Source: a virus
Direction: 5' to 3' (one strand)
IMG/VR virus record: IMGVR_UViG_3300017971_005826
Span: 1 to 28,117 of that record
DNA length: 28,117 nucleotides
Within the stretch, counting starts at the first letter, position 1, and each line of letters starts with the position of its first letter. The notes beneath the pieces are model-generated. The model was not told where the DNA came from, made no database searches, and saw only the letters and a program-made list of their open reading frames with translations. Positions 1 through 28,117 of this stretch are shown here, piece after piece. Made by a program: the position numbers and the translations under genes.

Positions 1-56
1 GCCGTCGCGCGGCTCCGGAACAGGAACCAAACCAACCGAGAGTGAGGTAACCAATC

Positions 57-980
57 ATGGCAGACGAGTATCCGACGCTGTTGGACATCGCCAAGGCCAA
101 CGGCAGTGACGGCCTGGTGGGGCTGATCGACGAGACGGTCCAGGCCCACCCGGAAGTCAGCATGGGCTACGCCCGCACGATCTCCGGCATCAGCTACAAG
201 ACGCTGGTCCGGATCGCGCTTCCGACCGTCGCCTTCCGCAACGCCAACGAGGGCGCCGAGGCGAAGACCGGCAAGTACGAGAACCGCCGCGTCGAGACGT
301 TCATCTTCGACCCGCGGTGGCAGTGCGACAAGGCGATCGCGGACCGACACGAGGACGGACCGCAGGCCTTCATCGCCCTGGAGGCCAGCGCGATCATGGA
401 GGCGAGCTGGCAGCACCTGGCCACGCAGTTCTACTACGGCACGGGCACCTTCGGCGACACGAAGGGGTTTCCGGGCCTGGTCCAGGTGGTCAATTCCGGC
501 CTCGTCGTCGACGCCGAAGGGACGACCGGCGACACCGCGTCGAGCGTCTGGGCCGTCAAGTTCGGCCCCAAGGACGTCGGCTGGGTCTGGGGTGCCAACG
601 GCCAGTTGGCGCTGGACGAGGTCCGCGTCGAGACCGTGCTCGACGACAACAACAAGAAGTACGACGCCTACGTCCAGGCGATGCTCGCCTACCCGGGCTT
701 GCAGTGCCTGCGGGTCAACTCGATCGGGCGGATCAAGAGGCTCACCGAGGACTCGGGCAAGGGGCTGACCGACGCCCTGCTGGCCAAGCTGCTCGCCAAG
801 TTCCCGGTCGGGATCGTCCCCGACGTGTTCCTGATGACCAAGCGGTCGCTGGAGCAGCTCCGCACGAGCCGCACGGCGACGAACGCCACCGGGGCCCCCG
901 CGCCGACGCCGGCCGAGGCCTTCGGCGTGCCGATCCAGCCGACCGAGTCGATCAAGAACACCGAGGCCCTGACGCTGTAA
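57..980 (+). CDS. phage major capsid protein
   Basis: Shell protein of the virion, expected to have the HK97 fold and to assemble into the icosahedral head. The 307-aa product has the features of a short major capsid protein without a scaffold fusion: an acidic N-terminal helical start, a glycine-rich loop (FYYGTGTFGDTKGFPGL, near residues 125-141), an alternating alpha/beta body and a C-terminal strand ending near PIQPTESIKNTEALTL. The ATG follows GTGAGG at a suitable distance. It is the first gene in the window; terminase, portal and protease would lie upstream or, on a circular map, beyond the right end. Next comes a cement-like gene, the usual order. Identification rests on pattern and gene order, not on a search. 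Confidence 0.82.
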   Translation: MADEYPTLLDIAKANGSDGLVGLIDETVQAHPEVSMGYARTISGISYKTLVRIALPTVAFRNANEGAEAKTGKYENRRVETFIFDPRWQCDKAIADRHEDGPQAFIALEASAIMEASWQHLATQFYYGTGTFGDTKGFPGLVQVVNSGLVVDAEGTTGDTASSVWAVKFGPKDVGWVWGANGQLALDEVRVETVLDDNNKKYDAYVQAMLAYPGLQCLRVNSIGRIKRLTEDSGKGLTDALLAKLLAKFPVGIVPDVFLMTKRSLEQLRTSRTATNATGAPAPTPAEAFGVPIQPTESIKNTEALTL

Positions 981-991
981 ACGAGGAACGA

Positions 992-1062
992 GGAATGATG
1001 AACGAGGAACGCCGCTAAGAGTGTCTTCCGTTCATCATTCATCGTTCATCCTTCATCATTCC
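992..1062. repeat. imperfect inverted repeat between capsid and cement genes
   Basis: Two 19-base arms (992-1010 and 1044-1062) pair at 17 of 19 positions. They are built from reiterated GAACGAGGAATGATG-like words, so the RNA can form a long hairpin with about 33 bases in the loop. It ends three bases before the ribosome-binding site (GAGGAA) of the next gene. There is no T-tract, so it is not a standard terminator. It may attenuate or stabilise transcript between two genes that need different dosages, or it may be one copy of a dispersed host repeat. Confidence 0.75.
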
Positions 1063-1075
1063 ATGAGGAACGACC

Positions 1076-1489
1076 ATGTCCCAGTTTCAACTCAAAGACG
1101 CCAAGTTCATCGAGACCAAGGCGCTCAGCAACGGCGCCGGCAGCGTCAACAGCGACGGCTTCGACCTCGGCCAGATGACCGCCCGCGGGGCGCGGCTGCC
1201 GGAGGTCGAGGGCAAGATCACCGCCCCGGCGCTGACGACCACGCAACTCCCCGACTCGGAGACGATGACCTACAAGGTCGAGCACGCCGATCAGTCGAAC
1301 TACGGGGATGCCGTGACGCTCTACGACGCGGTCCTCGTGCAGACCGGGGCCAGCGGGGAGGGCGCCGCGGCGGCCAGCGCCCGCTACCGCATCCCGAGCG
1401 ACTGCAAGCGCTACGTGCGGATCGTCGCCACGAAGACCGGCACGGGCGACTGCTCGACGGTGAGCCTGACCCACGAGCTGGTCTTTTGA
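1076..1489 (+). CDS. Bbp16-like capsid cement/decoration protein
   Basis: Probable cement protein that binds the outer capsid surface and stabilises it. It has 137 residues, the usual size for the Bbp16-type family. The features I recognise are the opening LKDAKFI, a DLGQ-type strand, a central segment on perturbation of values over time (VEHADQSNYGDAVTLYD) and a C-terminal RYVRIVATKTGTGDCSTVSL strand pair. The protein is predicted to be all-beta. It directly follows the major capsid gene, where such genes sit. The start ATG is preceded by GAGGAA. Family assignment is from remembered sequence pattern and position; a different head-decoration protein is the main alternative. Confidence 0.6.
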   Translation: MSQFQLKDAKFIETKALSNGAGSVNSDGFDLGQMTARGARLPEVEGKITAPALTTTQLPDSETMTYKVEHADQSNYGDAVTLYDAVLVQTGASGEGAAAASARYRIPSDCKRYVRIVATKTGTGDCSTVSLTHELVF

Positions 1490-1530
1490 GCGACCCCATT
1501 TCCTGAGAAATAGCTGGCCCGGAGCCGACG

Positions 1531-1905
1531 ATGAACGCGATCGAAAAGGCGGTCGCGAGGCTGAGTGCCACGGTCCAGCGGGCCGCCGGCCTGGCCGTGC
1601 AGTATTACCAGGACGGCCTCCTGATCGAGTTGACCGCCGTGATGGCCGACGTGGACGCGGAAGTCGTCGGCCCCGACGGCTTCCCGGTCGTTGCCCGGGC
1701 GACCGACTTCCTGATCCCGTGCGCCGAGCTGCTCGTCGGCGGCGAGCCGGTGGAGCCGAAGGCCGGCGACCAGGTCCGCGTCCAGCGGGGCGGGAAGCTG
1801 GAGACGTACGAGGCCATGCGGCTCGGCGGCGACTCGCACTTCGAGCCGGCCGATCCCTACAGCAACCAGTGGCGCGTGCACACGAAGCGGGTGAGCGTGC
1901 AATGA
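1531..1905 (+). CDS. putative head-tail joining protein
   Basis: A 124-aa protein with a short N-terminal helix and then a mostly beta body rich in VGPDG, GGEPVEPKAGDQVRV and GKLETYEAM turns, compatible with a small barrel. Its place between the cement gene and the tail-completion genes is where head-completion or head-tail joining proteins sit in siphoviruses. I recognise no catalytic motif. Its stop codon overlaps the start of the next gene (ATGA), so the two are probably translationally coupled. Function is inferred from position only. Confidence 0.5.
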   Translation: MNAIEKAVARLSATVQRAAGLAVQYYQDGLLIELTAVMADVDAEVVGPDGFPVVARATDFLIPCAELLVGGEPVEPKAGDQVRVQRGGKLETYEAMRLGGDSHFEPADPYSNQWRVHTKRVSVQ

Positions 1906-2165
1906 AGCCGACTCCCAAGCGAACCTGGAACGCGAAGCGACTCGCGGCGATCGCGGCCTCGATCGCCACCGTGCTGGGGCTCGTGCTCGGCGCGGTGTGG
2001 GCGGCGTCCGCCGATCGGGCGGGGAGCCACCAGCAACTCCACCAACAGGCACAGCGGATCGAGGACCACGAGCGGCGGCTGCGCAGCGTGGAACGGGACC
2101 TCGCCCAGATGGCGGCGGACGTGCGCTGGATCCGCGCCACGATGGAGAAGCGAGACGGGAAATGA
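1902..2165 (+). CDS. small membrane protein with coiled coil in head-tail operon
   Basis: An 87-aa product with a basic N-terminus (residues 1-14), one strong hydrophobic segment (about 15-36, LAAIAASIATVLGLVLGAVW) and then a charged heptad-like helix (45-80) likely to form a coiled coil. The start ATG overlaps the upstream stop and its own stop overlaps the next start, both by ATGA, so it is expressed as part of the virion operon. A membrane protein among head-tail genes is unusual. It could be a holin- or spanin-like lysis protein or an assembly factor. No family is recognised. Confidence 0.65.
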   Translation: MKPTPKRTWNAKRLAAIAASIATVLGLVLGAVWAASADRAGSHQQLHQQAQRIEDHERRLRSVERDLAQMAADVRWIRATMEKRDGK

Positions 2166-2605
2166 GCCGACACCTGGACATTGCCGACGCCGTGGTGAAG
2201 GCGCTGAACGGCCACACGTTCAGCCAGGGCTTCACGGCGATGCGTGCCTATCGCCCGGTGCGCCGCCGCGAGAACCTGGCCGCGCTGACCGTGACCGTGA
2301 TCCCCGCCGGCTTCACCACGGAGATCGCCGACCGCACCCGGCGGCAGTCCCGCTACTCCGTCGACGTGGCGCTTCAGCGGTCCGTCAAGCCGGACAGCCT
2401 GGTCGAGTGCGATGCCGTGTACGAGCTGAAGGAGGAGGTCGAGGCGTTTTTCGCCATGAAGCGGCTCGACGGCTTGCAGCAGGCGATCTGGGAGAAAGTG
2501 GAGACGGTGGCGGGTGCCGAGGCGGGCTACGCCTACGAGCACCTGGAGTCGCTCAACCTGTTCACGGTGATTATCCGCCTCACCTTCAAGGTGATCGAAG
2601 CATGA
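2162..2605 (+). CDS. putative tail terminator/tail completion protein
   Basis: A 147-aa alpha/beta protein. The N-terminal part (HLDIADAVVKALN) resembles the first helix of tail terminator proteins, followed by a beta-rich core (LAALTVTVIPAG, YSVDVALQRSV) and a C-terminal strand (LFTVIIRLTFKVIEA), the general shape of the lambda gpU-like fold. Its position just before a gp10-like gene and the tail tube gene fits. Both ends are coupled to neighbours by ATGA overlaps. Assignment is by fold-like pattern and order; a neck protein is possible. Confidence 0.5.
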   Translation: MSRHLDIADAVVKALNGHTFSQGFTAMRAYRPVRRRENLAALTVTVIPAGFTTEIADRTRRQSRYSVDVALQRSVKPDSLVECDAVYELKEEVEAFFAMKRLDGLQQAIWEKVETVAGAEAGYAYEHLESLNLFTVIIRLTFKVIEA

Positions 2606-3180
2606 TCGGCGCGGGGTTCAAACTCGACCAGGCCAAGGCCCTGTTCTTCGACCGCAAGGCGGTGACCGACGCCACGGACCGAGGCACGCGCCGGATGCTT
2701 TCGCGGTTCGGGGCGTACGTGATGAGACGGGGCCGATCGAGCATCCGCCGGCGGAAGAAGGTGAGCGACCCGGGGAAGCCGCCCAGCGCGCATGAGGGCT
2801 CGATCAAGAAGATCTACTTCGGCTACGAACCGCGGCGGCGGTCGGTCGTTGTGGGTCCGGTGCTGCTGAACCTGGTCTCCTTCGATGACCAGATGCGGCC
2901 GGTGTCTGGCGCCGTGCCGGAAGTGCTCGAAAAGGGCGGCGCGATCAACGTGCTGGAAGAGTGGACCGGCAGTCGATGGTGGCGCGTGAACTTGCGCCGC
3001 CGGGGAGCGGTGTCGGATGTTGGGGCGCTGCGCGAAAGCGGCCGCAGCAACGTGTTTAATCGTCGCCGGCCGATCCGCAAGCGGCGCGTGACCATCGCGC
3101 CCCGCCCGACCATGCGACTGGCCTTCGAGGCCGAGCGGCCGAAGCTCCAGGGCATGTGGGCCAATTCCATCAGACCATAG
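2602..3180 (+). CDS. HK97 gp10-like minor tail/tail completion protein
   Basis: A 192-aa, strongly basic protein. The N-terminal helix with RRMLSRFGAYVMRRGRSSI and the middle strand ending SVVVGPVLL match the general pattern of HK97 gp10-like and phage morphogenesis proteins, where a VGP turn is common. The C-terminal half has several Arg-rich stretches. It follows the terminator-like gene by an ATGA overlap and ends at the TAG that also begins the ribosome-binding site (TAGGAGG) of the tail tube gene, so expression of the two is closely linked. Confidence 0.5.
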   Translation: MIGAGFKLDQAKALFFDRKAVTDATDRGTRRMLSRFGAYVMRRGRSSIRRRKKVSDPGKPPSAHEGSIKKIYFGYEPRRRSVVVGPVLLNLVSFDDQMRPVSGAVPEVLEKGGAINVLEEWTGSRWWRVNLRRRGAVSDVGALRESGRSNVFNRRRPIRKRRVTIAPRPTMRLAFEAERPKLQGMWANSIRP

Positions 3181-3192
3181 GAGGCAACCATC

Positions 3193-3603
3193 ATGGGTGC
3201 TCTTGTAGGACTCGACGCAAAACTGTATCGCGGGAACGCCGGTTCGCCGGCCGCGACCGAGATGCTCAATGTCCGCGACGTGACCCGTCCGGATTCCAAG
3301 TCCGAGGCCGACATCAGCCGGCGGGGGTCGCGGTGGCACGTCGTGAAGGTGACCCGCCGCAAGGTCGAGGTCAACTTCACGATGATCAACGACGATTCGG
3401 ACGCCGACGTGCTCGCCCTGCGCAACGCCTATGACGCCGACACTCCGCTGGCGTTCAAGGTGCTGGACAAGGCGTCGGGCAAGGGGATCGACGCGGACTG
3501 GGAGATCACGAAGTTCGAGGAATCGCACCCGGACGAGACCGAACAGACGATCTCGGTGACGATCAAGCCGACCTACGTCACCCGCTGGCCGGCGGTGGTG
3601 TGA
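3193..3603 (+). CDS. phage major tail (tube) protein
   Basis: A 136-aa protein predicted to polymerise as rings along the tape measure to form the tail tube. The visible pattern is that of the small tube-protein fold: LDAKLYRG start, RGSRWHVVKVTRRKVEVNFTM hairpin region (19 residues quoted around the central strands), then WEITKFEESHPDE and a closing strand TISVTIKPTY. Similar small proteins contain a GKG(I/V)xADWEV-like turn, seen here as GKGIDADWEI. The ribosome-binding site TAGGAGG is nearly perfect and includes the previous stop codon. High expression is expected for a tube protein. Confidence 0.65.
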   Translation: MGALVGLDAKLYRGNAGSPAATEMLNVRDVTRPDSKSEADISRRGSRWHVVKVTRRKVEVNFTMINDDSDADVLALRNAYDADTPLAFKVLDKASGKGIDADWEITKFEESHPDETEQTISVTIKPTYVTRWPAVV

Positions 3604-3627
3604 CGAGGAGAAACCGAACCGTTTAGC

Positions 3628-3646
3628 TGGCGACGGCACGTCGCCA
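3628..3646 (+). promoter_or_regulatory. perfect hairpin overlapping a Shine-Dalgarno
   Basis: TGGCGACG, GCA, CGTCGCCA forms an 8-bp stem with a three-base loop, and its last base is the first base of the AAGGAGA ribosome-binding site of the gene at 3659. Folding could limit ribosome access or protect the transcript between the tube gene and the next gene. No T-tract follows, so it is unlikely to be a terminator. Confidence 0.6.
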
Positions 3647-3658
3647 AGGAGAACTGCC

Positions 3659-4276
3659 ATGCCAACCGGAAGCATCCATCAAGTCGCGTCGGTGGGCGGC
3701 CTGTCGATCCAGTCGACCGTAATGCGGAGCGAGTCCGGTCAGATCGGCCAGGAGGTCTCGCTGCCCGCCGCCAAGGCGGGGACGCTCTCGACGCGGACCA
3801 ACGACACCGACGGCACGCTGACCCTGGGGGCCGGCCACGGCATCGTCGACGCCGACGTGATCAACATTTTCTGGATCGACGCCAACGGCGTGGGCAAGTG
3901 CGCCTATGGCGCGATAGTCGGCACCGTGGCCGGCAACGACGTGCCGTTCACCGGCGCCAGCGGCGACGCCCTGCCCGCCGAGGACTCGGATATCAGGGCG
4001 AGCAAGGTCGTGGAGATCGACACCGACTTCGATGGCGACCTCGTCAAAATCATCGTCGCCTGTGCGAACCACTTGTCGCATATCGCGTTCCGCGACGTCA
4101 CGCCCACGGTGCTGAAGGCCGTCACGCTCCCGGCGGGAGAGAGCTGGTCATGGATTTCCGACCAGGGAATCGCCAATCCGCTCGCCGGCAACCCGGTCAA
4201 CGATATCCGGGCCTCGAATGGCGACGTAGCGGCCCCGTCGACGCTCAAGGTCGGCGTCCTCTACGACAGCAGCTAG
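3659..4276 (+). CDS. phage structural protein of unknown role
   Basis: A 205-aa protein with Gly/Ala/Ser/Thr-rich beta segments, for example the repeated turns LGAGHGIVDADVINIFW and VGTVAGNDVPF, and no signal peptide or hydrophobic segment. It lies between the tail tube and the tail-assembly chaperone and has a strong AAGGAGA site. It could be a tail-tube-associated or decoration protein. I do not recognise a named family. Codon usage and spacing match the neighbouring virion genes. Confidence 0.6.
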   Translation: MPTGSIHQVASVGGLSIQSTVMRSESGQIGQEVSLPAAKAGTLSTRTNDTDGTLTLGAGHGIVDADVINIFWIDANGVGKCAYGAIVGTVAGNDVPFTGASGDALPAEDSDIRASKVVEIDTDFDGDLVKIIVACANHLSHIAFRDVTPTVLKAVTLPAGESWSWISDQGIANPLAGNPVNDIRASNGDVAAPSTLKVGVLYDSS

Positions 4277-4326
4277 CCCGTCGGCCGCGGCGTCCAACCC
4301 AACCCGAACCTCCACGCGAGGCGACC

Positions 4327-4890
4327 ATGCAGACGTTCACCGATACCGAAAACCGGACCTGGACGCTGAACCTCACCATCGGCGCGGTCAAGCGGGTCCG
4401 CGACGAGCTGAAGGTCAACCTGATGGACCCGCTCGGCGGTGCGAGGCCGGGCAACAGCAACGGACGCCGCCGGCGCCCGCCGCTTCTGACCCGATTGCAG
4501 CTCGACCCCATCCTGCTGGTCGCCGTGATCTTCGTGCTCGTCAAGCCGGAGGCCGACCGGCAGGGCGTCACCGACGAGCAGTTTGCCGAGGCCCTGGGCG
4601 GCGATGCCGCCTACGACGCCTTTGTCGCGTTCATGGCGGAGTGGCGCGGTTTTTTCCAAAGGCTCCGCCGCGAGACCGAGGCCAAGGCGATCGACGCGAA
4701 CCTGGCGATGGTCGCGGCGGAGGACAAACGGACCGCGGCGTTGGTGCCGAGGGCGACCGAGGCGGCCCAAAAGGCGGCCGAGCGCCGGAGGCAAGAGGCG
4801 ATCGAAAAGATCGAGGCCCTTGGCGACTCCGTGACTGCTACGAGCTCGCCGGAATCGTCGGGCTCGGGCCCCGCGACATCGACGCCCTGA
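4327..4890 (+). CDS. tail assembly chaperone, short form (gpG-like)
   Basis: A 187-aa zero-frame product. The N-terminal half (TFTDTENRTWTLNLTIGAVK; RLQLDPILLVAVIFVLVKPE; VTDEQFAEALGGDAAYDAFV) matches the pattern of planctomycete-phage proteins that precede the tape measure. After about residue 100 it becomes a charged helix (KAIDANLAMVAAEDK, AAQKAAERRRQEAIEKIEAL), and the last 20 residues are low-complexity Ser/Pro/Gly. The low-complexity tail is probably what is read when ribosomes do not change frame. By analogy with lambda G it binds the tape measure in assembly and is absent from virions. Confidence 0.65.
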   Translation: MQTFTDTENRTWTLNLTIGAVKRVRDELKVNLMDPLGGARPGNSNGRRRRPPLLTRLQLDPILLVAVIFVLVKPEADRQGVTDEQFAEALGGDAAYDAFVAFMAEWRGFFQRLRRETEAKAIDANLAMVAAEDKRTAALVPRATEAAQKAAERRRQEAIEKIEALGDSVTATSSPESSGSGPATSTP

Positions 4891-5141
4891 CGCTCCGCGA
4901 GCTGGTGTGGATGGCCGACGGGGCGAGGAGGGAGCGATGGAACCACACGGCGGCCCTGCGGGCGGACATCCACAACATCCTGCGCGAAAAGCCGCTCAGC
5001 CCGGCCGAGTTCCATCCGTTCATGAAGCGGAGGCCCCCTGCGAAGGTGCGCCCTCGCCCGGGCGCCGTGGAACGACTCGCTCGCGACCTCTGCGGCGACG
5101 AGGCCTGCGACGCCAAGTGGGGCACGGACAAACCCGCGTGA
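4327..5141 (+). CDS. tail assembly chaperone, -1 frameshift product (gpGT-like)
   Basis: The -1 frame overlapping the end of the short form is open to 5141 and carries sequence that looks truly coding: CYELAGIVGLGPRDIDALTL, ELVWMADGARRERWNHTAAL, LSPAEFHPF. It has no plausible own start codon before this conserved stretch. A -1 shift is exactly the direction needed to join it to the upstream gene, giving about 271 residues. Paired G and G-T chaperones just before the tape measure are a conserved feature of long-tailed phages. Two candidate slip sites are listed separately; the exact shift point is inferred. Confidence 0.65.
4650..4656 (+). promoter_or_regulatory. canonical -1 slippery heptamer T TTT TTC
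   Basis: In the zero frame of the chaperone the codons are GGT TTT TTC CAA, so T TTT TTC fits the X XXY YYZ rule exactly and would slip to TTT TTT. It lies 240 bases upstream of the zero-frame stop. Against it, the -1 frame just downstream is low-complexity Arg/Gly-rich sequence, which looks like an untranslated shadow. Confidence 0.45.
4803..4809 (+). promoter_or_regulatory. alternative -1 slip site C GAA AAG
   Basis: Zero-frame codons GAA AAG contain the A AAG tetramer that promotes -1 slippage in bacteria. The site lies directly before the switch from sensible zero-frame sequence (EAIEKIEALGDS) to sensible -1 frame sequence (LRDCYELAG), which fits the conserved protein pattern better than the site at 4650. 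The P-site re-pairing is poor, so efficiency is uncertain. Confidence 0.4.
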
Positions 5142-5194
5142 TCCGCCAGAAGCCGTACATCGAAAACGTCCCCGATCCTAGCGAGGCGGAAACC

Positions 5195-5416
5195 ATGCAA
5201 ATCGGCGACAAAGTAGTCAAAAACCCCAACACCTGGATCGCCAGCGAGTTTGACGCCTGGGGCCGCGGCGAGGGTGTCGGCGAGATCGTCCAGCCCCCGT
5301 TCGACCTCGGCGGCGACTGGCTCGATGTCCGATGGCCGGCGGGCCGCTGCTTCGAGCACGCCTCGGGCCTGTCGCCCGTCTCGAATGACCGCTCGTCCCT
5401 CACCCCTAACCCCTGA
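5195..5416 (+). CDS. small SH3-like-fold protein upstream of tape measure
   Basis: A 73-aa product opening MQIGDKVVKNPNTWIASEFD, with the pattern of a small barrel (GDxV, GxGVGEIV, WLDVRWPAGRCFE). The ATG follows GAGGCGGA. A GTG at 5138 that overlaps the preceding stop (GTGA) would add 19 residues and cannot be excluded. The last eleven residues (SNDRSSLTPNP) are encoded by a CCCTCACCCC-type repeat that also supplies the stop codon, so the natural C-terminus may have been altered by repeat insertion. Function unknown; location suggests a tail assembly accessory. Confidence 0.55.
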   Translation: MQIGDKVVKNPNTWIASEFDAWGRGEGVGEIVQPPFDLGGDWLDVRWPAGRCFEHASGLSPVSNDRSSLTPNP

Positions 5417-5420
5417 CCCC
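5397..5420. repeat. CCCTCACCCC-type short tandem repeat
   Basis: Three degenerate units of CCCTCA/CCCTAA/CCCTGA-CCC run through the end of the small SH3-like gene and into the short gap before the tape measure. A longer version of the same word is found inside the glycosyltransferase gene at 10943-10977. Such repeats are dispersed in planctomycete genomes to my recollection. Confidence 0.6.
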
Positions 5421-5428
5421 TTGTTCTC

Positions 5429-8014
5429 ATGACCAACGCGGGTGCAATCCGAGCCGGGCGCGCGTTCGTCGAGCTGTTCGGCGACGACTCGAAGCTCGTG
5501 CGCGTGCTCAAGTCTTCGGAGGCACAGCTCCGCGCGTGGGGCAACCGCGTCAGCGGATTCGGCCGGCAGATTGCGATGGCCTCGGCCGCGGCCCTGGCGC
5601 CGCTGGTGATGGCCACGCGGAGCTTCGCCAGCCTCGATGACGAGATGCGGATCGTCAAGGCGGTCACCGGCGCGACGGCCGACGAGTTCGAGCGACTCTA
5701 CGAGATCGCCAAACGGCTGGGCAGGACAACCTCCTTCAAGGCCGTCGAGGTAGCCGGCGGCCAGCGGGAGCTTGGCCGGGCGGGCTTCAAGCCCGCGGAG
5801 ATCGAGGCCTCGATCGAGGGCGTGTTGAACCTGGCCCGGGCCACCGGGACCGAGCTGCCCGAGGCCGCGGGCATCGCCGCCGGCACGCTCCGGGCCTTCT
5901 CGCTCGAAGCGGACCAGATGAACCGCGTGGTCGACGTCCTGGTCGCCACGGCCAACAACTCGGCGCAGACGCTCACCGACCTCGGCGAGAGCATGAAGTA
6001 CGCCGCGCCGATCGCCGACGAGTACGGGGTATCGCTGGAGGACACGGCCAAGGCCCTGGGCGTGCTGGCCAACATGCAGATCAAGGGCTCGATGGCCGGC
6101 ACATCGCTGCGGCAGATCATGCTGAGGCTTTCGGACCCGGCAATCCGCAAGCGGCTTCAGGACATGGACGTCGACCTCAGTAACATCGGCGACACGATGA
6201 TCGGCATCGGCCGGGCCATGGCCAAGATGAGCCGACCGGAGCGGCTGGCCTTCGCTAAGGAGTTCTTCGACCAGCGGGCCGCCGCGGCGGTGGTGAAGCT
6301 GGCCAAGAGCGACTTCCCGGCCCTCTCCCAAGCCATCGACAACGCCGGCGGCACGGCCGCCAGGACCGCGGAGGAGATGGACGCCGGGATCGGCGGCGTG
6401 CTGCGCCGGCTTTGGTCGGCGGCTGAAGGGGCCACGAACGCCCTGGCCGAAGCCCTGGAACCGTCCATCACCGAGCTGGGCGAGACCGTCACCGAGATCC
6501 TGGGGCCGGTGACGACGTGGATCGAGAACAACCGGGAGCTGGTCACGCTCCTTGCCAAGGTGACGGCCGGGACACTGGCCTTGGGCATGGCGCTGCTCGC
6601 CTTGGGCGGGGCGGCCAAGGTGGTTGCAGCGCTGAATGTGGCGCTGGCCTTCCTGGCAGCCAACCCGCTGGTCGCGGCGGCGACCGCCGGAGCGGCCCTG
6701 GCGCTGGCCATCAGCCGCATGAGCGCGGCCTGCCAGGCGGCGACCAAGGCGATCATCGGCATGACGGCCGCCTGGGCGATCTTCACGGCCAATCCGGTCC
6801 TGCTGGTCTTCGCCGCCACCGCCGCCGCGGCGATCTACCTCAGCGACGCCCTGTCGGACACGGAGGAGAAGTTCGCCGATCTGTCGCACGCTGCCGAACG
6901 CGCCCGCAGTGCCGGCGACAAGCAGCGCGAGGCCGCCCTGAGGCAGGTACGGGAGCTGGAAAAGCTGGCCGCCAAGGAGCGGCTCAACAACGACCAGATG
7001 AAGCGGGCCGAGACGCTCATCGAGTCGCTCGAAAGCCGCTACGGGGACCTGAGCGTGTCGGTCGACCGGGCCACCGGCAGAATCGTCGGGCTGACCAAGG
7101 CCCACGCGGATCTGAACGAGCAGATGCGCCAGACGGCCATCCAGGACATCGAGCGCGAGATCAAGCAGCGGACCGGAAACCTGGAGCGGTTGGCCCGCGA
7201 GCAGCAGGAGGAGCATTCCGACGTGGCCATCGTGATGATGCGCCAGCAGGCCGACCAGGAGCTCGCCGCCATTCGCCAGGCCATGAGTCGCCTGCGGATG
7301 CTCAGGCAGGAGGGCGCGACGCCCGAGGCCCTGACAGGAAAGCCCGGCCTACCGGGCGGCGTGCCCGGCCCGGCCAGCGGAGAGGAAGACGAACGGGTCT
7401 ACGAGGAGACGGTCGCCCACGAGATGGAGCGGATCCGGCTGGGGATGATCGAGAACCGGCACCGGCGGGAACTGGCCCTGATCGAGGAAAAGTACCGGCA
7501 CGAAATGGCCCTGGCGATTCTGGCGGGCAAGGAGAAGGAGAAGGTGGACGACATGGAGCGCAAGCGGGACTTGGAGCTGGCCGCCGCCCGCAAGCGACAC
7601 GCCAAGGAGAACGCTGAGGAGTCGAAACAGCAGGCCGACGACGTCGCCGACCGCGAGAAGGCGCTGCGGTGGGAGATCCAGCGGCTGGAGGTCGAGAAGA
7701 CGATGACCGGCCGGGCGAGGGAGAAGGCCCTCTTGAAGATCGAAGAGGAGCGGGCCCTGGAGGAGGCCCGGGCCGCCGGCATCGATCCGGGCCTGGTCCG
7801 CCGGAAGTACGCCCTGATGGGCCGCGACATCATGGGCCAGACCAGGGAGCGGTTCTCGGTGACCGGAACCTTCAACGCCCTGGTCGCCGGCCGGATGGCC
7901 GCGGGCGGCCCCGCCGAGCGCACGGCCAAAGCGACCGAGGAGACGGCCGGCCACCTGAAATACATCCGCCGCAAGTTCGAGTTCACCGGCCCGAAGACCA
8001 GCAAGTTCACCTAA
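5429..8014 (+). CDS. tail tape measure protein (TP901 type)
   Basis: This protein sets tail length and is packed in the tube lumen. Of its 861 residues, about 45-330 match the TP901-type core: SFASLDDEMRIVKAVTGATA, then repeated helices on AANNSAQTLTDLGESMKYAA and IKGSMAGTSLRQIMLRLSD. Hydrophobic helices lie near 375-470 (TLALGMALLALGGAAKVVAAL; WAIFTANPVLLVFAATAAAA) and long charged coiled coil at about 480-560 and 650-790. The C-terminal AERTAKATEETAGHLKYIRR pattern is common in planctomycete-phage tape measures. It is the longest gene of the window, as expected. The ATG lacks a clear Shine-Dalgarno because a repeat occupies the upstream bases. Confidence 0.88.
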   Translation: MTNAGAIRAGRAFVELFGDDSKLVRVLKSSEAQLRAWGNRVSGFGRQIAMASAAALAPLVMATRSFASLDDEMRIVKAVTGATADEFERLYEIAKRLGRTTSFKAVEVAGGQRELGRAGFKPAEIEASIEGVLNLARATGTELPEAAGIAAGTLRAFSLEADQMNRVVDVLVATANNSAQTLTDLGESMKYAAPIADEYGVSLEDTAKALGVLANMQIKGSMAGTSLRQIMLRLSDPAIRKRLQDMDVDLSNIGDTMIGIGRAMAKMSRPERLAFAKEFFDQRAAAAVVKLAKSDFPALSQAIDNAGGTAARTAEEMDAGIGGVLRRLWSAAEGATNALAEALEPSITELGETVTEILGPVTTWIENNRELVTLLAKVTAGTLALGMALLALGGAAKVVAALNVALAFLAANPLVAAATAGAALALAISRMSAACQAATKAIIGMTAAWAIFTANPVLLVFAATAAAAIYLSDALSDTEEKFADLSHAAERARSAGDKQREAALRQVRELEKLAAKERLNNDQMKRAETLIESLESRYGDLSVSVDRATGRIVGLTKAHADLNEQMRQTAIQDIEREIKQRTGNLERLAREQQEEHSDVAIVMMRQQADQELAAIRQAMSRLRMLRQEGATPEALTGKPGLPGGVPGPASGEEDERVYEETVAHEMERIRLGMIENRHRRELALIEEKYRHEMALAILAGKEKEKVDDMERKRDLELAAARKRHAKENAEESKQQADDVADREKALRWEIQRLEVEKTMTGRAREKALLKIEEERALEEARAAGIDPGLVRRKYALMGRDIMGQTRERFSVTGTFNALVAGRMAAGGPAERTAKATEETAGHLKYIRRKFEFTGPKTSKFT

Positions 8015-8023
8015 GAGCCGCCT

Positions 8024-8050
8024 GACTCCGTTGTCTCTGTTTCCTCCTGT
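8024..8050. repeat. heptad-like ACAGAG/ACGGAG repeat
   Basis: Read on the minus strand, this stretch is a run of ACAGGAGGAAACAGAGACAA words ending ACGGAG. It resembles short reiterated words dispersed in planctomycete genomes and fills the gap between tape measure and the next tail gene. It leaves that gene without a clear ribosome-binding site. Confidence 0.45.
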
Positions 8051-8061
8051 TGGAACGGATC

Positions 8062-8862
8062 ATGGGCATCGCCATCTACGAAACGCCTGAAAGCCCCACC
8101 GTCGGCGATGACAGCGCCGAGCGGCGCTATAAGATCGAGGGGACCCTCCAGGAGCTGGTCGCCCGCACGACGCTCTTGTGGGCCTCGCCCGTGCTCTTCT
8201 CCAACGGGGCGCAGACGCTCGTGCGCCAGAACGCCCGCGTCGAGCCGGACGACGTGGACGTGTGGAACGGCATCGTCGTCTACGGCGAGCGGAAGCGGCC
8301 GGAGACGGGCGAGAGCACCTACCAGTTCGACACGGGCGGCGGCACCCAGCACATCACGCACAGCGTCAAGACCGTGGGCAAGTACGCCCCGCCCGGCAAG
8401 ACGGCCCCGGACTTCAAGGGGGCGATCGGCGTCACGCTCGATAGCGTCGAGGGCGTCGACATCCACGTGCCGATCTACCACTTCTCCGAGACCCACTACC
8501 TGCCGGTGGCCATGGTCACCGAGTCGTACAAACACCTGGTCTACAACCTGACCGGCACGGTCAACGACGGCGCGTTTCGGGGGAAGGCCAAGGGCGAGGT
8601 CCTCTTCTGCGGGGCGGCCGGCTCGAAGCGCGGCGAGGAGGACTGGGAGGTCACGTTCAAGTGGGCGGCCTCGCCAAACAAGACGGACATCAAGATCGGC
8701 GACATCACCGTACCGAGCAAAGAGGGCTGGCACTATCTGTGGATCCGCTACCGCGACAAAGACGACCAGCAAGCGATGGAGCTGGTCAAGGACCCGGTGG
8801 CCGCCTACGTCGAGCAGGTGTACGAGTACTCGGACTTCGGCCACCTGGGGATCGGGACCTGA
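8062..8862 (+). CDS. distal tail/minor tail protein candidate
   Basis: A 266-aa soluble, probably beta-rich protein directly after the tape measure, where distal tail proteins sit. Segments such as GIVVYGERKRPETGESTYQF, IHVPIYHFSETHYLP and WEVTFKWAASPNKTDIKIGD suggest strands and loops. The C-terminus YVEQVYEYSDFGHLGIGT is Tyr-rich. No catalytic motif or membrane segment is visible. I chose the ATG at 8062 and not an in-frame TTG 12 bases earlier. Function comes from position; I do not recognise a named family. Confidence 0.6.
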   Translation: MGIAIYETPESPTVGDDSAERRYKIEGTLQELVARTTLLWASPVLFSNGAQTLVRQNARVEPDDVDVWNGIVVYGERKRPETGESTYQFDTGGGTQHITHSVKTVGKYAPPGKTAPDFKGAIGVTLDSVEGVDIHVPIYHFSETHYLPVAMVTESYKHLVYNLTGTVNDGAFRGKAKGEVLFCGAAGSKRGEEDWEVTFKWAASPNKTDIKIGDITVPSKEGWHYLWIRYRDKDDQQAMELVKDPVAAYVEQVYEYSDFGHLGIGT

Positions 8863-8880
8863 GAAAGGAAGAAGTGAAAG

Positions 8881-8991
8881 ATGAATGAGAAGAAGGACAG
8901 GTTGCTCCTCGTGTTGGCGATCTGCATGGCGATCACCGCCGCGAGCATGGTCGGTCAGTTGGCGTGCGTCGTGATCAAGCTGATGAGGTGA
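8881..8991 (+). CDS. 36-aa single-span membrane peptide
   Basis: A short reading frame, MNEKKDRLLLVLAICMAITA onwards, with a charged start and one hydrophobic helix (residues 8-33), ending KLMR. It begins after GAAAGGAAGAAG, a purine-rich site, 18 bases past the tail gene. Its 3' end overlaps the 3' end of the opposite-strand gene by 37 bases. The size and topology are consistent with a holin-like or regulatory membrane peptide. It could be spurious; evidence is the site, the hydrophobicity and the snug spacing. Confidence 0.45.
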   Translation: MNEKKDRLLLVLAICMAITAASMVGQLACVVIKLMR

Positions 8992-9251
8992 AGCACGAGG
9001 CCGGCCACGCCGGCGACCGCCGCGACGATCCCCGCGATGGCGGCGACCCGCATCATGCGATCCCGCTTGGCCTGCGACCGTCGTTCCAATTCTTCACGGT
9101 ACTGGGCAACGAGCTGGTTGGCCCGATTGATCTGACCTGGATTGGAGCCTGTTGTGTGCGACAGATCGCGAATCCTGCGATGGAGCTCCTCCTCGGGCAG
9201 GTCCCGGTGCCGATTTTCGGCGATCTCGCGTTGGTGGTCTTCCAGTCGCAT
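8955..9251 (-). CDS. 98-aa tail-anchored coiled-coil membrane protein, antisense in late operon
   Basis: The N-terminal two thirds are charged helix (RLEDHQREIAENRHRDLPEE; VAQYREELERRSQAKRDRMM) and the C-terminus is one hydrophobic segment (residues 69-93), so the protein is probably anchored in the inner membrane by its tail. It is the only minus-strand gene within the virion operon and must have its own promoter in the 75-base gap to 9327. Genes of this kind inserted between phage late genes are often morons expressed in the lysogen. Role unknown; superinfection exclusion or lysis control are possibilities only. Confidence 0.6.
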   Translation of the reverse strand: MRLEDHQREIAENRHRDLPEEELHRRIRDLSHTTGSNPGQINRANQLVAQYREELERRSQAKRDRMMRVAAIAGIVAAVAGVAGLVLHLISLITTHAN

Positions 9252-9326
9252 AGCGCCCCCCAATAACACTATCGACGCGCGGACGGACTCCACTTGAGAT
9301 CGGAGACCGGCCCCCCCCGAAAAGCC

Positions 9327-10763
9327 ATGGGCGACCCGTTCAAGAAAGTGCAGCCCGGCGACGACCAGGAGATCCCGGCCGAGACGTTCAACACGTTCAT
9401 CGACGCCGCGTTGGACTTCAAGGCCCGCACCCGCGGCCTGGGGCAGAAGGCCACGCCCCAGGTCCCGCAGCGGACGATCATCCCGGTCAAGAACATGACC
9501 GGCGCCCAGCGCAACCGCTTCGACGTGGCGGCGGTCGACCAGCCGATCTTCGACCTCGGCTCCGCCGCCGGCAAGCAGCGCCCGGCCGCTGTCGGCGTGA
9601 AACCGGACCCGGCCAGCCAGCTCGGCCGGATCGCCGTCTTCCTGGAGCCGGCCGACGTGGGCGCCATCGCCCGCTGCTGCGTCTCCGGCGTCACGGTGGC
9701 CCGGGTCACCTTCCACGAGAAGTGGCACCGCTGGGCCGACTTCAAGAAGGACGAGTGCCAATCCCTCGAAAGCCGCGCCGAACCCGGCGGCGCCTACATC
9801 CTCTGGTCACCCGGCAGCACGGGCACCCAAATGTGCCTGGTCCGCCTCAGCAACCCGCCGCCAGTCCACTTCCCCGCCAAGATCACGTCGGCCACGTCCA
9901 TCCCCGGATCGCAGGGTCGATACAAGTACACCTTCGCCGAGGTGGAGAAGAAGGCCAAGGAACACGACGGCTGGCAGGTCAAGGACGACGGCCGGAGCGG
10001 AACCGCCTTCAACCTGGTGGAGACGGTAAACGATCCCCAGTGCGTCCCGGCCAAGGTAGGCGAGACGGTCCGGATGGACGAAGTCCACTTCACCGGCGAG
10101 AGCGGCGAAGAAGAGACCGAATACTGGTTCCAGTACGAGGAGTACGACCAGGACGCGCCGAGCGATGGTTCATCTGCCTCGCCCGGCTCGGATGGCGGGC
10201 CGCCGCCGCCCGGCGGCTACGTGGACATCGTCACCTGCGACATCCACAACCGTTGCGGGCAATACTTCGTCTTCAAGCAGAAGCGGATCAGCTACGACGC
10301 CCGCGGAAACATCACCTCCATCACGGACATTTCGCCGTCCGTCGTGCCGATCTACGAGTGCCAGAGCAGCGGCGGCCCGCCGCCACCACCCGACTACAGC
10401 AGCGGCGATTCCAGCGATTTCATCGGGCAATCCTCTGGCGGGCCGCCCTCGGAGGTCTGGTACATCTGGCACCGCGGCGCCGCCGGCGAGGGCGAGTGGT
10501 GGATTTCCAAGACGATCGGCGACGAAAGCGACGGGTACTGTTGGCGGAAGTTCGACGGCGGCGACACGACTCCGCCGGTCGAGGGCCAGTACGGGACCGG
10601 CCCGTTCACGTCCGGCGTGGCCACGGTCAGTGACGCCGGCGGCATGGACCTGAACGTCTCCGGTACGCTCAATCCCGACGCGACCGGATTCTACAGCTTC
10701 CAGGGGTTTGACCACCTGTACAACGGTCTCGGCACCTGGAAACGCACCGGAGGATTGCCCTGA
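9327..10763 (+). CDS. putative tail fibre / receptor-binding tail protein
   Basis: A 478-aa modular protein. The N-terminal about 280 residues begin with a helix (DQEIPAETFNTFIDAALDFK) typical of phage proteins that attach to the baseplate and continue with beta-rich sequence. Two Ser/Asp/Gly/Pro linkers (around residues 285-300, SDGGPPPPGGY; and 350-378, SSGGPPPPPDYSSGD) separate it from small domains. The end, residues 420-478, is a compact Gly/Phe/Tyr-rich module (GFYSFQGFDHLYNGLGTWKR). The ATG at 9327 is preferred; an upstream in-frame TTG is weak. The stop TGA overlaps the glycosyltransferase start by one base. Host binding is inferred from modularity and place. Confidence 0.6.
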   Translation: MGDPFKKVQPGDDQEIPAETFNTFIDAALDFKARTRGLGQKATPQVPQRTIIPVKNMTGAQRNRFDVAAVDQPIFDLGSAAGKQRPAAVGVKPDPASQLGRIAVFLEPADVGAIARCCVSGVTVARVTFHEKWHRWADFKKDECQSLESRAEPGGAYILWSPGSTGTQMCLVRLSNPPPVHFPAKITSATSIPGSQGRYKYTFAEVEKKAKEHDGWQVKDDGRSGTAFNLVETVNDPQCVPAKVGETVRMDEVHFTGESGEEETEYWFQYEEYDQDAPSDGSSASPGSDGGPPPPGGYVDIVTCDIHNRCGQYFVFKQKRISYDARGNITSITDISPSVVPIYECQSSGGPPPPPDYSSGDSSDFIGQSSGGPPSEVWYIWHRGAAGEGEWWISKTIGDESDGYCWRKFDGGDTTPPVEGQYGTGPFTSGVATVSDAGGMDLNVSGTLNPDATGFYSFQGFDHLYNGLGTWKRTGGLP

Positions 10764-13309
10764 TGCCTGCCCTGCGCTTCGCCTCGCACCGCCAAGTCGC
10801 CGAGCAGGCCGCCCTGCGCCCGCCGCGGTACCTGCTCGACCTGGAGCGCATCATCGTCCGCCGCGACGAGCACGGCATCTGGTACGATGCTGCGCGGCCC
10901 GCGTACCTTGAGTTGGTGCGCAAGTACCGGCCCGTCCCGCGGCCCTCACCCCCTCACCCCCTCGCCCCCTCACCCCGTCAAGACATCTGGCAGGCGTGGC
11001 GCGCAGAGGGCGGCCGCTGGGTCGCCGATGGCTGGCTCCGCCCCGGCTTCTACGCCGATCCGCCGTGCTTCGACCCGTTGCCCGGCGAAGTGCTCCAGTG
11101 TCCGGCCTTTCCCGCGGCAGACTTCCGGGCGCCGCCCGGCGATGGCCCGATCGACGTGGTCATCCCGCTGTCCGCCGGCAGCAAGCACGGAGACGCTGAG
11201 CTGCGCTACTGCCTCCGTTCGATCGCCAAGCACTTCGAAGGCCTCGGCCGGGTGTGGATTGTCGGGCACCGCCCGACGTGGCTCCGTGGGATCCAGCATA
11301 TCCCGGCTGGAGATTCCCACATCAGCAAAGACGTGAACATCATCCGCAAGATCGAGGCCGCCTGCCGGGCCGGCGTTTCCAGACAGTTCGTCCGCATCTC
11401 GGACGACCAGATCCTCTTGCGGCCGCTGGCGTTCTCGCAGCTCGGGCCGTATACCTGGGGCGATCTCCGCGGCCGGCCGATCGGCAATCCTCAGGAAGAG
11501 TCCCGGCGGTGGTACCGGCGGCTGCGGCGCACGTCGGGCTGGCTGGCCGAGCGCGGTCTGCCCACGTTCCAGTGCGACACCCACGTCCCGATCCCGATGG
11601 ACCGCGACCGCTTCCTGGAGCTCGCTGACCGGACCCGCGACGCATGGGAGTTGCGCGACGGGATGTGCGTGAACACCTGGTACTGCAACCAGGCCGGGCG
11701 CAAGCCGCAGCCGATGCAGAACCGCAAAGCGACGATCGAGGCGGCGCTGCCGGCCGAGGAAATCCGCCGCCGCGTGGCCGGCCGCTGGTTCCTGGGCTAC
11801 AACGACGCGGGCTTCACGCCGGACTTGCGGGCCCTCTTGGACGAGCTATTTCCTGAGAAATGCCGGTTCGAGGAGGAAGAGGAGAACACTAATCCCCACT
11901 CATCAGCGCTAATCAGTTGGGATCAGCGTTCCAGCTCTCTTTCCGTGCGTCCTGCCGGCCCGACGCTCTCGATCATCATCCCGACCATCGGCCGCCCGGC
12001 CCTGACGCGCACGCTGGAGAGCATCCGCGGGCAGGATATGGTCGACGGTGACGAGGTGCTCGTGGTGCAGGACGGGCCGAGCGACCTGGCGACGTGGGCC
12101 GTCGTGAAGGCGTCTGGGTTGCCCGGACGGTATCTGGCGACGGGGAAGCGGGCCAACGATGTTGGGGCCGCGCCGCGAAACTTCGGCATAGCCCACGCCG
12201 ACGGCGAATACCTGGCCTTCATGGACGACGACGACGTGTATCGCCCCGGGGCCTTCGACGCGATTCGGGCGGCGGCGGTTCGACACCCGAGGCGGCCGCT
12301 GATGTTCCGCATGGAACGGCCCGGGTGGGCGCGTACGATATGGCAAGACCAGGCCGTCCGCTATGGCAATGTCAGCACGCAACTCTTCGTAACTCCCAAC
12401 CATCCCGGTCGCTTGGGGACGTGGGGACCGTACCACACGGGAGACCTGGCTTTCATTCTGTCCACGCTGCGCTGCTGGCCGCCAGGCTCTCTCCTTTGGG
12501 AGCCGGCAACGATCGCCGAGGTGCCCCAAACGCAAAGCACGCTGCCGGTCAACCACCCGATGCTCCGAAACCTCATCTACCACGTCTATCCGGTGGCCAC
12601 AAACGACGAGTGGAAGCTAAACGTAGAGAGGCTCTGCCGTTCCTGGACGCTCTTCAATGGCCGCAAGATCGTGGGCGTCGTCTGCGACAACGACACCGTT
12701 CCCGTCGAGGCAGTTCAGGCGGCGTTCCCCGACGATGCGATTGAATGGCTCGTCGCGCCCAACGACCCTGTACGGGGAGAAACAGTCACGTTCTTGCCGG
12801 CCGCCAAGCGGCTGGAGTCCCTCAATTCCTACGAGGCCACTTTCTACGCCCACGCCAAGGGCACCCATCGCGCAGGCAACCCAAAGAACGAAACGCCCGC
12901 CGAGAGAATCCGGCAATGGCGGGATTTCTGCTACCGAGGCTGCCTGGAAAGGCTGCCGCCGGACTTCGACGACATCATCCATGTGAAGCCCTGCGCGGGG
13001 TGCCTCAAGCGGCAGAAGGGTTTGCCGCAGGAGAAAGGACGGCCGGAATCGTATTGGCACTACTCCGGCAATTTCTGGTGGATCAACCACGCACACTTTT
13101 TTAGCCTACCCGATGCACTCCATCTGGGGCCTTCGCGATGGGCACTGGAACGCCACCTTGGGGAATTGTTCCCGGAAGCGGACGCCGTCTGTTTGGCAGG
13201 CGACGACTTCCGCGGCTGGCCGTACCGCATGACGGAAGGCGAGTGGTCGGCCATGGAAAGGCAAGCCTTCGGGTCGGCGCAACTACAGGAGACCACGCAT
13301 GGGTCTTGA
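10763..13309 (+). CDS. three-module glycosyltransferase (Stealth-like + GT2 + third GT-like module)
   Basis: An 848-aa protein with three parts. Residues 130-365 resemble Stealth/capsular-phosphotransferase-like proteins: DVVIPLSAGSKHGDAELRYC, VWIVGHRP, KDVNIIRKI and an acidic RISDDQILL motif. Residues 400-600 are a GT-A family 2 glycosyltransferase: LSIIIPTIGRPALTRTLESI, RNFGIAHADGEYLAFMDDDD with the DxD metal site at 488-491. Residues 600-825 carry FYAHAKGTHRAGN and YWHYSGNFWWINHAHFF, a module seen in other sugar transferases to my memory. Linkers at 61-72 and 374-390 are encoded by dispersed DNA repeats. It overlaps the tail gene and the methyltransferase. Likely role: modifying host surface glycan or virion protein; substrates unknown. 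Confidence 0.75.
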   Translation: MPALRFASHRQVAEQAALRPPRYLLDLERIIVRRDEHGIWYDAARPAYLELVRKYRPVPRPSPPHPLAPSPRQDIWQAWRAEGGRWVADGWLRPGFYADPPCFDPLPGEVLQCPAFPAADFRAPPGDGPIDVVIPLSAGSKHGDAELRYCLRSIAKHFEGLGRVWIVGHRPTWLRGIQHIPAGDSHISKDVNIIRKIEAACRAGVSRQFVRISDDQILLRPLAFSQLGPYTWGDLRGRPIGNPQEESRRWYRRLRRTSGWLAERGLPTFQCDTHVPIPMDRDRFLELADRTRDAWELRDGMCVNTWYCNQAGRKPQPMQNRKATIEAALPAEEIRRRVAGRWFLGYNDAGFTPDLRALLDELFPEKCRFEEEEENTNPHSSALISWDQRSSSLSVRPAGPTLSIIIPTIGRPALTRTLESIRGQDMVDGDEVLVVQDGPSDLATWAVVKASGLPGRYLATGKRANDVGAAPRNFGIAHADGEYLAFMDDDDVYRPGAFDAIRAAAVRHPRRPLMFRMERPGWARTIWQDQAVRYGNVSTQLFVTPNHPGRLGTWGPYHTGDLAFILSTLRCWPPGSLLWEPATIAEVPQTQSTLPVNHPMLRNLIYHVYPVATNDEWKLNVERLCRSWTLFNGRKIVGVVCDNDTVPVEAVQAAFPDDAIEWLVAPNDPVRGETVTFLPAAKRLESLNSYEATFYAHAKGTHRAGNPKNETPAERIRQWRDFCYRGCLERLPPDFDDIIHVKPCAGCLKRQKGLPQEKGRPESYWHYSGNFWWINHAHFFSLPDALHLGPSRWALERHLGELFPEADAVCLAGDDFRGWPYRMTEGEWSAMERQAFGSAQLQETTHGS
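10943..10977. repeat. in-frame CCCTCACCC repeat encoding a Pro-rich linker
   Basis: Four units of CCCTCACC/CCCTCGCC read through in frame and encode PSPPHPLAPSPR in the glycosyltransferase. The same word occurs at the end of the gene before the tape measure. Confidence 0.65.
11884..11931. repeat. dispersed palindromic repeat, copy 1 (within glycosyltransferase)
   Basis: The element starts GAACACTAATC and ends GATCAGCGTTC, with an interior of CACTCATCAGCGCTAATCAG words. It shares this design with copies at 18781 and 21797. It sits in frame at the junction of the first and second transferase modules and encodes residues about 374-390. Confidence 0.8.
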
Positions 13310-13844
13310 AAGTTGGGTGTTTCCGGCGGAGGTGCCTGGATTCTTGAGCGCACACGAAGCGCGATGCCTCGCGGAAATGGCTGCCGGCCGATCAGTCCTC
13401 GAGATTGGCTCCTACTGCGGTCGCTCGACGATCTCGATGGGGCAAACGGCCGACTCCGTCGTCTCCGTGGATTGGCACCGCCCGGCCTTCGCCTTCCCGA
13501 AGGGTGGCACGCTCGAACGACTCCAGGCGGGGCTGCACTCTTTCCGCGTCTCGGAACGGGTTGTCGTGCTTGTGGGCCCGGCCCAAGACGTGCTGCCTTG
13601 GCTTGCATCGGGCCAGTTCGGAATGATCTTTCACGACGCGGGCCACAGCGAGGCGGAAGTTGTCGCCGACATTAGCGCCAGCCGCCGGCTGATTCGGCCT
13701 GGGGGACTGTGGGCCATTCACGACTACCTGCACCCAGAGTACGGCGCGGGAGTCAGAGCCGCGGTCGCTTCGCTTTTTCCCGGCCTGGACGTCCGGCAAG
13801 AGGGAAGCCTGGCGATCGTGAAAGAGCCGCCAACGGGCGGCTAG
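13299..13844 (+). CDS. class I SAM-dependent methyltransferase
   Basis: A 181-aa Rossmann-fold methyltransferase of the Methyltransf_24 kind. Motif I is VLEIGSYCGRS (residues 33-43), the second strand acid is in DSVVSVDWH (52-60), and MIFHDAGHS (109-117) and GGLWAIHDY (135-143) match the later strands and the metal/substrate loop of sugar- or O-methyltransferases. Its start lies inside the last codons of the glycosyltransferase, so both are made from one transcript. The pairing suggests methylation of the glycan built or altered by that enzyme. Its stop overlaps by three bases the stop of the opposite-strand gene. Confidence 0.8.
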   Translation: MGLESWVFPAEVPGFLSAHEARCLAEMAAGRSVLEIGSYCGRSTISMGQTADSVVSVDWHRPAFAFPKGGTLERLQAGLHSFRVSERVVVLVGPAQDVLPWLASGQFGMIFHDAGHSEAEVVADISASRRLIRPGGLWAIHDYLHPEYGAGVRAAVASLFPGLDVRQEGSLAIVKEPPTGG

Positions 13845-14755
13845 TCTCGCAGGCCGCGGACGTAATCGACCGCGAAGCTGCCTGATCGTGCCTGCCGGTG
13901 GTCCCAGTCGCCCGGGTCAATCCGGAGGCCGATGATTGTCTGCCCCGTCCAAGCCGGGTGCTTGCTGAGGTCGAGCCGGTATTCGCGCAGTTGACCATCG
14001 CCGTGGAGGGACCACTGAAACACCTTGGGCTCTCCCCACGTCGGCGACTGCTTGGTGATCCAAAGGAACTGGCCTCGACTGCTGGAGTCCAGCGAGAGAC
14101 GAATACGCAGCACCGGGCATTGGTCGCCGTCTATCGCAAGCCCTGTTCGCAGGAGGAAGGGATCGCCGCCGGTGATCTGCCCCACAAGGCGTCCGCCATC
14201 GACTCTCAGGGCCTCGATGTGGTTCTCCGCTTTCCAGCCCTCCGTGGATTCGTCGAAGTTGAAGTCGATCGGCGACCGCGCCCACCCCAACCCCCGCAGC
14301 CGCTTCTCGGCCGCCGCCCGCTGGAACCCTTCCAGCCCGTCCAGGCACCGCAGATAGCACTCGGCGGCGGCCAGGCGGGTCTTGAGGGCCTTGCCCTCGG
14401 CCCACAGCCGGTGACCCTCCGAGGCCCACGCGGCGGCGTCCTGCTGCTTCTCGGGCGCGAATCCGTCGACCAGCTCGGCCACGGCCTGGACGCCCGCGGC
14501 CGAGTCCCCCGCGGCGATCGCCAGGTCGCGGGCCTGGACCAGCAGCGCGTACTTCGCCGCCGGCCGCGACCCCGCCGCGGTCTCGATCATCTTCCGGGCC
14601 AGCGCCGCCCGCTCCTTGGCCGTGTCGGCCGCCTCCAATTCCTTGCCGAACACGTCCTGCACGTCCGCCTCGGCCCGGGCCAACTCCGCCTCCTGGGGCA
14701 CCGCCGGCAGCGGGTCAGCGCCAAGAATCGCAAGCGACACAAGAAATGCGTGCAT
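13841..14755 (-). CDS. secreted helical-repeat protein with C-terminal carbohydrate-binding-like domain
   Basis: A 304-aa protein. The first 18 or so residues (MHAFLVSLAILGADPLPA) look like a signal peptide. Residues 20-150 are Ala-rich helices with the pattern RAALARKMIETAA, YALLVQARDLAIAAGD, common in planctomycete secreted proteins. Residues 160-304 are beta-rich with aromatic residues (STEGWKAENHIEALRVDGG, FLWITKQSPTWGEPKVFQW), like a galactose-binding-type jelly roll. The ATG chosen has TGGAGG upstream. It faces the methyltransferase tail to tail. It looks like accessory cargo not needed for virion building. Function unknown. Confidence 0.7.
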   Translation of the reverse strand: MHAFLVSLAILGADPLPAVPQEAELARAEADVQDVFGKELEAADTAKERAALARKMIETAAGSRPAAKYALLVQARDLAIAAGDSAAGVQAVAELVDGFAPEKQQDAAAWASEGHRLWAEGKALKTRLAAAECYLRCLDGLEGFQRAAAEKRLRGLGWARSPIDFNFDESTEGWKAENHIEALRVDGGRLVGQITGGDPFLLRTGLAIDGDQCPVLRIRLSLDSSSRGQFLWITKQSPTWGEPKVFQWSLHGDGQLREYRLDLSKHPAWTGQTIIGLRIDPGDWDHRQARSGSFAVDYVRGLRD

Positions 14756-14836
14756 GACGGGGGCCTCCACGACGGGCTCAAGGCGGTTCCGACGCTGCCA
14801 GCCTATCCCAGCAGGACCTTCAGGTCAACGATGGCG

Positions 14837-14858
14837 AAAAAATAGGGTCATGACCCTA
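14837..14858 (-). terminator. intrinsic terminator for the minus-strand zinc-ribbon gene
   Basis: On the minus strand, TAGGGT-CATG-ACCCTA is followed at once by TTTTTT. The hairpin starts at the stop codon of the gene at 14856-15158, so it would end that transcript before the secreted-protein gene. Confidence 0.65.
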
Positions 14859-15158
14859 AGGATTGTCGGCTGCCGAGGGGTACGAACGCACCTCTCCAGC
14901 CGGGCCCCCTGCGGCATGATTGACACGTTCCAGGTGGGTCACCAGACTCACCGGGTCGAACTCGATGGTGCGATCCCAGGCAATTCCCTTCTCGTCGGCC
15001 AGCCGTGTGAAGCATGCCAGGCAGACGACGCGATGCCGGAACTCGGAAGGGACGACGGCACGCCACACGTCGTCGGGCACCCGAAACCCGACGGCGTTGA
15101 CGTGATAGCAGATCTTGCAGAGTTCCCGTGAAACCCGTGTTGAAAAGGAGGGCGTCAT
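14856..15158 (-). CDS. zinc-ribbon protein (CxxC...CxxC)
   Basis: A 100-aa protein with LCKICYHVNAVGFRVPDDVW and RVVCLACFTRLADEKGIAWD: cysteines 14, 17, 46 and 49 should bind one zinc. Related small proteins occur in phages and mobile elements of several phyla to my recollection. The start ATG on this strand overlaps the start ATG of the next, divergent gene by two bases and has no clear ribosome-binding site. The conserved sequence begins at about residue 11. A terminator begins at its stop codon. Confidence 0.7.
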   Translation of the reverse strand: MTPSFSTRVSRELCKICYHVNAVGFRVPDDVWRAVVPSEFRHRVVCLACFTRLADEKGIAWDRTIEFDPVSLVTHLERVNHAAGGPAGEVRSYPSAADNP

Positions 15159-15321
15159 GAAGTACCGCCGCAAGCGTGGCAGCGACACCTGGCATTTTTG
15201 CACGAACTGCTCGAATTGGCCGACGAGCGACCACGACGAACGGGATACGAAGCCCACCTCCGGCGAGTTGTGCAACGAGTGCCAGGGCAAGGATCGGGCC
15301 GGCACCTGCAAGAAAGCCTAG
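15157..15321 (+). CDS. 54-aa zinc-ribbon protein
   Basis: Small protein opening MKYRRKRGSDTWHFCTNCSN with cysteines 15, 18, 39 and 42 in two CxxC pairs and a basic N-terminus; residues 20-24 read NWPTS. The family is familiar to me from planctomycete and other mobile elements but has no known activity. It has a near-perfect AAAGGAGG site seven bases before the ATG, which lies inside the first codons of the divergent zinc-ribbon gene. A strong terminator follows 27 bases after its stop, so it forms a one-gene transcript. Confidence 0.75.
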   Translation: MKYRRKRGSDTWHFCTNCSNWPTSDHDERDTKPTSGELCNECQGKDRAGTCKKA

Positions 15322-15347
15322 CCGATCCCCGTCGCGTCTTCCACCCC

Positions 15348-15380
15348 AGGCCCGTCCGGACATCCGGACGGGCCTCTTTG
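15348..15380 (+). terminator. strong intrinsic terminator
   Basis: AGGCCCGTCCGGA and TCCGGACGGGCCT form a perfect 13-bp stem around a CA spacer, followed by CTTTGTT. It ends the 54-aa zinc-ribbon gene. Confidence 0.85.
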
Positions 15381-15609
15381 TTGCGCCCTGTTCCGTCTTC
15401 GCTGCCGGCCTCGGGCCTCGCTGGGCCCGCCGCTTTGCGCCTCGTGCGTCCCGGCGCCCTCGTGCGACACCTGAGGCCCTGGCCGGCCCGACGCGTCAGG
15501 TGGGCCGAGACGAATTCTTATCAAGCCCGGCGCAAATGCCCTAACCGGCCCCGCGAGGTTTCCCAGAGCGGCAGAAGCGCCATTTCCCCCCAGCCTTCGC
15601 AGCTAAGGA

Positions 15610-15651
15610 CTACGGAACCGAAGGTTACTGGTTCGAGTCCAGTGGGGTGTG
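15610..15651 (+). other. displaced 3' half of a tRNA-Arg-like gene (candidate attP/att core)
   Basis: From the anticodon loop onward this reads like a tRNA: loop CTACGGA (anticodon ACG), ACCGA 3' stem, AGGTT variable region, ACTGG-TTCGAGT-CCAGT T arm and GGGGTGT acceptor strand. The 5' part is missing: the bases before the loop (AAGGA) do not pair with ACCGA, and no matching 5' acceptor strand is upstream. This is the form left when a tyrosine integrase uses a tRNA gene and crosses over near the anticodon loop. An integrase gene begins 1.6 kb downstream. Host tRNA identity is inferred. Confidence 0.65.
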
Positions 15652-15665
15652 CTTCTGGGGGGGCT

Positions 15666-15694
15666 ACAGCTACGGACAGCGTATCCGTAGCTGT
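15666..15694. other. perfect 11-7-11 inverted repeat, candidate recombinase core site
   Basis: ACAGCTACGGA and TCCGTAGCTGT are perfect inverted arms separated by seven bases (CAGCGTA), the geometry of tyrosine-recombinase core sites. The inner word CTACGGA also equals the anticodon loop of the tRNA-like fragment 15 bases upstream. There is no T-tract, which argues against a terminator. Confidence 0.5.
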
Positions 15695-15725
15695 CCCCGC
15701 CACTTGATAGAGGGAGGATTGATCG

Positions 15726-15866
15726 ATGGGCAGGGATGCACCGCAGAGACCGCAGAAGCCGCCGCCCCCACCGGACACCGGCCGGCGCGGGACGGCCCCC
15801 AAGCCGGAGCCGCGGAGCGGTTCAGGCGGTCAGGGCGGCCGGAAGCAGCCAGGCGGCGGCAAGTGA
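15726..15866 (+). CDS. 46-aa Pro/Gly-rich basic peptide
   Basis: Begins eight bases after an excellent AGGGAGGA site. The product is fully disordered in character: a run of prolines (QKPPPPPDTGRRG) and a basic Gly-rich end (GGQGGRKQPGGGK). It lies between the candidate att site and the integrase region, and its last 45 bases overlap the end of the opposite-strand membrane-protein gene. Near its start, CCGCAGAGACCGCAG is a heptad-like dispersed repeat word, so it may have arisen from repeat DNA. Function unknown. Confidence 0.45.
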   Translation: MGRDAPQRPQKPPPPPDTGRRGTAPKPEPRSGSGGQGGRKQPGGGK

Positions 15867-16415
15867 CAAGAGGAGGCAGGCGAAGCCGAGCCAACCGGCC
15901 TTCCAGTGGTTGGTGACCTTGAGGGCCTCGACCGCGCCGTGGTAACTCGCCGCGAGCCAGGCCTCAGGGTTCTCGGCGGTGTCGATGCCCTCCAAGACGT
16001 CGCGGATGCGCGGGGGCATCGGGCAATCCGTGGGTCGGCGCGACCACACGATCGCCAGCATCGAAGCGACCAGGGAGGCCAGCGAGAGACGGATCGGCCA
16101 GCCCGGCAGGACGTGGAATGCGCCGACGGCAGCCAGCTCGACCGCGGCCAGCAAACCTGCCGTGCGAAGGATCCGGTCCGCGGATTGATTGAGCGACTCG
16201 AAACACTGGGAGACCTCGGCGTAGCGTGCCCGGGCATGTTCGAGCACGACCGGCCCCGGAACTTGCTGAGTCGACTGATAGTCAGCGACCCACGCGGCCT
16301 CGGCCGCGCAGGCCGGATCCGCACTTGGATCGGGAGGGCGGAAATAGAACCCCAAGGCCCTGATTCTTTCCAGGCCCTTGGCCCACAAGGCTTCGATGAA
16401 CGCAAAGGGATTCAT
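15822..16415 (-). CDS. three-span membrane protein
   Basis: A 197-aa protein with a helical N-terminal region (residues 1-80), two adjacent membrane spans (about 84-102 and 106-125), a cytoplasmic-type loop with Pro-rich PTDCPMPPRIRDVLEGID, and a third span (174-194) close to the C-terminus. The start ATG is preceded by GGGGATG. It stands alone on the minus strand beside the integrase control region, where superinfection-exclusion or other lysogenic genes are often found. No family recognised; that role is conjecture. Confidence 0.6.
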   Translation of the reverse strand: MNPFAFIEALWAKGLERIRALGFYFRPPDPSADPACAAEAAWVADYQSTQQVPGPVVLEHARARYAEVSQCFESLNQSADRILRTAGLLAAVELAAVGAFHVLPGWPIRLSLASLVASMLAIVWSRRPTDCPMPPRIRDVLEGIDTAENPEAWLAASYHGAVEALKVTNHWKAGWLGFACLLLSLAAAWLLPAALTA

Positions 16416-16527
16416 GGTACATCCCCAGCATCGAGATGACGGGACGAACAACCGTTCACCATAGCCGGGAGAAGGCCAGCCGACAATCCGAACACTGAGC
16501 CACGCGGGGGCCGGGGACCTCTTCAAC

Positions 16528-16540
16528 CGCCAAGTTGTTG
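16528..16540 (+). repeat. 13-mer CGCCAAGTTGTTG, site 1
   Basis: First of four copies around the integrase promoter: 16528-16540, 16652-16664 (both direct), 16969-16981 (inverted) and 17084-17096 (direct, one mismatch). Candidate integrase arm-type or regulator binding site. Confidence 0.55.
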
Positions 16541-16651
16541 ACGTCGGTATCAACCCTGCCCCCGTGCCGGGGCCCTCCGGGCGGCCGGAGGGCCCTGGCC
16601 TGAAACACACGAGGAACGCGAAGCCACGCGGGGGCCGGGGACTTCTTCAAC

Positions 16652-16664
16652 CGCCAAGTTGTTG
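16652..16664 (+). repeat. 13-mer CGCCAAGTTGTTG, site 2
   Basis: Identical to site 1, 124 bases downstream, within the second tandem element. Confidence 0.55.
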
Positions 16665-16684
16665 ACGTTACTCTTCAACCCTGC

Positions 16685-16732
16685 CCCCGCCGCAAGGCCC
16701 TTCGGGCAACCGAAGGGCCTTGCCCCTTTCTT
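16685..16732 (+). terminator. intrinsic terminator at end of tandem element
   Basis: CAAGGCCCTTCGG-GCAA-CCGAAGGGCCTTG, a 13-bp stem with a tetraloop, followed by CCCCTTTCTTGT. It would end any transcript crossing the tandem elements before the integrase promoter. Confidence 0.65.
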
Positions 16733-16747
16733 GTATCGGCGCGCCCG

Positions 16748-16765
16748 GTGACAACACGTTGTCAC
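16748..16765. promoter_or_regulatory. operator-like palindrome
   Basis: GTGACAAC-AC-GTTGTCAC is a perfect dyad with 8-bp arms and a 2-bp centre, the form expected for a dimeric repressor. It lies about 130 bases before the -35 box of the integrase-region promoter. No second copy was noticed nearby. Confidence 0.5.
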
Positions 16766-16893
16766 ACCTATGGGGCTTTTCCCGAAGAAAGAATCCGGGG
16801 CGACCGACGCCATAAAGTCCGACGTTTCAAAGGCTTTCGCGCCGATCCGCCAGATCCGCGGGCCTCTTTTCCCGAAATTCGGCCCGGGTCCGC

Positions 16894-16923
16894 TTGACAA
16901 AGCGAGGCCGTTTGATCTCTAAT
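16894..16923 (+). promoter_or_regulatory. sigma70-type promoter
   Basis: TTGACA (perfect -35) and TCTAAT (5 of 6 at -10) with 18-base spacing, in otherwise GC-rich DNA. Transcription would start near 16930 and run through the hairpin at 16943-16963 toward the integrase. Confidence 0.6.
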
Positions 16924-16942
16924 CGCGGGCGAAGAGTAACGT

Positions 16943-16963
16943 GGGCCCGCGCTGTGCGGGCCC
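16943..16963 (+). promoter_or_regulatory. leader hairpin downstream of promoter
   Basis: GGGCCCGC-GCTGT-GCGGGCCC forms a perfect 8-bp GC stem beginning about 13 bases after the predicted start of transcription. No T-tract follows. It is placed between GAAGAGTAACGT and an inverted 13-mer, words that occur in the same order on the opposite strand of tandem copy B. Confidence 0.55.
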
Positions 16964-16968
16964 GAAAC

Positions 16969-16981
16969 CAACAACTTGGCG
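16969..16981 (-). repeat. 13-mer CGCCAAGTTGTTG, site 3 (inverted)
   Basis: Exact match to sites 1 and 2 on the minus strand, directly after the leader hairpin. Confidence 0.55.
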
Positions 16982-17083
16982 AGTCACCGACTCACCCCTG
17001 GCCTCTTAGGCAACTTCCTTCTTGTTTCTCGCCTGGGTCGAGGCCTAACGTGGTCGGCGTTCTCGCCGGACTGCGGCCGTTTC

Positions 17084-17096
17084 CGCCAAGTTGTCG
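17084..17096 (+). repeat. 13-mer, site 4 (CGCCAAGTTGTCG)
   Basis: 12 of 13 bases match the other copies. It is the site nearest the integrase start. Confidence 0.45.
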
Positions 17097-17270
17097 GTCG
17101 GCCGCGACCACAGGCTTCCTGGCGCCGTTAAAAAGCGCGTGCGGCGAACGTGACGCTGTGCGTTTGCGTTCGCCGTGCGCGCGGCGCACGGAGGAGATCG
17201 GGCAGGGCAACGGGCGACGGACGTCCCCAACCAGGCGGCGCCGAAGCCCCAGCCCCAAGGAGTGCTGAAC

Positions 17271-18407
17271 ATGTCCAGCAGCTTCCCGATCCCGTACGAT
17301 GCCGGCCAGCCCGGCGGCTCACCACGAGAAACGCCGCCCCCGATCGGCATCCACCGGCCCGACGAGACGGGCCCGCCGCGCGGCCTTTCACCGCGCATGA
17401 CCCTCTGCGAGTTCTTCGAGGCCTTCGTCCTGCGCCGGATGCAGAACAAGGACCTCGACGCGTCGACGATCGGCGACTACGGCCAGTCGCTGAAGTACTG
17501 GAAGCGGTTCACCGGGGACCCGCCCCTGGAGGCCGTCGACCAGTCGGTCTGCGACGAGTACCTGGCCCGCGTGAAGCGTCTGCCCGGCCGCAGGGGAAAC
17601 CAAGTCCTCTCGCCGATGACGGTCCGCAAGCACTGCCGCAACGTGCAGCGGTGCCTGGAGCTGGCCGGACCGAAGTACGGGCCGCGGCAGATCGTGGCCG
17701 CCAAGCGCGGCCTCTTCGGCCTCGATGAGGATGGCGATCCGCGAGACCCGCCGCGCCTGGAGCCACCGGACCGCGTGGAAGACGAGGCCGAGAACGTCTT
17801 CACGCTTCACGAGATCGCCTCCTGGCTCGACGTGTGCGACCAGGCGATCGCACCGCGCATCCCCGGCCTGACGCCGGGCTCGTGGTGGAGATCGCTGGTG
17901 ATCTACTGCTACAACGTCGGCGTGCGGATCGGCACAGCCCTGCGCGTCACCTATGCCATGCACCGCGCCGACGACGACGGGCGCACGTGGGTCCACGTTC
18001 CGCCGAAGAAGAAGGCCATCAAGGGCCGGCGCGGCGAGCGGTTCTACGTGAACCGGAGCGCCTGGGAGGCAATCGAGGCCATCCGCACGGACCGCGACCT
18101 GGTTTTCCTGTGGCCCCATCACCGTCGGCACCTCGACACGGTCCGGGTGAAGCTCCTGACGATGGCCGGCATCCCGCTGGACCGACAGTTCGGCTTCCAC
18201 GGCGTGCGCAAGGCGTTCTGCACCGAGATGGCCGAGGACAACCCGATGGTCGCGCAGAAGCAGGCGGGCCACGCGGGCATGGCCATCACCCGCGACGTTT
18301 ACTGCAACCGGCGCATGGTCGCCGGCTCGATGGAAAAGCTCCGGCAGCCGAAGCGGCGAAACCGCGTCGGAAAAGATGACCCGAGGCAGAAACGCCTCTT
18401 TGACTAG
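17271..18407 (+). CDS. int: tyrosine recombinase / phage integrase
   Basis: Catalyses site-specific integration and excision of the element. In the 378-aa product, residues 43-135 are the helical core-binding (SAM-like) domain (TLCEFFEAFVLRRMQNKDLD; STIGDYGQSLKYWKRF). Residues 175-345 are the catalytic domain, with Arg219 in NVGVRIGTAL, a likely Lys in PPKKKAIKG, His310 and Arg313 in FHGVRKAF, His334 in GHAG and the nucleophile Tyr344 in RDVYCNR. All expected residues are present, so it should be active. The ATG at 17271 follows AAGGAGTG; an in-frame ATG at 17175 is less likely. The Pro-rich first 40 residues may bind arm sites. Two terminators follow. Confidence 0.9.
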   Translation: MSSSFPIPYDAGQPGGSPRETPPPIGIHRPDETGPPRGLSPRMTLCEFFEAFVLRRMQNKDLDASTIGDYGQSLKYWKRFTGDPPLEAVDQSVCDEYLARVKRLPGRRGNQVLSPMTVRKHCRNVQRCLELAGPKYGPRQIVAAKRGLFGLDEDGDPRDPPRLEPPDRVEDEAENVFTLHEIASWLDVCDQAIAPRIPGLTPGSWWRSLVIYCYNVGVRIGTALRVTYAMHRADDDGRTWVHVPPKKKAIKGRRGERFYVNRSAWEAIEAIRTDRDLVFLWPHHRRHLDTVRVKLLTMAGIPLDRQFGFHGVRKAFCTEMAEDNPMVAQKQAGHAGMAITRDVYCNRRMVAGSMEKLRQPKRRNRVGKDDPRQKRLFD

Positions 18408-18527
18408 GAACCAGGAGACCACACGGATGGACGCATGGACGCGAGTTGCGACGGATCGACCGATGGGCTGCGGCGGGCCTCCGATCCTCCGCTGCAGTTC
18501 AGCCGCCGGATGGTCCGGCGGAGCACG

Positions 18528-18570
18528 CGCGCGGCGGGAACTTGCCTCTCCCCGCCGCGCGTTTTTTCTT
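18528..18570 (+). terminator. intrinsic terminator 1 after integrase
   Basis: CGCGCGGCGGG and CCCGCCGCGCG pair perfectly over 11 bp, followed by TTTTTTCTT. It ends the integrase transcript. Confidence 0.85.
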
Positions 18571-18581
18571 GCAGCAGTTTC

Positions 18582-18605
18582 ACCGGCCGGGCGGCCGGTT
18601 TTTTC
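18582..18605 (+). terminator. intrinsic terminator 2 after integrase
   Basis: ACCGGCC-GGGC-GGCCGGT followed by TTTTT. It lies 12 bases after the first terminator and makes the stop to read-through into the early region nearly complete. Confidence 0.8.
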
Positions 18606-18611
18606 GATGTG

Positions 18612-18769
18612 CACGCCAAGGCGCCAAGCCACAAAGGTTTTCCTGATTCGGAACCCGTAAACGAAAGGAGAGGGAGCTCGGCAATCACTGGAGAAAACGT
18701 GTCTGTCTCGGCTCGAACGCGCGTTGCCGGCAGCGTGCCGGCGCCTTTGCGGCTTGACGGCTTGGCGTG
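18612..18769. mobile_element. 158-bp MITE-like element with 26-base inverted ends
   Basis: The left end CACGCCAAGGCGCCAAGCC(ACAAAGG) and the right end (18744-18769) are inverted copies matching at 23 of 26 positions. The interior has no coding frame but contains a GCCGGC-AGCGT-GCCGGC hairpin. The end word resembles the ACGCCAAGGCGCCAAGG repeat I know from planctomycete intergenic regions. I did not see a target duplication. Confidence 0.45.
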
Positions 18770-18780
18770 AAACGGAGACG

Positions 18781-18845
18781 GGAACGCTGATTTACACTCA
18801 TTCACACTAATCGGATTAGCGGAGATCAGTGGGAATCAGCGTTCC
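18781..18845. repeat. dispersed palindromic repeat, copy 2
   Basis: Perfect 12-base inverted ends, GGAACGCTGATT and AATCAGCGTTCC, around an interior of CACTCATTCACACTAATC and GGATTAGCGGAGATCAG words. It is the longest of three related copies in the window and is intergenic. Confidence 0.8.
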
Positions 18846-18986
18846 GTTCGTCCTGGAGCCGGAAACTCGCCATGAGAGCGACGTCGCGAATCGTGCTGGC
18901 GGTGTTGCGGCCGAAGCCTTGGGGGGCCGGGGCGCCGCGCTGTGGCTGGCCGTGGGAGATTCCCCGATGGGAAGGAGGTGTGCGTG

Positions 18987-19262
18987 ATGAGTGCAAGACA
19001 CAGATGGAGGGCGTTTTATCGGGCGGCGCGGTACGAGCCCCGCGCGTTGTACGAGGCCATCGCCCATCTGCCGGTGCCCGGGAGCTGGGTGAGCCTGGTC
19101 TTCGCGGTGGACCGGTACTCGAGGAGCCACTACTTTCGCTGGGCCCTCCGCTGCATCGGCTTCCAGGAGCGGGCCTTCGGAACGTGGCGGGGGCTGGCCT
19201 ACTGGCGCCCGCGGATCGACCGCATCCCAGTGACAGGAGCCAACGCCCATGGCAGCACGTAG
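18987..19262 (+). CDS. 91-aa basic protein of unknown function
   Basis: First gene of the early region, with a perfect AGGAGGTG ribosome-binding site six bases before the ATG. The product is rich in Arg, Trp and Tyr (RHRWRAFYRAARYEPRALYE; FGTWRGLAYWRPRID) with one moderately hydrophobic segment (residues 30-40). It might be a nucleic-acid-binding or host-takeover protein; no family is recognised. Its end overlaps the next gene by 14 bases. The 140 bases upstream, back to the palindromic repeat, hold no other visible gene or clear promoter. Confidence 0.6.
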   Translation: MSARHRWRAFYRAARYEPRALYEAIAHLPVPGSWVSLVFAVDRYSRSHYFRWALRCIGFQERAFGTWRGLAYWRPRIDRIPVTGANAHGST

Positions 19263-19452
19263 AAGATCGCACGCCGGGCTGCTGATTTGCCCGGCGTGCC
19301 AGAAGCGGGCGCGGTCGGTGCATGCGGTGCTTTGCCCGACGTGTTGGTGCTACGGCGTGCCGCAGGCCCTGCGCAGCCGCGTCTGGCGCTGGTGGCGCGA
19401 AGCCCGCGGATGCGCAGAGCACCGGGCGAAGGTGCAAGGATCTCGAGCATGA
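19249..19452 (+). CDS. 67-aa zinc-finger protein
   Basis: Cysteines 14, 17, 29 and 32 in LLICPACQKR and VLCPTCWCYG should bind zinc; the rest is Arg- and Trp-rich (SRVWRWWREARG), suggesting nucleic-acid binding. It overlaps the preceding gene and follows a GGAG site. It is one of at least five small zinc-binding proteins in the window. Confidence 0.6.
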   Translation: MAARRRSHAGLLICPACQKRARSVHAVLCPTCWCYGVPQALRSRVWRWWREARGCAEHRAKVQGSRA

Positions 19453-19463
19453 GCCGTCAATAG

Positions 19464-19490
19464 GAACCACGGAGACACGGAGGGCACAAG
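19464..19490. repeat. heptad-like CACGGAGA repeat supplying a Shine-Dalgarno
   Basis: Reiterated ACCACGGAGACACGGAGGG words, of a type dispersed in planctomycete genomes. The last unit provides the GGAGGG ribosome-binding site eight bases before the next start codon. Confidence 0.55.
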
Positions 19491-19492
19491 GC

Positions 19493-19891
19493 ATGAGAGC
19501 CGAATCGGAAATCGGAATCTGCGAGTATCGAGCGCCGGTCCGCTTGCGTCGGCAGCTCGGGTACCGCCGCGCCCTGGACGTTTGGACCTACACGCAGGCC
19601 CTGGTCGAGCGGCTGGGGATCGGCAGCGGCGGCTTCACGGTCACGCTGCACGCCGGCCGCGTCACGAAGGTCGCGCTGGACGTGCGGCGGCTTCATCGGG
19701 AGGTGCCCATGGCGTGGCCCGACCTGATGATCGCCACGCGCATGCAGCGCCTGCTGCGCGGGTCGCGGCTGAAGTACGGCGTGCTGAGCGTGGAGATCTC
19801 AAACGGCCGGGTCAAATGGATCGCGCCGTCGCCGCACGTGCGAGGTGAGCGCGACGAATGGATCGACCTCGGATGGCTTTTTGCCCACTGA
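19493..19891 (+). CDS. early-region protein of unknown function
   Basis: A 132-aa protein. The middle pattern FTVTLHAGRVTKVALDVRRL and the later YGVLSVEISNGRVKWIAPSP are similar to each other in layout (strand, turn with GRV, strand), perhaps two related beta hairpins. The second is slightly like the DUF2292/YezD pattern, but this is weak. The start chosen uses the GGAGGG site contributed by a repeat. The C-terminus WIDLGWLFAH is aromatic. No catalytic residues or membrane segments are visible. Confidence 0.55.
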   Translation: MRAESEIGICEYRAPVRLRRQLGYRRALDVWTYTQALVERLGIGSGGFTVTLHAGRVTKVALDVRRLHREVPMAWPDLMIATRMQRLLRGSRLKYGVLSVEISNGRVKWIAPSPHVRGERDEWIDLGWLFAH

Positions 19892-19918
19892 ACAGGAGGC
19901 AAGGGAGGTAACGGAGTG

Positions 19919-20389
19919 ATGAGCGATCAAGGAGGCCTGTTGAGGAGGCTCTTGGCCAAGCTCCGGCGGCGCAGGCTGCCGGCGGCGCCGGCACACCAGG
20001 AGCCGAAGCCCGCCCGCGACGACCCGGGGAAGCTGCTGCGGATCGATCCGTTCGAGCCGGGTGGGCCGTTTCCGGCCGGCCGGTGCGCGCGATGCGCCGA
20101 GGCGGAGGTCGGGCGCTCGCCGGACTTCGAGCGCCGCATGGCCACGGCGCTTGCGATGGTGTTGGACGATGCCGCGGCGGCCCGGTGGTACGCGGCGCAG
20201 TTGGCCGGCGGGCGCCTCTGCGACTACCGGGTCCGACGCGTTTTGGCCCGAGGCCGCCTCGCTGCCTGCTCCGGTCATCCCATCGAGGTGCGCGTGGCCA
20301 AGGCGTACGTGCGCGGCGAACTCGGGCGCCTCGCCCGCCGCTGCGGGCTGGAGGCCGCACCGATGGAGACGAAGCCATGGCGACCATAA
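19919..20389 (+). CDS. early-region basic protein of unknown function
   Basis: A 156-aa protein with a very basic start (RRLLAKLRRRRLP), one CxxC pair (RCARCAE) and an Ala-rich helical C-terminal half (RRMATALAMVLDDAAAARWY; RVLARGRLAACSGHP). It lies just upstream of the replication-initiator-like gene, so a role in replication or DNA binding is possible. A GTG three bases before the ATG is an alternative start; GGGAGGT lies upstream. No family recognised. Confidence 0.55.
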   Translation: MSDQGGLLRRLLAKLRRRRLPAAPAHQEPKPARDDPGKLLRIDPFEPGGPFPAGRCARCAEAEVGRSPDFERRMATALAMVLDDAAAARWYAAQLAGGRLCDYRVRRVLARGRLAACSGHPIEVRVAKAYVRGELGRLARRCGLEAAPMETKPWRP

Positions 20390-20459
20390 TGTGCTGGGGG
20401 AACTCCGAAGGGGCCAAGACACGGGGCACGACCAGGTAGGCACGGAGGCAGCCGAAGCG

Positions 20460-21458
20460 ATGACGCAGCCAGGCACGGCACGAACGCATGAGGCATCGGT
20501 TGAGAGGATCGACGCGCGGATCGCGGCCACCAGGTGGACCGACGCGATGATCGCGGTCGTCCGCGATCCGGCGCTGACGCCGGCGGCGAAGCTGGCCTGG
20601 CTGTACCTCTGGGATCGCGTCGGGCGCAGGGAGGCCGACGTGACCGCACTGCTGGACGAGGTCATCGGCGCCACAGGGATCGCCGAGAGCACGCTGCGAG
20701 GCACGAAGGGCCGCGGGGACGGGGCGTTCACGATCCTCGCCGCCCGCGGTTATTTCATCTGGAGCCGCCGCCCCAACGGAGACGCATGGGTGGCGATCAC
20801 GGCGCAACCGGCGAGCTGCACTCGCGTTGCGCCCGATCTCCAGGGGGAGCTGCCCTTCGCCCGGGACCCGGACGGAACCGCGCCGGCACCGGAGCCACCG
20901 CCCACCGTCCTCCTACAGGGGACGGGACCAACGCAGGGCGTGGCGCCAGGGCCGGAGGGTCGCGGGGCGCGAAATCCGCGCGAAAACCGCGCGGATTTCG
21001 CGCCCACCCAAGGACAAAGAAGTCGCGCGCGCACGCGCCAAAACCAAGAACCAAACCAATTGGATCTTGGTTCTTGCGCTTCAAGCGGCGGCGCGGAATC
21101 CGCGCGGATTTCGCGCGGCGGCGGGCCGGCCAGAATCGCCGGCGATCTGGAGGTCCTCGCCCAGACAAGCCAGCAGGGCCCGGACTTGGCCGGGCATTGG
21201 ACGAGCCGCCAGAGGATCGTCGATTGGATCGCGGCGATGGTTCCCGGGGCCTGCCCCATCCAGGCCGGGATCGCCGCCGACGCCGTGATGGACGTCGGCG
21301 GCGAGCCCGATGACCTTTACCGCGCGCTGGAATACGCGAGGAGCCTGGAGAAGGCCGGCGAGCTCAAGAAGGACTTCCCCTCGGCCTTCTTCGGCAGCTT
21401 TCAAAACATGGCGCGGCGCCGGGGCTTTCAGTGGCCCCGGAAGCCGAGGCCGAAGTGA
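20460..21458 (+). CDS. replication initiator-like protein with winged-helix N-terminus
   Basis: A 332-aa protein. Residues about 35-110 look like a winged helix-turn-helix (LTPAAKLAWLYLWDRVGR; EVIGATGIAESTLRGTKGRG; LAARGYFIWSRR), the type found in phage replisome-organiser and initiator proteins. Residues 120-235 are low-complexity linker. Residues 240-332 form a helical C-terminal domain (HWTSRQRIVDWIAAMVPG; DDLYRALEYARSLEKAGELK). The linker-coding DNA contains inverted iteron-like repeats and an AT-rich dyad, as in lambdoid O genes that carry their own origin. This supports, but does not prove, an initiator role. Confidence 0.6.
   Translation: MTQPGTARTHEASVERIDARIAATRWTDAMIAVVRDPALTPAAKLAWLYLWDRVGRREADVTALLDEVIGATGIAESTLRGTKGRGDGAFTILAARGYFIWSRRPNGDAWVAITAQPASCTRVAPDLQGELPFARDPDGTAPAPEPPPTVLLQGTGPTQGVAPGPEGRGARNPRENRADFAPTQGQRSRARTRQNQEPNQLDLGSCASSGGAESARISRGGGPARIAGDLEVLAQTSQQGPDLAGHWTSRQRIVDWIAAMVPGACPIQAGIAADAVMDVGGEPDDLYRALEYARSLEKAGELKKDFPSAFFGSFQNMARRRGFQWPRKPRPK
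20966..21116. other. putative replication origin inside the initiator-like gene
   Basis: A perfect 17-bp inverted repeat (GGCGCGAAATCCGCGCG at 20966-20982, its complement at 20988-21004) is followed about 100 bases on by another copy of the same core (21101-21116) with an overlapping inverted copy having one mismatch (21091-21106). Between them is an AT-richer segment with a 10-bp dyad (CAAGAACCAA 21045-21054 with TTGGTTCTTG 21067-21076) centred on CCAATTGG (21056-21063). Iteron pairs around a meltable segment are the usual plan of an origin. Confidence 0.6.
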
Positions 21459-21465
21459 GGCGTCT

Positions 21466-21765
21466 ATGGGCCAGCGCGGACGACAGCTTTGGAGCAAAGA
21501 GAAGCTGCCGGTGGGGACCGTGCGGATCCGCAAGCACTCCAAGCGCGTGCGCGCGCGCATGATCAAGATCCGCGACGACGGACCGAAGGGTCGCCGTTGG
21601 ATCACCTGGGCGCGGTGGTGGTGGCTCAACAACCGCGGGCCGATCCCCCCGGGGATGCGCGTCACGCACCGGGACGGCGACTCGCTGAACGACGACCCGG
21701 ACAACCTGGTGCTCTGCTCCGCGGCGGCGTGGTGCGGATCGGGATCGAGGCGCCGCCGGAAGTGA
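21466..21765 (+). CDS. HNH endonuclease-like protein
   Basis: A 99-aa protein. The region RVTHRDGDSLNDDPDNLVLC carries the His68, Asp, Asn75 and Asn80 pattern of HNH_3-type nucleases (HxDGxxxNxxPxNL), preceded by a basic WITWARWWWLNNRGPIPPG segment. Such proteins in phages nick or cut DNA, as homing enzymes or in replication and packaging. It is short, so it may contain only the nuclease core. It starts eight bases after the initiator-like gene and GTGAGG precedes the ATG. Confidence 0.7.
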   Translation: MGQRGRQLWSKEKLPVGTVRIRKHSKRVRARMIKIRDDGPKGRRWITWARWWWLNNRGPIPPGMRVTHRDGDSLNDDPDNLVLCSAAAWCGSGSRRRRK

Positions 21766-21796
21766 AGGTCTGGCGGAAGGAGCTGATCGAGGATGC

Positions 21797-21844
21797 GAAC
21801 ACTGATCGACACTGACGAGCGCTGATGAGCGGTGGTCAGTGTTC
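21797..21844. repeat. dispersed palindromic repeat, copy 3
   Basis: Perfect 9-base inverted ends GAACACTGA and TCAGTGTTC around GACACTGACGAGCGCTGATG words. It lies between the HNH gene and the next small gene and contains an ATG that could be mistaken for that gene's start. Confidence 0.8.
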
Positions 21845-21869
21845 CAACGTCTCAATGGAGGGCCAAGCT

Positions 21870-22085
21870 GTGGCCAGTAGCAAGTTTTCCCTGCGACGGT
21901 TGAAGGACGGGCGGACCCTCATCGTGGACGGCCGGGGGCCATGCGGCCGGGCCTTCCCGCAGATCGCCATTGTCCGCGACGCCGATACGGACAATCCGTG
22001 CATCCAGCTGGCCGGCAGCCTCGGCCTGGCCGGGCTCCGGCAGATCCTCGATCTGCTCGCCGATCACGGTTACGGCCCGAACTAG
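21870..22085 (+). CDS. 71-aa protein of unknown function
   Basis: The GTG start at 21870 is favoured because ATGGAGGG lies eight bases before it; an ATG at 21855 or one inside the palindromic repeat at 21825 are alternatives. The product has two beta-strand-like stretches (RTLIVDGRGPCGRAFPQIAI) and a C-terminal helix (GLAGLRQILDLLADHGYGPN). No family recognised. Confidence 0.5.
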   Translation: MASSKFSLRRLKDGRTLIVDGRGPCGRAFPQIAIVRDADTDNPCIQLAGSLGLAGLRQILDLLADHGYGPN

Positions 22086-22138
22086 GGCGGCCGCGGCCCG
22101 CGCCGGAGAAGGTCAAGAGAACGAAAGCGTAATCTCAG

Positions 22139-22369
22139 ATGACACCAGAAGCCAAGGCGATCCAGGACTGGTTCGAGTCGGAGGAAGGGCGGAGCTGCGG
22201 CGATCCGACGTCGCTGAAGGCGCCGGCCAAGCAGGCCAATTACCTGCGCAGCCGACTGTGGCGGGCGTTCACCGCCGGCATGCGGGCCGGCCGGCGCATC
22301 GAGCGCGACGCGGTCGCCGCGCGGTTCCGCCGCCTGTTCCTCGATGAGGACGCCGCCGACAAGGAGTGA
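22139..22369 (+). CDS. 76-aa helical protein of unknown function
   Basis: Small, mostly helical product with YLRSRLWRAFTAGMRAGRR in the middle, a pattern I associate with small phage early proteins, and an acidic end (FLDEDAADKE). The ATG follows a short purine-rich stretch (AAGAGAACGAAAG). It is followed six bases later by the next gene, so they are co-transcribed. Confidence 0.55.
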   Translation: MTPEAKAIQDWFESEEGRSCGDPTSLKAPAKQANYLRSRLWRAFTAGMRAGRRIERDAVAARFRRLFLDEDAADKE

Positions 22370-22375
22370 CTCGCC

Positions 22376-22705
22376 ATGCCCGAGACGCGCTTGGTTCTGG
22401 ATCGCGAGGACTTCGGCCAGTTGGTCCGCGGCCGGGCCGTGCGCCGGGATGCGGTGGCGATCCTGCTGGCCGACATCGGGTTTGAGGCGATGGCCACGGA
22501 GCTGCACGACGCGATCCGAGGCGCCGAGCCCTTCAAGCTGCCTGCGGAGAGAGAGACATCCGCGGTGGAGCTTCTGCGGCGATGGTACGGCGCGTACGAG
22601 GCATCACTGGCGGATCGTTCCAACTGGGAGGCCGTGGACGAGCTGGGCGCGGCCGGCCAAGCCGTGCTCGACTGGTGCCGGCAGGAGTTCGGCCAATCTG
22701 AATAG
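22376..22705 (+). CDS. 109-aa protein of unknown function
   Basis: Acidic, mostly helical protein: VLDREDFGQLVRGRAV then AVAILLADIGFEAMATELHD and VELLRRWYGAYEASLAD. AAGGAGTGA upstream gives a ribosome-binding site that overlaps the previous stop. No domain recognised. Spacing to neighbours is short, in keeping with one early operon. Confidence 0.55.
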   Translation: MPETRLVLDREDFGQLVRGRAVRRDAVAILLADIGFEAMATELHDAIRGAEPFKLPAERETSAVELLRRWYGAYEASLADRSNWEAVDELGAAGQAVLDWCRQEFGQSE

Positions 22706-22726
22706 GGGCAAACGGAGGGCTGAAAG

Positions 22727-23059
22727 ATGCTGCGCGTACTCTGGACCCACGAAGAGGTGCAGCGACTGATCCCCAAGCTAAAGGCGCGGATCGACAAGAT
22801 GCAGGCGAAGATCGAGGCGGAGCAATCGTACCCCATAAAGGGCCTGCCTCCGATGACCACGGACGAATGTATCAGGTATTTCAACCGGCTCATCCAGACG
22901 GCTGCGGACCGGCCGCTCTCGGAGCAGGAGTGTTTTCTCCACGGCCAACTCCTCAGCGTCTACCAGCAGGCCTGCTTCGCCGAAGCACTCGGGGAGAAAG
23001 GCCGTTTCTTCGTGATCCCCGAGAGCACGATCCTCAAACTGATGGCTGGTGTCGGGTGA
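22727..23059 (+). CDS. 110-aa protein of unknown function
   Basis: Contains a coiled-coil-like N-terminal helix (LIPKLKARIDKMQAKIEAEQ) and a second helical part with QECFLHGQLLSVYQQACF. GGAGGG lies upstream of the ATG. No recognised family. The GTGA at its stop could start the next gene, although a better start is 24 bases further on. Confidence 0.55.
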   Translation: MLRVLWTHEEVQRLIPKLKARIDKMQAKIEAEQSYPIKGLPPMTTDECIRYFNRLIQTAADRPLSEQECFLHGQLLSVYQQACFAEALGEKGRFFVIPESTILKLMAGVG

Positions 23060-23079
23060 CATTTTGGAAGGCGGATGCG

Positions 23080-23430
23080 ATGCCCGCGAAATCACAGGGG
23101 ACCTGGCGCTGCCCGGGCTGCGGCATTTTGCTGGAGCGACGGACGCTCGCGCTGATCCTGCCGGCTCACCTCCGCGACCAGCCCAACTGCGCCCGCGCGA
23201 TCATGGCGGCCGGAGCGTACCGCCAGATCGGGATTGTGTACGTGCTGCCGGCCACGCTGCACGTCGGATCGATCCGCGTCGGAAGCACCATGCAAGTGGC
23301 CGTCCTCGGCATGAATCCGGAGGGGCGACTCTGCCCGGTCGCCCAATCCCCCAACGGCCGATGGTCGCGCGCGGATGGCGAGGCGGCGTTGCGTCGGCTG
23401 TTGGCGAGATGCGCAGCGGCTGATACCTGA
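23080..23430 (+). CDS. zinc-finger-like protein of unknown function
   Basis: A 116-aa protein. WRCPGCG with cysteines 11 and 14, His30 and Cys37 (LPAHLRDQPNC) may form a CCHC zinc site. A beta-rich second half follows (IVYVLPATLHVGSIRVGST). The ATG was chosen over a GTG at 23056 because AAGGCGGA lies upstream, but the GTG overlapping the previous stop is possible. It is the last gene of the early group; a gene-free gap follows. Confidence 0.55.
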   Translation: MPAKSQGTWRCPGCGILLERRTLALILPAHLRDQPNCARAIMAAGAYRQIGIVYVLPATLHVGSIRVGSTMQVAVLGMNPEGRLCPVAQSPNGRWSRADGEAALRRLLARCAAADT

Positions 23431-23852
23431 AGAACGACGGGTGGAACTGACGGAATTCCGGCCACATCCGCAACCCGAAATCACAAATCGGGCGCCCGGG
23501 AGCTGGGATCGCCGGCAACGGCGACCGGATACCGGTGCTAGCTGGCCCGGTTTTGGCTGTCCCTCCCCCCGGTCGAGGAGTTAGGCTGGTGGTAGGCCGG
23601 GCGGGGGAGCCCGTCGTCGCAAGCCCCGGTGCCATCCGGGCTTGGGTCTCCCGCCCGGTCTCTCTTGAGGGGCGCCGCGAGAATGGCCCGATTCTTGCGC
23701 TTGGAGACCCCCGCGGCAATCTGCTAGGGTGAATCTCGGCACCGGGGCGGGCCGTTCTGAACTCCCCGATGCCGTCCCCTCGCACGTCACCGATCCCTCC
23801 GCGCTCTGCTGCCCGGGGGTCGCCGTGCGCGCCAGGCGGCGGATGACCGCTC
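23431..23852. promoter_or_regulatory. 422-base gene-free gap between early group and peptidase operon
   Basis: No frame looks coding. It contains a long imperfect hairpin whose base is CCGGGCGGG (23597-23605) pairing with CCCGCCCGG (23650-23658) and followed by TCTCTCTT, possibly a weak terminator. It also holds a promoter-like pair, TTGGAG (23701-23706) and TAGGGT (23725-23730) with 18-base spacing, suitably placed for the operon that starts at 23853. Confidence 0.4.
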
Positions 23853-24320
23853 ATGGTGCTGGACCCCAGGACCGTCGATCGAGTGCTGACGCTGCTGACG
23901 GTGACGTCTCTCAGCCAGCGGGAGATTGCACGGCGCACGGGCGTCTGCCGGGGGACGGTCAACGCGATGGCGCTGGGCCGTCGGCCCAACGCCGATCTCC
24001 GCGACACTTTCGAGCGCCTGACCGATGAGCGGAGACGTGCGAGCGGGGCGCCGCCGCCCAGCCGGCCGGCCAGGCGGTGCCCGGAGTGCGGGGCGAAGGT
24101 CAAGCTGCCGTGTCTTGCCTGTCGCGACCGGCGGCTCCTGGCGCAGGGGCGGCGCCGGCCGTTCCAGACAGACGGCCCCGATCCGGTGGTGCTCGGGCTG
24201 GACCTGAGACCGGAGCACTACGCCCGCTACCTGGAGATGCGCCCCTTGGCGCGCGAGCGGTACTACGAGCACCAGGCCGGCGTCGCGGACGCTTCCGACG
24301 GCACGACGAGGCAACCATGA
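23853..24320 (+). CDS. HTH and zinc-ribbon DNA-binding regulator
   Basis: A 155-aa protein. Residues 20-41 form a helix-turn-helix (LSQREIARRTGVCRGTVNAM) and residues 76-90 a zinc ribbon (RCPECGAKVKLPCLACRDRR, cysteines 76, 79, 87, 90). The C-terminal part has a Tyr-rich helical stretch (YARYLEMRPLARERYYEHQA). This domain pair is, to my memory, frequent in planctomycete genomes. As first gene of the operon and coupled to the next by ATGA, it is a likely autoregulator. A lysogeny role is possible but no operator is obvious beyond the palindrome at 16748. Confidence 0.7.
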   Translation: MVLDPRTVDRVLTLLTVTSLSQREIARRTGVCRGTVNAMALGRRPNADLRDTFERLTDERRRASGAPPPSRPARRCPECGAKVKLPCLACRDRRLLAQGRRRPFQTDGPDPVVLGLDLRPEHYARYLEMRPLARERYYEHQAGVADASDGTTRQP

Positions 24321-24913
24321 ACCGCAACTACCGATCCTTTAACGAGGTCGCCGTACCCGACGAAATCCGCGACGCCGACCTGCTGCTCTACCGCCGACTC
24401 CCCCGGGAGCCGTCCCTGGTGGCCAGGCTGATCGCCGCGTGCGGCCGCGGCGATCACTACCACGCGGCCAAGGTCGCCTGGGCATCCGGCATGCTGCGAT
24501 GCCTGGAAACGCGATCCTGGCGCGACGCGCGTGAAGTGAGTCTGGAGAGCCAGGTCCGCAGGTACCCGGGGCGGATCGACGTGTACCGGAGCAACCCGGG
24601 CGATCGCTGGCCGGAGTACGATCGGGCGGGCGCGACGCGCGTGATGCGTTGCATCAGCGGCAAGAAGTACGGCTGGTGGAATCTTTTGCTGGCCGCGCTG
24701 CTGCACCTGCCGGTGGTGAGACTCTTCGTCCGCGCCGACGTGGACGATCGGGCCGTCGACAAACGCCCGCCCTATTGCAGCCACGCCTGCGCCTACGCGG
24801 ATCGCGTCGGCGGCGGCGTCGATCCGGTCCCCCACCTAGCCGACCGCCTGACCGAGCCGGCCGACCTGGCGCGCAGCCAGTTTTACGAGTACCAGTTCAC
24901 CCTGATCCCATGA
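24317..24913 (+). CDS. permuted NlpC/P60-like (YiiX-type) papain-fold peptidase candidate
   Basis: A 198-aa protein with the pattern of circularly permuted papain-fold enzymes: DADLLLYRRL, then GDHYHAAKVAW with candidate catalytic His49, RRYPGRIDVYRSN, GKKYGWWNLLLAAL, and a late PPYCSHACAYAD with candidate nucleophile Cys154. Relatives cleave amide bonds in peptidoglycan, lipids or proteins. A hydrophobic stretch (121-138) may be structural or membrane-associated. Coupled by ATGA overlap to the regulator before it and to the trypsin-like gene after it. A phage endolysin or a cell-envelope amidase is possible; substrate unknown. Confidence 0.6.
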   Translation: MNRNYRSFNEVAVPDEIRDADLLLYRRLPREPSLVARLIAACGRGDHYHAAKVAWASGMLRCLETRSWRDAREVSLESQVRRYPGRIDVYRSNPGDRWPEYDRAGATRVMRCISGKKYGWWNLLLAALLHLPVVRLFVRADVDDRAVDKRPPYCSHACAYADRVGGGVDPVPHLADRLTEPADLARSQFYEYQFTLIP

Positions 24914-26601
24914 AGAGCGCCGGACTGATTCTGCTGGTGTCCGTCCTGCTGCTGATGCCCCGGCATCCGGCGTCGGGCGAGCGGGCGATCACGGTCGGCT
25001 CTCCCCCCAGCATTGGCCCAGCCGCGCCCGGGGCGGGCGCGATCATCGTGGGGAGATCGCCGAGCGTCGGCACGGCCACACAGCACCCGGCGGTGTGTCG
25101 GATCTCCAACACGATGCCGGGCGGCTGCATCAATTGGGGTAGCGGGACGGTCGTCGATGTCGACAAGACCTCGGCGCTAGTGCTGACGTGCTGGCACATC
25201 TTTGAAGACGGAACCGGCCAGGTGGGCGTCTGCGTCGGCGGGCGATGCGTGGTCGGTCGCTTGGTCACCGTCGACCAGGCCTGGGACCTGGCGGCGGTGG
25301 AGATCTCGGGGACAGGGCTGCGTGCCGTGCCGATCGCCGGCGAATCGCCGAGTCGCGGCGAGCGGCTCATAGCGTGCGGTTTCGGCAAGGGACAGTACGC
25401 GTGCGTCGCCGGCCGACTCAGGGGCTACGTCGCCACCGAAACGGCCGCCAGCCGTGAGACAATGGAGATCGGTGCGGGGGTCCGGGAGGGGGACTCGGGC
25501 GGCCCGGTCCTCAACGGCCGCGGCGAACTGGTCGGTGTCGCGTGGGGGAGCGACGGACGGATCACGGAGGCGACGTGCGTCGGGCCCATCCGGCGTTTTC
25601 TCGGGAGGCTGCGGGGGCGAGACGGGCGCCAGGTGATCGGTCCCCCGGCAGCCCGGCCCGACGCGCCGGCGGCGAGGCGGCCCCTGGTGCCGATCCCGCC
25701 CGGCGCACAGCCCATCGCGCCGTCCATTCCCGTGCCGCCCAGGCAACCGCGCACGCCGGACCTGATCGACCGCGAGAAGCTGGCGGCGGCGATCGAGGCA
25801 GCGTTCGCCGCGCTGGAGGCCCGGCTCGAGGCGCGGCGAAAGGCCGCGCCGATCGACGCTGGCCAGGCCCAGCGGCCGATCCTCGACGCCATCGGCGAGC
25901 TGGGGCGGAAGATCGGCCCGGGCATCGACCGCCAGGCCATCCGGGACGATTTTCGGGCCGTCGCCGGCGACCTGGTGGACGCGGCCGCTCCGACGGTGGT
26001 GGAGACGGCGCTGCCGGCCGCGCTGAGCGCGTTGGGGTGGACGGGCCCACCGGCGATCGCCGCCTGGCTCATCGCCCGCCTGGGCCTGGGCCTACTCCGC
26101 CGGCGTCGGCAGCGACGCGAGCTGGCGCAAGCGACCGGCGCTGGCCAGCCAACCTCTCCGAGCCCGTCGATCCAGATTTATACGCCGACCCCGGAAACGG
26201 GCGATTACCTCGCGTATTGGGCTCACCACTTCGAGGCCACGGGCGGGAACCTCCGGGAAGAAGCTGCCAAGGCCCCAATCTACGTCGAGGCGCTCGAAGC
26301 GCTGAAGGCCGGAAAAATCCAGGTCGACGTCAAGCCGGCGATGATCGCCGGCGGCATCGACGGCCTGGTGGCTCGCGAGTTTGCGCGGCGCGGCGAGATC
26401 CTCCCGCAAGGCGACTTCCGCGACGCGGCGTACCTGGGCTTCCTCTACCGGGACGCCGTCGCGCGGCTCCGAGGGGGCTTGTTGACGGCTTGCGGGTTCC
26501 GGGAGTCGGCCGACGCCATCGGGGCGTGGGTCGCGCAGGAGTTCCAGTTGAAAGTGAAGCGACCACCCCACGTCACATTTTTACAAGGAGTTCTCTCGTG
26601 A
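24910..26601 (+). CDS. exported, membrane-anchored trypsin-like serine protease
   Basis: A 563-aa protein. Residues 1-23 are a signal peptide (MKSAGLILLVSVLLLMPRHP). Residues 60-235 form an S1 protease with the triad His96 (LTCWHIFED), Asp126 (AWDLAAVE) and Ser196 (REGDSGGPV), all present. Residues 245-285 are Pro-rich, 286-345 helical, 378-396 a membrane span followed by RRRRQRR, and 425-563 a distinct helical domain (DYLAYWAHHFEATGG; FLYRDAVARLRGGLL). The protease domain would be outside and the last domain inside, so a cut or binding event outside could be relayed inward. Coupled to both neighbours by ATGA and GTGA overlaps. Confidence 0.7.
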   Translation: MKSAGLILLVSVLLLMPRHPASGERAITVGSPPSIGPAAPGAGAIIVGRSPSVGTATQHPAVCRISNTMPGGCINWGSGTVVDVDKTSALVLTCWHIFEDGTGQVGVCVGGRCVVGRLVTVDQAWDLAAVEISGTGLRAVPIAGESPSRGERLIACGFGKGQYACVAGRLRGYVATETAASRETMEIGAGVREGDSGGPVLNGRGELVGVAWGSDGRITEATCVGPIRRFLGRLRGRDGRQVIGPPAARPDAPAARRPLVPIPPGAQPIAPSIPVPPRQPRTPDLIDREKLAAAIEAAFAALEARLEARRKAAPIDAGQAQRPILDAIGELGRKIGPGIDRQAIRDDFRAVAGDLVDAAAPTVVETALPAALSALGWTGPPAIAAWLIARLGLGLLRRRRQRRELAQATGAGQPTSPSPSIQIYTPTPETGDYLAYWAHHFEATGGNLREEAAKAPIYVEALEALKAGKIQVDVKPAMIAGGIDGLVAREFARRGEILPQGDFRDAAYLGFLYRDAVARLRGGLLTACGFRESADAIGAWVAQEFQLKVKRPPHVTFLQGVLS

Positions 26602-27269
26602 AAAACACGTTCACGGGGGCTGTGACCCAGTTCCCCAACCGCGGCATCCACTACCTGCTCGCGGAAGTGATGACGCTCCGCAAGCAGTGCTTCCTGAGGG
26701 ATGAATTCGTGAGCCTCACCGGCTGGAATGACGCCCTCAACCTGTATCTCCAGACTGGGCTGGAGAACATCGCCGAGACCGTCAAGCGAATCACGTACTC
26801 CCCATCGGGGACGGACCCGGCGGCCGTTCGCGATCAGCGGATCGCCGAGGCCAAGGATACCGAGACCGGGCTGGCGGCCGCCTTCGATGGGAAGTCGATC
26901 AATTCCGACGATCTGGTCATGCCCAACGTGCCGCTGACCCGGGAGTTGATCTACGAGCTCAGCGGCGAGCACCCCGACTATCCGCAGCCGACGCAGGATC
27001 GGTTGCCCAACGACACGGCCCGGGCGTTCGTGACCGGGCTTGACTACTTCCTTGTCATGGCGACCAACCTCGATTCGAGAACGCAGCCATCGACGGTCAG
27101 CGCATTCGAGGCGGCGCAATTGCTCGCGATGCTCAACGAGCTGTACGCTCTCACCGCGCTGAAGGGCGGCGAGGCGAACCGGTCGGATGTTCCCACCGGC
27201 CTGCCGGCCAGCCTCCGACCGACCACGTTCAATGCGCAGGGGCAGCACGACCCGGAGCCGAAGGCGTAA
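26598..27269 (+). CDS. 223-aa protein of unknown function, protease operon
   Basis: Starts with GTG that overlaps the protease stop (GTGA), seven bases after AAGGAG. The soluble product has mixed helices and loops: GIHYLLAEVMTLRKQCFLRD, ALNLYLQTGLENIAETVKRI, YELSGEHPDYPQPTQDRLPN, EAAQLLAMLNELYALTALKG. No catalytic motif, membrane segment or known domain is recognised. The tight coupling suggests it acts with the membrane-anchored protease, as partner or substrate. Confidence 0.6.
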   Translation: MKNTFTGAVTQFPNRGIHYLLAEVMTLRKQCFLRDEFVSLTGWNDALNLYLQTGLENIAETVKRITYSPSGTDPAAVRDQRIAEAKDTETGLAAAFDGKSINSDDLVMPNVPLTRELIYELSGEHPDYPQPTQDRLPNDTARAFVTGLDYFLVMATNLDSRTQPSTVSAFEAAQLLAMLNELYALTALKGGEANRSDVPTGLPASLRPTTFNAQGQHDPEPKA

Positions 27270-27276
27270 GCCGACC

Positions 27277-27441
27277 ATGACACGACCGCGCATCAAGCGG
27301 CGGCGCCCGCGGCCGCCCCAGACGCGGCCTGGCGGGATGCCACGGATCAAGGGCATCTGCCGAGGGTGCAAAACCTACACGCACCTGGTCCACGGCAAGG
27401 ACCTCTGCCTCCTGTGCTTTGTGCGCCGCCGCAACCTTTGA
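27277..27441 (+). CDS. 54-aa zinc-ribbon protein
   Basis: Basic N-terminus (RPRIKRRRPRPP) followed by GICRGCKTYTHLVHG and LCLLCFVRRR: cysteines 28, 31, 44 and 47 for one zinc, similar to small rubredoxin-like knuckles. Likely nucleic-acid-binding or a protein-binding adaptor. It starts eight bases after the preceding gene. Confidence 0.6.
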   Translation: MTRPRIKRRRPRPPQTRPGGMPRIKGICRGCKTYTHLVHGKDLCLLCFVRRRNL

Positions 27442-27453
27442 AGGAACGGACTG

Positions 27454-27897
27454 ATGAAAGACAAACAGCGGATGGCGGTCCTCTGGGCCGCCCTGGCGAA
27501 GACGGCGGCCAAGGAAGCCCGCCGCGACGAGCTGCTCGCCGGGGCCACGCACGAACTCCACCTGTCGATTGCCGGCACGATCGACGGCGAGCCGGTCGGG
27601 CAGATCGTGCGTGCGACCCTCAGCGTCGGGCACGACTTCGCCAAGGCCAGTTCGTCGGGACCGAAGTCGGCGGAGGTGATTGCCTGCGTACTCCACAAGC
27701 TGAACGCAGCCACGCGCGAGGCCGTGCTCAACGGACTCGCCGAGCACTTCGCGGCGACGACGCAATTGCCGGACGTGCCCGCCTCCCTGGTCAACGCGGC
27801 CAATCGGCTGCTGGGCCAGCTCCGCAACTGGGAGCAGATCACCCAGCGCGGTCCGGTGGCCTGCCGGTACCAACTCGGCACGGGGGGCCCGCCATGA
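27454..27897 (+). CDS. 147-aa protein of unknown function
   Basis: Begins after AAGGAA. Helical start (RMAVLWAALAKTAAKEARRD), a strand region (HELHLSIAGTIDGEPVGQIV) and a helical end (KLNAATREAVLNGLAEHFAA). The beta segment followed by helices might be a small nucleic-acid-binding fold, but I do not recognise it. Its stop overlaps the next start (ATGA). Confidence 0.55.
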   Translation: MKDKQRMAVLWAALAKTAAKEARRDELLAGATHELHLSIAGTIDGEPVGQIVRATLSVGHDFAKASSSGPKSAEVIACVLHKLNAATREAVLNGLAEHFAATTQLPDVPASLVNAANRLLGQLRNWEQITQRGPVACRYQLGTGGPP

Positions 27898-28079
27898 TCG
27901 CGCGCACGGGGACAAGATGCAACCGTGACGGCGTGGACCGGGTCCGGGCGGCGCTGGCGGCAATCCTCGTCGACGTGCTCAAACCCGGCTTCTACGGCCG
28001 GGCCTCGGTCCGTCTGACCGTGACGGACGGCACGATCAGCGAGGTCCGGCGCAAGGTCGTGCGTATCGAGCGGCCGTAG
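27894..28079 (+). CDS. 61-aa protein, weakly DUF2292/YezD-like
   Basis: Short protein with a helix (DRVRAALAAILVDVLK) followed by a two-strand hairpin (GFYGRASVRLTVTDGTISEV). The helix-YG-strand-DG-strand order resembles DUF2292/YezD small proteins, whose function is not known. Coupled to the preceding gene by ATGA. The last 38 bases of the window after it show no feature. Confidence 0.5.
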   Translation: MIARTGTRCNRDGVDRVRAALAAILVDVLKPGFYGRASVRLTVTDGTISEVRRKVVRIERP

Positions 28080-28117
28080 CCCCCCGCGGGTCCTTTCTGG
28101 CGACCGGCCACCCTAAC

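Follow-up and report, generated by a model that had tools for sequence, protein, structure and literature searches.

The closest described counterparts of the locus analyzed here are the Islander class A anticodon-type tDNA sites. In the available part of their description (PMC4383910), attP holds a fragment of the target tRNA that begins with the anticodon loop and extends to the 3' end, the tRNA is restored and the old fragment displaced on integration, and the integrase gene lies within the element in the same orientation. The integrases of lambda-like systems are heterobivalent and possess an N-terminal arm-binding (AB) domain. Simple recombinases such as Brujita Int, a phage tyrosine recombinase without an arm-binding domain, consist of core-binding and catalytic domains only. 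The accessible sections of PMC8138268 count 27 phages with simple recombinases against 410 with an AB domain, link this domain to the control of direction and call it essential for the mobility function. For actinobacteriophages, the part of PMC10865867 at hand describes a tRNA-dependent lysogeny in which attB lies in a tRNA gene that is not rebuilt, the phage bringing its own tRNA, and presents anticodon-loop cores as common in mycobacteriophages. Finally, dif/XerH and loxP sites are made of two inverted half-sites of ~10 bp around a short spacer, with two 11-nt repeats and a 6-nt spacer in the case of dif (PMC8371274, in the part available).

We analyzed a 28,117-base IMG/VR virus record, referred to below as the window. 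With high confidence, we assign one of its segments to the attP common core of a temperate tailed phage of Pirellulales, accompanied in the P' arm by a recurrent palindrome with a putative role. As in the class A sites, attP contains a tRNA fragment that starts at the anticodon loop, and a tyrosine integrase gene is encoded nearby in the same orientation; an attP of this kind is already known and ordinary, and it is well supported here. Unlike in the class A sites, the host belongs to the Pirellulales, the integrase probably lacks an arm-binding domain and the P' arm carries an additional palindrome. The integrase resembles simple recombinases in its predicted domains, but a symmetric duplicate of a core-type half-site lies near its core; we did not find a description of such a duplicate in the open-licence literature, including the accessible sections on simple recombinases. 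In contrast to tRNA-dependent lysogeny, the attL of a relative rebuilds the tRNA, and the window encodes no tRNA. The palindrome shares with dif and loxP the arrangement of its half-sites, but its spacer is 7 bp instead of 6, its arms track the tRNA target, and any recombination at it is putative. The coordinates of the features are presented in Table 1.

Table 1. Features of the attachment region and of the phage genes in the window.
Feature	Position	Strand	Basis or remark
attP common core	15610..15651	+	tRNA-Arg(ACG) nt 32-73, anticodon loop to discriminator
Anticodon loop CTACGGA, 7 nt, presumed overlap (crossover) region	15610..15616	+	base difference at 15609; start of the G224 repeat
Phage-side core half-site C, CAGCTAAGGA, directly left of the crossover	15600..15609	+	
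Right core half-site C', ACCGAAGGTT, anticodon stem 3' strand and beyond	15617..15626	+	
'Shadow' palindrome ACAGCTACGGA-CAGCGTA-TCCGTAGCTGT in the P' arm	15666..15694		inverted copies of the C half-site; candidate second integrase site
Tyrosine integrase	17271..18407	+	PHROG_1 E 1.6e-19, PF00589, alignments
Major capsid protein, left (virion) arm	57..980	+	phrog_212, PF20911
Major tail protein-like	3193..3603	+	phrog_1407 E 1.1e-4
Tape measure protein	5429..8014	+	phrog_1533 E 2e-69

An earlier note on this DNA had recognized in the core the 3' half of a tRNA-Arg without its 5' half, and this claim was confirmed. The exact 40-mer at positions 15610-15649 was found in the genome collection on five contigs, each from a MAG assigned to Pirellulales/Planctomycetaceae. 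In five shuffled windows the nearest sequence to the 40-mer had 17-18 mismatches, which excludes chance as its source. Three of the five contigs (L002, L003 and L006) contain the full tRNA-Arg(ACG), so that planctomycete genomes do hold a complete gene ending in this segment; a fourth copy (L004) is cut by the contig end, and the fifth (L005) is a 3' half only. Identity to the window extends across 15607-15654 with one mismatch in the contig of L003 (97.9%) and across 15607-15655 without mismatch in C129, the contig of L005. The part shared with the host tRNA opens with the first anticodon-loop nucleotide. By contrast, the 32 bases directly upstream differ from the 5' half of the tRNA at 22 of 32 positions, and the best match to this 5' half in the whole window still has 13 mismatches out of 32. 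The site thereby links an anonymous virus contig to Pirellulales and to one tRNA gene.

The base preceding the loop, at 15609, is an A in the window and in the attR of the prophage relative G002 described below, and a T in the attL of G002. This phage-type A in the window and attR versus T in attL places the exchange 3' of 15609, and the boundary at 15609/15610 is sequence-level evidence for an exchange in the anticodon loop. A point against the assignment is that the left half-site of the window and the known host half-site, GAGCATCGGT, are equal at only 5 of 10 bases. Taken together, the exact tRNA copy, the nearby integrase and the occupied sites in relatives, all of which are read directly from the sequence along with the base where identity starts, point to an attP with an anticodon-loop crossover. 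In a Pirellulales host, strand exchange by the window integrase would thus take place within the anticodon loop (7 bp) of the tRNA-Arg(ACG) gene. The phage-borne 3' part would take the place of the split-off one, leaving the tRNA intact at attL, and the old 3' part would be displaced to the far end as attR.

A search for relatives of the integrase covered 296 genomes from the host order. The best one, with 49% identity (E 1.5e-112), is encoded on contig C2 of MAG G002, 2,036 bp behind a full tRNA-Arg(ACG) (374-448) that contains the 40-mer match; the element with the closest integrase is therefore integrated exactly in the gene at which the earlier note had suggested looking for it. C2 is a tailed-phage prophage encoding a terminase, a portal, a capsid protein, a head-tail adaptor and a tape measure protein. 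To the right of attP, the window genes with matches near the tRNA of C2 are int, a sigma-like gene and that at 27454; to the left of attP, a gene at 3659-4276 has its match at 33.7 kb of C2. A phage circle and its prophage should differ by just this permutation, which fits the proposed attP of a circular map. A displaced 3' half, the candidate attR, is present in the same MAG at C129:526-574, where it adjoins the end of a stretch of repeats coding for WD40, 81-83% alike to those ending C2; on the basis of these shared repeats, we infer that attL and attR, found on separate contigs, belong to one element.

In relatives, the element is thus flanked by the regenerated tRNA and the displaced fragment, on two contigs for G002 and on a single one for G224. 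The latter, a more distant relative in tRNA-Arg(TCG), shows a complete attL and attR with a perfect 44-bp repeat, 35.8 kb apart, whose first base is also that of the anticodon loop. The crossover sublocation varies among relatives, since in G217, inserted in tRNA-Lys, it lies in the T arm, with a repeat from nt 50. A displaced half was not found in six further contigs (G196, G105, G049, G017, G299 and G177), several of which are short or end early. Of 42 integrase-homologue loci read in GTDB genomes, first within 1.5 kb and then with longer flanks, 25 had a same-strand tRNA upstream of int (20/30 in the first loci and 5/12 in the further ones), and none had an upstream tRNA on the opposite strand. 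Regarding an empty site for G002, neither prophage flank was found beside the tRNA-Arg in L002, L004 or L006 (L009-L011 being stretches of the same places), nor was such a site present in the other 29 of the 30 loci L050-L079. No integrated copy of the window's own phage was seen. Scans of viral contigs with the exact 40-mer and a 25-mer gave no match, the window's own record being possibly excluded from them, and a scan with the single integrase protein gave none either. The alignment-based integrase scan retrieved four viral contigs, one of them with an upstream tRNA (L106, tRNA-Met). With blastn against a phage collection, the 20 matches listed of 236 were all short, with E of at least 0.2, some being T-arm-like.

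The earlier note had placed virion genes to the left of the core and replication genes to the right. The left side was as described, with the capsid, tail and tape measure genes of a member of the Caudoviricetes; on the right, no replication family was matched among the ORFs scanned, and we found CsrA-like, sigma-like and trypsin-like genes beyond the integrase. No terminase or portal was detected among the window ORFs scanned, and no terminal repeats were found; the window is a fragment. The integrase ORF is open from 17175, with the likely start at ATG 17271, and lies ~1.6 kb from the core. In alignments it has the R, HxxR, H and Y residues in place, which form the residue pattern of tyrosine integrases, and an unconserved N-terminus. 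No arm-binding domain was matched in Pfam at E 0.01. In the AlphaFold model, residues 1-37 are disordered (pLDDT <50) and the first helix, at 45, is followed by core-binding helices; with a mean pLDDT of 66.7, the modeled folds are indicative only. The top structural matches of this model were Tn1549 Int, XerH and Cre, with the lambda and Brujita integrases lower (5vfz for Brujita Int, E 7.3e-4). Among the elements that carry the palindrome, the integrases start 11 to ~60 residues before the core-binding domain, with an unconserved tail; in G224 there are 76 residues if the first Met is used. These short unconserved tails and the model, disordered and then core-binding, suggest that the window integrase probably lacks an arm-binding domain, and the integrases of the other carriers appear to lack it as well. 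Direct repeats of at least 10 nt close on both sides of the core, as arm-type sites might form, were absent from 15300-17250, a search that shorter or degenerate sites could escape.

In our view, the candidate second site in the P' arm counts for more than the identification of attP. About 15 bp beyond the tRNA end, we observed a perfect inverted repeat, CAGCTACGGA-N7-TCCGTAGCTG, with arms of 11 nt that copy the half-site to the left of the crossover and a 7-nt spacer, the length of the anticodon loop. The motif CAGCTAMGGA has exactly three copies in the window, all inside 95 bp, namely the left core half-site and the inverted pair at 15667-15693; three copies were obtained in 0/100 shuffles, for a motif that was picked post hoc. 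Sites were then scored as X-N7-rc(X), where X stands for either the 10 nt that precede the loop or the reverse complement of the 10 nt that follow it. The window palindrome reached 18/20 at spacer 7 only, versus 13/20 at spacers 4-6 and 8-10, and none of 500 dinucleotide shuffles of the window P' arm scored 18.

The same arrangement was found in relatives, each time in the letters of their own tRNA: GAGCATCGGT-N7-ACCGATGCTG in G002 and GGCCATCGGT-N7-ACCGATGGTC in G224. The score was applied, with a threshold of 15/20, to 26 elements that have a tRNA upstream (17 and 9 added), taking the first 800 nt of P' in each. At spacer 7, 12/26 elements reached it, a count that is not fully independent, as the idea came from the window, G002 and G224, the last two being within the 26, and as the 26 share ancestry. 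At spacers 3-6 and 8-12, only 0-3 of the 26 did so. With a score of at least 16, the difference was 11/26 at spacer 7 against 0-1/26 at the other spacers. Controls at spacer 7 gave 1/26 on the int-gene side, 0/26 on the host side, 0/26 for each of four other tRNA 10-mers and 26/552 with the tRNA of another isotype. Among the 12 carriers, the distance of the palindrome from the tRNA end ranged from 7 to 672 bp.

The remaining 14 of the 26 elements scored below 15/20 in the first 800 nt of P'. Two of them, each with a score of 14, are borderline and uncounted: G251, and L115, which has a perfect 10-bp palindrome with spacer 7. In L106, a perfect 9-bp palindrome with spacer 7 matches its own tRNA stem poorly, and G105 has no such site despite an integrase start near-identical to that of L122. 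A T-loop variant of the test gave 15/20 in 2/26 elements (G105 and G299), 14/20 in G217 and G106, and lower values in the others. In a later sample of five loci, the single one with a tRNA, 3.9 kb away, scored 13, below the threshold. For HP1, taken as an outside comparison with only part of its core, the best score in attP was 12/20, not above background. Carriers of the palindrome were distributed according to the N-terminal tail of the integrase, with 12/17 for short tails versus 0/7 for helical ones (Fisher p 0.0046), in a split made by eye and post hoc that excludes G251 and G031.

These results suggest that the palindrome is a second, symmetric core-type integrase site, either accessory to recombination or an operator, two readings that we consider roughly equally likely. 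We propose that a dimer of the integrase binds it with the domains that it also uses at the core. As an accessory site, it could then make up for the missing one, in attP and attL only. Its presence there and its absence from attB and attR could signal to the enzyme which reaction to perform. With its fixed 7-bp spacer and target-tracking arms, it is a concrete candidate for direction control without an arm-binding domain, and its arms may also serve as a sequence readout of the half-site of each integrase. We advance only tentatively, as a possibility that we would not bet on, the general form of this proposal, in which widespread planctomycete integrases without an arm-binding domain use a symmetric, tRNA-matched core-type site in the P' arm instead of arm-type sites, possibly to set direction. 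Recombination of the palindrome with the core itself is unlikely, as their 7-bp spacers differ.

The palindrome may alternatively be an operator through which the integrase regulates itself, repressing or timing int/xis transcription outside the recombination complex. This is a serious contender, if somewhat short of an even chance. In G106 and L115, the palindrome lies between the tRNA end and a xis-like gene (helix-turn-helix, by eye) that precedes int. The available part of PMC2951348 reports that intS of KplE1 is autoregulated by its integrase at attL, and that of PMC3706429 describes inverted arm-type-like sites at int starts in Cluster J mycobacteriophages. On the other hand, the distance from the palindrome to int is ~0.7 to 2.1 kb among carriers, with intervening ORFs in some elements.

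The palindrome could also be a terminator of transcription, some other RNA hairpin or the leftover of an older tRNA insertion, but this is considerably less probable. As RNA, 15655-15705 would fold into a hairpin of high stability (-32 kcal/mol, z -4.9), and the palindrome lies just beyond the tRNA in many elements. However, no T-run follows it, and the arms follow the tRNA isotype of each element, as seen above with the tRNA of another isotype. The spacer is fixed at 7, but no more than four of its letters (0-4 of 7) agree with the anticodon loop in any of the 12 carriers. The arms exceed the 5-bp stem into D-stem bases and are mirrored, unlike in a tRNA.

Concerning the core, a tandem prophage junction, which the earlier note had left as an option, or a relic scar is very unlikely in place of a free-phage attP. 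In sequence, a tandem junction would be indistinguishable from attP, and lone 3' halves do exist in the lineage (L005). However, the core is flanked by phage genes on either side, the DNA comes from a virus record, no duplicated gene was seen and the gene order is that of one prophage opened elsewhere; the last two observations make a tandem junction unneeded and less likely than attP. Least probable of all is a functional phage tRNA or a tRNA-like small RNA (YrlA/Y RNA-like): the T arm is intact and a YrlA match covers 15599-15697, but at 17.5 bits (E 0.75) for a gathering score of 69 bits, ARAGORN called no tRNA in the window, Rfam gave no match to it at gathering level, the fold of the 74-nt stretch does not surpass that of shuffled sequences (z 0.16, versus -2.5 for the host tRNA), and the exact tRNA match ends at the anticodon loop, as for an att core.

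Several minor observations were made on the integrases and the surrounding sequence. The integrases of G165, G177, G299, L119, L120, L121 and G217 form a sister group with an N-terminal tail of ~45 residues, partly alike and helical by eye, and have no shadow palindrome. A short LRLF-like motif precedes the core-binding domain in those of G002, G224, G017, G050, G049, G106, G143, L106, L115 and L125. In the window, a small ORF (15726-15866) of 46 Pro/Gly-rich codons, by eye with a good ribosome-binding site, starts ~30 bp past the palindrome. Two tandem intergenic units ~124 nt apart, at 16490-16725, each consist of CCGCCAAGTTGTTG and a G+C-rich hairpin, with two extra copies of CCGCCAAGTTGTTG before int at 17083-17096; these units may be operators or terminators.

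In the G002 prophage, a tRNA-Met(CAT), which presumably resembles an initiator tRNA, is located 648 bp behind int (L046 4352-4424) and has no counterpart in the window. Beside attR, ~41-43.5 kb of C2 (L048) together with L049 1-447 encode a STAND protein with SIR2-like, NB-ARC-like and WD40 parts, defence-like by eye; the WD40 repeats probably caused the contig break at the end of C2. In the window, the gene at 24649-26601 contains a trypsin-like peptidase domain (PF13365) and gave weak PADLOC matches to RT-Protease_XI. To the left of attP, we observed a large glycosyltransferase-like protein (10763-13309) and a methyltransferase-like gene (13299-13844) with a weak PADLOC match to mad2.

Follow-up and report, generated by a model that had tools for sequence, protein, structure and literature searches.

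The tandem structured element at 16498-16732 is best explained as the gene for an antisense RNA by which a temperate planctomycete phage controls its own integrase, a reading to which we assign a probability of about 0.7. As judged from its complementarity to the integrase leader and from the recurrence of this paired design, with other sequences, in related prophages, the element probably serves as an RNA switch for the integrase. An integrase is needed at infection and has to be off in the lysogen, and the best-studied integrase controls are proteins or cis-acting RNA. If the proposal is true, recurrent antisense RNAs against integrase leaders, with fast-changing but matched recognition sequences, would constitute a new layer of lysogeny control, and this control would be prophage-specific, as two prophages in one genome (L109 and L110) suggest. 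It would also open a first route into the study of phage gene control in Planctomycetes, and the cross-locus comparison of RNA-leader complementarity is a way to find such systems without remaining sequence homology.

Genomic context of the element

The window, namely the whole stretch of DNA that was analysed, is a 28-kb IMG/VR virus record (28,117 nucleotides). It matches L005 identically over 10,121 bases, and L005 extends 9 kb further left. The element sits in an 855-bp gap, flanked by a divergent gene on one side and a tyrosine integrase on the other. The surrounding features are as follows.

15610-15654, + strand: probable attP core, the 3' portion, starting at the anticodon loop, of a tRNA-Arg(ACG) gene, 45 bases of which are identical to the intact tRNA-Arg(acg) of prophage L055 (374-448)
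15822-16415, - strand: divergent gene of unassigned function, an open reading frame with its ATG at 16415, between attP and the RNA elements
16747-16766, no strand: operator-like palindrome GGTGACAAC-AC-GTTGTCACA
17257-17262, + strand: integrase ribosome-binding site AAGGAG
17271-18404, + strand: tyrosine integrase, the proposed regulated gene (PF00589, E=6e-8; PHROG integrase, E=1e-19)

The product of 15822-16415 has no match in Pfam or PHROGs, and no complete tRNA gene was found in the window. In most close relative loci, a tRNA gene lies upstream of the integrase in the same orientation; together with the 45-base tRNA-Arg fragment shared with L055, this indicates that the window and its relatives are tRNA-integrating phages. 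The palindrome recurs near the integrase of L062 as GGTGACAAC-CT-GTTGTCACC, and imperfectly near that of L055, and is probably the operator of a shared regulator. In addition, the major capsid protein (57-980) belongs to the GP7 family, being 32% identical to its counterpart in Akkermansia phage Chantilly and 27% to the one in Bordetella phage BPP-1. Beyond the tail genes, the window encodes an unusual phage cargo, an 848-residue protein with a family 2 glycosyltransferase domain (10763-13309) and a methyltransferase (13299-13844).

Architecture of the tandem element

Repeat and fold analysis delineated two structured copies.

16498-16602, + strand: structured RNA copy 1, a 5' stem with a large loop followed by a hairpin (16566-16599), T-rich tail absent
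16622-16732, + strand: structured RNA copy 2
16692-16723, + strand: terminator-like hairpin closing copy 2, with 14 perfect pairs, followed by CCCTTTCTTG

The initial annotation had described two 124-nt tandem copies with nearly identical starts, which was confirmed by repeat and alignment analysis: the copies are spaced 124 nt start-to-start and share 46 of their first 47 bases. The hairpin of copy 1 comprises 15 pairs, one of them G-U. Comparison of the two stems also bore out the paired changes noted earlier, in that three pairs are altered on both sides (C-G to G-C, G-C to A-T and C-G to T-A), a single change is one-sided (G-T to A-T), and zero pairs are broken. Both copies fold better than 200 of 200 dinucleotide shuffles, with z of -4.5 for copy 1 and -6.8 for copy 2 (-4.2 and -6.4, respectively, with alternative boundaries). 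An additional 5' stem in each copy, formed by GCGGGGGC with GCCCCCGC or GCCCCCGT, closes a large loop, which is the conserved part. The T-rich tail (CCCTTTCTTG) follows the hairpin of copy 2 only; the hairpin of copy 1 is followed by CTGAAACACA, and just about 20 nt separate it from copy 2. Because of the missing tail and this short spacer, the two copies are more likely to be carried on one transcript than to be produced as two separately terminated RNAs.

Might the element simply consist of ordinary duplicated intrinsic terminators, which separate the divergent gene from the integrase and have no function in trans? The hairpin of copy 2 is terminator-like, pairing-preserving stem changes are expected of any terminator, and paired changes in a G+C-rich hairpin of this type are insufficient evidence on their own. 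However, copy 1 has no T-rich tail, and conservation is highest in the 5' stem and loop rather than in the terminator. Moreover, the loop specifically matches the integrase leader, and such a match recurs at other loci, which makes a terminator-only role very improbable. Selection for RNA structure, as suggested from the stems at the outset, is supported, with the pairing to the leader carrying the case.

Covariance searches gave 0 Rfam matches at the gathering score in the window, consistent with the earlier statement that the RNA family was not recognised. The best sub-threshold match of copy 2 is the BjrC68 sRNA (RF02353), at 24.4 bits (E=0.0007) against a gathering score of 39, and probably reflects a mere likeness of G+C-rich hairpins. 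Two further readings of the element, as an integron attC site and as the tandem-repeat RNA antitoxin of a type III toxin-antitoxin system, were dropped on inspection.

Split complementarity to the integrase leader and its recurrence

The segments of the two RNA copies and of the leader are listed below.

16528-16540, + strand: A' segment of copy 1 (CGCCAAGTTGTTG), complementary to leader 16969-16981; copy 1 has no B' match
16652-16664, + strand: A' segment of copy 2, 13/13 complementary to leader segment A
16665-16676, + strand: B' segment of copy 2, directly 3' of A', 12/12 complementary to leader segment B
16894-16923, + strand: promoter-like site TTGACA-18-TCTAAT of the integrase transcript, with a similar site 42-52 nt before hairpin 1 in most relatives
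16931-16942, + strand: leader segment B (GAAGAGTAACGT), complementary to B'
16943-16963, + strand: leader hairpin 1 (by folding), between B and A, beginning ~20 nt past the promoter-like site
16969-16981, + strand: leader segment A (CAACAACTTGGCG), complementary to A'
17075-17103, + strand: leader hairpin 2 (by repeat finder and folding), the loop of which carries A'' (17084-17098, CGCCAAGTTGTCGGT)

The promoter-like site, which had been passed over by a promoter scan demanding A at position 2 of the -10 box, places the element upstream of the integrase promoter, as first proposed, and the integrase transcript likely starts just 3' of it. The repeat finder revealed that the copy 2 loop (16652-16676) is an unbroken 25-nt complement, without mismatch, to 16931-16942 plus 16969-16981. 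Thus A' and B' are adjacent in the RNA, whereas their targets A and B are separated in the leader by the hairpin at 16943-16963. When the loop was compared with the entire window, the top two + strand matches (scores 26 and 24) were leader segments A and B. Copy 1 retains the first half of this match only. Its B' half (16541-16551, ACGTCGGTATC) has diverged, and no second target for it was found in the window; likewise, L057 has a second module with a similar first half and an altered second half. Within the leader itself, A'' is able to pair with 16967-16981, so that A'' and the RNA are predicted to compete for segment A.

The split-match score of the window is 50.0, compared to 28.0 +/- 2.1 (maximum 33.7) in 100 dinucleotide shuffles. 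We consider specific pairing between the RNA and the leader very likely, given this score and the recurrence of the same arrangement in related loci.

Exact-pattern searches of IMG/VR and GTDB genome contigs found no recognisable homologue of the element, nor did two longer patterns give any match. One IMG/VR match (L004) was a 20-base chance match within a coding region, and 18 GTDB matches to a 17-mer showed no similarity beyond it; both were discarded. A covariance model built from the two copies would have failed, given that these exact-pattern searches yielded no recognisable sequence homologue, and the homologous systems were reached via the integrase instead. As a single query, the window integrase retrieved no relative from IMG/VR, GTDB contigs, or phage or plasmid records; no relatives were found for the L055 integrase among phages and plasmids, or for the L056 integrase among phages. 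An integrase search of 398 Planctomycetia genomes identified relatives at 52% identity and lower, and an alignment-based search of one order, Pirellulales, yielded further ones; this order contains G548, from the same family as G002 (the Adhaeretor mobilis genome). Family-wide searches around G397, G381, G548 and G263, plus a phylum sample, added nothing further. In IMG/VR, two viral relatives have upstream sequence that could be used, L104, which is identical in sequence to prophage L057, and L111. Integrase relatives were found in Pirellulales prophages and two IMG/VR viruses, and the phage or planctomycete origin suggested by the initial annotation is supported.

The related systems have architecture and complementarity in common, not sequence. 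Split pairing is present at four loci with unrelated sequence, namely L056, L057, L106 and, more weakly, L055. A spliced-target scan picked up L056 and L057, and in a scan across all leader hairpins the split match ranked first in the window, L055, L056 and L106, and second in L057; the L057 and L106 cases came from the scans, not by eye. Scores of 46.7 (L056), 45.4 (L057) and 40.1 (L106) each exceed 100 of 100 own shuffles, and the real score was reached by two of 100 shuffles in both L055 and L062, 19 of 100 in L111 and 71 of 100 in L060. Individually, L055 and L062 are marginal.

In all of these comparisons, the extent of each leader was chosen by eye, on the basis of the first hairpin past the promoter and in part once the first matches were known. 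In a 10 x 10 cross-locus test, the own upstream region ranked first for 8 of 10 leaders, compared to an expectation of one. The diagonal sum was unmatched in 100,000 permutations, with off-diagonal scores of 28.7 +/- 2.8; L060 and L111 failed this matching test. Opposite-strand scores reached 25.7-31.0 only. Scores for the wrong segment order ran up to 40.5, and exceeded the right-order score in L060 and L062. In L062, the values of 40.5 for the wrong and 35.5 for the right order fit its one-segment match: this locus has half the design, with two RNA copies, as also seen in L057, and a 14-nt match to the post-hairpin segment only. Compared with shuffles, folding was better for each of the ten candidate RNAs tested (z -3.2 to -8.8). 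Moreover, A:A'' pairing occurs in several leaders, above the cross-locus expectation (permutation P = 0.002) and in a recurring TTT-n-CCGCC / CGG context. In the related loci, only tRNAs matched Rfam at the gathering score.

L109 and L110, which were examined after the integrase tree had grouped them with the window and L055 at moderate support, are paralogues from two prophages in one genome. Their RNAs are homologous by nhmmer, the variable loops differ, and each loop fits its own leader, from which the leader hairpin is absent. In both loci, RNA and integrase are separated by a small reading frame of helix-turn-helix, excisionase-like type (L109 ~4775-4990; L110, reversed, ~6590-6810). In the integrase tree, the system-bearing loci do not make one supported clade. 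Although common among these integrases, the system does not accompany all of them, because no such RNA was found in L060 and the match in L111, 8+6 bases only, is within noise. The reading frame of a helix-turn-helix regulator ends just before the integrase promoter and leader of L060, and it is possible that protein control takes the place of RNA control there.

Alternatively, the repeated CGCCAAGTTGT might represent DNA arm-type sites for the integrase or an excisionase, with no RNA involved. The motif occurs four times between attP and int (at 16528, at 16652, inverted at 16981, and at 17084), and at other loci the corresponding stretch contains a repeated motif particular to that locus; each integrase could have a specificity of its own. 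However, the match between B and B' is separate from this motif, and in several unrelated sequences A'B' is contiguous at one place and split by a hairpin at the other. The A' of L057 (ACTCACCGCC) has just five bases in common with its A'' (CCGCCAATTTC), yet each is complementary to A; RNA pairing accounts for this, a repeated DNA site does not. In addition, arm-type sites in the window would lie 0.9-1.5 kb from the att core and within strongly folded segments. We regard such DNA sites as a quite unlikely explanation, and keep to the antisense RNA reading in what follows.

Proposed control of the integrase and comparison with known antisense RNAs

In the proposed antisense mechanism, the RNA would present the recognition sequence A'B' in its 5' stem loop, with copy 2 as the better match and copy 1 as half a match. 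A'B' would pair with the integrase mRNA over its first ~55 nt, flanking leader hairpin 1 in the order B-hairpin-A, and strip segment A from A'', upon which the leader would refold. As long as the prophage stays resident, integrase synthesis would then be lowered, with premature termination of transcription or decay of the RNA as the most likely route. That the control is negative appears reasonably likely; we infer repression from what lysogeny requires and by analogy with C4 RNA and P4 CI RNA, the closest known systems. For an action on transcription or RNA stability, instead of directly on the ribosome site, the chances are about even, and this is likelier than a direct ribosome block, because the start codon lies nearly 300 nt past the paired leader segment and its predicted accessibility is unchanged on pairing. 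Folding revealed no clear terminator in the leader of the window.

Pairing could also activate the integrase, for example by breaking an A:A'' fold that otherwise halts the leader transcript. The A:A'' pairing is present in the leader and would be abolished by the RNA, the sequence leaves the sign of regulation unfixed, and a case of activation has been described in the Gifsy-1 prophage, where the short IsrK RNA activates its own long transcript (PMC4825925). However, the phage RNAs closest in layout, C4 and CI, repress, and no clear terminator depends on A:A'', hence activation appears doubtful compared to the repression proposed above.

The C4 RNA of phages P1 and P7 pairs with target mRNAs via its a' and b' loops (PMC5320573). 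The element resembles this antisense RNA in being a phage-borne structured RNA with two recognition segments against two segments of a same-phage message, and in that the variable segments give specificity while the scaffold is kept; the C4-type feature, A' and B' complementary to A and B of one leader of the same phage, is present in the window. By contrast, A' and B' lie side by side in one loop, whereas C4 uses two loops, and in most loci here a hairpin divides the target halves. The targets differ as well, for C4 acts on the antirepressor icd/ant operon, whereas both of the top-scoring + strand matches in the window fall within the integrase leader. The C4 covariance model found no match at the gathering score in the window and none at E<=1 in 16400-17300; it likewise found none in the related loci, with none at E<=1 in L111 4300-4960. 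The best reading is that the element would act like C4 RNA or P4 CI RNA and is not a detectable member of the C4 family.

The P4 CI RNA pairs with leader sequences (the seqA/seqC targets) and causes termination (PMC4825925). Similar to it, the element would be a small phage RNA directed against an untranslated leader, with an effect on transcription that is here proposed. Compared to P4 CI RNA, which regulates replication genes and arises by processing of the very primary transcript that it acts on, the RNA described here lies upstream of the integrase promoter-like site and its target is the integrase. An open-literature search, with most subscription journals outside its coverage, found no antisense RNA against a phage integrase leader. 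Among mobile elements, RNA-OUT of IS10 and art200 of IS200 are antisense RNAs that restrain a DNA-mobility enzyme via the 5' part of its mRNA. They are transcribed from the strand opposite their target, whereas the RNA here comes from a separate site on the same strand.

A clear sigma70-like promoter is missing ahead of most of the RNAs. A number of the RNA genes immediately follow the attachment-site tRNA, share its orientation and have no obvious promoter to themselves, which raises the idea of an integration sensor: the RNA would be produced solely from the integrated prophage and would then turn the integrase off. Integration would in that case couple the RNA gene to the tRNA promoter. The RNA of the window lies ~840 bp from attP with an opposite-strand gene in between, which speaks against this form of control there, and we consider it unlikely. 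Downstream of the attachment-site tRNA and near the RNA genes, L056, L057 and L106 also have hairpins that resemble the anticodon arm of that tRNA (for example GTACCGGACTATACATCCGGTG in L057).

Follow-up and report, generated by a model that had tools for sequence, protein, structure and literature searches.

The repeat array inside a helix-turn-helix (HTH) initiator-like gene of a phage is probably the replication origin of that phage, of the iteron type and working like ori-lambda in gene O; we put the probability of this reading at roughly 0.84. The window, that is, the whole stretch analysed, is the 28,117-base virus record IMGVR_UViG_3300017971_005826 (1 to 28,117), which is a fragment. 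The repeats, the constraint on the DNA that carries them, the weak spot between their two clusters and the recurrence of the layout elsewhere are directly seen. An iteron-type origin within the gene had been proposed in the initial annotation, and the proposal finds support in the repeats, codon usage, shuffles and the repeats of relatives.

Anatomy of the repeat array and constraint on its DNA

The array is built from a 15-mer, GCGCGRAATCCGCGC, in the linker-coding part of ORF 20460-21458. The two inverted pairs of related repeats described initially are present (20967/20989 and 21091/21102), and two features can be added: a fifth, degenerate copy at 20978 on the plus strand, and an 11-bp direct periodicity of the first three copies (20967, 20978 and 20989), of which the left inverted pair is a part (Table 1). 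Across the whole record, GCGCGRAATCCGCGC at zero to one mismatch gives three forward and three reverse matches, all within the array, and the reversed control gives none. The left inverted repeat (20965-20982/20988-21005) is perfect, with 18-bp arms and a 5-nt loop, and the second pair (21091-21105/21102-21116) is overlapping and near-palindromic. The alternating CG tract and a central dyad (21035-21054/21060-21079, 85% complementary) both lie between the left and right clusters. The pairs do flank an AT-richer dyad, as had been claimed: AT content is 57% at 21041-21080, and the gene's least stable 40-bp stretch, which starts at 21038 inside the dyad, ranks sixth among separated minima in the whole window.

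Table 1. Features of the initiator-like gene and its repeat array (positions in the window)
Feature	Positions	Strand	Basis
Initiator-like CDS, P0001, 332 aa	20460-21458	+	N-terminal HTH region, low-complexity linker, helical C-terminal domain
N-terminal HTH/probable winged-helix region, aa 25-118	20532-20813	+	Weak HTH_36 profile match; low-confidence model
Left iteron cluster	20965-21005		Perfect inverted repeat and 11-bp periodic copies
Iteron copy GCGCGAAATCCGCGC	20967-20981	+	Motif scan
Degenerate iteron copy GCGCGAAAACCGCGC	20978-20992	+	Motif scan, 1 mismatch
Iteron copy GCGCGAAATCCGCGC	20989-21003	-	Motif scan
Alternating CG tract CGCGCGCGCACGCGC	21024-21038		Sequence; CG run of 9
Central dyad, AT-richer tract (CCAAAACCAAGAACCAAACCAA...), candidate unwinding element	21035-21079		Inverted repeat, AT content, stability
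Iteron copy GCGCGGAATCCGCGC	21091-21105	+	Motif scan
Iteron copy GCGCGAAATCCGCGC	21102-21116	-	Motif scan
C-terminal domain	21120-21455	+	Coding signature returns; helices in poor model

The repeat copies occupy all three reading frames and both orientations, so no peptide repeat accounts for the array. The repeat score over 200 bp is 96, compared with a maximum of 85 in 400 synonymous-codon shuffles of the gene and of at most 80 in 40 Markov shuffles of the whole window; arms in 60 shuffles do not exceed 10 bp, against 18 bp for the inverted repeat. GC3 falls from 0.87 in the N-terminal part to 0.58 in the array and is 0.89 in the C-terminal part, and codon adaptiveness across the array ranks among the lowest 1.6% of gene windows. 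Repeat density beyond the shuffles and the drop in GC3 argue that the array stretch is shaped by DNA function, which bears out the suggestion that DNA and not protein function dictates the linker. GC skew, which had been named as a check, shows no switch at the array and lends no support to an origin.

Only one other cluster in the window, at 16490-16725, scores above the array. It was considered as an alternative origin and set aside, being a tandem duplication of 124 bp that contains hairpins and no iteron array. Its 55-nt copies are 93% identical, and its hairpins are strong, one being terminator-like. CGCCAAGTTGT-like sequences occur around 16528, 16652, 16970 and 17086, upstream of the integrase gene, and may serve as attP arm sites or in regulation.

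The initiator-like protein and its phage

P0001 had been called a winged-helix protein. In favour of this are its weak match to a local HTH_36 initiator profile, the first among 270 window ORFs (E 0.0043, weakening to 0.048 without the nearest sequences), and the helices, then strands, of the N-terminal region in a low-confidence model; a Pfam match is lacking. P0001 matches neither Pfam nor PHROG. For HTH_36 (PF13730) there was no Pfam match even at E 10, and the curated cut-off was not reached; for RepA_N in the N-terminal part there was none at E up to 10, in a search whose HMMER filters drop weak matches. Compared with the profile of the actinophage initiator family (phrog_2447/3926), P0001 scored -0.8, with no hhalign or PHROG match. 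The linker is low-complexity, GC-rich and of RARAR type. The AlphaFold model of P0001 alone is poor (pLDDT 42.8).

Searches with tblastn gave no P0001 homologues in phages or plasmids; genome contigs and 30 terminase relatives likewise yielded none. Two matches from the viral scan, which share a peptide around IVDWIAAM, were rejected as false. The 397 class genomes compared with P0001 gave eight weak matches; of the four inspected, one, L216 (HTH_36), seems relevant, and the other three resemble chance matches. On these sequence comparisons, the absence of detectable homologues, the weak HTH_36 link and the lack of a match to the actinophage initiator profile count against the origin reading.

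Genes for the major head protein, tape-measure protein and integrase lie in the window and indicate a temperate, siphovirus-like phage. The upstream part, with terminase, portal, protease and capsid genes, is supplied by a near-identical contig (L072), which also encodes, at its positions 10-1380, at the beginning of this phage's packaging module, a fusion of a ParB-like domain with a DNA methyltransferase. Terminase relatives occur in 48 viral contigs and also in metagenome genomes of Phycisphaerae, Puniceicoccales and Lentisphaeria, which points to a bacterial host, probably from the Planctomycetes-Verrucomicrobia group. The window has no recognised gene for a helicase or a loader, and this too counts against the origin reading. 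A second origin or another replication gene could lie outside the window, since the record is a 28-kb fragment.

Other genes of the window deserve mention. The initiator-like gene is followed immediately by an HNH_3 endonuclease gene (21466-21765); Appa and Catfish have an HNH gene immediately 5' of the initiator. A 650-aa ORF (24649-26601) carries a trypsin-like peptidase domain at residues 164-297, unexpected in such a phage region.

Recurrence of the layout in other phages and known in-gene origins

The initial annotation had looked to relatives for repeats, and repeats do occur there: in terminase relatives and other initiators they lie within the linker or directly 3' of the initiator or primase gene. 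Several sets were chosen without regard to repeats. Seven annotated actinobacteriophage initiator genes were picked by protein similarity, and all seven have, by reading, their own mid-gene repeats and/or a 5/6-bp tract. The numeric repeat score of three of these (L121, L122 and L124) is not above shuffles, which counts against the origin reading. In Phycisphaerae, the probable host class, the arrays of 18 of 30 HTH_36 proteins beat all 50 synonymous shuffles. Two terminase relatives have repeats in the linker, namely L201 and L204 (TerL 48%), the latter with GTCACGCTCCGAGCGTGAC, AGAGAAGAGAAG and a CG tract. In two more, the array lies just 3' of a primase gene: of an NrS-1 polymerase/DUF5906 gene in L203 (1201-1345, with two clusters around a CG/TG tract) and of a Prim-Pol gene in L208 (4590-4700). 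The initiator gene was not located in most terminase relatives, partly because the contigs are fragments. The iteron-like arrays of terminase relatives, HTH_36 proteins and actinophage initiators each have their own sequence, and one layout appears, on sequence comparison, to be present in dozens of very different phages. A further terminase relative, L179, has at 881-1080 an array of GGTGTCCC whose copies, in both orientations, surround a GC-rich hairpin; this array is a candidate origin.

Other loci were found by motif. The window's own motif retrieved 64 viral loci, six of them having iterated arrays with an HTH profile nearby. The reversed-motif control retrieved 20 loci, none with an iterated array; in four of them, one of the two HTH profiles matched an ORF no more than 1.2 kb away. 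This control argues against pure chance and does not separate descent from convergence. A second scan, with GGAWTCCGNGCGGAWTCC, retrieved 52 viral loci. Among 38 loci with at least three GGAWTCC units, the array lies inside an ORF with a common N-terminal HTH domain in 24, and the HTH ORF ends just 5' of the array in at least 11 more; all 21 aligned members match the PHROG 'replication initiation protein'. Of these 35 loci, 18 have a 5/6-bp tandem tract after the array (upstream 0/35; background 1.7%) and 12 have a CG run of 8 or more there (upstream 1/35; background 4.7%), two counts that are not fully independent, the tract being the CG run in a few loci (e.g., L030 and L118). As these 35 GGAWTCC loci were chosen by repeats, the counts describe arrays and not the frequency among all initiators. 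An actinobacterial-type prophage, L039, has nearly the same GGAATCCGCGC, CCAAAACC and CGCGCGCG as the window phage, with no detectable protein homology. The likeness of the window iteron to the GGAWTCC arrays may be convergent. For the actinophage HTH family, the structural model is good (pLDDT 90.5); Foldseek gave nothing below E 1.7, and the best VIA-align match (Z 7.0) is a common winged-helix arrangement. A specific initiator fold is not claimed for this family.

Origins within the initiator coding sequence are known from several plasmids (pSK41, pAD1, pLS32; RepA_N; repABC repC) (PMC3155836), and an origin has been suspected in or beside the mycobacteriophage RepA gene (PMC7157519). The window has the sequence features of an in-gene iteron origin, with repeats between the N- and C-terminal domains, a low-stability tract alongside and constraint at the DNA level. 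By layout, its array is a candidate member of this known kind, alongside lambdoid phages, SPP1 and several plasmids. The comparison with lambda O made in the initial annotation stands for the layout of in-gene repeats with an adjoining AT-rich tract; as to the protein, P0001 has no detected similarity to O, and its model is too poor for fold comparison. The lambda origin in gene O, with its Stx-phage relatives, is a close known system; lambda has four iterons beside one AT-rich tract, whereas two clusters flank the tract in the window; the left cluster has an 11-bp step, and no P-like gene was recognised. SPP1 oriL, in gene 38 (replisome organizer), likewise combines direct repeats and an AT-rich unwinding element in the initiator gene (PMC6316719). 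SPP1, however, has its own loader and helicase and a second origin, oriR, none of which was recognised in the window. The plasmid origins share the location in the initiator CDS but belong to plasmids and other protein families, and repC lacks iterons.

The actinobacteriophage initiators (phrog_2447/3926; Marvin gp71, Appa gp42, Xula gp58) resemble the window in their HTH region, mid-gene array and CG and CAAAAC-type tracts, and a subset has a GGAWTCCGCGC unit near-identical to the window's. Unlike the window, where the tract lies between two clusters, they carry a tandem tract on one side of the iterons, and no similarity of their proteins to P0001 was detected. The 18 Phycisphaerae HTH_36 (PF13730) proteins with arrays have the HTH_36 domain and then the linker array, but their repeat sequence is unlike the window's. 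HTH_36 Rep proteins are also known from Paracoccus plasmids (PMC3832669). The Paracoccus origins are described upstream of rep, whereas the window array is in-gene.

Proposed mechanism, rival readings and meaning

Lambda (PMC7466680) and SPP1 oriL (PMC6316719) serve as models for how the array would work; binding, melting, helicase loading and replication are what we infer from the sequence features and these analogies. The N-terminal HTH domain would bind the pseudo-palindromic repeats with their G(R)AATCC core, which are spaced by about one helical turn and form two clusters. The bound protein would bend the DNA or wrap it. The resulting complex would put strain on the AT-richer dyad (CCAAAACCAAGAACCAAACCAA) lying between the clusters, so that the dyad melts, and the C-terminal domain would presumably recruit the host replicative helicase or its loader.

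The best-surviving rival, though an improbable one, is that the repeats are operator sites, at which the HTH protein binds within its own gene to repress or time transcription while replication starts elsewhere. The sites are palindromic and operator-like, binding by the self-encoded HTH protein is assumed in the origin reading too, and replication from the array is itself a prediction. Yet the sites lie mid-gene, away from a promoter, with a low-stability tract and a CG run alongside as in annotated replication initiator genes, and in relatives without such a protein the array is 3' of a primase gene. It is less probable still that the array has no origin function and is either a palindromic mobile element (or one of REP type) or the product of chance in a low-complexity, GC-rich coding stretch (the RARAR-type linker). 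The composition of the linker and the mere five copies would fit such an account, but the motif is found nowhere else in the record, shuffles that preserve protein and codon usage fail to yield the repeats, and differing arrays at the same place in initiator genes are unlike a dispersed repeat. Very improbable is an mRNA stem-loop for transcription attenuation or translational control: the perfect 18-bp arms and 5-nt loop would form a strong hairpin, but a hairpin needs neither the second cluster nor the 11-bp direct periodicity, and no terminator-like call falls on the 18-bp stem, the matches being weak ones on the minus strand near 21025-21038.

The array would give phages of the Planctomycetes group a candidate origin, none having been found in the literature searched. 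It also provides a rule for finding others, namely to search the linkers of HTH initiators for out-of-frame repeats together with lowered codon bias. Beyond the single phage, we tentatively propose, at somewhat less than even odds, a modular origin grammar common to phages of unrelated hosts. It would consist of pseudo-palindromic iterons at an 11-bp step, short strand-biased 5/6-bp tandem repeats and an alternating CG run, in the linker of the initiator gene or just behind the gene, with the DNA layout kept while protein and iteron sequence change. The order of the modules (iterons, short tandem repeats, CG run) may not have been described before; exact-term searches of open-licence papers returned no description of it. 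If this order is general, dozens of phage origins would be predictable from sequence and testable as minireplicons.
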